Part shown: positions 1 to 64,000 of the stretch, piece by piece
Numbering within the stretch: position 1 is the first letter of the stretch
Layout: each line of letters opens with the position of its first letter
Assembly: GCA_905182525.1 (NCBI GenBank)
Contig: CAJJBV010000001.1
Span: 372,001-436,000, forward strand
DNA length: 64,000 nt
Direction: 5' to 3'
From: Cryomorphaceae bacterium
GTDB lineage: Bacteria; Bacteroidota; Bacteroidia; Flavobacteriales_D; Parvicellaceae
Notes under the pieces: generated by a model
What the model was told of the DNA's origin: nothing
Databases searched by the model: none
What the model saw: the letters and a program-made list of their open reading frames with translations, nothing else
Position numbers and translations under genes: made by a program

Positions 1-1941
1 TGAAATAATAAAGAATGGTAAGTTTTCGTTTTCTATTATAGAGTTTTCTAATGCTTTAATATTCAATATTGCGAAATCAATAGTAGAATCATATTCCCAT
101 TCATTTTCAATTAAAGCTATAGATTTATTTTCCCATTTGATAGTTTTAGACTTAAGGGTATCTAAAGAAATAAATTTAGCTCTACTCAAATCATTGTAAC
201 TCCAGTTGTTTTTAATATTAGTATTCATTAGCTTTTTATTACTGAATAAACTTTTTTTAGCTATAAAATAATGCTCGTTTTCAGAAACTAAATCAATTGC
301 TGTATAATTTGGTAAACTATATACAATTATTCTTTTTGATCCAGTTCTATCATAATCTTCTTTAAAATCAATACCAATAATTAGAAATGAAACAAAGAAA
401 ATGAGATAGTATAAGACCTTTTTATGGTACTTAGTATACAATAGAACAAGAATAACTAACATATAAATTAATACTGTTTCAGATTTAGAAATATATAAAT
501 CCTTAGTTGTAGAATAAGGTAGAGACTCTATTAAAAAAAGAAATTTAACTAAAAGTGAAATCAAGAAAGACATAACTTTAGCTAAAAAAAAAGAAATAGA
601 GGGGGTTATACTAAATAAAATAATTAGCAAACCTAGTATCAACAAAACAAATACTGTAGGAATCACCAATAAATTACTTAAAATAAAAAAGTTTGGAAAT
701 TGATGAAAATAATAAATACTTATCGGGAATGTGGCTACTTGAGCAGAAATTGAAACTGACGTAATTGCCCAGGTTTTACTCAATAGTTTACTTTCAAAAA
801 ATAATAAGTTATTAATTAACGGATACATATAAATAATTCCAAATACAGCTAAGAAACTTAACTGAAATCCAACATGAACAATTAAATAGGGGTTGATAAT
901 TAGTAATAAAATAGCTGATGATGCCAAAATATTATAAATATTAGATGACTTACTAAAAATTTCAGCCATTGAAAAAAAAGTCAACATTGTTGTTGCTCTT
1001 AATACAGATGGGGTTAATCCTGTTATAAATGCATAGAACCAGATAGTTAATATTATAATTAATTGTTTTAAAATTTTAAATTTAAATGAAGATTTAAAAA
1101 GATTAAATATTGAAGAAATAATTAAAAAAATAATTCCTACATGAAGACCTGAAACAGCGAGAACATGCATAGATCCAGTTTTAGAAAAAACACCTTTTAC
1201 ATTCTGACTTAACTCATCCTTATAACCAAAAGTAAGAGCAGAAGCAATTGCAAAATCATCTGATTTAAGACCACTATCTACAAGTATTTTCAAACATTTA
1301 TCTCTAATTATTGTAGAAAATCTTTTTATAGTTAATGAGGAGCTTATAAATTTCCAATTATTTTTAACAAAAGCTGAATATTGAATTTGCTTAGAACTTA
1401 AATAGTTTGAGTAATTAAACTGATGTGGATTCTTAGGATTAGATAATTCTTTAAAATTACATTTTACTCTAATTTCATCTCCTGGCATAAGTTTGATTGA
1501 ACTACTATCTTTTGTTAGATAAATTAAAATTTTTCCTTTTAAGTTCTTTTTTAATGAACCTTTAGTTACGGTTAATATTTCACATTTTATCTTAACTAAT
1601 TTTTCTAATATTACTATTGGCTCATATATTCTTAAGTTCGACTCAGTAGCTTTTTTACTCTCCAATATATCTTTAGAATTTCCAATATAATTTAAATACG
1701 AGGAATCATTTTTAAAATCAACTAGAATTATACCCGAAACAACAAATGAAAAAGCAATGAGAAACTCAAATAAAATTTTTTTAACGTAACTTGTATTTTG
1801 AAGAACTTTTTCAAAAAACACTAATAGGAATAAATTGAAAATAATTATTAAGTGAAATTCTTTTTGAAAAACACTAAAGGTTATCTCGCAATAAATACCA
1901 AGAATTAAAAATATTAAAATCTTAAATAGTGGGTGTTTCAA
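1..1941 (-). CDS. comEC: ComEC/Rec2-type DNA uptake channel protein (C-terminus off the edge)
   Basis: Inner-membrane channel that passes single-stranded DNA into the cytoplasm during natural transformation. The frame is open from position 1 to a TTG start at 1939-1941; no upstream ATG fits. About 647 codons are visible: an N-terminal membrane and soluble DUF4131-like part, then the competence domain with the hallmark segment HVLAVSGLHVGI near residue 260, followed by many membrane helices and a soluble tail. No clear metallo-beta-lactamase motif is visible in the part present. It is divergent from the DUF1566 gene, with 29 nt between the two starts. The family call is secure; the exact start is less so because of the TTG. 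Confidence 0.85.
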   Translation of the reverse strand, partial: MKHPLFKILIFLILGIYCEITFSVFQKEFHLIIIFNLFLLVFFEKVLQNTSYVKKILFEFLIAFSFVVSGIILVDFKNDSSYLNYIGNSKDILESKKATESNLRIYEPIVILEKLVKIKCEILTVTKGSLKKNLKGKILIYLTKDSSSIKLMPGDEIRVKCNFKELSNPKNPHQFNYSNYLSSKQIQYSAFVKNNWKFISSSLTIKRFSTIIRDKCLKILVDSGLKSDDFAIASALTFGYKDELSQNVKGVFSKTGSMHVLAVSGLHVGIIFLIISSIFNLFKSSFKFKILKQLIIILTIWFYAFITGLTPSVLRATTMLTFFSMAEIFSKSSNIYNILASSAILLLIINPYLIVHVGFQLSFLAVFGIIYMYPLINNLLFFESKLLSKTWAITSVSISAQVATFPISIYYFHQFPNFFILSNLLVIPTVFVLLILGLLIILFSITPSISFFLAKVMSFLISLLVKFLFLIESLPYSTTKDLYISKSETVLIYMLVILVLLYTKYHKKVLYYLIFFVSFLIIGIDFKEDYDRTGSKRIIVYSLPNYTAIDLVSENEHYFIAKKSLFSNKKLMNTNIKNNWSYNDLSRAKFISLDTLKSKTIKWENKSIALIENEWEYDSTIDFAILNIKALENSIIENENLPFFIIS

Positions 1942-1970
1942 TCTAAAATAGTTATAAAATTATTATAAAA

Positions 1971-2726
1971 ATGAAAAAAATTTTAATACTATTTATTTTT
2001 TTTAAATTAATAAACTCTAATATTAAAGCCCAATCAATTGGCGATTTTTATCAAGGTGGGGTTGTTTTTTATTTAGATTCGTTTGGTGGTGGTTTAATTG
2101 TTGATATTGCCGATCTATCAAATCCAAACCCAGTTGGGGGGACAACTTCACTTGACACTTTATTATCTAGGTGGGGTAATTATTCTAACCATGTTCCAGG
2201 AACTTCTTCACCTTTTTTAGGTTCTGGAGAAACTAATACTCAAAATTTTATAAATTTTTATTCTAATGGAAATTTTGCTGCTCATTTATGTGTTAACTCC
2301 AATAGAGGAGGATATAATGATTGGTTTTTACCTTCTAAGCAGGAGTTGGAAGAAATATTTAGTTATAAAGCTTTAATTGATTCTGTTGCTTTAATTAATG
2401 GAGGACACTTGTTTGATGATTTTGCAACACTATATCCTTATTGGAGTTCTACAGAAACTCCCAGCACAACAGATTACAGAAATGCTTACGCAGTATATCC
2501 AGGCAATTTTTCTGTTTTGAGAGGTAAAATTTTAGAATATAAAGTACGTGCAACACGTTCATTTAGAAGTCCAATAAATAGTATAACAAACATTGAAACT
2601 AATGAAAACAAAAAAGTTATTAAAGTGTTTAATTTATTGGGTCAAGAATCAATTCCAGAACCTAATACTATATTGATATTTTTATACAGCGATGGCTCTG
2701 TAGAGAAAAAAATATCTGTTAAGTAA
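1971..2726 (+). CDS. Exported DUF1566 (Lcl-like) domain protein
   Basis: A 251-residue secreted protein. Residues 1-20 form a Sec signal peptide ending near KAQS. Residues 24-195 carry the DUF1566 pattern: a GGVVFYLD opening, then DWFLPSKQELEEI and YWSST, ending in KVRATRSF. The C-terminal 35 residues (KVFNLLGQE, then IFLYSDGSVEKKI) resemble a worn type IX secretion type A sorting domain, so export to the cell surface is likely but inferred. The biochemical role of DUF1566 is unknown. In-frame TCT AGG at 2166-2171 is read normally here, which matters for the frameshift discussion in the findings. Confidence 0.75.
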   Translation: MKKILILFIFFKLINSNIKAQSIGDFYQGGVVFYLDSFGGGLIVDIADLSNPNPVGGTTSLDTLLSRWGNYSNHVPGTSSPFLGSGETNTQNFINFYSNGNFAAHLCVNSNRGGYNDWFLPSKQELEEIFSYKALIDSVALINGGHLFDDFATLYPYWSSTETPSTTDYRNAYAVYPGNFSVLRGKILEYKVRATRSFRSPINSITNIETNENKKVIKVFNLLGQESIPEPNTILIFLYSDGSVEKKISVK

Positions 2727-2741
2727 AGTTTAAATCAAAAA

Positions 2742-2764
2742 AAAGCTGGTGAGTCACCAGCTTT
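2742..2764. terminator. Bidirectional intrinsic terminator between the DUF1566 gene and dnaK
   Basis: An inverted repeat AAAGCTGG-tgagtca-CCAGCTTT lies between two converging genes. A run of A on its left gives a T-run after the hairpin in the dnaK direction. On the other side it is followed by TTTAAATATAT. Both genes probably end here, with dnaK the better served. Confidence 0.8.
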
Positions 2765-2788
2765 AAATATATATAATAATTAAAAAAA

Positions 2789-4687
2789 TTAAACTTCTTC
2801 AAAATCTACATCAGTAACTTCTTCATCAGATTTACTTTTATTATCAGATTTTGGCTCTTCACCTTTAGCAGCAGATGGATCACCATTAGTTGATTGGTAC
2901 ATATCTTGGCTAGCAGCTTGAAAAGAAGTATTTAATTTTTCCATAGCCGAATCAATAGTGTCTAGATCTTTAGCAGCATGAGCAGTCTTTAGCTCAGCTA
3001 AAGCTTCATCAATAGGTTTCTTCTTTTCTTCAGGAATTTTATCTCCATACTCCTTTAATTGCTTTTCAGTTTGAAAAATTAAACTATCAGCAGCATTTAC
3101 TTTTTCAACTTCCTCTTTCACCTTTTGATCGGCATCAGCGTTAGCTTCAGCTTCTTTTTTCATTTTCTCAATGTCTTCATCTGAAAGTCCAGAAGACGCT
3201 TCAATTCTAATTGATTGTTCTTTGTTGGTAGCTTTATCAATAGCTTTTACCTGAATAAGACCATTAGCATCAATATCGAAAGAAACCTCAACTTGTGGAA
3301 CTCCTCTTGGAGATGGTGGAATTCCATCTAAATGAAATCTTCCAATTGTTTTATTATCGTTGGCCATTGACCTTTCACCTTGAAGAACATGAATTTCAAC
3401 GGATGGCTGATTGTCAGCAGCAGTAGAAAATACTTGAGATTTTTGAGTAGGTATTGTTGTGTTAGAATCAATTAATTTAGTAAAAACGCCTCCCATAGTT
3501 TCAATACCCAAAGAAAGTGGAGTAACATCTAAAAGTAAAACATCTTTAACTTCGCCAGTAAGAACTCCTCCTTGAATTGCTGCTCCCAAAGAAACAACTT
3601 CATCTGGATTAACTCCTTTTGATGGAGATTTACCAAAAAACTTTTCAACGGCTTCTTGAATTGCAGGAATTCTTGTTGAACCACCAACTAAAATAATTTC
3701 ATTAATATCTGATGTAGATAATCCTGCGCTTTTCAAAGCAGATTTACAAGGTTCTATCGTTCTTTTAACTAAATCGTCTATGAGTTGTTCAAATTTTGCT
3801 TTTGTTAAACTTCTAACCAAGTGCTTAGGAATTCCGTCAACAGGCATAATATAAGGTAAGTTAATTTCTGTAGATGCAGAAGAAGAAAGCTCAATTTTTG
3901 CTTTTTCAGCAGCCTCTTTTAACCTTTGTAATGCCATAGGATCTTTCTTAAGATCAATTCCTTCATCTTTTTTAAATTCACTAGATAACCAATCGATAAT
4001 TTTCTGATCAACGTCATCACCACCAAGGTGCGTGTCGCCATCTGTTGAAAGAACTTCAAAAACACCATCTCCTAGTTCTAGTATTGAAACATCATGCGTT
4101 CCACCACCAAAATCGAATACAACTATTTTCATGTCTTTACCAGACTTATCCATTCCGTAAGCTAGAGCTGCAGCGGTTGGTTCATTAATAATTCTTTCTA
4201 CTTTAAGACCAGCAATTTCACCAGCTTCTTTCGTAGCTTGTCTTTGTGCATCATTAAAATATGCAGGAACTGTAATTACAGCACCGGAGACTTCTTGACC
4301 AATAAAATCCTCGGCAGTTTTTTTCATTTTTTGCAAAATCATTGCAGAAATTTCTTGCGGAGAGTATTTTCTATCACCAATACTAACTCTTGGTGTATTA
4401 TTATCTCCTTTAACTACGGTGTAAGGAACTCGTTTAACTTCTTTACTAACTTCATCAAATCTATTACCCATAAATCTTTTAATGGAATAAATAGTATTTT
4501 CAGGATTAGTAATAGCTTGTCTTTTGGCAGGATCTCCAACTTTTCTTTCGCCACCTTCTACAAAAGCAACTACTGATGGAGTTGTTCTTTTACCTTCGCT
4601 ATTTGGAATTACAACTGGTTCGTTACCCTCCATTACACTAACGCAAGAGTTGGTAGTCCCTAAATCAATGCCTATAATTTTTCCCAT
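2789..4687 (-). CDS. dnaK: Chaperone DnaK (Hsp70)
   Basis: ATP-dependent Hsp70 chaperone that binds exposed hydrophobic peptides and cooperates with DnaJ and GrpE. It has 632 residues, full length for the family. The nucleotide-binding domain opens with [11 protein letters not shown] (residues 5-15), followed by [12 protein letters not shown] near 193 and VGGSTRIP near 338. The substrate domain contains [17 protein letters not shown], and the protein ends in the DVDFEEV tail typical of bacterial DnaK. dnaJ and grpE are not adjacent. A sigma-54-like element lies just upstream and a hairpin terminator lies downstream. Longer open frames on the opposite strand inside it are shadows. Confidence 0.98.
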
Positions 4688-4714
4688 TTTATTGTATTTA
4701 ATTTATTGAATTAT

Positions 4715-4730
4715 TACAAAGTATATGCCA
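4715..4730 (-). promoter_or_regulatory. Candidate sigma-54-like (-24/-12) promoter of dnaK
   Basis: Read on the minus strand, TGGCATATACTTTGTA keeps the GG-N10-G spacing of the RpoN consensus TGGCAC-N5-TTGCA, with GT in place of GC at -12. It would place the transcript start about 17 nt before the dnaK ATG. A second element of the same shape, TGGCAGTTTGTTTGTC, lies upstream at 4785-4800. No CIRCE element and no good TAnnTTTG box were seen. This rests on pattern matching only. Confidence 0.35.
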
Positions 4731-4811
4731 TCAATAATTTAAATGTGATTTTAATGCTTTTGGCAGAAATGAATCTAAATTGCTGACAAACAAACTGCCA
4801 TAAAGACAGTT

Positions 4812-6285
4812 TTAGTTGCTTTTTCTCCAACTGTTAGAGTTAGAAGGAAGAAAATAATCTTGAATTTTATCTGTTTTATTTATATGATAAATTGCAGCTA
4901 AACCAGCTTCATTATTATCAAATGAGGTATTATTTTTAAAGTCTTCTAAGTATAAACTCACAAAACTTGTATCAAAATTTCCTGATTTAAAATCAGAATG
5001 ATTTAAAGCGTAATAACAAAAAGGAAGTGTTGTTTTAACTCCATAAATAGTGTACTGTTCAATAGCCTTAATCATTTTTTCAATAGCCTCTTCCCTATTT
5101 TTACCATGAACTATTAATTTTGATATCATAGGGTCATAATATATAGAAACTTCAGACCCTACATGGGTACAGTCATCAACTCTGATGCCTTTTCCTAGAG
5201 GGAATTTCATACAACTCTATTACTCCAGTATCAGGCAAAAAATTATTGAATGGATCTTCAGCACAAACTCTAATTTCAATAGAATGACCATTAATTTTTA
5301 GATCTTTTTGAGAAATTCTTAAAGGATTTCCTTTAGCAATATTAATTTGTTCTTCTACTAAATCCAGACCTGTTATCATTTCAGTAACAGGATGTTCAAC
5401 CTGAAGACGAGTATTCATTTCTAAAAAATAAAAAGCATTGTTTTCAAAAATAAATTCAACAGTACCTGCCCCGTGGTAATTACAAGATCTTGCTACATTA
5501 CAAGCAGCTTCACCCATTTTATTTCTTAATTCATTAGAGATTAAAGAAGATGGTGCTTCTTCAATTACCTTTTGATGTCTTCTTTGAATAGAACAATCTC
5601 TTTCAAAAAGATGAATTACCTCTCCATACTGATCTGCCAAAATTTGAATTTCTATGTGTCTAGGTTTAGTGAGATATTTTTCTATGAAAACTGCACCATT
5701 TCCAAATGAATTTTTAGCCTCACTAACTGCTCTTTGCATTTGCTCTTTAAATTCATCTTTCTTATGAACAATTCTCATTCCTTTACCGCCTCCACCAGCA
5801 GATGCCTTAATTAATACTGGGAATCCAATTTTTTCTGCAGCATTCATTGCTAGGTTAACGTCTTTTATCTCCTCGTCTAAACCCGGTACTAAAGGAATGT
5901 CAAATTTTGAAACTGTTTTTTTAGCAGATAATTTATCTCCCATAACTTCAATAGACTTAGCAGATGGTCCGATGAAAATTATTCCGGCTTTAATAACTTT
6001 AGAAGCAAAAGCAGCATTCTCAGATAAAAATCCATACCCAGGATGAATAGCATCAACATTAATTTCAACAGCTTTTTGAATAATAAAATCTTGATTTAAA
6101 TAACTCAATTTGGAAGGAGCTGGACCAATTAAAATTTTTTCATCCGCATAACTTACAAACAGGGAATCTTTGTCAACTTCTGAAAATATAGCAACAGTTT
6201 TGATTTTTAACCTTTTACAAGTTCTCATCACTCTAAGTGCTATTTCCCCTCTATTTGCAACAAGTATTTTTTTAATCTCTGCCAT
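4812..6285 (-). CDS. accC: Biotin carboxylase subunit of acetyl/propionyl-CoA carboxylase, frame broken once
   Basis: ATP-dependent carboxylation of the biotin carrier, the first half-reaction of acyl-CoA carboxylase. The N-terminal 369 codons (from 6285) include [22 protein letters not shown] (the ATP-grasp glycine loop), FIEKYL and [14 protein letters not shown]. The frame is lost at 5196-5199, where CCC TCTA GGA carries one base too many. The remaining 132 codons continue the family exactly ([21 protein letters not shown]). Together they give the usual length of about 490 residues. Its start overlaps the folD stop by 14 nt, so ffh, folD and accC form an operon. No biotin carrier or carboxyltransferase gene is adjacent; accD lies at 27-28 kb. 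Confidence 0.88.
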
Positions 6286-7148
6286 TACAAGCCAAATATG
6301 TATTCATTAATAATGATGCAATTGTCATAGGACCTACTCCACCTGGAACTGGACTAATAAAAGAACAAACTGAAGAAACTTCATCAAATTTTACATCCCC
6401 AATTAAACGAAACCCATTTTTTTTAGAGTCATCTTCAATTCTATGAATACCAACATCAATTACTACAGCATTAGGCTTCACCATATCTAGAAGTGACAAA
6501 CTCTGGTATTCCAATTGCAGCAATTAAAATATCTGCTTTTAAACAAATATCTTTTAAATTTTGAGTTTTACTATGAGCTAAAGTAACTGTAGAATTACCT
6601 GGGTTACTCTTTCTAGACATTAAAATGCTCATTGGAGTACCAACAATACTACTTCTACCTATAACAACAGTATTTTTACCTTCAGTCTCAATGTTATATC
6701 TTTTCAATAATTCCATTATTCCATTTGGAGTCGCTGGTAAAAAAGTCGGTAATCCTAAAGTCATTTTTCCAACATTTTCAGGGTGAAAACCATCTACATC
6801 TTTTCTAGGATTTATAGCTAAAGTTATTTTATTATCGTCAATATGTTTTGGCAAAGGGAGCTGGACAATAAAACCATCAATTGAATTATCTCTATTTAAT
6901 GTGTCTATCAATTTTAAAAGTTCTGATTGACTTACATCTGCATTTAATTTATGAAGCGTAGATTTAAAGCCTATTTTCTCACAAGCTTTAACTTTAGCGT
7001 TAACATAGGTTCTACTTGCACCATCTTCACCAACAAGAATAGCTGCCAAATGCGGGGGAGTTTCCCCTTTTTTAACAAGTTTTTTAACTTTAGCACCCAA
7101 TTCATTTTGAATTTCTAAAGATGTTTTTTTTCCGTCTAATAATTCCAT
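6272..7148 (-). CDS. folD: Bifunctional methylene-THF dehydrogenase/cyclohydrolase FolD, frame broken once
   Basis: Interconverts 5,10-methylene-, methenyl- and 10-formyl-tetrahydrofolate using NADP. The first 225 codons contain the substrate-site stretch [13 protein letters not shown], then [17 protein letters not shown] and [12 protein letters not shown]. The frame slips at 6488-6491 (ACT TCTA GAT, one extra base). The other frame then continues with [13 protein letters not shown] and [10 protein letters not shown], the conserved C-terminal NADP-site motifs. The reconstructed protein is about 290 residues, normal for FolD. It starts 4 nt after the ffh stop and overlaps accC at its end. Confidence 0.92.
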
Positions 7149-7151
7149 AGT

Positions 7152-8498
7152 TTACATTGGCATTTTTCCGCCCATTTTCTTAAACTGTTTCATCATATTC
7201 ATCATGTTTTGTTTATTACTCATGAGTTTCATCATTTTTTTAGTTTGATTAAATTGTTTCATTAGTTTATTGACTTCATTTATCTCATTTCCACTTCCAA
7301 GTGCAATTCTTTTTTTTCTTTGCATATTAATGCTATCAGGAAATTCTCTTTCTTTTGGAGTCATGGAATCAATCATTGCTAAAATAGGTAAAAAGGAATT
7401 TTCATCAACTTCATTTCCGTTCATAGCTTTCTTCATTCCAGGAATCATACTTGCTATGTCTTTTACCCCACCCATTTTTTTAATTTGTCCTATTTGATCT
7501 CTAAAATCATTAAAATCAAATTTGTTTTTCTTGATTTTCCTGTGGAGTTTTTTAGCTGATTCTTCGTCAAATTGTTCTTGTGCTCTCTCAACAAGAGAAA
7601 CAACATCGCCCATTCCGAGAATTCTATCTGCCATTCTATCTGGGTGAAATACATCTAATGCATCCATTTTCTCACCAGTTCCAATAAACTTAATTGGCTT
7701 ATTTACAATTGATTTAATGGACAAAGCAGCTCCACCTCTAGTATCACCATCAAGTTTAGTTAAAACAACTCCATCAAAATCTACTTTTTCATTAAAAGCC
7801 TTAGCAGTATTTACAGCATCTTGGCCAGTCATAGAATCCACAACGAATAAAGTTTCTGTTGGCTTAATAATATCTTTTAAGTCAGCAATTTCTTTCATCA
7901 TAACATCATCAACAGCCAATCTACCAGCAGTATCAATAATTACTAAATTAAAACCATTGTCTTTAGCGAATTTAACACCAGCCTTAGCAATATTTAAAGG
8001 GTTTTTTTCTTCTTTATCAGAAAATACTTCGACACCAATTCCTTCACCAACTATATGCAATTGATCAATAGCTGCAGGTCTGTAAACATCACAAGCTACC
8101 AATAATGGTTTTTTATTTTTTTTATTTTTTAAATAATTAGCTAATTTTCCAGAAAAAGTTGTTTTTCCAGAACCCTGTAATCCAGACATTAAAATAATAC
8201 ATGGACTTCCACTAAGATTAATCTCGGACTTTTCGCTACCCATTAGCTCAGTTAATTCTTCCTGAGTAATTTTCACCAAGAGTTGGCCGGGAGAAATGCT
8301 ATTTAAAACATTCTGACCTAAAGCTTTTTCCTTTATTCTTGATGAAAAAGCTTTTGCAGTATTAAAACTTACATCTGCTTCCAATAAAGCTCTTCTAACT
8401 TCTTTTAAAGTTTCAGCAACATTTATTTCTGTAATCTGACCGTGTCCCTTAAGAACTTTAAAGGCTCTATCGAATCTTTCTGTTAAATTTTCAAACAT
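7152..8498 (-). CDS. ffh: Signal recognition particle GTPase Ffh (SRP54)
   Basis: Binds signal sequences of nascent membrane proteins together with 4.5S RNA and delivers ribosomes to FtsY. It has 448 residues, full length. An N-terminal four-helix N domain is followed by the G domain with MSGLQGSGKTT (about residue 105), VACDVYRPAA, DTAGR and TKLDGDTRGGAA. The methionine-rich M domain begins near 330 and ends in MMKQFKKMGGKMPM. A TATATTTG box at 8518-8525 lies about 20 nt upstream. It is the first gene of the ffh-folD-accC operon. Confidence 0.97.
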   Translation of the reverse strand: MFENLTERFDRAFKVLKGHGQITEINVAETLKEVRRALLEADVSFNTAKAFSSRIKEKALGQNVLNSISPGQLLVKITQEELTELMGSEKSEINLSGSPCIILMSGLQGSGKTTFSGKLANYLKNKKNKKPLLVACDVYRPAAIDQLHIVGEGIGVEVFSDKEEKNPLNIAKAGVKFAKDNGFNLVIIDTAGRLAVDDVMMKEIADLKDIIKPTETLFVVDSMTGQDAVNTAKAFNEKVDFDGVVLTKLDGDTRGGAALSIKSIVNKPIKFIGTGEKMDALDVFHPDRMADRILGMGDVVSLVERAQEQFDEESAKKLHRKIKKNKFDFNDFRDQIGQIKKMGGVKDIASMIPGMKKAMNGNEVDENSFLPILAMIDSMTPKEREFPDSINMQRKKRIALGSGNEINEVNKLMKQFNQTKKMMKLMSNKQNMMNMMKQFKKMGGKMPM

Positions 8499-8517
8499 TA
8501 TTTATAATTTCAGAAAA

Positions 8518-8525
8518 CAAATATA
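8518..8525 (-). promoter_or_regulatory. -7 box TAnnTTTG of the ffh operon
   Basis: TATATTTG on the minus strand, 19 nt before the ffh ATG, fits the Bacteroidota -7 consensus. No good TTTG was found 19-21 nt further upstream, so only half of the promoter is supported. Confidence 0.45.
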
Positions 8526-8577
8526 AAAATCAATATTTGTATTGAATATTTTTTTCAATGTATTCTTAAAATAAATT

Positions 8578-9552
8578 ATGGTAAGTATAATAATCCCTTA
8601 TAAAAATCCAAATCCTTTTTTTAAAGAATGTTTAAATTCTATAATTAATCAAACTTACAAGAATATTCAAATAATTTTAGTTAATGATCACTCAACAGAT
8701 GATTCGGAAAAAACAGCAATTAATTATCAAAAATCAGATTCTAGAATAGAGACAATTAAAAATAATGGAAATGGCATAATTGATGCTTTAAATACTGGTG
8801 TAAAAGTTGCAAATGGAAAATTTATTACCCGTATGGATTCCGATGATATAATGATGGATAATAAAATTACCGAATTAAGAACTTTGTTACTAATTTCTGG
8901 AAGACAACATATTTCATTGGGATGTGTCAAATATTTTGCAAGTGATAAAAAATTGGGACAAGGCTATATTAATTACGCTAAATGGTTAAATGAATTGACT
9001 ACTAACTCTAAAAATTATTCTGAAATTTATAAAGAATGTACAGTGCCATCTTCAAACTGGATGATGTTCCGTAAGGACTTTAATAAAATTAATGGTTTTT
9101 CAAATTTAAATTATCCTGAAGATTACGATTTTGCATTTAGAGTTTTATACAAAAAAATAAAAATTATAAATACTAAAAAAATTACCCACCTATGGCGAGA
9201 TCATCCTAAAAGAACTTCTAGAAATAGTGAACATTATAAATATGAAAACTTTATTCCTATTAAAATTAAAAACCTTCTTCTTAATGAATTAAAAAACAAG
9301 GAAGAATTAATATTATGGGGTGCGGGATCAAAAGGAAAAAGTATTGCTAAAGAATTAATAAATCAAAATTGTAAATTTAAATGGATAAGTAACAACATAA
9401 AAAAAATTGGTCATGAGATTTATGGAATTATAATTGAACCACTTAATATATTAGATTCAAAAAAAAATAAGTTGGTAATTAGTGCAATCAGCAGTAAAAA
9501 TTTTAAATATCTGGAAAGTTCTAAAATAAACAGAATTGTAAATTTTTATTAA
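8578..9552 (+). CDS. Family 2 glycosyltransferase with a C-terminal extension
   Basis: Inverting glycosyltransferase of the GT-A fold, likely acting on surface polysaccharide or lipid-linked sugars; donor and acceptor are unknown. Residues 1-110 hold the nucleotide-sugar site (MVSIIIPYKN, LVNDHSTDDSE) and the metal-binding acidic motif MDSDD near residue 85. NYPEDYDFAFRV near 180 matches the acceptor and catalytic-base region. After residue 240 there is a separate domain starting LILWGAGSKGKSIAKEL, a Rossmann-like nucleotide-binding motif seen in some GT2 proteins. It is divergent from ffh and appears to be transcribed alone. Confidence 0.82.
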   Translation: MVSIIIPYKNPNPFFKECLNSIINQTYKNIQIILVNDHSTDDSEKTAINYQKSDSRIETIKNNGNGIIDALNTGVKVANGKFITRMDSDDIMMDNKITELRTLLLISGRQHISLGCVKYFASDKKLGQGYINYAKWLNELTTNSKNYSEIYKECTVPSSNWMMFRKDFNKINGFSNLNYPEDYDFAFRVLYKKIKIINTKKITHLWRDHPKRTSRNSEHYKYENFIPIKIKNLLLNELKNKEELILWGAGSKGKSIAKELINQNCKFKWISNNIKKIGHEIYGIIIEPLNILDSKKNKLVISAISSKNFKYLESSKINRIVNFY

Positions 9553-9656
9553 AGAATTACTTTTATATTCACTCTAGGAAAATTTATGATTTAAGTAGAT
9601 TATTAAATTAAAAAATAGTTTCAATAATTATATCTTAAAAAAAATCAATTTTAACT

Positions 9657-10293
9657 GTGATGATCAAAATAATAACAATTCTTATAATTATATTTCCTTT
9701 AAATTTATTTTCTCAGGGTTTTGAAGGTTTAATCACATTCAATATCTCACATTCTAATATAGACTCTTCTAAAAAAGAATTTGATATTATGCCATCAAAA
9801 CTAGATTTTTATATTTCTGGGGAATTAGCAAGAGTTGACCAATTCACAAAAATTGGAATACAAACTACAATAATTGATACGCTTTCAAAAAAACATATTT
9901 TACTTATAAATTTGATGGAGAAAAAGTTTGGAATAATTTTAACAAATTTAGAGGACTCTAACGAAATAGAGAAAATAAGATACACTAATGAAATAGCTGC
10001 TTTTTCTAACCATAGAATGTAAAAAAGCAATCATAAATAATCTTAATTTATCAAACAATAGAACGTCCATTTCTACTGTTTACTACACTAACGAAATTAG
10101 TAATTCCTACAATGTAAACTTTAAAGGATTAAATGGTTTCCCTCTTAACTACGAAATTGTTTCAGAAAATATCATTTCAACTTATACCATAGTAGATTGT
10201 GTAAATAAGAAAATTGATCCGAAATTATTTGAAATAGATAAAAACACTTTGATATACACTATGGAAGACTTTAAAGCTTTAATGCATCAATAA
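9657..10293 (+). CDS. Exported protein of unknown function (DUF4412/GLPGLI-like), frame broken once
   Basis: A small secreted protein with a signal peptide at residues 1-19 (ending FSQG). The opening GFEGLITFNIS and the later GLNGFPLNYEI resemble the GLPGLI/DUF4412 group of Bacteroidota periplasmic proteins, whose function is unknown. The first frame ends at 10022. Removing one base at the TCT A site (10005-10008) joins it to a second open frame starting ECKKAIINN and running to a TAA at 10291-10293, giving about 211 residues. The join is supported because family members have a conserved 'CKKA' at this point. The gene precedes ftsK by 82 nt. Confidence 0.6.
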
Positions 10294-10375
10294 TTCCTAA
10301 CAAACCTACGTTGAGAACACCCTGAGGATTTAAAAAATAAATATTTAGTTTCAACTACATTTACTTGTATAAAGA

Positions 10376-12857
10376 ATGACAACAAAAAATCAATATAAAA
10401 ACTTTCAATTCAACTCTTCAAACAAAAAAGATAAAAAAGAATATTTTTCGGGGATTAAAGCATTTTTTTCAGATGAAAGATTTCATAAAACCTCGGGGTT
10501 ATTTTTACTTCTTTTGTCTGTTTATTTATTTTTCTCCTTTTCATCCTATTTATTTACGTGGAAATACGACTTAAGCATAATTGACGGAAAGCCAATTAGT
10601 TTTGTGTTTAATGGTGAAGAAAGTAATATACAAAATTGGTTAGGGAAATTTGGTGCCTATACAGCTCATAAATTTTTAAAAGTTTGGTATGGATTGGCAT
10701 CTTATGTTTTTGTCTTTATTACGTTTATAATAGGGTTCAAAGCACTTTTTAATTATGAATTAATTCCAATTAAAAAAACTCTCAAAGTGAGTTTTATAAG
10801 TCTTCATTTGGATTTGCATTTTTCTAGGATTTGTATTTGAAAAATCTAACTTAGACTTCATGGGTGGCCTGTATGGTCAAGTTGTGAATAACTGGCTTAT
10901 TGGAGTTTTTGGCCAAATTGGTGCGGGGTTTTTTATTTTTTTCATAGGGGTTTCTTCAGTTGTTTTGCTCTTTAACCCTTCATTATCTTGGTTAGTTAAT
11001 TTCTTTAATTATTTATCTAAATATTTAAAAAAAGAAAAAGTAGAAAGTGACGGTTTTACAGAAGTATCTAAAGTAGATGATAATAGTGAGCTTGAATTGT
11101 CAAATAATAATGAAACTGTAAATTTAAAAACTAATGAAGTCGAAAATGAAATTCAATCTGACTCTAACAAAAGCTTAGATATTTCTAATGATTTGGAAAT
11201 GGATGTCACTATTAACGAGGAAAAAAGTCCCGTTAAAAATCCAGAAGACAAAACTGATATTGATATAGATTTAGCCGTGGAAGTACCAGAATCTGACACT
11301 GAATTAAGTAAAAAAGATATTGATAGAAAGGTAAAGGAATTTGGTGAATATGATCCAAAATTGGATTTATCTGAATATAAATTACCTAATATTGATTTAT
11401 TAGCTGAGCATGGAAGTGGTAATATTTCTGTAGATAAAGAAGAATTAGAGGGAAATAAAAATAAGATTATAGAAACACTTCTTAATTATAAAATAAATAT
11501 TTCGAAAATAAAAGCAACGATTGGACCTACTGTAACATTATATGAAATTATCCCAGCACCAGGAGTTAGAATATCGAAAATAAAAAATTTAGAAGACGAT
11601 ATTGCTCTTAGTTTAGCTGCTTTGGGCATTAGAATTATTGCTCCTATGCCAGGAAAAGGAACAGTAGGAATTGAAGTCCCTAATTCAAACCCCGAAATTG
11701 TTGCAATGAAATCCTTAATTGCTTCTGACAAGTTTCAAAATTCTACTATGGAATTACCAATTGCGTTAGGAAAAACAATTTCAAATGAATCTCTTATAGC
11801 TGATTTAACTAAAATGCCTCATTTATTGATGGCTGGAGCGACAGGTCAAGGTAAATCGGTAGGGTTAAATGCAATACTTATTTCACTGATTTATAAAAAA
11901 CATCCTTCACAAGTTAAGTTTGTATTAATAGATCCTAAAAAAGTAGAACTAACTATTTACAATAAAATTGAAAGACACTTTCTAGCAAAACTTCCAGACG
12001 AAGAAGAAGCTATAATAACGGACACTACAAAAGTTGTTAAAACTTTAAATAGCTTATGTGTAGAAATGGAAGCAAGATATGAGCTATTAAAAGAAGCAAT
12101 GGTACGTACTATAAAAGAGTACAATCATAAATTTGTTCAAAGAAAGCTAAATCCTGAAAAAGGTCATAAATACATGCCATATATTGTTCTAGTTATTGAC
12201 GAATTTGCAGACTTAATAATGACAGCTGGAAAAGAAGTTGAAACCCCAGTAGCTAGAATTGCTCAATTAGCTAGGGCTGTAGGAATCCATTTAATAATTG
12301 CAACACAAAGACCATCGGTTAATGTAATTACTGGAACAATTAAAGCAAATTTCCCAGCTAGAATAGCATTTAGAGTAACTTCAAAAATAGACTCTAGAAC
12401 AATATTAGATTCGGGTGGTGCAGACCAGCTAATTGGAAGAGGAGATATGTTATTTTCACCAGGCAATGAACTTATTAGATTACAATGTGGATTTGTAGAC
12501 ACACCAGAAGTTGATGCAATAGCTGATTTTATAGGATCACAACGAGGTTATCCAAGTGCATTTTTATTACCTGAATATATAGATGAAGCTAATGAACTTA
12601 AAGAATTAGATGATGATTTAGACAGTTTGTTTGAAGATGCTGCAGAAGTAATTGTAAATCATCAGCAAGGATCAGCATCATTACTACAGAGAAAACTTAA
12701 ATTAGGGTATAATAGAGCGGGTAGAATTGTTGATCAGCTAGAAGCAACTGGACTAATTGGTCCGCATAGAGGTAGTAAAGCAAGAGATGTGCTTATACCC
12801 GATGTTTTAGCACTAGAACAATTTTTAACTAATCTAAGAGAAAAAGGGAAATTATGA
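10376..12857 (+). CDS. ftsK: DNA translocase FtsK/SpoIIIE, frame broken once
   Basis: Septal ATP-driven DNA pump that clears and resolves chromosomes at division. The N-terminal frame (10376-10840) has four hydrophobic segments of the membrane anchor. It is then lost, and the reading resumes in the +1 frame with FEKSNLDFMGGLYGQ. The likely slip lies between 10799 and 10826, and TCTA at 10823-10826 lies in frame. The second part has an acidic linker, an alpha domain, the motor with Walker A GATGQGKS (about 11836-11860) and Walker B VLVIDEFADL. It ends in a winged-helix gamma domain (GSASLLQRKL, YNRAGRIVDQLE) for KOPS reading. lolA overlaps its stop by 4 nt. Confidence 0.93.
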
Positions 12858-13516
12858 TTATGAAAAATAAATATATAGTATTCTTATTTCTAACAACTTT
12901 CACTTTTTTAAACTCCTTTTGTCAATCAAAAGAAATTGATCAAATAAAATGTAAAGATATTTTACAAAAAGTGAGTAGCTCATTTCAAAAAAACACATCA
13001 TCAAAATTTAATTTTAAATTGGAAATTAGTAGTGAAGATATAAACGAAATTCAAAATGGTTTTGCATTTATAAAAGATGAAAAATATTATTATAAAACAG
13101 AAGAGAGAGAAGTTATTAGTGATGGAATAAATATTTGGACTTATTTACCCGAAGATAATGAATGTTATATAGATTTATTAGCGGATTTAGATAACCCCAT
13201 TAACCCAAGTGAGATATTCACTATATGGAAAGAAGGATTTAAATTTAGATATATTAAAAAAGATGTAATAGAAAATGAATTGATTCATACTATTAAAATG
13301 TATCCATCGAATCCTGATAAAAGTAAGTATCATACAATAGTAATGACTGTAAATGAAACTTTAAATACAATTGTTCAAGCATCTATTAAGACAAAAGATG
13401 GAGTTACTATAAAAACAACTGTTAATTCTATAATTGGAAATCCAAAGATGAATGCTAATCAATTTACCTGGGAAATTAATAATTATCCAAATGTAGATGA
13501 GATTGACAATCGTTAA
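12854..13516 (+). CDS. lolA: Outer-membrane lipoprotein carrier LolA family protein
   Basis: Periplasmic chaperone that carries lipoproteins from the inner to the outer membrane. It has 220 residues: a signal peptide at residues 1-23 (FLNSFCQS), then the LolA fold (KCKDILQKVSSSF, then VISDGINIWTYLPEDNE, a strongly typical segment). It overlaps the ftsK stop as ATGA, and the ftsK-lolA order recurs in Bacteroidota. Methionine 3 is an equally good start. The gene converges on recN with a 4 nt overlap of ends. Confidence 0.88.
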   Translation: MIMKNKYIVFLFLTTFTFLNSFCQSKEIDQIKCKDILQKVSSSFQKNTSSKFNFKLEISSEDINEIQNGFAFIKDEKYYYKTEEREVISDGINIWTYLPEDNECYIDLLADLDNPINPSEIFTIWKEGFKFRYIKKDVIENELIHTIKMYPSNPDKSKYHTIVMTVNETLNTIVQASIKTKDGVTIKTTVNSIIGNPKMNANQFTWEINNYPNVDEIDNR

Positions 13517-15159
13517 TTTAGAAGCTCAAACGCATTATTTAACGCAGCTTTTCCAGTTTTATCTCCTCCAAGCATTTTTGCTAAAACTTGTATCCTGTCT
13601 TCTCTAGATAAATAATTTATACTTGTTTCCATAACTCCTGCAATCTCACTTTTATTAACATATATGTGATGCTTAGCAATTGCAGCTACTTGTGGAAGAT
13701 GAGTTATATTAATAACTTGTGAAGAAGAAGATATTTCTTTTAAAAGTGAACCTACTTCTGAAGCTACTTTACCACTAATTCCAGAATCAATCTCATCAAA
13801 AATTATAGTGGAAATATTATTAAATGTAGACGAAACATATTTCATAGCGAGTGCAACTCTAGATAGTTCACCACCAGATGAAAATTTATGTAGAGGAAAA
13901 TATTTCGAACTATTATTTACTGAAATAAGAAGATTAATTTGATCGGTACCATTAATGCTTAAAGAGTCCTGCTCTATAAGCTCAATTTTAAAATCAGCAT
14001 GATCCATGGATAAAGAATTAAGAATATTATTAACCTTGGATTCAATATTTGGAATTTCTTTTAATCTAAGTTTGTAAATATCATTGCCTAATTTTAGACA
14101 CTTAGTCTTAAAAAACTCAACTTTTTTATTTACATCTAATAATTCTGAGTCCATTTCTGATAGTTCAGAAAGCTCTTTTGAAACAGCATGTTTTTTTAAA
14201 ATAAGAGATTTTAAATCAGCTACATTGAACTTTTTTAAAAGAAAATTAATTTGTTTAAGTAATTGGTCAAGCTCATTTAACTTATTTTTATCGGGATTTA
14301 CAGATGGAAATTTATAACTAATCTCCTGGAAAATGTCTTCAATCTCAATTTTTACAGATTTTAATCTTTTTGAAACTGAAGAGAATCCATTAAGAATAGT
14401 GTCTAATTCTGTGGAGAATGTTTCTAAATCTGAAAATAAATCTGAAAAACCACCATTACTATTGTAAATGTTTTTTATTTTATCAAGTAGTGTGTTAATT
14501 TCCTCTTGATTTGCAGCAATCTTATATTGATTTTGAATTGAGTCCTCATCCCATTGATCAATATTATAATTTGACAATTCGTCTAGCTGAAATTGCAAAA
14601 AATCTTTTTTCTCATTTAAGTTATTTACTTTTTTAATTATTCTTTCTTGATTTTCTATAGATTCTACATAATTTAAAAAGGCATCTGAATAGTCGAGAAA
14701 AATATTTTTATCATTTATAAAGCTATCAATAAAACCATATTTAAAGTTTAAAGATCCCATTTTACTAACTAAATGTTGACCATTTATCTCTAAAATATAT
14801 TGACTAATTAATTTTAGTTGTTCTAATTTAACTGGGGAATCATTAATAAATGATCTTGAATTACCATTTTGCTTTATTTCCCTTCTTATAATGAGATCAT
14901 CTTCGATATCTAAATCCATTTTAACTAGTTGCTTTACAACGTTTTCATTCATAGAAAAAACGCCTTCAACAACACATTTTGATTTTGGGTTTTTCAAAAC
15001 TTTATTAGAAGATCTTGTTCCAATTAAAAGTTCAATTGCTCCAAATATTATTGATTTCCCAGCACCTGTTTCCCCGGTTATTACTGTAAATTCTTTATTG
15101 AAATCAATTATCTTTTTAGATATTAATGCATAATTAGTTATACTTAATTTTTGGAGCAT
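13513..15159 (-). CDS. recN: DNA repair protein RecN
   Basis: SMC-like ATPase acting in double-strand break repair. It has 548 residues. Walker A is TGETGAGKSI (residues 28-37). Two coiled-coil arms span about 150-380. The ABC signature SSGGELSRVALAM lies near 430 and Walker B IIFDEIDSGISG near 455, with a D-loop and ITHLPQVAA after it. This is full length for the family. It begins directly after the stop of the PorE-like gene (TAA at 15160), so the thioesterase, PorE-like and recN genes are probably cotranscribed. Confidence 0.97.
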   Translation of the reverse strand: MLQKLSITNYALISKKIIDFNKEFTVITGETGAGKSIIFGAIELLIGTRSSNKVLKNPKSKCVVEGVFSMNENVVKQLVKMDLDIEDDLIIRREIKQNGNSRSFINDSPVKLEQLKLISQYILEINGQHLVSKMGSLNFKYGFIDSFINDKNIFLDYSDAFLNYVESIENQERIIKKVNNLNEKKDFLQFQLDELSNYNIDQWDEDSIQNQYKIAANQEEINTLLDKIKNIYNSNGGFSDLFSDLETFSTELDTILNGFSSVSKRLKSVKIEIEDIFQEISYKFPSVNPDKNKLNELDQLLKQINFLLKKFNVADLKSLILKKHAVSKELSELSEMDSELLDVNKKVEFFKTKCLKLGNDIYKLRLKEIPNIESKVNNILNSLSMDHADFKIELIEQDSLSINGTDQINLLISVNNSSKYFPLHKFSSGGELSRVALAMKYVSSTFNNISTIIFDEIDSGISGKVASEVGSLLKEISSSSQVINITHLPQVAAIAKHHIYVNKSEIAGVMETSINYLSREDRIQVLAKMLGGDKTGKAALNNAFELLN

Positions 15160-17252
15160 TTACTTTAAAATTTGAATTTCAACTCTTCTATTAGCTCCTC
15201 TTCCCGTAGGATTATCAGAGCCATCTGCAGCAAGATTTTCTGCAATTGGATGATCCTCACCCATTCCAATAGTTTTAATTCTTTTATAATTCACTCCTCT
15301 GTTACACATGTAAGTTTTTACAGATTCAGATCTTAAAACTGAAAGAATTTGATTGTATTTAATTGAACCAGTATTATCGGTATGTCCAATAGAATTAATT
15401 GTCCAAGAAAGGTTATTTTTTAAATCCAGTATTAATTTGTCTAGTTTTAATTTCTCTTTATTAGAAAGTTCTGAACTTTCAGTTTTGAAATTAATATTTT
15501 TATAAAAAATAATATGTATTTCAGTATTAGTATCGACAATCGCGGTTTCTTCCTTAATAACTACAGGTTCAATAGTAGTTTCATTATTATCTATTAATAC
15601 TTCATCCGACATCTCTGACTCTTTTGTTATGTTTTCTAACTCCTCCAAGAAAACTAATTCATTAGTAGAAAAATCTATTGATTTAGAATAAAAGTAAAAT
15701 CCAGAATTCTCAGATGAAACATTTATTGTATCGTTTATAAAGTTAGAATCAATTTCAAACTTAATATTATAACTCTCACCGGGGTTTAAAACCAAAGTAA
15801 ACTTACCTGTAGAATCATTAGGTTGATAATTAGATGAAATATTATTATTACTTACAGTTATATTATAGTTTTTTAAAATCTCTCCTCTTTCGTTTTTAAG
15901 AATCCCTTTATATATTGACAAATTGGTTTCATCATTAAATGGCAAACTTATTTTATAAATATCATAATTACCTTTCCCTGTTTTCTTATTGAAGAAAAAT
16001 AAGCTGTTTTACCATCAACGCTTGGAGTGAAAAACAAATCGTCATTAACAGTATTTATGGGGTATCCCATATTAACTGGACTAGACCAATTTAAATCATT
16101 ATCTAAAATAGATTTAAAAATATCAAAACCACCAATAGTTTTATGACCAGTAGATGAAAAATATAGAGTTTTACCATCGGGATGGAAGTAAGGTGACTCT
16201 TCATCATATTCTGTATTAATAGGTTCACCTAAGTTCTCAGGTGAAGACCAAGAACCATTTGACATTTTTTTAATCATCCAAATATCTCTACCACCATAGC
16301 CTCCATCTCTGTCACTTACGAAAAACAATATATTCTTATGTAAATTCATATTTGCTGTTGTTTCCCAAAATTCAGAATTAACATTATTTTGTAAAAGATT
16401 GGGTTCATTCCAGTCACTCCCTTTTCGTTCAGACTCGTAAATACTTCTTCCTAGGGGTCCCAATTTAATATTATTATTTATCATGGAAGTAAGAATAAAT
16501 TCTCCATCAGGTGAAAAATATAAAGCTGAAGAACTGTGTTCTTTATTTAATGAACTTGAGCACAATTTAGACTTTGACCAAGAATTATTTAATTTATAGG
16601 AATAATATATATCTTCATAAAACCCACCTTGATCATCTTTAGATTCTAATAAATCTTTTGGTCTTTTGGTTGTAAAATACATTTCATTTTCTTCAGCATT
16701 AATTAATGGTCTATACTCTGAAAACTCTGTATTAATAGATGAAATTGAAGCTATTTTTAGATCCATTGTGTTTTTAACCATACTTTTTGCATACTTGGAT
16801 TTTCTTATCTTTCTATTTATAGATGTAATATCATCTAAATTAGCCTCTGATAAAAAGTTTTTATACAATACATACTTTTCAATAGCTTTATCAAATTCAT
16901 AATTCATATGATATGCATCTGCTAATAACTCAAAAACTTCTAAAGGAGAATTATCCTCTTTATGATTCGCAATTTTATAAGAAATTGTTAGGTGTTCAGA
17001 TGCTTTTTCATAATATGGAATTGCTTCACTTTCTCTTCCCTTGATACTCATCAAACAATTTCCAATTGAAAAACATGTATTAGAATTTTCAGGATCAATT
17101 TCATATAATTTTTCTAGAAGTGGTAATGCATTATCAAAATCATAAACCTCTAGAAAATAAAGCGATTCAAAATATAAATGTTTGAAAGATTGAGCGGTAT
17201 TTTCTTTATAAAAAATTAAAAAAGTAAATATTATTAAAAAATTATTTTTCAT
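15160..17252 (-). CDS. PorE-like TPR/PD40/OmpA protein of the type IX secretion system, frame broken once
   Basis: Outer-membrane-associated peptidoglycan-binding protein. The order of domains matches PorE of the type IX system: signal peptide (residues 1-20), TPR repeats (about 25-140), a PD40 beta-propeller (repeats such as DGEFILTS, DGGYGGRDIWM, DGKTLYFSSTGHKT), a carboxypeptidase-regulatory-like domain and a C-terminal OmpA domain (INSIGHTDNTGS, GMGEDHPIA, NRRVEIQI). The frame changes near 15976-15982, where one A seems to be missing from GGGAAAGG; the corrected reading GNYDIYKISLPF is the normal propeller end. The two open frames therefore belong to one gene of about 697 codons. The name PorE rests on architecture only. 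Confidence 0.8.
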
Positions 17253-17655
17253 TTATGTGATTTTTAATTTTATTGGATAAAAATAAAGGACAGCTTGTTG
17301 GTTTTTTAGTTTTACTATTTATAAATACTAAAGTTGTAGTTCCAAAATTCAATAATTCACCTTTAGAATTTTTAGTTTCATAAAAGAATTTAATTTTAAC
17401 ATCTGGCGTTTCTTTAATAATACATTTAACGTCTAACTCTTCATCATAATATGCTGGAAGTACATACTTAATATTGAAATCTGAAACAGGCAATAAAAAA
17501 CCTAATTCTTCTAGATCTTTATAATTTATTCCTAACGATCTTAAGGTTTCAACTCTTGCAACTTCATAATATTGGGCATAATTTCCATAATAACAATAGC
17601 CCATCTGGTCAGTTTCAGCATATCTTACCCTAATTTTTGCTGTTGATTGATACAT
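17242..17655 (-). CDS. 4-hydroxybenzoyl-CoA/acyl-CoA thioesterase family protein (YbgC-like)
   Basis: A 137-residue single hotdog-fold enzyme that hydrolyses acyl-CoA thioesters; the physiological substrate is unknown. The N-terminal signature RYAETDQMGYCYYGNYAQYYEVAR has the catalytic Asp (residue 16) and the helix glutamate of this family. The rest (VKIKFFYETKN, then TTTLVFIN) matches the central strands. It overlaps the following PorE-like gene by 11 nt and is divergent from the 5'-nucleotidase pair. Confidence 0.88.
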   Translation of the reverse strand: MYQSTAKIRVRYAETDQMGYCYYGNYAQYYEVARVETLRSLGINYKDLEELGFLLPVSDFNIKYVLPAYYDEELDVKCIIKETPDVKIKFFYETKNSKGELLNFGTTTLVFINSKTKKPTSCPLFLSNKIKNHINEK

Positions 17656-17668
17656 ATTGATAAATTTG
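17636..17668 (+). promoter_or_regulatory. Bacteroidota promoter of the 5'-nucleotidase pair
   Basis: TTTG at 17636-17639, a 21 nt spacer and TAAATTTG at 17661-17668 match the -33/-7 consensus. The ATG follows 7 nt after the box, so the leader would be only a few nucleotides. The promoter overlaps the start of the divergent thioesterase gene. Confidence 0.55.
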
Positions 17669-17675
17669 TAATTAA

Positions 17676-18464
17676 ATGATAAATAAAAATTATTTTAAAA
17701 ATTTAATTGTAACCATAGTTTTTTTTATACTCGTTTTATCATGTCAGGGTTACAGAATGACTAACGCAAGTTCATTAAATATTAATACTGGAAAAGATAT
17801 TTCAGAATTTGATTTCAATGAAATCAAACTATCATCATATAGAGATTCTATTTCTAAAGAAATGAATAGGCATTTAAATTACTCCAAAATCAATTTGGAT
17901 GTTGGTTGTCCTGAGGGTTTGTTAGGTGACTTCATTTCAGACTTGTCTATTTTATATATTAAAAAAAATATTCAAAACATAAAGTTTGAACCTGATTTTT
18001 GCATTTTGAATAATGGTGGATTTAGAAACATGATTAGTAAGGGGCCTGTAACAGTAAATGACATTTATCAATTAATGCCTTTTGACAATTACCTCGTGAT
18101 ATTAGAAATTCAAGGTGAACAATTATCAAGTTTATTTAATTATATTAAGAATAAATCCATTTCTAATATAAATAGAAAATCTGGAGTTCCCTTGAGTGGA
18201 ATAAGAATGAAAATTAGTGGTGATAATATAACAAGATGCATGATAAATAATAGAACATTTAACCCTTTAAAAAAGTATAAAGTTTTAACCACAAATTATT
18301 TAGCAAGAGGAGGAGATCAAATGGATTTTTTTAAAGATTGTAATTTAATTTTCAATACGGAATTCTTATTAAGAGATGTGATTATAAAATATATTGAAGA
18401 ATTAGGAAAAAGTAATATTCAAATAAATGCTCAATTAGATGGAAGAGTTCAAGTACTCCAGTAG
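17676..18464 (+). CDS. 5'-nucleotidase C-terminal domain lipoprotein
   Basis: Contains only the substrate-binding C-terminal domain of the UshA-type 5'-nucleotidases: NNGGFRNMISKGPVT, VNDIYQLMPFDN and TTNYLARGGDQMDFF are its classical motifs. Residues 1-24 are a lipoprotein signal with a lipobox ending in LSC. The 262-residue protein has no metallophosphatase domain; that is encoded by the next gene, which overlaps it by 26 nt. The two presumably assemble in the periplasm. This split layout is known in Flavobacteriia, but which nucleotide is cleaved cannot be told from sequence. Confidence 0.85.
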   Translation: MINKNYFKNLIVTIVFFILVLSCQGYRMTNASSLNINTGKDISEFDFNEIKLSSYRDSISKEMNRHLNYSKINLDVGCPEGLLGDFISDLSILYIKKNIQNIKFEPDFCILNNGGFRNMISKGPVTVNDIYQLMPFDNYLVILEIQGEQLSSLFNYIKNKSISNINRKSGVPLSGIRMKISGDNITRCMINNRTFNPLKKYKVLTTNYLARGGDQMDFFKDCNLIFNTEFLLRDVIIKYIEELGKSNIQINAQLDGRVQVLQ

Positions 18465-19389
18465 AAGAGGTTTTTTGACAAAAATTATTTTTGCAGCTGT
18501 TTCATTTCAGTTTTTAAATAGTTTTAGTTTTTTAAAGAAAAATCAAGGTTTTAAAAGCTTAACTATTTTACATACTAATGATATGCATAGCCACATTGAT
18601 TCTTTTCCTTTAAACCACTCCAAATATCCTGGTCTAGGCGGTATAAGAAGAATTGCAAGCCTAGTTAGAAAAATAAAATCACAACAAAAAAACGTTGTTT
18701 TGTTAGATGCTGGTGATATTTTTCAAGGAACTCCATACTTTAATAAATTCAAAGGAAGTCTAGAGTTAAAACTAATGAGTAATATGGGTTATGTTGCTTC
18801 AACAATGGGAAACCACGATTTTGATAATGGAATAAAAGGGTTTAATAATGTTTTACATAATGCTAATTTCCCATTCTTATGTTCTAATTATGATTTCTCA
18901 AATTCTGAATTAAAAAATAAAACTAAAAAATATTTGGTTAAAGAAATCGATGGGCTTAAAATTGGATTTTTTGGTCTAGGTGTTGAATTAGATGGATTAG
19001 TAGAAAAAAGACATTTTGGTGAAACAAAGTATTTAGATCCAATTAAAACAACCCATTATTGGTCAGAATATTTAAAGTATGAAGAAAGGTGTAATTTAGT
19101 TATTTGCATAAGTCACCTTGGTTATAAATATGAAGATGACAAAATTTCAGATTTAAAGCTAGCTAAGCTTTCCAAAAATGTAGATGTAATAGTTGGTGGT
19201 CATACTCATACTTTTTTAGAAAAAGCTGTATTAATCAAAAATCAAGAAAATAAAAATGTTATTGTTAATCAAGCTGGATGGGGAGCACTATCTCTGGGGC
19301 GTATAGATCTTAAGTTTTCAAAAAATAAAGAAATATTAGACTCTTTATCTGTTAATGAGATTTCAAAAAAAAACTATGCCATAATTTGA
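18439..19389 (+). CDS. Tat-exported metallophosphatase, catalytic half of the split 5'-nucleotidase
   Basis: Calcineurin-like phosphoesterase with two metal ions. The motifs are in order: LHTNDMHSHID (residues 46-56), DAGDIFQG (93-100), MGNHDFDNG (about 117-125), ISHLGYKY and GGHTHTFLEK (about 253-262). The N-terminus SSRRGFLTKI followed by a hydrophobic stretch is a twin-arginine signal, so it is folded before export. That contrasts with its partner, which has a Sec lipoprotein signal. At 316 residues it ends where the C-terminal domain would begin in a one-piece enzyme. Confidence 0.88.
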   Translation: MEEFKYSSRRGFLTKIIFAAVSFQFLNSFSFLKKNQGFKSLTILHTNDMHSHIDSFPLNHSKYPGLGGIRRIASLVRKIKSQQKNVVLLDAGDIFQGTPYFNKFKGSLELKLMSNMGYVASTMGNHDFDNGIKGFNNVLHNANFPFLCSNYDFSNSELKNKTKKYLVKEIDGLKIGFFGLGVELDGLVEKRHFGETKYLDPIKTTHYWSEYLKYEERCNLVICISHLGYKYEDDKISDLKLAKLSKNVDVIVGGHTHTFLEKAVLIKNQENKNVIVNQAGWGALSLGRIDLKFSKNKEILDSLSVNEISKKNYAII

Positions 19390-19553
19390 TTTTTTTACAG
19401 AATAAAATATTTTTAAAAAACAATAGCAAATAAGTTTTTTTTTCAACTTTTTTATTAAATATTTGTTAGGTGATTTGCCAATGTGATATAATTTAGATTA
19501 TTAGCTCAATAATTAAATTTCGGCAATATTTTTTAACATAAATTTAAAATTAA
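19390..19553. promoter_or_regulatory. dnaA upstream region; possible promoter TTGTTA-N18-TATAAT
   Basis: A very AT-rich 164-base gap. TTGTTA-N18-TATAAT around 19464-19493 resembles a generic promoter; no TAnnTTTG box was seen. I looked for DnaA boxes (TTATCCACA-like) and found none, so this is not evidently the replication origin. Low confidence. Confidence 0.3.
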
Positions 19554-20984
19554 ATGATCAAGTCTTTCGAATCAATTTGGGATAACTGTCTAGCAGTAAT
19601 TAAGGATAATGTATCTATACAAGCATTCAAGACATGGTTCGAGCCTATTAAGCCTGTAAAGCTTAAAAGTAATATTCTTACTATACAAGTTCCGTCCCAA
19701 TTCTTTTATGAATGGTTAGAAGAACATTATGTTGATTTACTAAAGAAAACCATTAGAAAGGAAATTGGTTCTGAAGCGAAATTAGAATATAGCATTGTAA
19801 TGGAGAATAATAGTGGTAATAAAAATCCATACACTATTAAAATACCAACAACAGATAATAGTATATTAAAAAACAGACAGGTAAGTATGCCTGTCGATAT
19901 TGGAAACAATACCATTAGAAACCCATTTGTAATTCCAGGATTAAGGAAAGTAAACGTAGATTCTAATCTTAATCCTAATTATTCATTTGAAAATTTCATT
20001 GAAGGTGACTGTAACCGTTTAGCAAGATCTGCAGGTTTTGCAGTAGCAGAAAAACCAGGAGGAACAGCTTTTAATCCACTTTTAATTTATGGTGGAGTTG
20101 GATTAGGAAAAACTCACTTAGGTCATTCTATAGGCATAGCAATTAAGGATAGACATCCAAATAAAACTGTTTTATATGTTTCATCAGAGAAATTTACGCA
20201 TCAGTTTATAGATTCTGTTAAAAATAATTCAACAAACGATTTCATTCATTTTTATCAGATGATTGATGTCTTAATTATTGATGATGTTCAATTTTTTGCT
20301 GGCAAAGAAAAAACACAAGATGTATTCTTTCATATTTTCAATCACCTACACCAAACTGGCAAGCAGTTAGTTTTAACTTCTGACAAAGCGCCTGTTGAGA
20401 TGCAGGGAATGGAACAAAGACTTCTTTCAAGATTTAAATGGGGTCTTTCTGCTGATTTACAAATGGCTGATTTAGAAACAAGAATAGCTATTCTAAATAA
20501 GAAAATGTACTCAGATGGTATAGAATTACCGTCAGAAGTAGTTGAATATTTAGCATACAGCATTTCGAATAATATTAGAGAGTTAGAAGGTGCTTTAATA
20601 TCTTTAATAGCCCAATCATCTCTTAATAAAAAATCAATTACTCTTGATCTTGCAAAGCAAATGATCGATAAATTTGTTAAAAATACCGCAAGAGAAGTTT
20701 CCATTGAATATATTCAAAAAGTAGTTTGTGATTATTTTGATTTACCTATTGAATTAATGAAATCTAAAACTAGAAAAAGAGAAGTAGTTCAAGCTAGACA
20801 AATAGCTATGTATTTTTCAAAGAAAATGACAAAATCATCACTTGCAAATATCGGAATGCACTGTGGTGGTAAAGACCATGCTACAGTACTACACGCATGT
20901 AGAACAGTAAATAATCTTGCGGAAACTGATAAACATTTTAGAACTTATTTAGTAGATCTTGAAAAAAAATTAAGCGTACAATAA
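19554..20984 (+). CDS. dnaA: Chromosomal replication initiator DnaA
   Basis: AAA+ initiator that binds DnaA boxes and melts the origin. It has 476 residues, full length. Domain I (residues 1-85) contains FKTWFEPIKPV. A short linker follows, then the AAA+ domain with Walker A GGVGLGKTHLGHS (about 180), Walker B VLIIDDVQFF and the arginine-finger region LLSRFKWGL. The C-terminal DNA-binding domain has GGKDHATVLHACR near 447-459. It heads a run with the phosphatase and RsmI-like genes. No origin-like repeats were recognised around it. Confidence 0.98.
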   Translation: MIKSFESIWDNCLAVIKDNVSIQAFKTWFEPIKPVKLKSNILTIQVPSQFFYEWLEEHYVDLLKKTIRKEIGSEAKLEYSIVMENNSGNKNPYTIKIPTTDNSILKNRQVSMPVDIGNNTIRNPFVIPGLRKVNVDSNLNPNYSFENFIEGDCNRLARSAGFAVAEKPGGTAFNPLLIYGGVGLGKTHLGHSIGIAIKDRHPNKTVLYVSSEKFTHQFIDSVKNNSTNDFIHFYQMIDVLIIDDVQFFAGKEKTQDVFFHIFNHLHQTGKQLVLTSDKAPVEMQGMEQRLLSRFKWGLSADLQMADLETRIAILNKKMYSDGIELPSEVVEYLAYSISNNIRELEGALISLIAQSSLNKKSITLDLAKQMIDKFVKNTAREVSIEYIQKVVCDYFDLPIELMKSKTRKREVVQARQIAMYFSKKMTKSSLANIGMHCGGKDHATVLHACRTVNNLAETDKHFRTYLVDLEKKLSVQ

Positions 20985-20995
20985 TTTTTACCAAA

Positions 20996-21460
20996 ATGTA
21001 CAAAGTTCTTATGGTCTGCTTAGGTAATATTTGCAGATCTCCCCTAGCCCAGGGAATTCTTGAAAAAAAATCAAAAGAAAATAATTTAAAAATACATGTT
21101 GATTCTGCTGGAACTAGCGGATGGCACGTTGGTTCTAAACCAGACCAAAGAAGCATAGATGTTGCTGAAAAATTTAATATTGACATCAGTAAACAACGAG
21201 CTAGAAAATTCATAACATATGACTTTAAAGAATATGACAAAATTTATGTCATGGATACCAGCAATTATAAAGAATTGTTGAGATTATGTTCCAATGAAAA
21301 AGAATGTTATAAAATAGCACTCATTCTTGATGATAAAAATCAAAAAAACCTATCAGTGCCAGACCCTTATTATGGACAAGAAGATGGATTTATTAAAATA
21401 TATAACTTACTAGATATAGCTTGTCAAAATATAGTTAATAAACTTCAAAATAATGAATAA
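20996..21460 (+). CDS. Low-molecular-weight protein-tyrosine phosphatase
   Basis: Cysteine phosphatase removing phosphate from tyrosine residues. The P-loop CLGNICRSPLAQG (C-X5-R, residues 8-20) is at the N-terminus, and the general acid sits in PDPYYG near residue 120. Its 154 residues are normal for the family. It lies 11 nt after dnaA and overlaps the next gene by 8 nt. In Bacteroidota such enzymes often pair with polysaccharide export kinases, but none is nearby, so the target is open. Confidence 0.93.
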   Translation: MYKVLMVCLGNICRSPLAQGILEKKSKENNLKIHVDSAGTSGWHVGSKPDQRSIDVAEKFNIDISKQRARKFITYDFKEYDKIYVMDTSNYKELLRLCSNEKECYKIALILDDKNQKNLSVPDPYYGQEDGFIKIYNLLDIACQNIVNKLQNNE

Positions 21461-22151
21461 AGGAGTATTATACTTAATTCCCGTGCCTATTCATTCTGAA
21501 AATGAGTTTGATAAAAATTTAATTCCGCCTTACATAATTGAAATAATTAATAATATTAAAGTTTTTGCTGTTGAAAATATAAGAACTAGTAGACGGTTTA
21601 TTAAAAAAGTAAATAGAGAATATGACATTAACGATACAGAATTTATTGTAATTGACAAAAGAGCTAATCAATCAGTGTATACTGAAATAATTAATAAATT
21701 ATTGAAAGGGAACAATATTGGAGTCATGAGTGAATCAGGGTGTCCAGGAATTGCAGATCCGGGACAAAAAGTATGTGAATTAGCTCATCAGAATAATATA
21801 AAAATAAAACCTTTAATAGGTCCATCCTCAATTATAACTGCCTTAATGTCTAGTGGACTAAATGGACAAGAATTTAAGTTCCATGGCTACCTTCCAATAG
21901 ATCATAAAGAGAGAATAAATAAAATCAAAGAATTATCAAAAGAAAAAGGAGCACATATTTTCATTGAAACTCCATATAGAAATCAAAAGGTATTTAACGA
22001 TTTTATAACACATCTGGTTCCAAATAAAAAAATATGTATTGCGACTGATATAACAGGGAAAAATGAACAAATAATAACAAAAAAAGTATCAGAATTTTAC
22101 AATAATAAAGATAAGTTAGAAAAATATCCAACAATATTTATTTTTGAATAA
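21453..22151 (+). CDS. SAM-dependent methyltransferase of the RsmI/tetrapyrrole methylase family
   Basis: A 232-residue protein of the tetrapyrrole-methylase fold. GVLYLIPVPI at the N-terminus, GVMSESGCPGIADPG near residue 90 and PLIGPSSIITALMSSGLNGQEFKFHGYLP are the RsmI-type signatures (2'-O-methylation of C1402 in 16S rRNA). It is shorter than RsmI proper and belongs to the RsmI-like paralogue common in Bacteroidota, so the substrate is uncertain. It converges on the FKBP lipoprotein gene with a 9 nt gap. Confidence 0.8.
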   Translation: MNKGVLYLIPVPIHSENEFDKNLIPPYIIEIINNIKVFAVENIRTSRRFIKKVNREYDINDTEFIVIDKRANQSVYTEIINKLLKGNNIGVMSESGCPGIADPGQKVCELAHQNNIKIKPLIGPSSIITALMSSGLNGQEFKFHGYLPIDHKERINKIKELSKEKGAHIFIETPYRNQKVFNDFITHLVPNKKICIATDITGKNEQIITKKVSEFYNNKDKLEKYPTIFIFE

Positions 22152-22159
22152 AATAAATA

Positions 22160-23047
22160 CTATTTGATTTTTAAATTGACTTTTAAAGATGAATAAGGAG
22201 GTATCTGATTAACAAATGATCCTTTAGAACCAAATAATAAATCGGAAGGTATTATGGAAATAATAGAATCTCCAGAATTAAAATTTTCAATTAAAATTTG
22301 AAAGCCATCTAACAGCTGGCCATCTTTATTTTTCTCATAATATTCAGGTTTCAAAAATGGTGTTTTATAAATCTTTCTCCCATATAAATCATGCATTGAA
22401 TAATCTAAAATAATATGATTTTGGTTGGAGTCATTAACTGGCAAAAAGGTTTTTTCTGAAGATATTTTAATCGCATATAAACCACGACTTTTAAAAATAT
22501 TTAAATATTTAGTATCCCAAATTTTTCTTTTAGAATTGATTAATTCATTTTCTTTAATTTGAGCAAAACTATCAATTTTATTATGAAAACTAATTTGATT
22601 TTTGTAGGAATTATAACCTAATATTTTAAGGTGAATATTTAATAAAGAAGGATTGGAACTATCAATATTTGAAAAACTCCTGTCAAATAAACTTTTATAA
22701 AATGTGGTAGATAACATTTCAAAAGATAAACTATCTCCAAAAAATGAATTTAGTAATATGTCATTAAAAGGAGATTTAGAAATTGTTGAGTCATAATAAA
22801 ATGAAGAAACACCGTTAAGGCCAGTAAAATTTGAAGAAAAGACAACCTTTTGATTATTGTCTTTTGCTACAATATTTAAATTAACTATACAATTACTATG
22901 AACTTTATTAGTGTCTGCTGAGATAGTGTGATAATTTAATGTGTAACCATTGCTAGTTACAATAGTAGAACTAGGCTTTGAATTGCAAGAAAAAAATAAA
23001 TAAAATATTATAATTCCAATATGATATTTCACACTATTGTACATCAA
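22160..23047 (-). CDS. Lipoprotein with two degenerate FKBP-like domains
   Basis: A 295-residue lipoprotein with a signal at residues 1-20 (lipobox ending FSC). The second half (ILDYSMHDLYGRKIYKT, then LLDGFQILIENFNSGDSIISIIPSDLLFG and IPPYSSLKVNLKI) is FKBP-like. The first half shows a weaker copy (NGYTLNYHTIS, SFFGDSLSFEM). Catalytic prolyl isomerase residues are not evident, so a scaffold or chaperone role is more likely. It follows the GldI-like gene with a 14 nt overlap, forming nrnA-gldI-fkbp. Confidence 0.65.
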   Translation of the reverse strand: MMYNSVKYHIGIIIFYLFFSCNSKPSSTIVTSNGYTLNYHTISADTNKVHSNCIVNLNIVAKDNNQKVVFSSNFTGLNGVSSFYYDSTISKSPFNDILLNSFFGDSLSFEMLSTTFYKSLFDRSFSNIDSSNPSLLNIHLKILGYNSYKNQISFHNKIDSFAQIKENELINSKRKIWDTKYLNIFKSRGLYAIKISSEKTFLPVNDSNQNHIILDYSMHDLYGRKIYKTPFLKPEYYEKNKDGQLLDGFQILIENFNSGDSIISIIPSDLLFGSKGSFVNQIPPYSSLKVNLKIK

Positions 23048-23570
23048 TTATTTTTATATAATATAATACTGTAGATAATGGAGGGATTAATTTTGAATCG
23101 CCTGTTATTCCGTGAGCAATATGGTGAGGCAAAATTACTAAAGCACTGTCATTCTTATGTAAATAAGTAACAACTTCATGAATCCCGCTTTCAATCATAG
23201 ATTGATCAACCTTAAATTTAGCATATCCAGTTGAATCAGAGTGATAACATTTAGTTTGCTTGCTATCCATTAATCTGATATCATAAGAAATGACTAAACT
23301 ACTTCCAGAAACAGGCATAATATAGGAATTACTACTACTAATAATTTTATATCTAAGACCGCTTTCTGTATTTAACATTTCCCAGCCTTGTCTATTACAA
23401 TATTGGTCAATTTTAAAAATTTCATCTTTAATCCAAATCTTATTTATTTTAATAGAAGATTGCTTATCGAATTTTCCAATATTTAAATCACTTATCTTAT
23501 TGTCATCTTTTGTATTTTGACAGGAAAATAGTAATAAAAAAATTAAATAAAATAAAATTAATCTAAACAA
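23034..23570 (-). CDS. gldI: GldI-like FKBP-type peptidyl-prolyl isomerase lipoprotein
   Basis: A 178-residue lipoprotein (lipobox LLFSCQN, residues 12-18). The NRQGWEMLNTESGLRYKI start and LPHHIAHGITGDSKLIPPLSTVLYYI end match the FKBP lipoproteins of the GldI group, required for gliding motility in Flavobacterium. It sits directly after nrnA (13 nt overlap), a common arrangement. It is consistent with the type IX secretion genes found elsewhere in the window. Other single FKBP lipoproteins look similar, hence moderate confidence in the name. Confidence 0.7.
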   Translation of the reverse strand: MFRLILFYLIFLLLFSCQNTKDDNKISDLNIGKFDKQSSIKINKIWIKDEIFKIDQYCNRQGWEMLNTESGLRYKIISSSNSYIMPVSGSSLVISYDIRLMDSKQTKCYHSDSTGYAKFKVDQSMIESGIHEVVTYLHKNDSALVILPHHIAHGITGDSKLIPPLSTVLYYIKIIDVQ

Positions 23571-24544
23571 AATGATCGAAAATTTTCAATTAATTTAAGG
23601 GTAACTGAATCTAAATCTGTACTTTCCACAGCTGCACCAGCTGCGTTTTCGTGACCACCTCCGCCATAGAATTTATTTGAGAATTCATTGACCTTTACAG
23701 CTCCTTTCGACCTGAAAGAAATTTTAATGAGTCCCTTATCCTCTCTTAAAAAAACTGCATTATTAATATTCTTTATAGATAAACAAAAATTTACAAATCC
23801 CTCAGAATCACCTTTTTTATAATTGAACTTCATTAATTCTTCATTTGAAAGAGCTAAATATGCTAATGAACAATCTTGATCTACCTTGATTTTTTGTAAA
23901 GCATAGCCAAGAAGATTAATTTTTGAAATAGAGTTCTGATCAAAAATATTATTGTGAATTTCTGTATGGTCAAGACCAATGTCTTTTAGTTTAGAAGCTA
24001 TCAAATGAGTATTTGAAGAAACTGATGAATATTTAAATGAACCAGTGTCAGTAACAAGACCAGTGTAAATAGCTTCGGCAATTGGAATGTCAATTAGATC
24101 TAAATCATTATTAGATTCAATAAAATTAAAAACAAGTTCACATGTAGAAGAAGCATTAGTATCGATAATTTCAAAATCACCAAAATTCTCTGGATTGGTA
24201 TGATGATCAATAACAAAAACATATTTATCAATTGCTTTAGTGAAAATTAATTTCAAATCTGAACCAAGCCTAGATCTATGGTTAAAATCTAAACAAAATA
24301 TTAAATCTGATTTCTCAAATAAAGTTTCTACTTCTACATGATTATCGGAGGCAATAATAGCATTTTCAATACCATTTATTGATGAATAAAAATTCGGATA
24401 TAAATCTGGGAAAATAATACAGTTCTTAAGGCCAATTTTATCTAGATATAAACTTAAAGAAACTGACGAACCTATGGAATCACCATCAGGGCCTTGATGA
24501 GATAAAATTAAGGCAAATTTTTTGGTTTTAATAAAGTCTTTCAT
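23558..24544 (-). CDS. nrnA: DHH-family phosphoesterase (NrnA-like nanoRNase/pAp phosphatase)
   Basis: Degrades very short RNAs and dephosphorylates pAp. It has 328 residues: SHQGPDGDSIGS near residue 15 is the metal-binding DGD motif, DHHTNPENFGD near 118 is the DHH motif, and the DHHA1 domain ends with GGGGHENAAGAAV near 292. No start conflict was seen. It is the first gene of the nrnA-gldI-fkbp set. Both pAp phosphatase and nanoRNase activity are known in this family; which dominates here is open. Confidence 0.9.
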   Translation of the reverse strand: MKDFIKTKKFALILSHQGPDGDSIGSSVSLSLYLDKIGLKNCIIFPDLYPNFYSSINGIENAIIASDNHVEVETLFEKSDLIFCLDFNHRSRLGSDLKLIFTKAIDKYVFVIDHHTNPENFGDFEIIDTNASSTCELVFNFIESNNDLDLIDIPIAEAIYTGLVTDTGSFKYSSVSSNTHLIASKLKDIGLDHTEIHNNIFDQNSISKINLLGYALQKIKVDQDCSLAYLALSNEELMKFNYKKGDSEGFVNFCLSIKNINNAVFLREDKGLIKISFRSKGAVKVNEFSNKFYGGGGHENAAGAAVESTDLDSVTLKLIENFRSFCLD

Positions 24545-24575
24545 AAAACCATGTTAAAATTATTTAACTGTAATT

Positions 24576-25190
24576 CTATCTATTAAAACCTGTAGACACA
24601 CCTGGCTGGTGCTCGATTAAAAGTCCTACACATGTGTAGCTGCTACCTGAAAGACCCGATGACATTTCTTCTTCTTCAGATTTAGGAACATATACTTTAA
24701 CTTTAAGCTTACGTGTTTTTTGAGATTGAAAAATAAAATCTTGACTCATTTCATGTTCCGCATTATCATATCTAATCTCTTCAATTGTTTCATAGATTCT
24801 TTTTTTGACAATTTTTGGAGTCGTAGTAGTTTGTTCTTCACCATCATCATCATATGATGTCTCTTTAACGTAAGTGGTATCCTGTTTCCAAGATCCTTTT
24901 GTAACATCTTCAGCTAACTTGAACTGAAATAACCCTTGTAGTTCAGGGTTTGAAGGAGAACATAAAGAAATTCTATATTCCATATTTTTATACACAATAA
25001 TCTGAACTATTGAAGTATCACCTTGCTCAAAGGCACCGCTAAGACTTTGCATATTTTTTGTAAACCCATCTTTTTTGTGAGTTGGGCAAAAAGAAACTGT
25101 GTTATAACACTCTCCTTGATTTTGAGAAAAATCAACCAGGGGAATTGCCATCAATAAGGTAGCTACTGCTAAATATTTTAATTTTATCAT
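24576..25190 (-). CDS. Exported protein of unknown function
   Basis: A 204-residue protein with a signal peptide at residues 1-22 (ends DFSQ). No family recognised. It has two early cysteines in GECYNTVSFCPTH, a repeated-charge stretch (TSYDDDGEEQTTTTP) near residue 118 and an acidic patch KSEEEEMSS near 170. It lies 15 nt after the lipoprotein gene at 25.2-26.1 kb and is probably cotranscribed with it. Confidence 0.55.
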   Translation of the reverse strand: MIKLKYLAVATLLMAIPLVDFSQNQGECYNTVSFCPTHKKDGFTKNMQSLSGAFEQGDTSIVQIIVYKNMEYRISLCSPSNPELQGLFQFKLAEDVTKGSWKQDTTYVKETSYDDDGEEQTTTTPKIVKKRIYETIEEIRYDNAEHEMSQDFIFQSQKTRKLKVKVYVPKSEEEEMSSGLSGSSYTCVGLLIEHQPGVSTGFNR

Positions 25191-25204
25191 CTTATTAAAT
25201 TTTA

Positions 25205-26104
25205 TTAGTTTCCTTCAATAATTGAAGTTCTAAGATCCATAACTATACTTTTCAATTGATTGAATTGCTCTTCACTAAGTGAAGATGGTGAACCACCACC
25301 AAAAACCATAACACCTTTGTCATTTTCTACATTAGTAGACTCTGTGTAATCTTCTTCGTTATCATTCGAGGCAAGAAAAACTTCATTAATATTATCTAAT
25401 TCGCTAACAATATCAGGAATTATATTATTGGAAGATGAGAAAATAAGAAGATTTTCAAGAGTTAATTTTTGATCAGCAATTCTCTGACAAATTTCAGAAT
25501 TCTCACTGTATGGCTCAAGGTTTAAAATAATACTTAAACCTTCAATCCATCCACCAACAACTATCATTGCCAATACATCCTTTCGATTATTTTCTTCTAA
25601 ATATGTGTAAGCACTATAATAAGTCTCGTTTGACAAGTAAAATAGTGAATCTGCATTAGAATTTTCTAAATTCTCTTGTAACCTTTGAAAAATTATTTGA
25701 TCAATTGCATTTTCTATTTCTAATTCTTTAGCAAGATCTCTGACAGTTTCAAATAAAGGAGATGCATCTTCAAAATTACCTAAGCTAGTAACATACGCTA
25801 AATCAGCAGTGTAAACACCAAAATTTAATGCTTTTGAAGCTTTAGTAATGTATTTTTTTGAATTAGCAACATCATTTAAGCATTCTTTGTTGTAGGTAAC
25901 ATTAGCATTTTTTAAAACCGCAAATAATTCATTTGGTGTAGGGACTTGGTAAAAAGTGTTGGCATCTGAAGATTCATTAGAAACCTGTTCAACTACTTGG
26001 TCTGTATCATTAACTAATTCTTTTTGATCATTATCATTAGGTGAACATGATGAAATAGTAAGTATAATTGATATTAAAAATATATTGGGATATAATGTTT
26101 TCAT
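25205..26104 (-). CDS. Lipoprotein of unknown function
   Basis: A 299-residue lipoprotein with lipobox TISSCSPND near residue 17-22. The body is helical and acidic (repeats of short helices such as NFGVYTADLAYVTSLG, NVTYNKECLND) and ends in a low-complexity acidic tail before GVMVFGGGSPSS. No catalytic motif was recognised. A TAATTTTG box at 26145-26152 on the minus strand gives a 38-40 nt leader. It heads a two-gene unit with the exported protein downstream. Confidence 0.55.
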   Translation of the reverse strand: MKTLYPNIFLISIILTISSCSPNDNDQKELVNDTDQVVEQVSNESSDANTFYQVPTPNELFAVLKNANVTYNKECLNDVANSKKYITKASKALNFGVYTADLAYVTSLGNFEDASPLFETVRDLAKELEIENAIDQIIFQRLQENLENSNADSLFYLSNETYYSAYTYLEENNRKDVLAMIVVGGWIEGLSIILNLEPYSENSEICQRIADQKLTLENLLIFSSSNNIIPDIVSELDNINEVFLASNDNEEDYTESTNVENDKGVMVFGGGSPSSLSEEQFNQLKSIVMDLRTSIIEGN

Positions 26105-26144
26105 TGTAAATTTTTAGCTAAGAAAATGAATTTGTTTTAAGGTA

Positions 26145-26152
26145 CAAAATTA
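26145..26152 (-). promoter_or_regulatory. -7 box of the unknown lipoprotein operon
   Basis: TAATTTTG on the minus strand fits TAnnTTTG and lies about 40 nt before the ATG at 26104. No -33 TTTG was found at the expected distance. Confidence 0.4.
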
Positions 26153-26165
26153 TTATTTATATAAA

Positions 26166-26456
26166 TCACTTATTTATCAATTTTTCTAAACCTGATATAT
26201 GTTGTTTGAATGCATTTTCACCAATTTTAGTCACGCGATAAGTAGTTAATGGCTTTTTACCAATAAATTGTTTTTTAATTTCAATAAAATTATTTTTTTC
26301 TAAAGCCTGAATATGACTGGCTAAATTGCCATCAGTTAAATCTAATAGATTTTTTATTTCTTTATAACTTACCCATTGATTTACAATTAGAATGGACATA
26401 AGACCAAGTCTAACTCTAGAATCAAAAGCTTTATTTAAAAGATCAAAACCTTCCAT
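26166..26456 (-). CDS. Winged-helix transcriptional regulator
   Basis: A 96-residue single winged-helix protein of the MarR/ArsR-like type found in Bacteroidota. SRVRLGLMSILIV forms helix 1, YKEIKNLLDLTDGNLASHIQALEKNNFI is the helix-turn-helix with its recognition helix, and KKPLTTYRVTKIG is the wing. There is no sensor domain. It starts right after the stop of the membrane protein gene, so both are one transcript. A perfect 17-bp palindrome over the operon's promoter at 27115-27131 is a good candidate operator. Confidence 0.85.
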   Translation of the reverse strand: MEGFDLLNKAFDSRVRLGLMSILIVNQWVSYKEIKNLLDLTDGNLASHIQALEKNNFIEIKKQFIGKKPLTTYRVTKIGENAFKQHISGLEKLINK

Positions 26457-27104
26457 TTATTTTTTATCATATTTAATATGAATATAATAACCAAATAAAA
26501 TATGACCAATTCCAAAACCAATAATCCAGAACAAAAGTCCAGTTCCCATAAAATAAGAAGCAATAAATCCTAAAACAAGTTCCAAATAGCCCAAAAACTC
26601 TAGTTCATAGTAACTAAACTTACTACAACTAATTAATCCTAAACCATAAAAAATAAGCGTAGCAGGAGCAACTAACCCATACATTTGATGATGCAATAAA
26701 AAGAGACAAAATACCCCACCAGATAATAAAGGAGTAAATAGTGACTTTAGGGTTCTTGAAAAAGAAGAATTAAAAAGAGCAATACCTTCCTTTCCAGATT
26801 TATTACGAGCAGTAAAATAAAGAGTAATTAAGGAAGCTATTAATATTAAAGATGCAATTGATATTAATAGTTTTAGTTTAAGATTTAAAACATCGGGTTT
26901 GCCATTTTGAGATATCAATTGATTATATGAAATATGAACTTCACTTACCGAAAATCCAATATCAAAATAAATAAATGAGGCTCCTATTAAAGCTAAAAAA
27001 CCAGTAAAAAGCACTGCAATACCAGATATATTAGAAAATTTACTGGATCTTTCCATTAAATCTTTAATAAGACCTATATCATTTTCAGGTTTTGAATTTT
27101 TCAT
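26457..27104 (-). CDS. Multi-pass membrane protein linked to a winged-helix regulator
   Basis: About 215 residues with six hydrophobic segments and no recognised domain. The frame can be extended to a TTG at 27128, but that codon lies within a TAACTTTG -7 box (27126-27133), so the ATG at 27104 is the better start (MKNSKPEND). The membrane protein plus single-domain regulator pair recurs in Bacteroidota; the membrane protein may be the regulated output. Function unknown. Confidence 0.7.
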   Translation of the reverse strand: MKNSKPENDIGLIKDLMERSSKFSNISGIAVLFTGFLALIGASFIYFDIGFSVSEVHISYNQLISQNGKPDVLNLKLKLLISIASLILIASLITLYFTARNKSGKEGIALFNSSFSRTLKSLFTPLLSGGVFCLFLLHHQMYGLVAPATLIFYGLGLISCSKFSYYELEFLGYLELVLGFIASYFMGTGLLFWIIGFGIGHILFGYYIHIKYDKK

Positions 27105-27114
27105 AATTATTATT

Positions 27115-27131
27115 ACTTTGAAATTCAAAGT
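27115..27131. promoter_or_regulatory. Perfect palindrome over the promoter of the regulator operon
   Basis: ACTTTGAA-A-TTCAAAGT, an 8-bp inverted repeat with a 1-nt centre. It overlaps the minus-strand -7 box TAACTTTG (27126-27133) and the expected transcript start. That placement fits an operator at which the winged-helix protein of the same operon blocks transcription. The binding protein is an inference. Confidence 0.5.
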
Positions 27132-27244
27132 TAATGAAATTTATTCTTTCTATAAATATTGATTGACTAGAAAAGCTTTAATAAACTTTTAAAAACACAC
27201 TAAGTTATAGATGGTTTTATCCGATGATATACTTAAAATTTAAG

Positions 27245-28105
27245 CTAATTTTTGAAGAGTTTTATTATTTGAGAAAGTTTTGACTTTAGTTCTCTCCTAT
27301 CTATTATGAAATCTAAAAATCCCTTTTCTAACAAAAATTCACTTGTTTGGAATCCCTCTGGTAAGTCTTTACCAATAGTTTCTTTAATAACTCTAGGCCC
27401 TGCAAAGCCAATTAAAGCTCCTGGCTCAGCAACATTCACATCTCCCAACATAGCAAAAGATGCTGTTACTCCCCCAGTAGTTGGATCTGTTAAATAAGAA
27501 ATGTAAAGAAGTTTTTCATGAGCAAGTTGAGTTAGCTTAGCAGTAGCTTTAGCCATTTGCATTAAAGAAATACCGGCTTCCATCATTCTCGCACCACCAG
27601 ATTTTGAAATTAAAATAAAAGGACATTTCTTTTCGATGGCAACGTCTATAGATCTTGCGATTTTTTCTCCCATAACATTGCCCATTGAACCTCCAATAAA
27701 AGAGAAATCCATACAAGCAACTACAATAGGTTCACCTAAAGTTTCACCGTATGCAGCTCTCATCGCGTCATTAAGACCTGTTTTTTTCTTAGAATCTTTG
27801 ATTCTATCAACATATCTTTTCTTATCTGTAAAATTAAGTTTGTCTTTTGGGATTAAATCATCGGCAATTAGGTTAAACTTTTGATCATCAAAAATAATAT
27901 CGAAATATTCTTTTGAACCAATTCTAACATGGTAACCCTCCTTAGGAGTTACAAAAATATTTTCCTTTAATTCAGTTTTTTCAATAACATCACCTGAGGG
28001 GGTTTTATACCAAAAACCATCCGGTGTTTCTTTTTTTTCTCTACTAGGAGTTATAATTCCTTTTAGCTTTCTTTTAAACCAAGGGTTTTGTGCATTTTCA
28101 CTCAT
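27245..28105 (-). CDS. accD: Acetyl-CoA carboxylase carboxyltransferase subunit beta
   Basis: Transfers the carboxyl group from biotin to acetyl-CoA together with AccA, for fatty-acid synthesis. It has 286 residues. The crotonase-fold core has ISKSGGARMMEAGISLMQM, SYLTDPTTGGVTASFAMLGD and GFAGPRVIKETI. The N-terminus (FWYKTPSGDVI) has lost the four zinc-ribbon cysteines of the E. coli enzyme, as in other Flavobacteriia. It follows fbaA by 7 nt on the same strand. accA is not in the window. Confidence 0.95.
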   Translation of the reverse strand: MSENAQNPWFKRKLKGIITPSREKKETPDGFWYKTPSGDVIEKTELKENIFVTPKEGYHVRIGSKEYFDIIFDDQKFNLIADDLIPKDKLNFTDKKRYVDRIKDSKKKTGLNDAMRAAYGETLGEPIVVACMDFSFIGGSMGNVMGEKIARSIDVAIEKKCPFILISKSGGARMMEAGISLMQMAKATAKLTQLAHEKLLYISYLTDPTTGGVTASFAMLGDVNVAEPGALIGFAGPRVIKETIGKDLPEGFQTSEFLLEKGFLDFIIDRRELKSKLSQIIKLFKN

Positions 28106-28112
28106 AAACCAA

Positions 28113-29177
28113 CTATAAAGTATTCAAATTATTAAGATCTTTAAAAGCTTGTTTTAGCCTGTCAATAAAAGTTAGTTCCGCTTCTCTAACCCATTTTCTA
28201 GGATCATAATATTTCTTATTAGGGGAATCTTGACTTTCTGGGTTGCCAATTTGAGTTTTTAAAAATTCAGAATTTTTATCAAAATAGTTTCTTACTCCAC
28301 TCATGTATGCATATTGCAGATCTGTGTCAATATTCATTTTTATTACTCCATAGCTAATTCCTTCTCTTATCTCTTGTACAGTTGACCCTGAACCACCGTG
28401 GAACACAAAATCAATAATGTTGTTTTCTAAATTGAATTTTTTAGAAACAAATTCTTGTGAGTTTTTAAGAATTTTAGGAGTTAGTTTTACATTTCCAGGT
28501 TTGTAAACTCCATGAACATTACCAAAAGCTGCAGCTATTGTAAATTTATTACTCACTTTAATTAATTCTTCATAAGCATACGCAACTTCTTCTGGCTGAG
28601 TATATAATTTTGAATCGTCCACATCACTATTATCAACACCATCTTCTTCACCACCAGTAATTCCTAATTCTATTTCTAGAGTCATTCCAATTTTAGACAT
28701 TCTTTCTAAATATTTTTTACAAATAGAAATATTTTCTTCAATGGGCTCGTCAGATAAATCAATCATATGAGAACTGAAAAGAGGATAACCTTTTTCTTTA
28801 AAATGTTCTTCACTAGCGCTAATTAACCCATCAATCCAAGGAAGTAATTTTTTAGCACAATGATCCGTATGTAAAATTACTGGAACACCGTAAGCTTCTG
28901 CCATAATATGAACATGTTTTGCACCAGCTATAGAACCTGCTATAGCTGCTGCTTGATTGGTATTATCTAACCCCTTTCCTGCATTAAAAACAGCACCACC
29001 GTTAGAAAATTGAATAATTACAGGGGCATTTAATTCTTTTGCAGTTTCTAAAACTCCATTTACACTACTTGAACTAATTACATTGACAGCTGGCAATGCA
29101 AATCCTTTGATTTTAGCTAGTTTGAAAATTTCTTGAACTTGGTCGCCTGTAGCAACCCCTGGCTTAATAGTATTCAT
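28113..29177 (-). CDS. fbaA: Class II fructose-bisphosphate aldolase
   Basis: Zinc-dependent cleavage and formation of fructose 1,6-bisphosphate in glycolysis and gluconeogenesis. It has 354 residues. Zinc and substrate motifs: VILHTDHCAKKLLPW (about residue 100), a long LEIELGITGGEEDGV segment with catalytic acidic residues, AAFGNVHGVY and FHGGSGSTVQEI. Full length. Promoter TTTG-N19-TAGATTTG lies about 85 nt upstream (29264-29294). It is cotranscribed with accD. Confidence 0.97.
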   Translation of the reverse strand: MNTIKPGVATGDQVQEIFKLAKIKGFALPAVNVISSSSVNGVLETAKELNAPVIIQFSNGGAVFNAGKGLDNTNQAAAIAGSIAGAKHVHIMAEAYGVPVILHTDHCAKKLLPWIDGLISASEEHFKEKGYPLFSSHMIDLSDEPIEENISICKKYLERMSKIGMTLEIELGITGGEEDGVDNSDVDDSKLYTQPEEVAYAYEELIKVSNKFTIAAAFGNVHGVYKPGNVKLTPKILKNSQEFVSKKFNLENNIIDFVFHGGSGSTVQEIREGISYGVIKMNIDTDLQYAYMSGVRNYFDKNSEFLKTQIGNPESQDSPNKKYYDPRKWVREAELTFIDRLKQAFKDLNNLNTL

Positions 29178-29263
29178 TTATTTAGAAGCTTAATTTAAAT
29201 TAAAAATATTTATTTAAAAACATATAATTATGTCAAAACACATCTTAACATATATTATTAAAA

Positions 29264-29294
29264 CAAATCTATAAAAATTGGTGACTGGGACAAA
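29264..29294 (-). promoter_or_regulatory. Bacteroidota promoter of fbaA-accD
   Basis: On the minus strand, TTTG (29291-29294), a 19 nt spacer and TAGATTTG (29264-29271) match the -33/-7 consensus exactly. The fbaA leader would be about 80 nt and is otherwise without recognisable structure. Confidence 0.65.
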
Positions 29295-29302
29295 GGAATC
29301 AA

Positions 29303-31790
29303 TTAGAAAGGATAACCAATGCCCAAATTTAATTGTAAAGGGAAAAATTCTTTTCTTAAATTTCTACTTGAATTGAAAATCCAACTATTTTTATTATCGG
29401 GTAAGCCAGGATTTTTAATTGGGATTGCTAAATCAGCTCTTAAAATAAAAAACTCAAAATTAAATCTTAGTCCAAATCCAGCACCTACAGCTAAATCATC
29501 AATTGAAGTTTTCCAATTAAACTTACCCTCGGGCCTCAAAGAATCAAAGCCCATTAACCAAACATTTCCAAAATCGACAAATAAAGCACCTTCAACTAGT
29601 TCAGTAATTGGAAATCTTGTTTCTATATTTCCTTCAAATTTAATATCTCCAATTTTGTCAAAACGTTGGTTTGAATCATAAAAACTTCCAGGCCCAAGTG
29701 ACCTTGCTCTCCAAGCTCTTAAACTGTTAGATCCGCCAGCAAAAAAACTTTTCTCAAATGGAAGAGCTTGAATTAAGTTTTTTCTAGGGATTCCAATTCC
29801 AGAATAAAGACGATATACAATTTTTGAGCGATCAAATATTGGCTGATAGTAACGTAAGTCAACAGTTAATTTTTGAAAATGTGCATATCTGATTCCTAAA
29901 AAATCATAACTATTTGATGAAATGTTTTTTTCCTTGTTAGATAATTCATGAAATCTAAACAAACTACCGCCTGCTGATTCAAAAGTAGACTTTAAATAAA
30001 AAGAATTGGAATTATGATTTAAATCTTGGCCATTAAATTCAAAAGAAAATACCCCCCCAGCTACAACGTGATCTTGAAAACTAGCTAGAATATATTCATT
30101 ATCTAAAGTATTAATTAGAGATCTGAATGTCGAGTCTAAATTAAAATCTACTAGACTTATTAAAAGAGGATTTATGTGCCAAGTGGTTTTTTTTCTCTCG
30201 TGAAAAATCCACCCGAAAGAAAGCTCTTGATTTTTTCTATAAAAATCTGGTCTATTTTGAATATTATAAGCTCCAGTAAACTCAGTTGAAGGGTTAATAT
30301 GGTTCTTCAATCCCCCTAGTCTATTAATTAAAAAATACTTAGGTAATATAAAATGAAATTCTGGACCAAACTCAGTAGTATTTGGTCTAATTGATGAACT
30401 TGACTGTCTATTATCTGTTAAAAGCATTTGAATTTCAAAACTTCCCTTTAAAGAAAGTAAAAGTTTTTCTCCGCCGTGAAATAAGTTATTATGAGTGTAA
30501 TTTAAGCTACCTAATACTCCCAGTAATCTATCTTTATTGGTGCCATCGACCGAAAAGGAAAAATTTTGAACTTTAGACGGAGCTAATTCAATATTACTAA
30601 TTAAACTATTGTTAGCAATTGTATCAAAACTAATAGTTACATACTTAAAAAGACCTAATGAAATCAACCTTTTATATGAATTTTGAGCTAGTTCGTTTGT
30701 GTATAAATCTCCTTTTTTAAGAGCGTATAGATTTATTGAAAATCTTCTTTTTAAATGAAATAGGATTATAATTATAAATATATATTCCGGATTTAGAAAT
30801 ACTGTCAATATTTAGATCTGATTCTAAGTTTTGATTAGTTTTAATTTTAACATTTACTTTATTAATTGTAAACTGTTTATGATTAAGCTCATGAAAATTA
30901 TTAATAGTACTGTCAAGTTTTTTATAATTTTGAATGCCAAGAGTTAAATCAATGCGATTACTTAAGTTGTTGCTGTCAATATCAAAATATATAAATTCTT
31001 TATTAAAAAAATAAAAACCTCGATTTCTTAAAAAATCATTAATTCTATTTCTTTCAAATACTAAAAGATCAGTGTCAAAAATTTCTCCTTTTTTAAAACT
31101 GGAGGTTGATTCTATAGTATCTAAATAATTTAAAATTAGTTTATCATCACATTTATACTTTACAGAATTTAAAAAAGTTGGATTGCCTAATTTTATATAG
31201 TAACGCAACTCTATTTGTTTCTTTTTTTTTAGATAAAATATAGAATCTAAAACTGTAGAATTGAAAAAACCTTTATTAAATAAAAAAGTTTTTATTTGGT
31301 CTTTAGAGCGATTAGCTTTTAAAGGACTATAGATTACAGGAGGCTCCCCTTTGTTTCGGATTCTTTCCCCTAAAACTAATTTTCTTGTTTTAAGAGTTTT
31401 TATAGGTAATGTACTGTCAATGCTTAAAATCTTTTCATTTTTAAGATTTATTTTTTTATTTGCAATGTCAATTTTTGATTGTTTTTTTATTACTTTATTG
31501 TCGATTCGTTTTTGACTTGTTAGATTATAGAGACTAAGATGAAAATTATAGTTTGATAAAATTTCAAGATTAGGTTTTTGATTTAAAAGTTCAAATAATT
31601 CTTCTTCTTGAAAATTAATTGAATAATTATGTTCTAAAATTTCAATGTTTTCTTTTCTCAATAGTAACTCATCATCAGCCACGTACTTACATAAGTTGCA
31701 TGAGTTTAAAAAAATTAATAAAATGATTAAAATAAAATTATGTGAAAATTTATATTTTAAAATTCTTACTATATTCATCTTATCCTTCAC
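29303..31790 (-). CDS. BamA/TamA-family outer-membrane protein, frame broken once
   Basis: Outer-membrane 16-strand barrel with periplasmic POTRA domains, of the TamA-like type, probably inserting or translocating envelope proteins. The N-terminus has a lipoprotein-like signal (FLNSCNLCKYVADDE). POTRA segments follow (IKTFLFNKGFFNSTV, INDFLRNRGFYFF). The frame is lost at 30728-30731 (AAA TCTA TAC) and resumes with YALKKGDLYTNE. The second frame is the barrel, with FFAGGSNSLRAW near its end and a terminal aromatic (GYPF). Its upstream limit is uncertain: a GTG at 31790 or an ATG at 31778. Reconstructed length is about 828 residues. Confidence 0.82.
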
Positions 31791-31794
31791 AATA

Positions 31795-31802
31795 CAAAAG
31801 TA
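31795..31802 (-). promoter_or_regulatory. -7 box of the TamA-like gene
   Basis: TACTTTTG on the minus strand, with exactly 4 nt to the GTG at 31790 and 16 nt to the in-frame ATG at 31778. If transcription starts where expected for Bacteroidota, the mRNA is leaderless from the GTG or has a very short leader to the ATG. Confidence 0.45.
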
Positions 31803-31807
31803 ACAAT

Positions 31808-32542
31808 ATGGACATCAGCAGAAACGATTTGAAAAAATTTAGTTCACTAAAAAGAAAAATAAAAAGACATGAACATGATTTGTTTGTAGTTGAAGGTGAA
31901 AAAATATGTAGTGAACTTCATAAGAGTAATTTAGAAATTGTAATCACTTTAGCTACTTCCGAACTAAAATCTATTTATCCAGAATATACTATGTGTTCAC
32001 AAAAAGATATATCGAGAATTAGTAGTCTCAAAAGCCCAAGTAATGTTCTAGCTATTTGTAAAATTCCAAAAAATGAAATTAATCTAAAAAATGAAAAACC
32101 ATTAATATTTCTTGATAATATAAGCGATCCTGGGAATTTAGGAACTATAATTAGAACGTTAGATTGGTTTGGATTTAAAGAAGTGTTTTGTTCAAAAGAA
32201 ACTGTCGACACCTATAATAATAAAACAGTAATGGCAAGCATGGGATCAATATTTAGAATTCAAACTCATTATATTGAATTTATTGAATTACAAAAACTTT
32301 TTCCAAATCATGATTTGTATAGAACATCAATTAAAGGAAAAAATATAGAAGATTTAGAGATTAAACCCAATTCGATAATAGTAATTGGAAATGAATCAAT
32401 TGGAGTTTCTGATAAACTAAAAAAAATCATACCTAATACTTTAACAATTCCTGGAAACGGACAAGCCGAATCATTAAATGTTAGTGTAGCGTCGGGAATA
32501 ATTTTAAATGAATTAGTTAAAAAAATTAACCTTCAAACGTAA
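31808..32542 (+). CDS. TrmH/SpoU-family RNA 2'-O-methyltransferase
   Basis: SAM-dependent 2'-O-ribose methylation of RNA, probably 23S rRNA (RlmB-like). The SpoU motifs are complete: ISDPGNLGTIIRTLDWFGF, IVIGNESIGVSD and IPGNGQAESLNVSVA. The N-terminal substrate-binding domain begins LKRKIKRHEHDLFVVEGEK. The frame is open upstream to 31742, but the ATG at 31808 (MDISRND) gives the normal protein start of 244 residues and avoids overlap with the divergent TamA-like gene. It converges on porT with a 17 nt overlap. Confidence 0.9.
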   Translation: MDISRNDLKKFSSLKRKIKRHEHDLFVVEGEKICSELHKSNLEIVITLATSELKSIYPEYTMCSQKDISRISSLKSPSNVLAICKIPKNEINLKNEKPLIFLDNISDPGNLGTIIRTLDWFGFKEVFCSKETVDTYNNKTVMASMGSIFRIQTHYIEFIELQKLFPNHDLYRTSIKGKNIEDLEIKPNSIIVIGNESIGVSDKLKKIIPNTLTIPGNGQAESLNVSVASGIILNELVKKINLQT

Positions 32543-33272
32543 ATGAAACAGTCCAAACTTTTGATCTTAGAGATTCTATAGGATTGTCAAATTTTGTAGG
32601 TTCTAAAGTGTTAGGGTCCAATTGGTTAGTTCCTATATAATGTAAATTTTTCATGCCATAACCTAACTTTAATTCTATTCCAAATTTAAAATAATCTAAA
32701 AATAAATCTATTCCACCACCAATTTCTAGTCCATAATCAGTTTTATTAATTTTAATTACTTGTTCTTCTAAGTCAATACTATTATTAACATCCATATTAG
32801 ATGACATGTCAATACCATATCTAAACCCAACAATTGAATAAATAGCAAAATTTTTAATTCTGTCCGTTCTGATTTTCAATAAAACTGGGAAGTCTAAATA
32901 AACAGGTCTTAAAGATTTTATATACGTTGTTTGAGAGTTGTCTGAAGGATCAAAATACCGGTATTCAATATCTCTTTCTTGAAAAGATAGAGAAGGTAAA
33001 ACAAACCTTATTTTAAAATTCGGATTAATATTTAAAGAAGATACTACACCAAGGGTAAATCCAGGTTTAGATAAAACTAGTAAAGATTGTAATGAATCAT
33101 TATTAAAAGTGTATCCAGATTTTTTTTGAAGATAATAATCAGAATTGTTAATACTAAGTGCAAAACCAAAATGATAGGGTTTTTCATCAAAATTACCAAG
33201 ATTTTGAAATTGGCTTTTAATAAAGCCAGTATTCATTAAAAACAGAATAAAAAGAAAAATATTTTTTTTCAT
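32526..33272 (-). CDS. porT: Type IX secretion protein PorT (outer-membrane barrel)
   Basis: A 248-residue beta-barrel protein of the PorT group, needed for type IX secretion. Signal peptide at residues 1-20 (FIKSQF). The body has alternating strands with the PorT-type segments PYHFGFALSINNSDY, VLPSLSFQERDIEY, LDFPVLLKIRT and DYGLEIGGGIDLF. It lies next to ubiE on the same strand, an order shared with many Bacteroidota, which supports the name. The last 17 nt overlap the converging methyltransferase gene. Confidence 0.88.
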   Translation of the reverse strand: MKKNIFLFILFLMNTGFIKSQFQNLGNFDEKPYHFGFALSINNSDYYLQKKSGYTFNNDSLQSLLVLSKPGFTLGVVSSLNINPNFKIRFVLPSLSFQERDIEYRYFDPSDNSQTTYIKSLRPVYLDFPVLLKIRTDRIKNFAIYSIVGFRYGIDMSSNMDVNNSIDLEEQVIKINKTDYGLEIGGGIDLFLDYFKFGIELKLGYGMKNLHYIGTNQLDPNTLEPTKFDNPIESLRSKVWTVSFTFEG

Positions 33273-33329
33273 TAGATATTAAATATAACCCTGTTTCATA
33301 CCATTTATTTCATCAATAATAACTTAAAG

Positions 33330-34061
33330 TTATTTTTTTCCTGAATAAATAGTAGCTATTCCACCAGAAAGTTTTTTGAGCTTTAAATTTAAAAAACCAA
33401 TTTCTCGGAGCTTTTCTAAAAAATCTGGACCTTCTGGAAAAGCCTCTACAGATTCTGGCAAATAATGATAAGCAGATTTGTCTTTTGAAATTAAACTTCC
33501 AAAAAGAGGCAAAAAATACTTAGAATAGATAAAATAAGTTTGTTTTATTGGAAATTTCTTTGGTTTAGAAAATTCTAGTACTACGATTTTTCCATTTTTC
33601 TTAAGAACCCTGAAAATTTCAGAAATACCTTTATTTAAATTTTCAAAATTTCTAACTCCAAAACTAACCATAACAGCATCAAAATATTGATCTTTAAAAG
33701 GTAAATTTTCAGAGTCACCTTGAATAAATTCTAATTTATCTTTTAGTTTTCTTTTTTCAATTTTAGTTCTCCCAATATTTAACATACCATTTGAAAGGTC
33801 TAGTCCAATAATTTTCTTGGGATTCATTGTCTTTTGAGCTGCAAAAGCTAAGTCACCTGTTCCAGTAGCAACATCTAAAATTAATTTCGGATTATCTTCA
33901 GCAACAACTTTAATAGTTTTCTTTCTCCAAATATTATCAATTCCAAAACTTAAAAAATGATTCAAAAAATCATAGTTTGAGGATATATTATCAAACATTT
34001 CTTCTACTTGCTTTTTCTTTGAATCTTTAGAAGATTTATAAGGCTTAACAACTTTATTCAT
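33330..34061 (-). CDS. ubiE: Demethylmenaquinone methyltransferase UbiE/MenG
   Basis: Last step of menaquinone synthesis: SAM-dependent C-methylation of demethylmenaquinone. It has 243 residues. The N-terminus has VEEMFDNISSNYDFLNHFLSFG (UbiE signature 1), the SAM site is LDVATGTGDLAF near residue 68, and VSFGVRNFENLNKGI and EFSKPKKFPIKQ follow. With menC and menE near 44-46 kb it implies menaquinone respiration. A TAGATTTG box lies 4 nt before the ATG. Confidence 0.96.
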   Translation of the reverse strand: MNKVVKPYKSSKDSKKKQVEEMFDNISSNYDFLNHFLSFGIDNIWRKKTIKVVAEDNPKLILDVATGTGDLAFAAQKTMNPKKIIGLDLSNGMLNIGRTKIEKRKLKDKLEFIQGDSENLPFKDQYFDAVMVSFGVRNFENLNKGISEIFRVLKKNGKIVVLEFSKPKKFPIKQTYFIYSKYFLPLFGSLISKDKSAYHYLPESVEAFPEGPDFLEKLREIGFLNLKLKKLSGGIATIYSGKK

Positions 34062-34065
34062 TTTG

Positions 34066-34073
34066 CAAATCTA
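34066..34073 (-). promoter_or_regulatory. -7 box of ubiE, 4 nt before the ATG
   Basis: TAGATTTG on the minus strand followed by CAAA and the ATG. With a normal start site the ubiE mRNA would begin at or next to its start codon. No convincing -33 box was found. Confidence 0.5.
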
Positions 34074-34142
34074 AAAATAAGGAGATAGTAACTAAGTTAT
34101 GTTAAATGAAATTTAAAGCAATTTCAATATTGTTTTATGATT

Positions 34143-34175
34143 TTTGGTTTATATAAAGCTATTATCTTAATTTTG
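34143..34175 (+). promoter_or_regulatory. Bacteroidota promoter of the OM barrel gene, 4 nt before the ATG
   Basis: TTTG (34143-34146), a 21 nt spacer and TAATTTTG (34168-34175). AAGA and then the ATG at 34180 follow, so the mRNA would be leaderless. Confidence 0.6.
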
Positions 34176-34179
34176 AAGA

Positions 34180-34865
34180 ATGAAAAAATTAATATTACTA
34201 CTAATTATTATCCCAATAATTGGTGTTTCTCAACAAGAATTCTATAAATGGGATATTGGAATAAATGGTGGTCTAAATATAAATAACCCAATAATTGAAG
34301 GCAATAACTTCTCGCCAGATGATTTAGGTGGACAACTATATGGATTAACAGTTATATATCACTTTAATAGGTTTTTTGCATTTAAAGTAGATTTAGATAT
34401 TGAAAACAGAGGTTGGGCTATGGAAGAGTTTGGCGATATTATGGAGATGGAATTACAAATGATCCAAAAATAAAAAATATTTCCCAAGTTTTAAATTATT
34501 TTGACATACCTGCTTTTATGCATATAGGTTTTGGTAAAAAATTCAAAGTAGATTTAAATATTGGTCCGTATTTTGGTTTTAAAATAAAGGATGAAATAGT
34601 TTCATATAGTCCTAATGAAGAACAACTTGATTCCGAAGCAACAAGAGGTGTAATTGGGTTAAGTAAGTTTGATAATTTTGACTTTGGCGTAGTTTATGGA
34701 ATTGGGTTTGATTATCAAATACATGAAAGATTTTCTATTGGATTTGATGCTTTATATGAAAGAGGTTTAAAGACTGTAAATAAAATAAATAATGTTGACT
34801 ATAAAAATTCCTCTTTTGACTTTGATTTTGGAATTAACTTTCACTTAGGTAAAAAGAAGAAATAA
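34180..34865 (+). CDS. Porin-family (PorT-like) outer-membrane beta-barrel protein, frame broken once
   Basis: A small 8-stranded barrel protein of about 228 residues with a signal peptide at residues 1-16 (IIGVSQQ). The first frame gives KWDIGINGGLNINNP and FFAFKVDLDIENRGWAMEEFG. Between about 34413 and 34440 one base seems to be missing, and the other frame continues with YYGDGITNDPKI, DIPAFMHIGFGKKFKVDLN and a normal barrel end (NFHLGKKKK). The family is outer-membrane; no specific role is known. It precedes the M42 peptidase by 8 nt. Confidence 0.7.
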
Positions 34866-34873
34866 AATTAACA

Positions 34874-35965
34874 ATGAAAAAAATTAATCATATCAATAAA
34901 AAATCTGAAAGTTTTTTAGAGAAATATATAAATACAGCCTCTCCTACTGGCTTTGAAAGTGCTGGACAAAAAGTATGGTTAGACTATATTAAACCTTACA
35001 TAGATACTCACATAGTAGATACGTACGGGTCTGTTGTAGGTGTTATAAATCCTGATGCTAAATATAAAGTAGTTATTGAAGCGCACGCAGACGAAATATC
35101 TTGGTTTGTCCATTACATAACGGAAAAAGGATTTATCTATTTAAGAAGAAATGGGGGAAGTGATCATCAAATTGCTCCATCCAAAAGAGTTAATATTCAT
35201 ACAGATAAAGGAATTGTAAAAGCTGTGTTTGGATGGCCTGCTATTCACACTCGTATGGGAGGCGGAAAAGAAGAGCCACCAAAAACTGACAATATATTTT
35301 TAGATTGTGGATGTGAAAATAAAAAAGAGGTTGAAAATTTAGGAATTCATGTAGGTTGTGTTGTGACTTATGAAGATGAATTTATGATATTAAATAAAAC
35401 CAATTATGTAGGTAGAGCTTTAGATAATAGAATGGGTGGATTTATGATTGCAGAAGTTGCCAGATTACTACACAAAAATAAAGTGAAATTACCTTTCGGA
35501 CTCTACATTACTAATGCTGTTCAAGAAGAGATTGGATTAAGAGGGGCTCAAATGATAGCAGAAAGAATAAAACCAAATATTGCAATAGTTACTGATGTTT
35601 GTCATGATACAAATACTCCAATGATTAAAAAAGTTGTTGAAGGTGATTTGTCATCTGGTAAAGGGCCTGTACTAACCTACGGTCCAGCTGTTCAAAATAA
35701 TTTACTGAAATTCATTATTGAACAAGCTCAAAAAAACAAAATTGATTTCCAAAGATTGGCTGCTTCAAGAAGTACAGGTACTGATACTGATGCATTTGCA
35801 TATTCAAATTCGGGAGTTGCTTCAGCACTAATTTCGTTACCTCTTAGATATATGCATACAACTGTGGAGATGTGTTCTAAAGATGATGTAAATTCTGTGA
35901 TAGAATTAATTTATCAATCATTGATTGCTCTTAAAAATGGTCAAACATTTAACTATTTGAAATAA
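34874..35965 (+). CDS. M42-family metallopeptidase (glutamyl aminopeptidase-like)
   Basis: Dinuclear-metal aminopeptidase of cytoplasmic peptide turnover. It has 363 residues. Metal ligands and catalytic motifs: VVIEAHADEISWF (residues 56-68), RALDNRMGGF, NAVQEEIGLRGAQ (the catalytic Glu pair), TDVCHDTN and LRYMHTTVEMC near the end. The shape is the self-assembling tetrahedral type common to the family. It is followed directly by hemB (adjacent stop and start), so they are cotranscribed. Confidence 0.92.
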   Translation: MKKINHINKKSESFLEKYINTASPTGFESAGQKVWLDYIKPYIDTHIVDTYGSVVGVINPDAKYKVVIEAHADEISWFVHYITEKGFIYLRRNGGSDHQIAPSKRVNIHTDKGIVKAVFGWPAIHTRMGGGKEEPPKTDNIFLDCGCENKKEVENLGIHVGCVVTYEDEFMILNKTNYVGRALDNRMGGFMIAEVARLLHKNKVKLPFGLYITNAVQEEIGLRGAQMIAERIKPNIAIVTDVCHDTNTPMIKKVVEGDLSSGKGPVLTYGPAVQNNLLKFIIEQAQKNKIDFQRLAASRSTGTDTDAFAYSNSGVASALISLPLRYMHTTVEMCSKDDVNSVIELIYQSLIALKNGQTFNYLK

Positions 35966-36934
35966 ATGAATCAGAGACCTAGAAGAAATAGAAAATCTAT
36001 TGGAATTAGAGAAATGGTTGCCGAAACTAATCTAAAAGTAGAAAGTTTAATTTACCCATTATTTATTGTCGATGGTAAAAATATGAAGATCCCTATTAAT
36101 TCCATGCCAAATTGCTTTAGGTGGTCATTAGATTTACTAATTAAGGAAATAGAAATATGCGGAAAATTGGGAATCAAAAATTTTGTTCTTTTTCCAGCTG
36201 TTGAGGATAGTCTAAAGGATAAAACTGCAACATACAGCTATAGTTCAGCAAACTTTTATCTAAAAGCAATAAATACAATTAAAAATAAATTTCCTGAGTT
36301 CACTTTAATGAGTGATGTAGCAATGGATCCTTATTCAAGTGATGGTCATGATGGACTGGTAATTAAAGGGGGAATTGACAATGACCAATCACTACCTATT
36401 TTATGTAAAATGGCTTTATCACAAGCTGAAGCTGGAATTGATATAATTGGCCCATCTGACATGATGGATGGAAGAATTGGTGCAATTAGAGAAGTTTTAG
36501 ATGATAATAACTTTAAAAATACTAGCATAATGAGTTATACTGCTAAATATGCAAGTGCATTTTACGGTCCATTTAGAGATGCCTTAGATTCAGCTCCAAA
36601 ATATGGTGACAAGAAAACATACCAGATGGATCCAAGAAATAAAAAAGAAAGCCTTATTGAAGCGGAGTTAGACGAACTAGAAGGTGCAGATATATTAATG
36701 ATTAAACCAGCACTAAGTTACTTAGATGTTATTCAGACAGTAAAAGAAAATACAAATCTACCTGTTAGCGCATATAACGTCAGTGGGGAATATGCAATGG
36801 TACATGCAGCAGCAGAAAAAGGATGGCTTGACTATGACCAAACATTTATCGAGGTATTAACTAGTATAAAAAGAGCAGGTGCCGATATAATACTGACTTA
36901 TTTTGCTAAAGATTTTGCAAATTTAAAACACTAA
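35966..36934 (+). CDS. hemB: Porphobilinogen synthase (delta-aminolevulinate dehydratase)
   Basis: Condenses two 5-aminolevulinate molecules to porphobilinogen for heme. It has 322 residues. The Schiff-base lysines sit in MSYTAKYASAFYGPFRDA and LMIKPALSYLDV. The metal segment reads DVAMDPYSSDGHDG, with aspartates where zinc enzymes have cysteines, so this is the magnesium-type enzyme. The N-terminus RPRRNRKSIGIREM is typical. It directly follows the M42 peptidase gene and converges on yaaA. Confidence 0.96.
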   Translation: MNQRPRRNRKSIGIREMVAETNLKVESLIYPLFIVDGKNMKIPINSMPNCFRWSLDLLIKEIEICGKLGIKNFVLFPAVEDSLKDKTATYSYSSANFYLKAINTIKNKFPEFTLMSDVAMDPYSSDGHDGLVIKGGIDNDQSLPILCKMALSQAEAGIDIIGPSDMMDGRIGAIREVLDDNNFKNTSIMSYTAKYASAFYGPFRDALDSAPKYGDKKTYQMDPRNKKESLIEAELDELEGADILMIKPALSYLDVIQTVKENTNLPVSAYNVSGEYAMVHAAAEKGWLDYDQTFIEVLTSIKRAGADIILTYFAKDFANLKH

Positions 36935-36941
36935 TTATTAT

Positions 36942-37691
36942 TTATAAAAACAAAATTTGTTTGAGTTGAAATGTCATTTGAAAACTATAATTCATTTCAT
37001 TGAAATTTTTAAGATCTTCAATATTATCCAACTGATTTTCAATAATAAATTTTGCCATTTTTCCCCTAGCAGATTTAGCGTAATTACCAATGATTTTTAG
37101 CTTATCGTTTGATCTTTCATAAAATGTGCAATTAATTATTTGAGAACGAATTTTATCAAAATTAATTACATCAAAATATTCTTTACTCGCTAAGTTTATA
37201 ATCGTTTCATTTTTATTAAATTGATTAAAATAATTTGTGATTTTATCTTCCCAAAATTTATGTAGATTCTTAAAATCATTAATTACAATAAACTTTTGAT
37301 TCATCTCTAACCTATATTTATCTATAACATCATAAGGTTTTAAAACCCCATATAAACCGCTTAAAATTAAAAGGTTTTCTTGAGCAAAATTAATAGATTC
37401 ACTATCCCAATCTTCAGGTGATAAACTTTTAAAAGCTGTTCCTTGATAAGTATGAACCGAATGACTTTTTAATGAATCGGGCAAGTTCCATAAGTGAATA
37501 TCTTCATAGGTTTGATTGGATAAATTTTCACTTAATTTCATTATTTTTTGAATTTCCAATTTGGAAAAACTCCTCAATAAACTGTTTATTTTAATAGCTT
37601 CTTTTAAAAATACCGGACTGGAACTTAAACTTTTGTCAACTTTAGAATTGGAGTTACTCATAGTTTTTGTCGGTGAAAGAATAATCTTCAT
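36942..37691 (-). CDS. yaaA: YaaA-family peroxide stress protein
   Basis: A 249-residue protein of the DUF328/YaaA family, which in E. coli lowers free iron under peroxide stress. The N-terminus MKIILSPTKTM is diagnostic. LSGLYGVLKPYDVIDKYRLEM (about residue 105) and LASKEYFDVI follow. It is the last gene of the run GT-GT-gcvT-comB-yaaA on the minus strand. Function in this organism is inferred only. Confidence 0.9.
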   Translation of the reverse strand: MKIILSPTKTMSNSNSKVDKSLSSSPVFLKEAIKINSLLRSFSKLEIQKIMKLSENLSNQTYEDIHLWNLPDSLKSHSVHTYQGTAFKSLSPEDWDSESINFAQENLLILSGLYGVLKPYDVIDKYRLEMNQKFIVINDFKNLHKFWEDKITNYFNQFNKNETIINLASKEYFDVINFDKIRSQIINCTFYERSNDKLKIIGNYAKSARGKMAKFIIENQLDNIEDLKNFNEMNYSFQMTFQLKQILFL

Positions 37692-37698
37692 ATTAAAA

Positions 37699-38418
37699 CT
37701 AAAGTTTTTTTAAGTAGTAATCTTCTCTTACAGGTATAACATCAGTCTGATTTGGAGTTAAACAGTATTTAATATCCTCATTTAAGTTTAACTTTTTTAA
37801 GCGTTTTCTGTGAGAAGAAGCCTTGAGATAACCAAAGTAATTTGATTTTGCAGAAAGAAAGAGATATTTTGCGGCTATTGTAGAATCATTATTACTTTCA
37901 AACTTGTTAGTTTTTAATAATTGTTCGCTTATAGCTCCAGCACAAATAGAGTCTTCTAAACAAAATTTATTTTCCCAACCAGAACCCAATATTAAAACAC
38001 TTTTATTAAGTTCAATTAAATAATTACAAATAGCGTCTAAATTCAAAAAAGATCCTATCAATAAATGTTCTATGTCTTTAGCCATATTAATAGCTTTAGT
38101 TCCATTTGTTGTAGTGAGGACTAATGTTTGATCTTTAAGTTTATCATTAGTATAAGACAATGGTGAATTTCCGAATTCAAATCCACTTACTATTTTACCT
38201 TTCCTTTCTGCAGCAACATAGTATCCTTTGTCTTTATACTCAATAGCTTGATCGAGTGTACTAACAGGAATTATTTTATCTACACCATAATGGAAAGCTG
38301 TACAAATTGCAGATGTTGCTCGAAGAACATCAATAACGACAACTACTTCAAAATCCTCGGCATATAATGGAAACATATTTGGGGTAAAGCATACTTCTAC
38401 TTTCGGTTTTTCAATCAT
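37699..38418 (-). CDS. comB: 2-phosphosulfolactate phosphatase family protein (ComB)
   Basis: A 239-residue member of the ComB family, which in methanogens removes phosphate from 2-phosphosulfolactate in coenzyme M synthesis; bacterial members have unclear roles. VVVVIDVLRATSAICTAFHYG (residues 25-45), GFEFGNSPL and VLTTTNGTKAI are the family motifs. Its ATG overlaps the gcvT stop as TAATG, so translation is coupled. Coenzyme M synthesis is not expected here, so the substrate should be left open. Confidence 0.88.
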   Translation of the reverse strand: MIEKPKVEVCFTPNMFPLYAEDFEVVVVIDVLRATSAICTAFHYGVDKIIPVSTLDQAIEYKDKGYYVAAERKGKIVSGFEFGNSPLSYTNDKLKDQTLVLTTTNGTKAINMAKDIEHLLIGSFLNLDAICNYLIELNKSVLILGSGWENKFCLEDSICAGAISEQLLKTNKFESNNDSTIAAKYLFLSAKSNYFGYLKASSHRKRLKKLNLNEDIKYCLTPNQTDVIPVREDYYLKKL

Positions 38419-39498
38419 TATGACTTGTAAAAAGGCAACTTAATTATTTCTGCAGAAATAGATTTATTTCGGATTTTTATAAATATTTTATTACCTAAGT
38501 TTGAATGTTCTGATTTCACATAACCCATACCAATTGCTTTTTTAACAGAGGGGGCCATTGTTCCAGAAGTAACCTGACCAATTAAATTACCATCAACATC
38601 TTCAATTTCATAATCTTTTCTTGGAATACCTCTATCTAATAATTCAAAAGCAATTAATTTACTTTCAGTTCCTTCTAACTTTGCTTTTTTTATAATATTG
38701 TCTCCAACAAATTCTTTTGTAAACTTAGTTACCCAACCCAGCCCTGCAGATATTGGAGAGGTATTGTCGTTAATGTCATTACCATACAAACAATAACCCA
38801 TTTCCAATCTTAAAGTATCTCTTGCAGCTAAGTCCAGCAGGAAACACATTAAAGTCCTTTAAATTGAAAATAAAATCCCAAACTTCTTCGGCAATATTAT
38901 TGGGAACATACAGCTCAAAGCCTCCAGAACCAGTATATCCGGTAGCAGAAATAATTACATCGTTAAATCCTGCAAAAGTTCCAATCTCAAAATGGTAAAA
39001 CTTAATATTTGAAAGATTTATTTCTGTCAAATTTTGTAACAACTCTTTTGCTTTTGGACCTTGTACAGCAATAAGTGAAGTGTTTTCAGAAATATTTTCT
39101 AAAGAAACGTCAAAATTATTTTGACTGTTAATCCATTTCCAATCTTTATCAATATTTGATGCATTAACCACTAACATATAATGATTTTCTTCGATCATAT
39201 ACACTAACATGTCATCTACAATACCTCCATTTTCATTGGGCAAATAAGCATATTGAGCTCTGCCAGGAAATAAGACAGAAGCATCATTACTGGATATTTT
39301 TTGAATGAAAGAAAGTGCATCTTTACCTTTTACTAAAAATTCTCCCATATGAGAAACATCAAAAACTCCTACTTCTTCTCTGACATTAATGTGTTCATTA
39401 TTAACACCTGAGTATTGTACTGGCATCATATAACCTGCAAAAGGAACCATTTTTGCTCCTAGTTCAATATGTTTATTGTAAAGTGCTGTTTTTTTCAT
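38418..39498 (-). CDS. gcvT: Glycine cleavage system T protein (aminomethyltransferase), frame broken once
   Basis: Moves the aminomethyl carbon of glycine onto tetrahydrofolate. The first frame (from 39498) has [42 protein letters not shown] and a [11 protein letters not shown] segment. It slips where GGA CTTA GCT (near 38828-38837) carries one extra base. The second frame then gives [19 protein letters not shown] and SAGLGWVTK. The corrected length is about 360 residues, normal for GcvT. Its TAATG stop-start overlap with comB and the GT1 stop inside its 5' end indicate an operon. Confidence 0.92.
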
Positions 39499-40575
39499 TT
39501 ATTAAATTATTTAAACATTCTAAATAATTAGCTTTTCCATTGCGTTAACAGAATACTTTTTCTACTCTTTTTCTTCCGTTGAGTCCCGTGTTGCCTTCTA
39601 AGATTTGGGTTAGAATATATTTTTCAATAGCTATCTTTCCATTGATTATCTGAATCTACAAGAGTCCCTGAAATTCCATTTTCAATAACTCTAAAGTTAG
39701 CTCCAATTAGCAGATGCTATGGTTGGTATTCCTAATGCCATATATTGAAGTGCCTTCAATCCACTTTTCCCTAATACCCATTCTTCATTAGGGAGAGGAT
39801 AAATACCAATATCTAATTCGCTGTAAATCAGCTAACTTCAGTTTCTTTAGACCAGCTAATTGCCTCTAAATCTAAATCTTCAATACAAAATGAAGGATCT
39901 CCAATGACAAGTAATTTAAAATTATGTTTGGCTTGTAAATCAATTAAAATTTGTTTTAAAATATATAAATATTTTGAGGTTGAATGACTTCCACTCCAAC
40001 CAATTACTATAGAGTCACTATTATTATAGTTATTAATGGGTTTGTAAACGTCAGTATTAATGGTTGAAGAAATATCAGTTGTAGAGTTATTATATTTTCT
40101 AACATATGAATCAAGATATGGTGTGCAAGTAATTACATGATTTGATTTTTTCATCAAAAAAATCATTTTGTTTTTTCCTTTAATAGACCTAATGAATTGA
40201 TTAGCTCTACTTGAATGTCCTAGGAAAATCATATCATCAATATCATAAATGACTTTTTTATGTAATAGCTGTTACAATTCTCTCAAATATTGGTGGTCCA
40301 TAAGGTGTATACCACAAGTGAATATAAATAATATCAAATTTTTTAAGTTTAAATAAAAGTAAAAATCGACTTGAATATGCAATTATAGTTTTGTAAAACT
40401 TGCGTAATAAAAATCCGTTTTGGTAAATAAAGGACCAGAATTCTTGATCAATAAAAGAATCATAGGAAACTTCATAGTTTGAAAGCTCCATAGATTTGTA
40501 ATACTGCTCAAACTTTAATCGCTGACTAGGTGCAAAACCTTTTGGATATGGTGTTATAAAAAGTATTTTTTTCAA
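39473..40575 (-). pseudogene. Family 4 glycosyltransferase 1, broken by several single-base shifts
   Basis: A retaining GT-B glycosyltransferase. It starts at a TTG (40575), reading KKILFITPYPKGFAPSQRL. The frame then changes at 40245-40260 (one extra base, joining to KVIYDIDDMIFLG), again near 39805-39840 (GTTA-GCT and CAGC-GAA, then PLPNEEWVLGKSGLKALQYM) and several more times before VEKVF. The corrected ending [15 protein letters not shown] stops at 39473-39475, within gcvT. Undoing the shifts leaves no nonsense codon. It is listed as a pseudogene because no intact frame exists, but assembly error is equally likely. GT2 precedes it by 1 nt. Confidence 0.6.
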
Positions 40576-40576
40576 T

Positions 40577-41745
40577 TTATATTATTTTAGCATAAATTTC
40601 AAGATAGCTTTCCACACCTTTTTCAAGCGAAAAATAATCCTTTGCACCTCTTACAATTTTATTTTCATCAAATACATTATTAAGTAATGATTCTATATTT
40701 AATTTTTTACCCATTTCAAATATGGTTCCAGAATCATATTTCTTAACTATATTATCCACATCACCAACTCCACTATTACAAATAATTGGTATACCCATTG
40801 CCATAAGCTCGCCTTGTTTAGTAGGCGAAGAAAATATTTTACTGAAAGTAGGCATGATAAAACATAATGAGAAATTCCAGTTTCTAGTATTAAATGGTAT
40901 ATCTTCTCTTCACTTTCTTCACATATGAATAGTTTTTCGACTAATTCCTAAGTTCTTACAATGAGTAAAATTATTTCTGAGTCATCTTTTGTTAAAACAT
41001 GAAATTTAGAGTTAGGTATTTTTTCTTTAATCTTTTGGAAAAAAACTAACATTTCTCTAACCAAATACCATGTCCCTAAAGAACCTAAATAACCAATTGT
41101 AAAACTATCAGAGTCACGTTTAACTGGCTTAAATAGACTTTAAATCTGTACAACAAGGAATTACTGAAATATTACTTTCTAAGTGAGTAAAACTTGATAT
41201 TTTAAGAATGTTTTTCTTTCCATTATGAGTTAAAGAGATTATATGACTTGATTCAAGTAAAAATTGTTTTTCCTTCCTTTTAAAGTAAAAATAAACTAGT
41301 TTATAGAACGGATTTTTAAGGTTCCATAAACCTCCTTCAACTCGTTCATCAGCCCAAAATCCTCTCATATCAAATAAAAAAGGAATACCATACAATCTTT
41401 AAATTTTAACCCAACAAGCGATGAAATATAGCTTCTGCAGTGAATAAGTGAAAATCCATGTTTAATATGAAGTTCTTTAGCTAGTTTCTTCATTTTATAA
41501 AAATCAAAAATAGTAGAAAGAAATGGAGGTTTTTTATTATATCTTAAAGGATACCATTGAATGTTGTTTTCTAGACATATTTTTTCAATTAAAGAATGAT
41601 TTTCAGTATATCTGTCTGGCTTTTCAAAACTTACCAAATGAAAATTATAATTTTCTTTAGTTAAATTTATAATATAAGGTAAAACTTGTGATTGTCCTAA
41701 AGGATCAGTCATACCATCATAAGAAAGATATAAAATGCTTTTCAA
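40577..41745 (-). pseudogene. Family 4 glycosyltransferase 2, broken by several single-base shifts
   Basis: A GT-B glycosyltransferase whose N-terminus SILYLSYDGMTDPLGQSQ is characteristic of a surface-polysaccharide group in Bacteroidota. The frame shifts near 41390 (one base missing, into LYGIPFLFDMRGFWADE), at 41134-41137 (AAG TCTA TTT, one extra base, into LFKPVKRDSD) and two to three times between 40860 and 40980. The end SSPTKQGELMAMGIPIICN with GVGDVDNIV is the sugar-nucleotide site. The start is uncertain: TTG at 41745, or upstream at a leaderless ATG (41777) if another base is missing. Confidence 0.6.
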
Positions 41746-41781
41746 ATTTAATTTAAAGAAAATTGAACAATAAACATTAAT

Positions 41782-41789
41782 CAAAACTA
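41782..41789 (-). promoter_or_regulatory. -7 box of the glycosyltransferase operon
   Basis: TAGTTTTG on the minus strand followed by ATTA and an ATG (41775-41777). That ATG opens only nine codons in the present sequence (MFIVQFSLN) and is out of frame with the glycosyltransferase by one base. Confidence 0.45.
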
Positions 41790-41903
41790 ACTAAGTTTTT
41801 AAATATTTAATGAAATAAATGTATTTTATTTTATTAAAGTCACATGTAATAACAAAATATTTAAACATATTTTAATTAACTGAAATTTATTTGATGTAAG
41901 ACT

Positions 41904-41911
41904 TATATTTG
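41904..41911 (+). promoter_or_regulatory. -7 box of the nucleotide-sugar dehydratase gene, 4 nt before the ATG
   Basis: TATATTTG, then CAAT and the ATG at 41916. The expected start site falls on the start codon. No TTTG is present at a 19-21 nt spacing. Confidence 0.5.
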
Positions 41912-41915
41912 CAAT

Positions 41916-43799
41916 ATGCAATTTCCTAGTTGGTACTTTCCAAAAAAGTTAATTCTTCTATTTGATATATTTTTAACTTTTTTTTCTTTAATTCTTGCTT
42001 ATTTAATAAGGTTTGATTTTATCGACTTTTATGACTTGTTCTGGGTTAGCCAATATGAAAGTATTATTTGGGGAGTGCCAACCTTAATCATTGTTAGGTA
42101 TTTAACATTTCTAATAGGGAAAACACATAAAGGTATTATTCGATACTTATCAGGCGAAGATACACTCAGGATATTTTATGTAGTTTCAATTGGAACTTTA
42201 TTAATTTGTTTCATTTCTATAATTAGATATGTTTTTTTAGATGGGCTTGCTATTTTACCAAAGTCTGTAATTATTATTGAATATCTGGGAACTTTATTTT
42301 TTATGTTGACTTCAAGATTTGGAATTAAGTTAATATTTGATAACCAAAAAAAAACCAATGGCAAGAAAATAAATATTTTAATTTATGGATCAGGAAAAAT
42401 GGGGATTGTCACAAAAAAGACTCTTGAAAAAGATGAAGATAGCTCATATAATGTTATAGGATTTATTGATGATGATCTGAAAAAAGAAGGTTTATTGATA
42501 GAAAGAAAACCTATTATTCACACATATAATCTAAATGAAAAAATAAAAAATCTAAAAATTAACGCAGTTATAATTGCAATTAAAGATCCTGATATAAAAA
42601 ATAAAAGAAGATTAATAGAACTGTGTCTAAAGGAAAATATAAATGTTAAAAATGTGCCTTCCTTAGATGATTGGTACGAAGGAGATTTTTCATCTAAACA
42701 ACTTAAGAATATTAAAATTGAAGATTTATTAGGTAGAAAACCAATAAGATTATTAAATAAAAACATTGTAGAAGAATTTAAAGAAAAAACAATATTAGTA
42801 TCTGGAGCAGCAGGATCAATTGGAAGTGAAATTGTGAGACAAGTGGTTAAGTATCAACCTAAAAAAGTTATTTTACTTGATCAATCTGAAAGTGGACTTT
42901 ATGATTTAAACCAAGAGCTTTTATCTAAAAATAAAAATTATAATCTAGAAGTTGTTGTTGGAGACATCACTCGTAAGGAAAGAATGACGAATCTGTTTGA
43001 TAATTTAAAACCTGAAATAGTTTTTCATGCTGCGGCTTATAAACATGTTCCTTTAATGGAAGTCAATCCAAGCGAGGCAGTAAGAACTAATGTAGGGGGC
43101 ACAAAAATTCTTGCTGATCTTTCCATTAAAATTAATGTAGAAAAATTTATTTTTATTTCAACTGACAAAGCTGTTAACCCTACAAATGTAATGGGTGCAT
43201 CCAAAAGAATCTCGGAAATGTACTGTCAATCATTATCTAAAATAACAAATACTAAATTTATAACTACAAGATTTGGAAATGTATTGGGTAGTAGTGGATC
43301 TGTCATTCCTCTTTTTAGAAAACAACTTGAAAATGGAGGGCCAATAACAGTTACTCATAAAAATGTAACGAGATATTTTATGACAATTCCAGAAGCATGT
43401 AGATTAGTTTTGGAAGCTGGCTATATGGGAAATGGAGGTGAGATTTATGTGTTTGATATGGGAGATAGCCTTAAAATCATTGATCTGGCTAAGAAAATGA
43501 TTCAATTAGCTGGATTGAAAATCGAAAAAGACATCAAAATAAAAATAACAGGACTTAGGCCTGGTGAAAAGATGTATGAGGAACTTTTAGGTGATGAGGA
43601 AAATACTATAGGAACTCATCATCCAAAAATTATGATTGGAAAAGTCAAACCTATCAATCATGATGATATTAATAAATTAGTAGAAAAGTTAATTTCCTTA
43701 GTTAAAAATCAAGAAAATGAAAAAATTGTCAGAAATATGAAATCAATTGTACCAGAATTTATTAGTAATAATTCTGAGTTTAGTAAGCTTGATAAATAA
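41916..43799 (+). CDS. Membrane-bound UDP-sugar 4,6-dehydratase (CapD/WbpM type)
   Basis: Makes 4-keto-6-deoxy sugar nucleotides for surface polysaccharide. It has 627 residues. Four membrane helices lie in residues 8-130. A first Rossmann domain (IYGSGKMGIVTKKTL) follows, then the catalytic domain with VSGAAGSIGSEIVRQV (about residue 290), HAAAYKHVPLMEVNPSEAV and STDKAVNPTNVMGASKR. The tyrosine of classical SDRs is a methionine here (the SMK form), as in WbpM and FlaA1. RPGEKMYEELL is near the C-terminus. It is divergent from the two glycosyltransferases and likely works with them. Confidence 0.92.
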   Translation: MQFPSWYFPKKLILLFDIFLTFFSLILAYLIRFDFIDFYDLFWVSQYESIIWGVPTLIIVRYLTFLIGKTHKGIIRYLSGEDTLRIFYVVSIGTLLICFISIIRYVFLDGLAILPKSVIIIEYLGTLFFMLTSRFGIKLIFDNQKKTNGKKINILIYGSGKMGIVTKKTLEKDEDSSYNVIGFIDDDLKKEGLLIERKPIIHTYNLNEKIKNLKINAVIIAIKDPDIKNKRRLIELCLKENINVKNVPSLDDWYEGDFSSKQLKNIKIEDLLGRKPIRLLNKNIVEEFKEKTILVSGAAGSIGSEIVRQVVKYQPKKVILLDQSESGLYDLNQELLSKNKNYNLEVVVGDITRKERMTNLFDNLKPEIVFHAAAYKHVPLMEVNPSEAVRTNVGGTKILADLSIKINVEKFIFISTDKAVNPTNVMGASKRISEMYCQSLSKITNTKFITTRFGNVLGSSGSVIPLFRKQLENGGPITVTHKNVTRYFMTIPEACRLVLEAGYMGNGGEIYVFDMGDSLKIIDLAKKMIQLAGLKIEKDIKIKITGLRPGEKMYEELLGDEENTIGTHHPKIMIGKVKPINHDDINKLVEKLISLVKNQENEKIVRNMKSIVPEFISNNSEFSKLDK

Positions 43800-43839
43800 T
43801 ATTTTTAAAATTATACATATTAAATATTCATAGTTTTAA

Positions 43840-44874
43840 ATGCTAAAGGCAGCTATATATTATCACAATTTAAATTTCATTAAGCCAGGAGGAACTTCAA
43901 GAGGGATTTTAAAAACAAAACCAACATGGTTTATAAAAGTTTTTGATCAAATAAATAAAACTAGATTTGGGTTAGGTGAATGTGGCCCAATTCAAGGCTT
44001 AAGTTTAGAATCTATTGATCAAATGATTGATAAGCTTAATGAAGTTAAAAAAAATATTAATGAATTATCAAATATTGATTTATCGTTATTCCCAAGTATT
44101 AACTTCGGTTTAGAAACTGCATTTTTAGACTTAAAAATTGGTGGAAAAAAAGTAATATTTAAAAACTCTTTTATAGCTGGGAAACCCATAAAAATAAATG
44201 GTTTAATATGGATGGGTAATAAAGATTTTATGATTAATCAAATTAATTCTAAAATCAGCGATGGATATTCATGTTTAAAACTAAAAATAGGCTCTATTGA
44301 TTTTAATGAAGAATTGTCAATTATTAAATCAATAAGGGAAAGGTTTAGCTCTAAAATATTAGAAATTAGAGTTGATGCAAATGGAGCTTTTAAAAGTAAA
44401 AATGCACTTAATAAATTAGACTTATTAAGTAAATTAAAGATCCACTCTATTGAACAGCCAATTGCTACAAATCAATGGAAAGAATTAAAAGAAATTTGTG
44501 AAAAAACACCATTACCTATTGCCCTAGATGAAGAGTTAATTTCTATAAATGATAAAAAAGAAGAATTTATTAATTATATAAAACCTCAATACTTAGTACT
44601 AAAGCCTACATTATTAGGAGGATTTGAAAAAACTAAGAAGTGGATAAATATTGCAGAAAATAATAATATTGGATGGTGGATAACATCATCCTTAGAATCA
44701 AACATTGGACTTAATGCAATTGCGCAGTTTTGTGGGAACTATGAATTAAAACTTCCTCAAGGATTAGGAACTGGACAACTTTTTAGTAACAATATAGAAT
44801 CCCCTTTAGAAATTGAAGGACAAGAACTATATTTTAGAAAAAATAAAAAATGGGATATGACAATTTTTGAATAG
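43840..44874 (+). CDS. menC: o-Succinylbenzoate synthase MenC
   Basis: Enolase-superfamily dehydratase making o-succinylbenzoate in menaquinone synthesis. It has 344 residues. Motifs in order: FGLGECGPIQGLS (residues 45-57), CLKLKIGSIDF with the KxK catalytic lysines, IRVDANGAF, SIEQPIA and ALDEELI (three metal-binding acids), then LVLKPTLLGG with the second catalytic lysine. menE follows 5 nt later on the same strand. menD, menB and menF are not in the window. Confidence 0.92.
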   Translation: MLKAAIYYHNLNFIKPGGTSRGILKTKPTWFIKVFDQINKTRFGLGECGPIQGLSLESIDQMIDKLNEVKKNINELSNIDLSLFPSINFGLETAFLDLKIGGKKVIFKNSFIAGKPIKINGLIWMGNKDFMINQINSKISDGYSCLKLKIGSIDFNEELSIIKSIRERFSSKILEIRVDANGAFKSKNALNKLDLLSKLKIHSIEQPIATNQWKELKEICEKTPLPIALDEELISINDKKEEFINYIKPQYLVLKPTLLGGFEKTKKWINIAENNNIGWWITSSLESNIGLNAIAQFCGNYELKLPQGLGTGQLFSNNIESPLEIEGQELYFRKNKKWDMTIFE

Positions 44875-44879
44875 GTTTT

Positions 44880-45937
44880 ATGATATCTACTGACTACAAA
44901 AATATATTTCTACTAAAAAAAACTCAACTTGATGAAGTTGATATTGAGCTTTACAAGTTTCTAGAATTTTGGAAATCAAGCAAAAAAGAAACTGTAGTAA
45001 TTACATCTGGATCAACCGGATTGTCAAAGAAAATTAAAATTTCTAAAAAACAGATAGAAAATAGCGCAAAATCTACTATTTCTCATTTTAAAATAAAAGA
45101 AAAATCTACTTTTTTAATATGCTTACCTGTAAAGTATATAGGAGGTAAAATGATGCTAATAAGAGCTATAATTTCAAAAGCTAAAATTATACTTTACAAA
45201 CCTTTAGCAAATCCTTTTATAGAGTTAAATGATAATATTGATTTTATTGCATTAACTCCATTACAACTTTTCAACGTAGCTAAAAACAAAAAAAACTTTG
45301 ATAAAATAAAGTTAGCTATTATTGGAGGAGGGGAAATATCTAATCAACTCATTTTAGAGTTGCAAAACATATCTACTAACTGTTATCAAACATATGGAAT
45401 GACAGAAACGATTTCTCATATTGCAGTAAGAAATCTAAAGAACTGTAACGATAAAACTCCATACAAGTGCTTAGATAATATATCCATTGATACAAATCAA
45501 AACAATCAACTTATTATTAACTCTGAGCAACTAAATCTTAAAAATCTTCTTACTAATGACATTGTTGAAATAATTAATGAAAAGAGAATTTATTTATTTG
45601 GGGAGAAAGGATAATATCATTAATTCTGGAGGGTTAAAAATAAATCCAGAAGATGTTAGAAAATGAAATTCAAAAATCTTTGGGCAGCACAAATTTTTAT
45701 ATTGATAAAATTAAAAATGAAAAATTAGGAGAAGAGGTTGTTTTGATAGCATTGTTAGATTTAAAACTAGATTCATTAATAAAATCGATTAATACAATAA
45801 AAGATAAAAACACACGTCCAAAGAAGGTTTTTTTTACCGATAAGTTTTTTCACAATGAAAATCAAAAATTAGATAGAGTAAAAAGCAAAAAATATGCTCT
45901 TAATTTAAATAAATCCTTTTCCTTAGCAAAAAAATAA
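44880..45937 (+). CDS. menE: o-Succinylbenzoate-CoA ligase-like AMP-forming enzyme MenE, frame broken twice
   Basis: Adenylate-forming ligase activating o-succinylbenzoate with CoA. The first frame has VITSGSTGLSKKI (the AMP/ATP loop, residue 42), ALTPLQLF and YQTYGMTETISH. It is then lost near 45600-45610 (an extra base in GGGG) and again near 45656 (GTTA-GAA). The corrected frame continues with GRKDNIINSGGLKINPED and the small C-terminal domain (LGEEVVLIALLD). With both shifts undone it has about 350 residues, short but normal for the Bacteroidota MenE. The menC-menE context is the best support. Confidence 0.82.
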
Positions 45938-45942
45938 ATTAA

Positions 45943-46437
45943 TTGAAATTTTACATAAGTATATTATTAATATCATTTTACAATCTCTTTAATATTGGAG
46001 ATCATGAAACATATTTGTCTATTACAGAATTAATGATTCATGAAAATGGGAATTTAGAAATTAGTATAGAAACTACAGCTCATGATTTTGAATACGTTTA
46101 TAAAAAAGAATTGAACAAAACCTTAAAATCTACAATTCTATATGGTGAAGAATATTATGAAAATGAAGATCTAAGAAATTATTTATTCAATCACTTTTCA
46201 ATTGAAAATGAAAACAATAAAATTGATTTAAAAATAATAGGAAATGAAGTGGAATTAGATGGAACATTACTAATTTATTTAGAAGGTAAGTCCAAAAAAA
46301 AATCTAAATATTTTAAAATAAAAAATGATTTATTAGTCAGCGTATTACCCAACCAACAAAACATTGTAAATTTAAGCGGTACAATTAAATCCAGTTATAC
46401 TTTTAATAAAAATATAAGAACATATGTATTTCAATAA
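45943..46437 (+). CDS. DUF6702-like exported protein
   Basis: A 164-residue secreted protein of the DUF6702 type: signal peptide, then HETYLSITELMIHENGNLEISIETTAHDFEYVYK in sections. It usually sits just upstream of an M1 peptidase in Bacteroidota, as here, with a 14 nt overlap. The frame opens at a TTG (45943); no ATG is available. Function is unknown. Confidence 0.7.
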   Translation: MKFYISILLISFYNLFNIGDHETYLSITELMIHENGNLEISIETTAHDFEYVYKKELNKTLKSTILYGEEYYENEDLRNYLFNHFSIENENNKIDLKIIGNEVELDGTLLIYLEGKSKKKSKYFKIKNDLLVSVLPNQQNIVNLSGTIKSSYTFNKNIRTYVFQ

Positions 46438-48733
46438 GTTTTCAAAAATTTATATAGTTGTAGCTCTATTTCCATTTTTAGGATACGGACAAAACCAGAA
46501 CTTAAACTACAGCAAGTTTAAACAACTTAAAGAAGAAGTTGCCTCACCAAATGTTTACAGAACAGCTTCTGGGGCCCCTGGTCATGAATATTATCAAAAT
46601 GAGGCTGATTATACCATGAGTATAACTCTAAACGATCAAGAACAAAAAATTACTGGCTCTGAAACTATTAAATATCATAATAATAGCCCTGATAAATTAG
46701 AATATCTGTGGATTCAACTTGATCAAAATAAACGAGCACAAAACTCAGATAGTTATAAAATTCAAACTGGTGGAATAAGTTCTTTAAATACAAGAAGCAT
46801 TAAAAATATGGAACCACAATTTGAAGGAGGGTTTAATATAAAATCTGTAATTGATATTAATAAAAAACCTATTTCATATACCATTCATCAAACTATGATG
46901 AGAATAAATTTAGACAAACCCTTAAAACCAAAAGAAAGCTTTGAATTTAGTATTGATTGGTGGTATAACGTTAATGACAGATTAGAAATTGGAGGAAGAT
47001 CTGGTTATGAGTTTTTCAAAAAAGATGGAAACTACCTGTATACAATTGCTCAATTTTTTCCTAGAATGTGTGTTTACAACGATACTGAAGGTTGGCAAAA
47101 CAAACAGTTTTTAGGAAGTGGTGAATTCACTCTTCCTTTTGGAGACTATGATGTGAAAATTACTGTTCCTACAGACCACGTAGTTGCTGCAACTGGAGAT
47201 TTAGTAAATGCAGAGGAAATTTTAACCACAGTTCAATTAGAAAGGTTAGAAGAAGCCAGGAAAAGTGAAAAAGAGCCTGTATTCATAATTAATGAAAAAG
47301 AAGCTATAAAAAATGAAAAAGGAATTAAAAAAGGGATGAAAACATGGCATTTTAAAGCTGAAAATGTTAGAGATTTTGGATGGGCTTCATCAAGGAAATT
47401 TATTTGGGATGCTATGATTGTTAGACAAGCTACAAAAGATGTACTTGCAATGTCTTTCTATCCAAAGGAAGGAAATCCTTTGTGGGAACAATACAGCACA
47501 AAAACAGTTGCTCATACTCTTAAATGCTATTCTAAATATACTTTTGATTATCCTTACCCTGTAGCAATTTCTGTTCATACAAAATGGATTGGTATGGAGT
47601 ATCCTATGATATGTTTTAATGGCGGAAGGCCAGAAAAAGATGGTACTTATTCAGAAAGAACAAAATACGGAATGATTGGAGTTATAATTCATGAAGTGGG
47701 ACATAATTATTTTCCAATGATTATAAATTCAGACGAGAGACAATGGACTTGGATGGATGAAGGACTTAATACATTTTTGCAATACTTAACGGAACAAGAA
47801 TTTGAAAAAGGATATCCTTCTAGGCGTGGTCCTGCATATAAGATTGTTAATTATATGAAAGGAGATAAAGAAAGAATTTCTCCTATTATGATAAATAGTG
47901 AATCTATTCACCAGTTTGGAAATAATGCATATGGAAAACCAGCAACAGCTATGAATATTTTAAGAGAAACTATTATGGGGAGAGAACTTTTTGATTATGC
48001 ATTTAAAATGTATTCTAACAGATGGATGTTTAAACATCCTAATCCTGAAGATTTATTTCGCACAATGGAAGATGCCAGCTCTGTAGACTTAGATTGGTAC
48101 TGGAGAGGATGGTTTTACTCAACAGACCATGTAGATATTTCTTTAGAAAATGTGAAATACTTTAGAATAAATGATCAAAATCCAATAACCAATAAAAAAG
48201 AAAAGAAAATAAATTTTGTGGAAATCTACAATAAGGATATATCAAACCAACGAAATAAAGATATTGTTACTTACAGAGAGATTGATAAAGGATTGGAAGA
48301 TTTTTACACTAGTTATGACAGGTATAAAGCAACAGAAAAAGAAATTAATAAACACGAAGAATTTAAGGAAAAGTTAAACGATGATGAAAAAGAGATATTG
48401 AAAACAAATCAACATTTTTATGAAATTAGCTTTTCGAATATTGGTGGACTAGTAATGCCAGTTATATTAAATTTCTCTTTTAAAGACAATTCGAACGAGA
48501 TTGTAAAAATACCTGCTGAAATTTGGAAAAAAAATGACAAAGACATTACCAAAGTGTTTGCTTTTAATAAAGAAGTTATTCAAATAGAATTAGACCCTTT
48601 TCTAGAAACTGCAGATACTGACAGATCTAATAATTTTTGGCCACAAAAATTAGAACCATCTAAATTTGAACTTTACAAATTTAAAGATAGACACGTGAAG
48701 TCTGCAAGCAATCCTATGAAAAATAAAAAATAA
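46424..48733 (+). CDS. M1-family zinc metallopeptidase (aminopeptidase-like), exported
   Basis: Zinc peptidase of 769 residues with a signal peptide at residues 1-22 (LGYGQNQ). The zinc site is HEVGHNYFP followed 18 residues later by the glutamate in WMDEGLNTFLQYL. The exopeptidase GxMEN-like segment reads GMEYPMICFNGG, so the amino-terminal recognition is altered. The N-terminal beta domain starts ADYTMSITLNDQEQ. The C-terminal region includes a structural domain (YWRGWFYSTDHVDISLE). Likely periplasmic or outer-membrane peptide use. Confidence 0.93.
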   Translation: MYFNKFSKIYIVVALFPFLGYGQNQNLNYSKFKQLKEEVASPNVYRTASGAPGHEYYQNEADYTMSITLNDQEQKITGSETIKYHNNSPDKLEYLWIQLDQNKRAQNSDSYKIQTGGISSLNTRSIKNMEPQFEGGFNIKSVIDINKKPISYTIHQTMMRINLDKPLKPKESFEFSIDWWYNVNDRLEIGGRSGYEFFKKDGNYLYTIAQFFPRMCVYNDTEGWQNKQFLGSGEFTLPFGDYDVKITVPTDHVVAATGDLVNAEEILTTVQLERLEEARKSEKEPVFIINEKEAIKNEKGIKKGMKTWHFKAENVRDFGWASSRKFIWDAMIVRQATKDVLAMSFYPKEGNPLWEQYSTKTVAHTLKCYSKYTFDYPYPVAISVHTKWIGMEYPMICFNGGRPEKDGTYSERTKYGMIGVIIHEVGHNYFPMIINSDERQWTWMDEGLNTFLQYLTEQEFEKGYPSRRGPAYKIVNYMKGDKERISPIMINSESIHQFGNNAYGKPATAMNILRETIMGRELFDYAFKMYSNRWMFKHPNPEDLFRTMEDASSVDLDWYWRGWFYSTDHVDISLENVKYFRINDQNPITNKKEKKINFVEIYNKDISNQRNKDIVTYREIDKGLEDFYTSYDRYKATEKEINKHEEFKEKLNDDEKEILKTNQHFYEISFSNIGGLVMPVILNFSFKDNSNEIVKIPAEIWKKNDKDITKVFAFNKEVIQIELDPFLETADTDRSNNFWPQKLEPSKFELYKFKDRHVKSASNPMKNKK

Positions 48734-48794
48734 AAGTTAAAAATGAGTTGAGCCTTATCAAAGACCCTACTCTAAATTTCTTTTAAATTTTTAA

Positions 48795-51042
48795 TTAGAA
48801 CCTTAGCTTAAGACCTAAAAAGAAGTTAATTCCAGCTTGATTATAAGCACCAATCATATTATACCTTCCATTATTTGAATCTTCTGTATTTACATAAGGA
48901 TCAGAAGTTGCATAAGAACCAGCTTGAAACCTATATATCCAAGCATTAGAAATATAATTTTGGTTCAATAAGTTTCTCACCCATGAACTTATCACAACTT
49001 CTTTGAATAATTTTGTTTTAAAACAGTAATTAATTCTAAAATCATGGACAAAATAATCATCTAATCTTCCGAATTCACTAGATGTATTATCAAATATTGT
49101 TCTCCAACATATTTACTAACCAAAGCTAAATCTAACTTACCTTTATCACTAGAATTAAATGGGGTGAAAATCAATTGCCCTCCTCCTATTATTGAAGGAG
49201 AAAAAGCAATATTGGTATTTTCATGAGATTCTTCAACTTGAGCTTCTAAGTCCCAATCATCTATAAACTCAGTAAATTCAACAATTTTATTTTGACTTAA
49301 TGTAGAATTAAACCTTAAATTAACTTCTCATTAATCTTTATAGCAGCTGTTAATTCTAATCCTCTTCTAAAACTATTGGGGACATTTATTCTAATTGGCG
49401 AACCTACATCGTTAACATTACCAGTAAGTATTAACTGATTCTTATACTGCATATTATATAAATTAGCAATCAAACTGACTCTAGTTGAGTTATATCGGTA
49501 TCCAAATTCTATATCCAGCATGTTTTCATGAGTTGGTGTATTAATAGATTCAGTAATATCTGTCCTATTTGGCTCTTTATTACCAATTCCAGCAAAACCA
49601 TATAAACTTGAATTTTTATCTACTGTATAGTTGAAACCTACTTTTGGATTGAAAAAATTCATATTTATTGTGTCGTTTACTGAAACATTCCCCTCTTCCA
49701 AACCGGAAAGCTTATAATCAACAAAACGGTATTGTAAATCTAAATAGGCACTAACTTTAGAGTTTAAATTATAATTTAATTTTCCAAAAAAGTTAACATC
49801 AGTCTTAACAGCATCATTATCGTAATACCTATGTCTTATTTGTCCATTACTAGCATGTTGAGCCCATACTACTTCACCATAATGCGCCACCTATATATTG
49901 ATTGGCACCTCCACCTAAAATGAATTGAAAATTATCTGCATTATATTTTGCAGAGTATACAATACCATAGAAATGATTGTCCAACAATTTTCTAGAAATT
50001 ATATCTGAAGTAGATATTTCGAGTGTATCTAATGGAAAAGTATAAACTAATATTATTCAAATTATAATCTGAAAGCTGTCTCATCTTCTTTATAACTTTC
50101 GTAATAACCAATACCCCTAGTATAATGTAGAGAAGCATTTAATTTTAATCTTTTAGACGGTTTATTTGTAAAGTGTAATTGATAATGAGTTTGTTGTAAT
50201 TATCAATCTTATTTTCATAAGTATATGGATTGAAAGTTTTGTTAGTATCCAAAACTTGCAATGGAGTTCCCTCCCATGCCTGGTAAGTTTTTTCATGTCC
50301 AGAGAAAACTACTGCTTGAATGGATGTTTTTTCTCCTAAATAACTTCCAGATAAATAATAAGAATTAAGATCTGAATAAGCTCTGTCAATAAAACCATCT
50401 GAAGTTAACTCTAGACAATCTTCCTTCAAAATTCCATTTTCCGTCAATTAATCCAGTTCCCAGCTTAATGGTATTTTTAAGTGTATTAAAAGAACCATAA
50501 CTATTAGAAATTTCTCCATATGGTTTGGTGGCGTTTATCGTACTTAATGTACTCAAGTTTAAACTTGCCCCAAAAGCCGAAGCTCCAGTGGTAGATGCTC
50601 CTACTCCTCTTTGAATTTGAATATCGTCTGTAGACGAAGAAATATCTGGCATATTTACCCAAAAAACTCCTTGAGATTCAGCATCATTAAACGGAATACC
50701 ATTAATGGTAACATTTACTCTTGTTGCATCAGAACCTCTAACACGAATTCCTGTGTATCCAATACCAGCTCCAGCGTCTGAGGTGGTAACTACAGAAGTA
50801 GCCTGATCTAAAAGAATAGGCAAGTCCACTCCATGATTATTTACTTCAATTTCTTCTTTAGAAATATTCTCGTGAGCAACTGGGCTTTTTTCACCTACTC
50901 TAGTTGTGGTTACTTCAAATTCATCCAGAGTTGTTTTAATGGAATCTGTTTTTGAAGAAGTTGGTAAAAATATATTTGCTTGTCCTTGATAATTTAAAAT
51001 ACCAAAAACACCAATAGTTAAAAATAGATAATTGTATTTCAT
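48795..51042 (-). pseudogene. TonB-dependent receptor controlled by a TPP riboswitch, broken by about seven single-base shifts
   Basis: Outer-membrane active transporter, by its riboswitch probably for thiamine. The first frame (from 51042) carries a signal, a plug domain (IRVRGSDATRVNVTINGIPFNDAE in parts) and QRGVGASTTGASAFG. Reading continues only with shifts: near 50410 (GTTA-ACT, +1), 50180 (an A missing), 50068 (GAGA-CAG, +1), 50035 (TTTT, +1), 49890 (+1), 49325 (-1) and 49095 (-1). The parts add up to a full receptor ending GLKLRF. After correction no nonsense codon remains. Decay or poor base calls cannot be distinguished from sequence alone. Confidence 0.85.
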
Positions 51043-51060
51043 TTTTTTAGGTTAAATGTG

Positions 51061-51077
51061 TCTTACTGGGGGTAAGA
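51061..51077 (-). promoter_or_regulatory. Hairpin between the TPP riboswitch and the receptor start
   Basis: TCTTAC-CCCCA-GTAAGA forms a 6-bp stem 18 nt before the receptor ATG. Its C-rich loop could pair with the five Gs that open the aptamer (51183-51187), making it a candidate expression platform. Confidence 0.4.
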
Positions 51078-51097
51078 AAACACAAGGTTTAAACATT

Positions 51098-51192
51098 TAA
51101 CATCCTTTCGCCAGCATTACCTGGATCAAGTTACATTCTGCACAAAAACAGAAAATGGGTATAATCTCAGCCTTTTACAGCACCCCCTATTG
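51098..51192 (-). promoter_or_regulatory. TPP (thi-box) riboswitch
   Basis: On the minus strand the conserved parts appear in order: GGGGGTGCT (51179-51187), GGCTGAGA (51165-51172), ATACCC pairing back to the first G-run, then TGATCCAGGTAATGCTGGCG and AAAGGATG (51101-51128). This is the thiamine-pyrophosphate aptamer. It lies 56 nt upstream of the TonB receptor gene, and the ligand should lower receptor expression. It starts 25 nt after the stop of the kinase gene, so it acts on the receptor only. Confidence 0.95.
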
Positions 51193-51217
51193 AGTTGATC
51201 AAAAGTATAAATTAATT

Positions 51218-51751
51218 TTACAAATGAATGTTTTGTAAAATGTTTTTTGTTTGAATTAGTCTTTTAGAGCTATTTCCTTCAATAATTTCAAAATCAATAC
51301 CTAATTCCATAATTTTTTTAAGATGAATGTTAAATAATTCTACCCTGTTATTTGGGTTTTCTCTTTGAGAGTCAAATTCCCAGGGGATATTTGGGCTACA
51401 AAGCAAATAAAAGTCTGGTGGGTTTTTAGTTAGACTTTCTTTAATAAAAGAATGACATTTATCATATTTGTATTCACACCAAATTAAAAGAGTTAATAAG
51501 TCTGTATCTGAAATTATAGACAATTCATTTTTACTAGCTATTTCGAGTTCTTTTTCATATAATTTAGCTATTTCTAAAATATCGTTATAGTCATAAGGTC
51601 TATTAATTTGATTAATATAACTTCTAGAAAACTCTGGTAGAAAGCTAAACCCAGTTAAAGATTTTAATTCTTTAAATAAAGTTGTTTTTCCAGAAGATTC
51701 AGCCCCGGTAATTACTATGTTTTTTGTTTTTCTAATGACTTTTTTTTCCAT
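51218..51751 (-). CDS. NadR-like ATPase/kinase of the thiamine-uptake locus
   Basis: A 177-residue P-loop protein resembling the ribosylnicotinamide-kinase domain of NadR (AAA_28). Walker A is TGAESSGKTTL (residues 15-25). The EFSRSYINQINRPYDYNDI segment is the NadR-type lid and substrate region, and ISDTDLLTLLIW follows. It overlaps the PnuC/PnuT-type transporter gene by 37 nt, so it probably phosphorylates the imported molecule. Next to a TPP riboswitch that molecule may be thiamine and not nicotinamide riboside, but this is inference. Confidence 0.75.
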   Translation of the reverse strand: MEKKVIRKTKNIVITGAESSGKTTLFKELKSLTGFSFLPEFSRSYINQINRPYDYNDILEIAKLYEKELEIASKNELSIISDTDLLTLLIWCEYKYDKCHSFIKESLTKNPPDFYLLCSPNIPWEFDSQRENPNNRVELFNIHLKKIMELGIDFEIIEGNSSKRLIQTKNILQNIHL

Positions 51752-52302
51752 TCATAATAACCCATAAAAGCAATAATTATAAATATAGAAAATTGAGCAA
51801 CACTTAAATAGTATTCTTTATATACAAAAAGTGGAATACAAAATATATCTCCAATAATCCAAAGAATCCAGTTCTCTACCCGCTTCCATGCCATAAGCCA
51901 CATTGCAGTAAAGTTTAATGCAGTAATAAATGATTCCATTAAAACAAATTTCCAATCAAAATCTGCTATTTCTATATTAGAAAGGGTCCAGTATATAATA
52001 AAGAATAATAAAACAGTTACTATTGAATAAAGTAAATTTTCTTTTTGAGAACTAAATTTAATCTGAACTTTTTGATTTTCGGAAGGATCTTTTCTTGACC
52101 AATTATACCAACCATAGATATTCATCACCAAAAAAAACAAATTAATAACAGCTTGACCGTAAATTTCACCAACAAAACATAAATATATCCATAGTGAAAC
52201 GCTTAAACTTCCGATTGGATACAATAAAATATTTTCTTTTTTGGCAAACCAAACACTGAGAATTCCAGAAAAAACAGCAATAATTTCAATTATAAAATCC
52301 AT
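51715..52302 (-). CDS. pnuT: PnuC-family vitamin transporter (PnuT-like, thiamine)
   Basis: A 195-residue inner-membrane transporter with seven to eight hydrophobic segments. INLFFLVMNIYGWYNWSRKD has the W-x-x-W motif of the family, which binds the vitamin. PnuC carries nicotinamide riboside, and PnuT variants near thiamine genes carry thiamine. The TPP riboswitch and TonB receptor next door favour PnuT. It is the first gene of the transporter-kinase pair and has no riboswitch of its own. Confidence 0.8.
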   Translation of the reverse strand: MDFIIEIIAVFSGILSVWFAKKENILLYPIGSLSVSLWIYLCFVGEIYGQAVINLFFLVMNIYGWYNWSRKDPSENQKVQIKFSSQKENLLYSIVTVLLFFIIYWTLSNIEIADFDWKFVLMESFITALNFTAMWLMAWKRVENWILWIIGDIFCIPLFVYKEYYLSVAQFSIFIIIAFMGYYEWKKKSLEKQKT

Positions 52303-52370
52303 GATTAGTTTCTAAAAAGCGAATATATAAACATTATCAAAATTTAATATTCAAATTGTTCAATCCTTTA

Positions 52371-52401
52371 TTTGAAATGTTAAACATTTTGTTTAAGTTT
52401 G
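52371..52401 (+). promoter_or_regulatory. Bacteroidota promoter of the pterin/photolyase operon
   Basis: TTTG (52371-52374), a 19 nt spacer and TAAGTTTG (52394-52401) match the consensus exactly. The leader to the first ATG is about 16-20 nt. Confidence 0.7.
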
Positions 52402-52421
52402 GGGCGTAAAGAATAAACAAA

Positions 52422-52832
52422 ATGGAAAAAGTAGCAGTTATACGTAAGGAACATTTTAATGCTGCACATAGATTGCACAACCCAAATTGGACAGATGAAA
52501 AAAATGTTTCTTTTTATGGAAAATGCAATAACCCTAACTACCATGGTCATAATTATGACTTAGAAGTCACTGTAATTGGTGAAGTTGATCAAGAAAGTGG
52601 ATATTTAATTGATATGAAAACATTATCGGATTTGATTAAAGAAGAAGTTCTTAATAAATTTGACCATAAAAATTTAAATCTTGATGTAGTGGATTTTAAA
52701 GAGTTAAACCCCACTGCTGAAAACATAATTAAAGTTATTTACAATAAACTAAGAAAAAAGTTGGAAGATAAATTCGAACTTAAAATTAAACTTTATGAAA
52801 CTGAAAGAAACATTGTTGTATACCCAGCCTGA
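52422..52832 (+). CDS. 6-pyruvoyl-tetrahydropterin synthase family protein, PTPS-II-like
   Basis: A 136-residue zinc enzyme of the PTPS/QueD family. Zinc histidines are in FNAAHRLH and HGHNYDLEV. The catalytic cysteine lies in GKCNNPNYHGH, i.e. C-x5-HGH, the spacing of the mammalian tetrahydrobiopterin enzyme; QueD enzymes have C-x3-HGH. YETERNIVVY near the end has the catalytic glutamate. The next gene encodes GTP cyclohydrolase I (38 nt overlap), which makes its substrate. Annotation pipelines may name it queD, but pterin synthesis fits better here. Confidence 0.88.
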   Translation: MEKVAVIRKEHFNAAHRLHNPNWTDEKNVSFYGKCNNPNYHGHNYDLEVTVIGEVDQESGYLIDMKTLSDLIKEEVLNKFDHKNLNLDVVDFKELNPTAENIIKVIYNKLRKKLEDKFELKIKLYETERNIVVYPA

Positions 52833-53491
52833 AACCTCGTCAGAAAATAATTTTGATATAGTTGGAGATGATCACGTTAGTAATTCTTGTGAAACTCCTA
52901 TTAGAAAAGATGCTTTTGACATCTCTAATGAAAAGAAAAAAGAGATTATTGCAGAACATTTTAAAGTGATTATGGAGACTCTTGGTCTTGACTTAACAGA
53001 TGACTCTTTAAAAGGAACTCCGCACAGAGTGGCCAAAATGTACGTTGAAGAAATATTTTCTGGTCTTGACCCTGCCAATAAGCCAAAAGCTGCTTTATTT
53101 GAAAATAAGTATAAATATAATGAAATGCTTGTAGAAAAAAATATTACTTTTTATTCAAATTGCGAGCATCATTTTGTTCCAATATTTGGAAAAGTACATG
53201 TTGCTTACATGTCTTCTGGAAAAGTTATAGGGCTTTCTAAAATCAATAGAATAGTAGATTATTTTGCAAGACGCCCTCAAGTACAAGAAAGATTAACCAA
53301 TCAAATTGGGAATGATTTAAAAGAAATTTTAGGAACAGAGCGATGTCGCTGTTATCATTGATGCAAAACATCTTTGTGTTTCATCTAGAGGAATAAAAGA
53401 CGACACTTCTACTACTACCACTTCGTATTATTCAGGAAAATTTAAAAATGATTCTACTAAAAAAGAATTTCATCACTATTTAAACTCATGA
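52795..53491 (+). CDS. folE: GTP cyclohydrolase I, frame broken once
   Basis: Converts GTP to dihydroneopterin triphosphate. The core frame has GLDLTDDSLKGTPHRVAKM, FYSNCEHHFVPIFGKVHVAYM (zinc Cys-His) and GLSKINRIVDYFARRPQVQE. It is lost near 53340 (ACA GAGC GAT, one extra base), and the correct ending DVAVIIDAKHLCVSSRGIKD (second zinc cysteine) follows in the other frame to a TGA at 53489-53491. The length is about 232 residues. Its stop overlaps the SRPBCC start (ATGA). It is the second gene of the pterin-photolyase operon. Confidence 0.92.
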
Positions 53492-53970
53492 TTAAATTTA
53501 GTAGCCATTCTGGGATTAACACTTTAAAAGTTAGTCAAGAATTTGATATTACTCTTAACAAGGCTTGGGATTTTTTTTCTAATCCAAAAAACTTAAGTGA
53601 AATAACCCCCTCCAATATGGGATTTAACATTACTTCTGAAATTCCTAATCAAATGTATGTGGGGCAAATTGTTACTTACAGGGTTGCTCCTATTTTGGGG
53701 ATTAAATTAAATTGGGTAACTGAAATAACTCATATTAACAACAAAATGTTTTTTGTGGATGAGCAAAGATTTGGACCATATACAATGTGGCACCACGAGC
53801 ATCTTTTTTTACAAAAAGGAGATAAAGTAGAAATGACAGACAAAGTATCTTTTAAAGTTCCTTTTGGAATATTAGGAAGGATAATGACTCCAATATTTGT
53901 CATTCCTCAACTAAAGAAAATTTTCAATTACAGGTATAAACTATTAGAACAAAAATTTAACAATGGGTAA
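53488..53970 (+). CDS. SRPBCC-family (START-like) protein
   Basis: A 160-residue small-molecule-binding fold protein often annotated as a cell-division inhibitor. LKVSQEFDITLNKAWDFFSNPKNL opens the fold, and GPYTMWHHEHLF and DKVSFKVPFGILG follow. No catalytic residues are visible. It overlaps the SDR gene by 8 nt and sits between folE and the photolyase gene. It could carry a pterin or flavin; this is context only. Confidence 0.75.
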   Translation: MIKFSSHSGINTLKVSQEFDITLNKAWDFFSNPKNLSEITPSNMGFNITSEIPNQMYVGQIVTYRVAPILGIKLNWVTEITHINNKMFFVDEQRFGPYTMWHHEHLFLQKGDKVEMTDKVSFKVPFGILGRIMTPIFVIPQLKKIFNYRYKLLEQKFNNG

Positions 53971-54637
53971 AATATTAATCGTCGGGGGTACTAAAGGTAT
54001 TGGTGAGGAAATTGCACAACTATTAGAAAACAAGGAATGTGTTATTTTTAGTAGAGAATCGCACAATGTCAAATCTAATAACCATACGCACTATCAATTA
54101 GACGTATCTGAAGGTGAATTTCCAGATATTGAAGATATTTCCGCTATTGTTTACTGTCCAGGAACCATAAATTTAAAACCTTTCAGGTCTTTAAAAATAG
54201 AAGATTTTCAGCACGATTTTAATATTAACTTTTTAGGTGCAGTTAAGGTTATTCAACATTACCAAAGGGCTTTATCAAAATCTCCAGATGCTTCCATAGT
54301 TTTATTTAGTACAGTAGCTGTTAAACAAGGAATGACATTTCATGCTTCTATTGCCTCTGCCAAAGGTGCCGTTGAAGGATTAACGAAATCTCTTGCTGCA
54401 GAGTTTGCAGGTAAAATTAGTGTTAATTGTATTGCTCCAACTCTTACCAACACTCCATTAGCTCAAGGTTTTCTAAGAAACGAAGATGCTATCAAAAGAT
54501 CGAATGAAAGGCATCCCAGTAAAAGAATAAATACAGCTTCAGATGTTGCAAAAACTGCAGAATTCTTATTGCAGAACAACAATATAACTGGTCAAATCAT
54601 ACATGTTGACGGAGGAATGTCTTCACTAAAAGTATAA
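53963..54637 (+). CDS. Short-chain dehydrogenase/reductase lacking the catalytic tyrosine
   Basis: A 224-residue Rossmann-fold SDR. The NAD(P) loop is VGGTKGIGEEIA (residues 7-18), DV is near 50, and the catalytic Ser is in IVLFSTVAV. The YxxxK motif reads IxxxK (HASIASAKGAV), so the general-acid tyrosine is isoleucine; the lysine is kept. The C-terminus PTLTNTPLAQGF and HVDGGMSS is normal. A tyrosine-less subgroup next to photolyases exists in other bacteria. It may act as a non-canonical reductase or bind cofactor only. Confidence 0.85.
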   Translation: MGKILIVGGTKGIGEEIAQLLENKECVIFSRESHNVKSNNHTHYQLDVSEGEFPDIEDISAIVYCPGTINLKPFRSLKIEDFQHDFNINFLGAVKVIQHYQRALSKSPDASIVLFSTVAVKQGMTFHASIASAKGAVEGLTKSLAAEFAGKISVNCIAPTLTNTPLAQGFLRNEDAIKRSNERHPSKRINTASDVAKTAEFLLQNNNITGQIIHVDGGMSSLKV

Positions 54638-54639
54638 AA

Positions 54640-55926
54640 ATGACAATATTTTGGTTTAGACGAGATTTAAGATTATTTGACAATACTGGTCTTAATTTAT
54701 CTCTTTTAAAGTCTAAAGATGTACAACCCATATTTATTTTCGATGATGATATTATTGATGAATTGCCAAAAGACGATCCAAGATTAAACTTTATTTACCA
54801 CGAGTTACTTAAAATTAATAAAGAGCTAGTTTCTTACAATAGTTCTTTAAAAATTTTTCATGGAAATCCGTTAGAGATATTTAAACAGCTTTTAAAAGAA
54901 AATCCTGAATTAGAGGTTTATACTAACAGAGATTATGAGCCATATGCAATTGCAAGAGATGAAGAAATAAATCAACTTCTTGTTAAGTATGGGTCAAAAT
55001 TAATCTCATCTAAAGATCAAGTTATATTTGAAAAAGATCAAGTTGTTAAAAACGATGGTCTACCCTACACTGTTTTTACTCCATTTAAAAACAAATGGTT
55101 GGCAAAGTTTAAGGAGGAAGGTTTGCATATAGAACTAAATTTAAAATCTGAAAATTTTAACGACTCGAATCACGAATTTCCGAGTTTAGAAGAAATAGGG
55201 TTAGAAAAGTCTTCAATTAAAGTGCCACCTTTTGGTTTAGAAAAAGTGCATAATTACCAAGAAACTAGAAATTTCCCCTTTCTAGATAGTACTTCTAAAA
55301 TTGGTCCACATTTAAGGTTTGGAACAGTTAGTATAAGAGAAATTGTAAGCAAAGTAAAGGACCTCAACGATACTTATTTAAGTGAGTTAGTATGGAGAGA
55401 GTTCTTTATGCAAATATTGTGGCACTTCCCCAAGGTAGTTCACGAAAACTTTAGAGCAAAATACAATTTTATAAAGTGGCGAAATAACAAAGAAGAATTT
55501 GAAAAATGGTGCAAAGGTGAAACTGGTTATCCATTGGTTGATGCTGGAATGAGAGAACTTAACCAAACTGGTTTCATGCACAACAGAGTGAGAATGGTTA
55601 CTGCTGGTTTTTTGTGCAAACACCTACTTATTGATTGGCGATGGGGAGAAGCTTATTTTGCTAAGAAATTATTAGATTATGAGCTATCTTCCAATAATGG
55701 TAACTGGCAATGGAGCGCTGGAACTGGGTGTGATGCTGCTCCATATTTTAGAGTTTTTAACCCAAGTGAGCAAATCAAAAAATTTGACAAGCAAAATAGC
55801 TATATTAATAAGTGGATTGAAAATTTAAATGAGTTTTCTTACCCCGATCCTATTGTCGAACATTCTTTTGCTAGGAATAGAGCAATAGCTAGTTACAAAG
55901 AGGGTTTAATGAAATTCTCAGTATAA
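54640..55926 (+). CDS. phr: Class I deoxyribodipyrimidine photolyase / cryptochrome
   Basis: Light-driven repair of pyrimidine dimers with FADH- as cofactor. It has 428 residues. The antenna domain begins FWFRRDLRLFDNTGL. The FAD domain has LVWREFFMQILWHFP, GYPLVDAGMRELNQTGFMHNRVRM (about residue 287) and NGNWQWSAGTGCDAAPYFRVFNP. All the usual FAD-site and tryptophan-chain positions are present by eye. It is the last gene of an operon for pterin enzymes, which suggests a pterin as antenna or cofactor. Confidence 0.93.
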   Translation: MTIFWFRRDLRLFDNTGLNLSLLKSKDVQPIFIFDDDIIDELPKDDPRLNFIYHELLKINKELVSYNSSLKIFHGNPLEIFKQLLKENPELEVYTNRDYEPYAIARDEEINQLLVKYGSKLISSKDQVIFEKDQVVKNDGLPYTVFTPFKNKWLAKFKEEGLHIELNLKSENFNDSNHEFPSLEEIGLEKSSIKVPPFGLEKVHNYQETRNFPFLDSTSKIGPHLRFGTVSIREIVSKVKDLNDTYLSELVWREFFMQILWHFPKVVHENFRAKYNFIKWRNNKEEFEKWCKGETGYPLVDAGMRELNQTGFMHNRVRMVTAGFLCKHLLIDWRWGEAYFAKKLLDYELSSNNGNWQWSAGTGCDAAPYFRVFNPSEQIKKFDKQNSYINKWIENLNEFSYPDPIVEHSFARNRAIASYKEGLMKFSV

Positions 55927-56027
55927 GATCAATTTCAAATAGTTGAGTTAATATGCAAGGTATTAAACCTTAATTGTTAATTTAGACATTGTAATTCATT
56001 CACTTTCCTATTGTAATCTTCTTGTAA

Positions 56028-59000
56028 ATGATAAAATCATCTTTTAAGAATCCCTACTTAATAATTGTTATTGCGCTAATGGTAAGTGTTCTAGGGAGTG
56101 TAATGATTCCAAGAATGCCTGTAGATATTCTTCCTCAGTTTAAGAAGTCTGCTATGCAAGTATTGACTTTGTATCCTGGAATGCCAAGTGAGGTTGTAGA
56201 AAAAGACATCACTAGTAGAATGGAAAGATGGACGGGACAATCTCCTGGAATAGAGAAACAGCTTTCTAAAAGTATAATGGGAGTTAGTGTGGTAACTAAC
56301 TTTTATGGAGAAGATGTATCTCCAGCAGAAGCAATGGCCAATACCTCGGCTTATGCTATGAGTGATATGTACTACCAGCCACCGGGAACACTTCCACCAA
56401 TGGTTCAGCCATTTGATCCAACTGCCTCAAAACCACTGATGTTACTAACTGTAAGTAGTGAAACTAAATCCGGAAAAGAACTGTACGATATTGCTTATTA
56501 CAACTTACGACAAATGCTTAGCGGGGTTAAAGGAATTATTGCTCCTGCTGCTTATGGAGGCTCTTTAAGGCGTATTTACATATTTGTAGATCCATTGAAA
56601 CTAGAAGCATTGGGCATTTCTCAGACAGAAGTAAACGATGCCATTCAAAAAAACACTACCATGATTCCATCTGGAATTGCTAAAATTGGAAACATCAACT
56701 ACGGGGTAGATGCCAAGGGAATGATAGTAAATGTTAAAGACTTTAATGACATTGTAATTACTTACCGAGATGGTGCACCAGTCTATGTAAAAGATGTTGG
56801 TGAGGCGGTAGACGCTAGTGCTATTCAAACTAACATTGCAAGAGTAGATGGTAAGGAACAAGTGTATTTGCCAATTTTTAAACGTCCTGGAGCCAATACT
56901 ATCCAGTCTGTAAACGAAGTAAAAAATGCCATTCCAAAACTAAAACAAAGGATGCCAGATGATGTGGAGATGAATGTTATTTTTGATCAATCTTCTTACG
57001 TAAGAAACTCTATAAACAGTTTAGTTTATGCAGTAATAAGTGGATTGATATTGGTAATTATTGTTTTACTAGTTTTTATTGGAAATATTCGTTCTGCTTT
57101 AGTAGTTTCTATAAGCTTACCGCTTTCTATTTTATTTTCTTTTATTGTCTTGTACATCTCGGGTCAAGCGATTAATAGCATAACTCTTGGGGGAATTGCT
57201 TTAGTACTTGGATTACTGGTAGACAATTCTATTGTTGTTATTGAAAACTTTGACAGACACTTAAAAATGGGGAAAAACTCCTTTCAAGCAGCGATGGATG
57301 CTGCTATTGAAGTTTCTAATCCTGTTCTGGCATCTACTTTGGTAATAATTGTGGTGTTTTTTCCAGTATTTTTTCTTACTGGAATAACCAAGTTTCTTTT
57401 TTCTCCTTTGGCCATTACAGTTACAGGAGCAATGGTAGGTTCTTACCTATTTTCACTGACCTTAACTCCCATACTGGCAGCATTTCTTTTCAAGAATAAA
57501 TTGGCCAATTCAGAAAACAAAAAAAAGAACTTTTTCCAAGGGTTTATTCAATTTTTAAATACCCAGTACAAAAAGAGTTTGGCATTTATTTTACGATTTA
57601 GAGCCATTACTTTACTAATCACCATTGCATTATTTATTTTCTCTTTAAGCCAAATAACAGAGTTAGGTTATGAACTATTTCCACAGTCAGACGTGGGGCA
57701 AATGGAAATTCAAGTACGTATGGAGTCTGGAACCACTTTGGAAACTACTCAAGAAACCATTGTACTCATGGAGCAAGAGATAAGAGCAGAAGCTGGGGAT
57801 GATTTAGAGCAAATTATTTCAAATATTGGTGTTTTTTACGATTTGCCTGCTGCTTATACCCCTAATTCTGGTACACAAGACGCATTTATTGGGGTTCAGC
57901 TAAAGAAAGAACATAAAAAAAGCACCTTTGAATATGCCAATAGTTTAAGAAAACAATTCAAAAATAAGTTCCCTGGAGTTGAAATTAGTTTTAATACCGG
58001 AGGTTTAATTACAGCTGCACTTAATGAGGGGAAACCGTCTCCTATAGATGTGCAGATTAAGGGAAACAAACTTGAAAAACTAAGGTCGATAGCAGAACAA
58101 ATTAGAGATACGATGAATACCCTTTCTAATTTGAGAGATGTAAGAGTACTACAAAGAATAGACCAGCCATCTAAAAACATAGATATAGACAGAATAAAAG
58201 CAGCAGAATTGGGTGTAGAACCGGTAGATGCTATTAAAAACATGGTTTCTGCATTAAATTCCTCTACTACTTTTAACAAATCTTTTTGGATTGATGAAAG
58301 AAATGGAAACCATTATTATGTAGGTATCACCTATCCAGAAAATGAGATAAATACAGAATTTACTATTGAAAACGTAGCTGTTGGGAGTAAAACAAGTGAT
58401 AAAACCATACCATTTAGAAATTTTTCTAAAATTACAGAGGGAACCAACCCGGTAGAAATCAACCACCACAATTTAATGAGAACTTTTAATGTTTACGCCA
58501 ATGTAGATGGAGCAGATATTGGCCATGTTTCGGACGAAGTTAAAGACTTAATTTCGGGGATAAAATTGCCAAAAGGTTACGAAGTTAATTTTGATGGAGA
58601 GGTGGTAATGATACAGCAATCTTTTAGCGGATTAAGCTTAGGTCTTTTATTGGCAATTGCCTTTGCATTTTTAATTATCACCCCCTTATTTAAGTCTTTT
58701 AGGCAGCCATTTATTATTATTCTGGCTTTTCCTCTTGGGTTAATGGGTGTGATTTTCTTAATGAAAATTACCGATACTTACCTTAGTATTCAATCTATTA
58801 TGGGGATTATTATGATGGTAGGAATTTCTGTTTCCTATGGAAATATTTTAATAGATAGAATTAACAATTTAATTATCGATGGACAAAGTAAGACAGACGC
58901 TATTATCAATGGCTCAAGCGAAAGGTTCAGACCCATACTTATGACTGCCGCAACTACTATTTTCGGACTGCTTCCTACTGCGCTTTCTACCCAGGCAGGA

Positions 59001-59120
59001 ACTGAGGCAAACGTACCATTGGCTATTGCTGTAATTGGCGGGACTTTTATGACTACCCTACTTACTTACTATATTATTCCAATACTTTATTCATTCATTG
59101 CCAAAAAATCTCAATCATGA
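56028..59120 (+). CDS. RND efflux transporter permease (AcrB/MMPL superfamily)
   Basis: Proton-driven inner-membrane pump of 1030 residues, normal for the class. Twelve membrane helices in the classical layout. VDILPQFKKSAMQVLTLYPG opens the porter domain, and TM4 has GLLVDNSIVVIEN (the proton-relay region, with D-N where AcrB has D-D). Second half: YELFPQSDVGQMEIQVRM and TM10-11 IMGIIMMVGISVSYGNILID. It is followed by the adaptor with a 4 nt overlap. The operon looks less AT-rich than its neighbours. Confidence 0.93.
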   Translation: MIKSSFKNPYLIIVIALMVSVLGSVMIPRMPVDILPQFKKSAMQVLTLYPGMPSEVVEKDITSRMERWTGQSPGIEKQLSKSIMGVSVVTNFYGEDVSPAEAMANTSAYAMSDMYYQPPGTLPPMVQPFDPTASKPLMLLTVSSETKSGKELYDIAYYNLRQMLSGVKGIIAPAAYGGSLRRIYIFVDPLKLEALGISQTEVNDAIQKNTTMIPSGIAKIGNINYGVDAKGMIVNVKDFNDIVITYRDGAPVYVKDVGEAVDASAIQTNIARVDGKEQVYLPIFKRPGANTIQSVNEVKNAIPKLKQRMPDDVEMNVIFDQSSYVRNSINSLVYAVISGLILVIIVLLVFIGNIRSALVVSISLPLSILFSFIVLYISGQAINSITLGGIALVLGLLVDNSIVVIENFDRHLKMGKNSFQAAMDAAIEVSNPVLASTLVIIVVFFPVFFLTGITKFLFSPLAITVTGAMVGSYLFSLTLTPILAAFLFKNKLANSENKKKNFFQGFIQFLNTQYKKSLAFILRFRAITLLITIALFIFSLSQITELGYELFPQSDVGQMEIQVRMESGTTLETTQETIVLMEQEIRAEAGDDLEQIISNIGVFYDLPAAYTPNSGTQDAFIGVQLKKEHKKSTFEYANSLRKQFKNKFPGVEISFNTGGLITAALNEGKPSPIDVQIKGNKLEKLRSIAEQIRDTMNTLSNLRDVRVLQRIDQPSKNIDIDRIKAAELGVEPVDAIKNMVSALNSSTTFNKSFWIDERNGNHYYVGITYPENEINTEFTIENVAVGSKTSDKTIPFRNFSKITEGTNPVEINHHNLMRTFNVYANVDGADIGHVSDEVKDLISGIKLPKGYEVNFDGEVVMIQQSFSGLSLGLLLAIAFAFLIITPLFKSFRQPFIIILAFPLGLMGVIFLMKITDTYLSIQSIMGIIMMVGISVSYGNILIDRINNLIIDGQSKTDAIINGSSERFRPILMTAATTIFGLLPTALSTQAGTEANVPLAIAVIGGTFMTTLLTYYIIPILYSFIAKKSQS

Positions 59121-60226
59121 GCTTAAAACAACCCAATAATATTCTTTCTATTCTATGCTTACTATTTATTGCTTTTGGATGTAACTCTTCTACAGAAAAA
59201 GAAGGGAATAGTGAAGTTGTTGAATCTTTTTTTCAAGAAGAAATCAATACTTCTAGTGTAGAAGTTGTACAACCGTCTTACCACTCTTTTATTTCCAGAA
59301 CAATGATTACTGGAGTTGCCAAAGCCTATAGAAAGGTAATGGTTCACCCTATGGAAAGTGGATATGTCCAAAGTATAGGAAAAGACATAGGAGATTTGGT
59401 TTATGCCAACGATGCTATAGCTACACTTTATAATCCAGAGCTATTGAGAGATGCAGAAAAGCTGAAGGCAGAACTAATTGCCAAAAAAGCTATTTACGAG
59501 CGTTTAAACTCAATTCAAGAAAATACTCCATCACTATCGCCCATTCAACAATTGGAAGCCGCAGAAGCCGCCTATTTGTCAACTCAAGCAGATTTGAGCG
59601 CCATCAACGATAGAATTAGCCTACTTACAGTTAAAGCACCATTTACAGGCCGAATTACTAAGAAAATGGTGAATGTGGGGGATTTAGTACAAAGTGGAAT
59701 TAACAATAGTGGAACCAAACCACTAGTAGAATTGCAACAAACCCACCCAATTAGGTTAACGGTTACAGTTCCTGAGAGCGATGCTAGTTTTATAAAAGTG
59801 GGATTATTGTCTCAAATAAATTTCCCAGAGTTGCCCGATGGAAATTACTCTGAAAAAGTAACTAGAACAGCCAAAGCCCTAGAGGCTAGTTCTAAAACAA
59901 TGCTGGTAGAGATAGACATTGCCAATAAAAGCGAGGCAATTCTTCCAGGGATGTATGCCAAGGTTACTATGGAATTGTCTAGTAGAGACAACGTGCTTTC
60001 TCTTCCTAGTAAAACTAAAACCATGATAGACGATGCTCCCCATATACTGGTGGTAAATAATGGTGTAGTAGAAAAAATAGCTTTGGAAATAGGATTAGAA
60101 AATGCCAACTATTACGAGGTACTAAATAGTAATATTAACGACTCTACACTGGTAATTTCAAGGGGAAAAAGTCTTGTAAAAACAGGAAACAAAGTTTATC
60201 CAGTTTTAAAAAAATCTGAAGAATGA
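59117..60226 (+). CDS. RND efflux adaptor (membrane-fusion protein, HlyD type)
   Basis: Periplasmic adaptor between the pump and the outer-membrane channel. It has 369 residues with a lipoprotein signal (FIAFGCNSS, residues 17-25). A lipoyl-type half (GYVQSIGKDIGDLVYANDAIATLYNPEL) leads to a coiled-coil hairpin (about 105-155) and a second half VKAPFTGRITKKMVNVGDLVQSG. Beta-barrel and membrane-proximal domains follow. It overlaps both neighbours by 4 nt. Confidence 0.9.
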   Translation: MSLKQPNNILSILCLLFIAFGCNSSTEKEGNSEVVESFFQEEINTSSVEVVQPSYHSFISRTMITGVAKAYRKVMVHPMESGYVQSIGKDIGDLVYANDAIATLYNPELLRDAEKLKAELIAKKAIYERLNSIQENTPSLSPIQQLEAAEAAYLSTQADLSAINDRISLLTVKAPFTGRITKKMVNVGDLVQSGINNSGTKPLVELQQTHPIRLTVTVPESDASFIKVGLLSQINFPELPDGNYSEKVTRTAKALEASSKTMLVEIDIANKSEAILPGMYAKVTMELSSRDNVLSLPSKTKTMIDDAPHILVVNNGVVEKIALEIGLENANYYEVLNSNINDSTLVISRGKSLVKTGNKVYPVLKKSEE

Positions 60227-61602
60227 ATAGGTATTTAGAGTATTTATTAAAATTAAAGCTATTTGTAGCTTTTTTACTGCTACTAAGCAATGGTTACGGG
60301 CAGGAAATATCGACAATAAGTATAGAATCTTCACTTAAAATAGCAGGCGCTAACAACCTGACTATAAGCAAATTAAATTTAAATAAAACAGTGTTAGAAG
60401 CCGATCTTCTAATAAGCAAAGGATGGTGGATACCAGAAATTTTTGCAGGCATTCAAACTAGACAATTGCAAGGGGCTGCAATGAATGGCAATGGCAGTTT
60501 TTTTACCGATGTAAACCAGCAAAACTTATGGAATGGTGTTGGGATTGATGCGCTATGGAATATTGGAGAAGGAATATATAAAACTAAGGCGTCTGAGTTA
60601 AAACTAGAAGCCAATACTTACAAAACCACTGCAGAAAAAAATATAGTACTTCTAGATGTTGCAGACACTTATTACCAGCTGCTAATTGGGTTTTTAAAAG
60701 CAAATGCATACCATCAGCTTCATTCTGTAGCGGATAACATCTCTCAACAATTGGCACTACAGGTTGGGGTAGGTTTGGCTTATGAATCGGAGCTTTTATT
60801 GGCCCAAAGTAATGTTCACCATTTAAAAATTCAAGAATTAAACCAGCAAAAATATTACTATAAAAAAAGTGCCCAACTATCGCGTTTATTGAATTTAAAC
60901 CCTTTTAATAATTTAATTCCTATAGATACTATTTTAAAACCTATAGAATTGGTGAACATAGATTCCTTGGAAAACTTGGACTCTTTGGGCAATAACAGAG
61001 CAGAAATTCAAGAAGCAAAACTTTTGCTTAAAGCAGTTAGCGCAGAGAAACTAACCACTACCAAAGCGTTTTTTATTCCCAATGTAAGACTCAATAGTTT
61101 TGGTTCTCTTTACGGAGGACTGTTGGGGCCAGTTTCATTAATGCCTAGCTCACCAGGATCGGAAATTAAGCAGCTCTACCCTACTACTTCCTTAAATTTC
61201 TCTTTGCAGTGGAAGATTCCAATTGAAAAACTTATTTACAATGGTCCAACTAAAAAAATGGAAGCTAGTGAACAAATTAAAGAATTGGAAATTAAAGAAA
61301 TTAAAGCGGCTATTAACCAAGATATAGGCATAGCAAAACAAAATATACTTATAAGTAAACAGCAAACGGAGCTGGCCAATAAGGCTTACTTACAAAGCAA
61401 AGAAGCATTTAACCAATGTGCCAAAAGACAAGAACTAGGTACTATACGGCCTTTTGAATTATTACAAGCTCAGGAAATATTTATTCAATCTAAACTAGAT
61501 TATATTGAAGCAATTGCCAATTATCAACACAGCGCAATATGCTTTTCAGGTAGCTACTGGAATAAATTTATAATACAGACGGTTACTACGTTTAATAAAT
61601 AA
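60223..61602 (+). CDS. TolC-family outer-membrane efflux protein
   Basis: The outer channel of the RND system, 459 residues with a signal peptide at 1-26 (SNGYGQE). Two TolC-type repeats of long helices: ISIESSLKIAGANNLTISKL and DVADTYYQLLIGFLKA in the first half, and AAINQDIGIAKQNILISKQQ with TIRPFELLQAQEIFIQSKLDY in the second. It overlaps the adaptor gene by 4 nt and ends the operon. Confidence 0.9.
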   Translation: MNRYLEYLLKLKLFVAFLLLLSNGYGQEISTISIESSLKIAGANNLTISKLNLNKTVLEADLLISKGWWIPEIFAGIQTRQLQGAAMNGNGSFFTDVNQQNLWNGVGIDALWNIGEGIYKTKASELKLEANTYKTTAEKNIVLLDVADTYYQLLIGFLKANAYHQLHSVADNISQQLALQVGVGLAYESELLLAQSNVHHLKIQELNQQKYYYKKSAQLSRLLNLNPFNNLIPIDTILKPIELVNIDSLENLDSLGNNRAEIQEAKLLLKAVSAEKLTTTKAFFIPNVRLNSFGSLYGGLLGPVSLMPSSPGSEIKQLYPTTSLNFSLQWKIPIEKLIYNGPTKKMEASEQIKELEIKEIKAAINQDIGIAKQNILISKQQTELANKAYLQSKEAFNQCAKRQELGTIRPFELLQAQEIFIQSKLDYIEAIANYQHSAICFSGSYWNKFIIQTVTTFNK

Positions 61603-61854
61603 TTTATTGGTAAAATAAAAAATGACCTTTTTTAAGAAGACTATTTTTAGGGTATTTTCAATACAGATAGAATTTTTTAATAAACTTTATCTGATTATTT
61701 TTTGAACAATTGTTTGTGAAAAATTATCATTTATGAAAAATTCAAATTAGTTTTTTGTATAAAAACTATACTCAATTTTAACTCTGTTAATTGCTTTTAC
61801 GTTTTATTTCATGAGCAGAGCTAAATACAATACCAAATCAAACAATAAAGAAGT
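61603..61854. other. AT-rich gap without a supported gene
   Basis: About 250 bases after the TolC stop. A short frame (ending SRAKYNTKSNNKEV at 61858) includes a hydrophobic stretch but has an in-frame stop before it and no proper start. I see no promoter, repeat or RNA. Confidence 0.4.
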
Positions 61855-62237
61855 TTAATTTTCATTTTCAACTGACAGAAACCAATCTACCCATGCATCT
61901 AATTGAGATATTGAATTTGGCCTTAATAAAATCTCTCGCTTATTATCTAATAAATGACAAGGTTGGTGTACCAAAGACATAATAATCTTTCGCTACTTGG
62001 CTGTCCCATTTCTTGTAATCGCAGTAGGTGAAAAAGGGATATGCACTCTGTGACTTTCTCAAAATACTCCTGCTCTGTATCAAGAGAAATATAGACAACC
62101 TCTACTCCCAAATTACGCCACTTTACGATAAGGAATTTTTAATCAGTTGGGGGATATTGTCCTCTCCAATTTCTCTTGAGAAGAAATATTTTGAGGAAAT
62201 AATAAAATAATAAACAGAAAAAAAAGTATGGAAGTAA
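61855..62237 (-). pseudogene. Decayed thioredoxin-fold (TlpA-like) gene
   Basis: Translating the minus strand gives pieces of one protein. A signal-like LFIILLFPQNISSQ is followed by EDNIPQLIK, then KWRNLGVEVVYISLDTEQEYFEK, then DYYVFGTPTLSFLLDNK and QLDAWVDWFLSVENEN to a TAA at 61855-61857. These are the last parts of a TlpA-type protein (the FGTPT loop is the cis-proline). The Cys-x-x-Cys part is missing and two to three frame changes occur, so it cannot work. It lies just downstream of trxB. Confidence 0.6.
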
Positions 62238-62266
62238 ACTTATTATTTATTAAAGTATTCACTTTC

Positions 62267-63238
62267 TTAATGCAAACCCTTAGCAGCCAAATACCTTTCT
62301 GCGTCCAGTGCTGCCATACAGCCAGTGCCTGCAGCAGTTACTGCTTGTCGGTATACATGATCGGCAGCGTCTCCAGAAACAAAAACTCCCTCTATATTGG
62401 TTTTAGAAGAACCTGGATTGTTTACAATGTATCCACTTTCATCCATTGATAACCATGGGCTAAAAACTTTGGTGTTAGGAGTATGTCCAATTGCAATAAA
62501 TACGCCCGTACATGGAATATCATGTTTTTCTTGAGTTTTATTATTAACCACTCTAGCTCCTGTAACAACATTACCATCTCCTAAAACCTCATCTAGTTCT
62601 GTTGAGTGTAATATTTCAATGTTTTCTATTCCTCTGACACGATCTGCCATTATCTTAGATGCTCTAAACTCGTCTTTTCTTACCAGCATAGTAACTTTAG
62701 TACAAATATTAGCTAAATAAGATGCTTCTTCACAAGCAGAATCTCCTGCACCAACAATAACAGTTTCTTGTCCTTTGTAAAAGAAACCATCACAAACAGC
62801 ACATGCCGATACTCCACCTCCGTTTGATAAGTAATGCTGTTCAGAATCTAATCCTAAATATCTTGCCGAAGCACCAGTGGAGATTACAATAGTATCGGAA
62901 TGTATTTCTAACTTATTATCAACCCAAACCTTATGAACGGGGCCAGTAAAATCAACTTTTGTAATCATTCCTGATCTTACATCAGTTCCAAATCTTTTGG
63001 CTTGCTCTTCTAAATCTACCATCATTTGAGTTCCATTAACACCCTTAGCATAACCAGGGAAATTATCAACATCTGTTGTAGTAGTAAGTTGACCACCAGG
63101 TTGTATTCCTTGATATAGAATTGGGAACATATTTGCTCTAGAAGCATAAATAGCAGCTGTAAAACCAGCTGGACCAGAACCTACAATTAAACACTTAACT
63201 TTTTCAATAGTTGGCATAAATAATTTTTTAGATTTCAA
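62267..63238 (-). CDS. trxB: Thioredoxin reductase (NADPH)
   Basis: FAD enzyme reducing thioredoxin with NADPH. It has 323 residues. The FAD site GSGPAGFTAAIYASRANM lies near residue 17, the redox-active pair is CAVCDG near residue 144, the NADPH loop is VGAGDSACEEASYLA, and the C-terminal FAD motif is VFVSGDAADHVYRQAVTAAG. Full length; the first five residues before MPTIEKVKC may be an over-extension. A TATATTTG box lies 18 nt upstream of the MPTIEK-type start region. Confidence 0.97.
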   Translation of the reverse strand: MKSKKLFMPTIEKVKCLIVGSGPAGFTAAIYASRANMFPILYQGIQPGGQLTTTTDVDNFPGYAKGVNGTQMMVDLEEQAKRFGTDVRSGMITKVDFTGPVHKVWVDNKLEIHSDTIVISTGASARYLGLDSEQHYLSNGGGVSACAVCDGFFYKGQETVIVGAGDSACEEASYLANICTKVTMLVRKDEFRASKIMADRVRGIENIEILHSTELDEVLGDGNVVTGARVVNNKTQEKHDIPCTGVFIAIGHTPNTKVFSPWLSMDESGYIVNNPGSSKTNIEGVFVSGDAADHVYRQAVTAAGTGCMAALDAERYLAAKGLH

Positions 63239-63243
63239 ATATA
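63236..63243 (-). promoter_or_regulatory. -7 box of trxB
   Basis: TATATTTG on the minus strand, 18 nt before an ATG that opens MPTIEKVKC. The frame extended to 63238 would start inside this box, so the internal ATG (63218-63220) is the better trxB start. Confidence 0.5.
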
Positions 63244-63272
63244 TTATTTAACAATATGTTAGTGAAATAAAC

Positions 63273-64000
63273 TTATTCACAAATTAAGGTGTCATAGCTA
63301 GATCCGTAACCATAAAAAACACCAATACCATCACCTTCTACATTATATGGTAAATTACCAGACGATGAAAATATACTACCGTTAGATGCAGCAGCATTTT
63401 CCATTGCTCTAACATATAAATAAATTGGATAAGTTGTTGTTGAACTTTTAACAACAACAGTGTCTCCACGAGAAAAAAAACTTCCTTCAACCCCACTATC
63501 ATCTGGACCTTCTACCACTCCATTAACACCTCTTGGTAAAACAAAATCAAATTTCAAACCATTAAATAATTTATCATCTGTAGTACTTCCAATAGGTGGT
63601 AAAAATCTTTTGTCCTTCACCTCACCCAAAACATTATCAAATGGCGCTTCATAATTATAGGTGTAACTATTTATTCTTTTAGAAAACCATCGATAACAGT
63701 TTCCAACGGTATCTGGATCTTTAAAATTACATTTTATCCAACCTAGTGTATCATCAAAGGCAATGTAAGGATCGAACCAAACACTATCCATTTGCACAGG
63801 ATAAGGGATTTGAGCTTTTGCAGTTAAAGTATCACCCTGGTGATATACATTTAAAGTATAATTTTTCCCAAATTGTCCAATAACATCAGGATTACTTGTT
63901 GTATATCCAGGTAGTGGCAGTCCATTTGTAGCTATGAGACCAAAATCTAAATCAAATTCATTAATACCATCGCTTAACTTAACCTGGGCATCAGTGATAA
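63273..64000 (-). CDS. DUF4249 family outer-membrane protein (N-terminus off the edge)
   Basis: Bacteroidota outer-membrane-associated protein of the DUF4249 family, often paired with TonB receptors; function unknown. The frame is open from 64000 to the TAA at 63273, about 240 codons. Visible motifs: QVKLSDGINEFDLDF, QFGKNYTLNVYHQGDTLTAKA, IPYPVQMDSVWFD and the C-terminal FSRGDTVVVKSSTTTYPIYLYVRAMENA. The start lies beyond the window. Confidence 0.8.
   Translation of the reverse strand, partial: ITDAQVKLSDGINEFDLDFGLIATNGLPLPGYTTSNPDVIGQFGKNYTLNVYHQGDTLTAKAQIPYPVQMDSVWFDPYIAFDDTLGWIKCNFKDPDTVGNCYRWFSKRINSYTYNYEAPFDNVLGEVKDKRFLPPIGSTTDDKLFNGLKFDFVLPRGVNGVVEGPDDSGVEGSFFSRGDTVVVKSSTTTYPIYLYVRAMENAAASNGSIFSSSGNLPYNVEGDGIGVFYGYGSSYDTLICE

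What the first reader, a model, noticed from the sequence alone, without database searches (positions are those of the whole stretch)
5196..5199. Six +1 frameshift sites share TCT-A in the same reading phase
In accC (5196-5199), folD (6488-6491), ftsK (10823-10826), the DUF4412-like gene (10005-10008), the TamA-like gene (30728-30731) and glycosyltransferase 2 (41134-41137) the frame-0 codon at the break is TCT followed by A. One base later the codon would be CTA. Other sites are CTTA (gcvT) and GTTA (menE, TonB receptor, GT1). Such repetition is unexpected for random errors. It may be a sequence-specific base-calling bias, e.g. at a modified motif, or, less likely, programmed +1 slippage of the ribosome.
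Basis: partly seen in the sequence, partly recalled or inferred. Interest (0 to 1): 0.65.

Follow-up and report, generated by a model that had tools for sequence, protein, structure and literature searches.

The report
Scattered indel errors, no shared motif
The broken genes are best explained by stray one-base insertions and deletions in an error-prone genome assembly; the apparent shared TCTA signature mostly disappears when each break is placed against intact relatives, so this is most likely an ordinary artefact rather than a new way of reading genes.

Summary
The frame breaks are real features of the assembled sequence; a shared TCT-A signature is not established. Placed against same-genus relatives, only two of the six claimed sites lie at TCT-A: folD (clear) and accC (best placement, small margin). 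The ftsK break is 21 nt upstream, GT2 6 nt upstream, TamA one codon downstream, DUF4412 mostly 3-9 nt upstream in or beside a T5 run. The breaks are not all +1: of 56 placed in 856 kb of this genome, 39 are +1, 13 are -1, 4 are +/-2, strongly clustered by position. Syntenic contigs of six relatives show 2 breaks in about 221 kb aligned, against 22 in 58 kb here; a seventh shows 64 in 78 kb. 936 aligned in-frame TCT-A codons are read without a shift. TCTA marks 3 of 13 +1 breaks in the window, where the word was chosen, and 2 of 26 outside (0.90 expected, P=0.23). Best explanation: residual indel errors of a probably long-read metagenome assembly. A weak sequence bias at TCTA or CTAG cannot be excluded.

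The parts
5193..5202 (-). accC, +1 break interval, holds the claimed TCTA
   Evidence: 7 relatives; best junction at TCT|A
6485..6491 (-). folD, +1 break at TCT|A
   Evidence: 7 relatives
9996..10014 (+).
10805..10808 (+). ftsK, +1 break, 21 nt upstream of the claimed junction
   Evidence: 6 relatives
15978..15983 (-). -1 break
   Evidence: 4 relatives
30719..30725 (-). TamA-like (Omp85/POTRA) gene, +1 break, one codon downstream of the claimed junction
   Evidence: Pfam
40909..40921 (-). -1 break
   Evidence: 2 relatives
40966..40971 (-). -1 break
   Evidence: 2 relatives
   Evidence: 2 relatives
41395..41400 (-). -1 break
   Evidence: 2 relatives
45585..45588 (+). +1 break
   Evidence: 1 relative placed it
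   Evidence: 2 relatives
   Evidence: 3 relatives
49315..49323 (-). -1 break, same gene
   Evidence: 2 relatives
49882..49885 (-). +1 break, same gene
   Evidence: 3 relatives
50073..50079 (-). +1 break, same gene
   Evidence: 1 relative
50190..50195 (-). -1 break, same gene
   Evidence: 3 relatives
50400..50409 (-). +1 break, same gene; interval holds GTTA; a TCT-A codon just before it is read in frame
   Evidence: 3 relatives
52308..52310 (-). -1 break, weak support
   Evidence: 1 relative
53341..53344 (+). +1 break
   Evidence: 4 reference proteins

Best explanation
The breaks are residual one-base insertion and deletion errors in the consensus of this metagenome-type assembly (2.19 Mb in 6 contigs, a marine Flavobacteriales close to MED-G20), probably from long reads at locally low coverage or with poor polishing. 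In the cell the genes are intact and read normally. TCTA recurs because the word is common in this AT-rich genome and because the breaks were placed by eye, up to seven codons from where they are. Shown: mixed signs, clustering by position, near absence from six of seven relatives, TCT-A read without a shift elsewhere, no robust motif. Inferred: the sequencing technology, the coverage, and that the genome is a MAG; reads and metadata were not available.
For: 39 +1, 13 -1, 2 +2 and 2 -2 breaks among 56 placed. One TonB-receptor-like gene alone has three -1 and three +1 breaks. Break density varies strongly by position (chi-square 110, 20 df); 15 of the 56 lie in about 7 kb of C3. Syntenic contigs of G003, G001, G005, G006, G007, G008 give 0, 0, 0, 0, 1, 1 breaks in about 221 kb aligned; G000 gives 22 in 57.7 kb of a 68-kb stretch, G010 64 in 78 kb. 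accC orthologues have open frames in 8 of 10 same-genus genomes, in the other two only a paralogue-level match was listed. 936 aligned in-frame TCT-A codons are passed without a shift. accC, folD and ftsK are housekeeping genes (general knowledge), unlikely to be lost together.
Against: Homopolymers are not enriched at breaks (runs of 4 or more in 10 of 46, 12.9 expected; runs of 5 or more in 1 of 46, 4.6 expected), and insertions outnumber deletions three to one, unlike the homopolymer-dominated errors described for long reads in PMC12007338 (passages; the same passages do report insertions not tied to homopolymers). A nominal TCTA excess remains over all +1 breaks (5 of 39, 1.16 expected, P=0.005). 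No reads or second assembly of this species were seen.
Confidence: 0.93

Rival explanations
1. Sequence-specific base-calling bias: a modified or otherwise difficult motif around TCTA or CTAG causes a false extra base at a small fraction of its occurrences.
For: TCTA in 5 of 39 +1 breaks against 1.16 expected (P=0.005); 2 of 21 narrowly placed breaks outside the window against 0.37 (P=0.05). TCTAG 3 against 1.0 (P=0.07), CTAG 4 against 1.7 (P=0.095) near 46 breaks.
Against: Outside the window, with all intervals, 2 of 26 against 0.90 (P=0.23). The most frequent word is no more frequent than in random draws (P 0.66 and 0.35). 209 in-frame TCT-A codons in the window itself are unbroken. CTAG and TCTA counts in the genome are near expectation. 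It would also leave most breaks, including the -1 breaks, unexplained.
Confidence: 0.05
2. Programmed +1 slippage or four-base reading at UCU-A during translation.
For: folD fits TCTA read as one Ser codon in 7 of 7 alignments and accC is compatible; +1 breaks exceed -1 breaks.
Against: -1 and +/-2 breaks occur; the claimed TCT-A is not at the break in ftsK, GT2, and probably TamA and DUF4412; 936 aligned TCT-A codons are read normally, 606 of them opposite Ser; syntenic genes of six relatives are almost free of breaks; the two tRNA-Ser genes found in the part searched (GGA and TGA) have ordinary seven-base anticodon loops (39% of the genome less the window's own scan, which found no tRNA).
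Confidence: 0.01
3. Real frameshift mutations in a decaying or unusually mutated strain.
For: Some genes that are not obviously essential (TonB-receptor-like, glycosyltransferase-like) carry several breaks.
Against: Housekeeping genes are broken too; both sides of breaks stay close to relatives (0.93/1.00 at folD, 1.00/1.00 at 53340); only 9 of 94,257 aligned codons are in-frame stops (the aligner penalises stops, which lowers this count).
Confidence: 0.01

Closest known systems
Gene-fragmenting indel errors in long-read assemblies (Kastor, PMC12007338; listing and passages seen)
   Same: Single-base insertions and deletions that break genes which are intact in reference genomes; the passages report insertion errors not tied to any particular homopolymer.
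   Different: Here homopolymers are not enriched and insertions exceed deletions; the technology is not known.
G010, a same-genus genome whose contig C5 matches a FRAM18_bin195 record by length; the FRAM18 data set includes PacBio HiFi assemblies by metaFlye (PMC8254474, passages seen)
   Same: Frame breaks of both signs, 64 in 78 kb.
   Different: Denser; 0 of 29 +1 breaks at TCTA, 0.63 expected. The passages seen do not say which MAGs are PacBio; inferred from contiguity.
Programmed +1 frameshifting such as bacterial prfB or yeast Ty1 CUU-AGG (recalled, no call)
   Same: A +1 shift at a short word; CTTA in the gcvT interval resembles the Ty1 word.
   Different: Those are single conserved sites with defined stimulators; here sites are many, unconserved in relatives and of both signs.

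Membership tests
Assembly indel errors | Breaks of both signs | tested here: met
   39 +1, 13 -1, 4 +/-2
Assembly indel errors | Breaks specific to an assembly, absent from syntenic genes of relatives | tested here: met
   2 in about 221 kb in six relatives against 22 in 58 kb; a seventh, G010, is also error-rich
Assembly indel errors | Clustering by position along contigs | tested here: met
   chi-square 110, 20 df
Assembly indel errors | Homopolymer association, usual for long reads | tested here: not met
   29 of 46 with runs of 3 or more (29.3 expected), 10 of 46 with 4 or more (12.9), 1 of 46 with 5 or more (4.6); typical but not defining
Assembly indel errors | Bases absent from accurate reads | not testable with these tools
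   no reads available
Programmed +1 frameshifting or quadruplet decoding | Breaks of one sign only | tested here: not met
   13 -1 breaks
Programmed +1 frameshifting or quadruplet decoding | A common shift word at the breaks | tested here: not met
   TCTA in 5 of 39 +1 intervals; 2 of the 6 claimed sites hold up
Programmed +1 frameshifting or quadruplet decoding | Site conserved in relatives | tested here: not met
   relatives read through the same places in one frame
Programmed +1 frameshifting or quadruplet decoding | Altered decoding tRNA | tested here: inconclusive
   two tRNA-Ser genes with ordinary loops in the part searched; 61% of the genome not searched
Modified-motif base-calling bias | A word enriched at breaks in data not used to choose it | tested here: inconclusive
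   outside the window 2 of 26, P=0.23; narrow intervals 2 of 21, P=0.05; no k-mer passes the maximum-statistic test
Modified-motif base-calling bias | Modification of the motif in signal data | not testable with these tools
   no signal data

The most novel reading that the evidence does not exclude
A small number of TCT-A sites, such as folD and accC, really carry the extra base in the genome, and this lineage tolerates it by occasional +1 slippage or four-base reading at UCUA, while the remaining breaks are assembly errors.
Probability: 0.01. Interest if true: 0.8.

Novelty: not a real feature. Interest (0 to 1): 0.06.

Why it matters
If real, a bacterium that reads housekeeping genes through frequent +1 shifts would be remarkable. 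As it stands it is a caution: broken genes in this genome, and in relative G010, should not be read as pseudogenes, recoding or gene loss without independent reads, and motifs read off break sites by eye need placement against homologues first.

Tried and rejected
Rejected: TCT-A as the common break site; an unusual genome-wide count of CTAG or TCTA (near expectation); homopolymer errors as the main type; the looser pattern N-Y-T-A (12 of 39 against 7.8; outside the window 6 of 26 against 5.9) and the pattern TCT/CTT/GTT-A, which is strong in the window where it was chosen (6 of 13 against 0.6) but not outside (3 of 26 against 2.1).

Led nowhere: in a first nucleotide alignment of accC and folD four of eight relatives were in the wrong orientation; only the other rows were used. 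A first break list of 53 used fewer references and no strict filter and includes weak calls; the filtered list replaces it. Rfam found nothing in the window. Paper searches were seen as listings only and nothing is taken from them.

Dropped before counting: 6 of 63 break clusters supported only by G010 (itself error-rich) were dropped, and 1 of the remaining 57 is not in the table of 56; break calls with local identity under 45%, or fewer than 9 aligned codons, on either side were not counted. In one search, 6 of 52 +/-1 breaks with long intervals were left out. About 856 kb of 2.19 Mb was held, of which about 283 kb aligned to references; most references outside the window come from one relative, G003. 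Aligned-base counts can count both strands (for G008 the count exceeds the contig length).

Full report
What the window is. The window is C1:372001-436000 of a 2.19-Mb, 6-contig genome, 96% complete. Close relatives are marine Flavobacteriales, two of them named Bacteroidetes bacterium MED-G20. accC orthologues (77-84% identity) have open frames in 8 of 10 same-genus genomes, one of them at a contig end; in the other two only a paralogue-level match was listed.

Where the breaks are. I aligned reference proteins of same-genus relatives to the genome with a frameshift-aware aligner and scored the possible junctions around each break. folD breaks at TCT|A in 7 of 7 alignments, opposite a residue that is Ser in 5 of 7 relatives. 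accC breaks best at TCT|A in 8 of 8, but the next junction is only 1-4 points worse. DUF4412 is loosely placed over 19 nt that include a T5 run; 5 of 6 alignments prefer 3-9 nt upstream, 1 of 6 prefers 3 nt downstream. ftsK breaks 21 nt upstream of the claimed junction in 6 of 6; the TCTA there lies in the shifted frame, within codons read as Phe-Leu-Gly. GT2 breaks 6 nt upstream in 2 of 2, and TamA one codon downstream in 4 of 4, by a modest 4-5 points. At the TonB-receptor-like break near 50400 a TCT-A codon is read in frame, as in relatives, shortly before the break.

Signs and distribution. In 856 kb of this genome (about 283 kb aligned), 63 break clusters were found; 6 supported only by error-rich G010 were dropped and 56 of the remaining 57 were placed: 39 +1, 13 -1, 2 +2, 2 -2. 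In the window, 13 are +1 and 8 are -1. Density varies strongly by position (chi-square 110 on 20 df).

Controls in relatives. The same procedure on syntenic contigs gave 0 breaks in G003 (56,934 nt), 0 in G001 (54,129), 0 in G005 (45,618), 0 in G006 (21,222), 1 in G007 (24,513) and 1 in G008 (18,756), against 22 in 57,681 nt of a 68-kb stretch that holds the window; G010 gave 64 in 78,114 nt, of both signs (G010 was not used as a reference there). So the breaks belong to particular assemblies, not to the genus. That G010 and the present genome are long-read assemblies is inferred from contiguity.

Is TCTA special? In-frame TCT-A is 1.0% of aligned codons; 936 are passed without a shift, and 606 are opposite Ser; 209 are in the window. 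TCTA falls in the junction interval of 5 of 39 +1 breaks (1.16 expected, P=0.005), 3 of 13 in the window (0.25, P=0.004), 2 of 26 outside (0.90, P=0.23), and 2 of 21 outside with narrow intervals (0.37, P=0.05). The window is the discovery set. Some word reaches the count of TCTA in 66% of random draws for all breaks and 35% for narrow ones. G010 has 0 of 29, with 0.63 expected, so it adds little. Strand-collapsed k-mers near 46 breaks show no word that passes a maximum-statistic test, CTA is at expectation, and homopolymers are not enriched. A weak TCTA or TCTAG residual cannot be excluded, but it is not established.

Mechanism. The best explanation is residual one-base consensus errors in a probably long-read metagenome assembly. 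Programmed slippage is contradicted by the -1 breaks, by six breaks of both signs in one gene, by near absence from six relatives, by the many TCT-A codons read normally, and gets no support from the two tRNA-Ser genes seen, which have ordinary anticodon loops. Real gene decay is unlikely because housekeeping genes are broken while both sides stay close to relatives. The lack of homopolymer association and the excess of insertions are unexplained details that reads would settle.

Noticed in passing
G000:C3 about 290145-296797 (L224): 15 of the 56 placed breaks lie in under 7 kb, all seen with proteins of one G003 stretch (L209), of +1, -1 and +/-2 types: a local low-quality patch.
   Followed up: partly
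G010:C5 70001-157847 (L170-L174): 64 break clusters of both signs in 78 kb aligned: its genes should not be used as intact references.
   Followed up: partly
G011:C3 1933536-1934616 (L017): The best accC-like match of this same-family, 5-contig genome is also split, with stops in the second piece.
   Followed up: no
placed +/-1 breaks of G000 (window and C1-C4 stretches): Insertions outnumber deletions three to one and homopolymers are not enriched, an unusual error profile whose cause is not known.
   Followed up: partly
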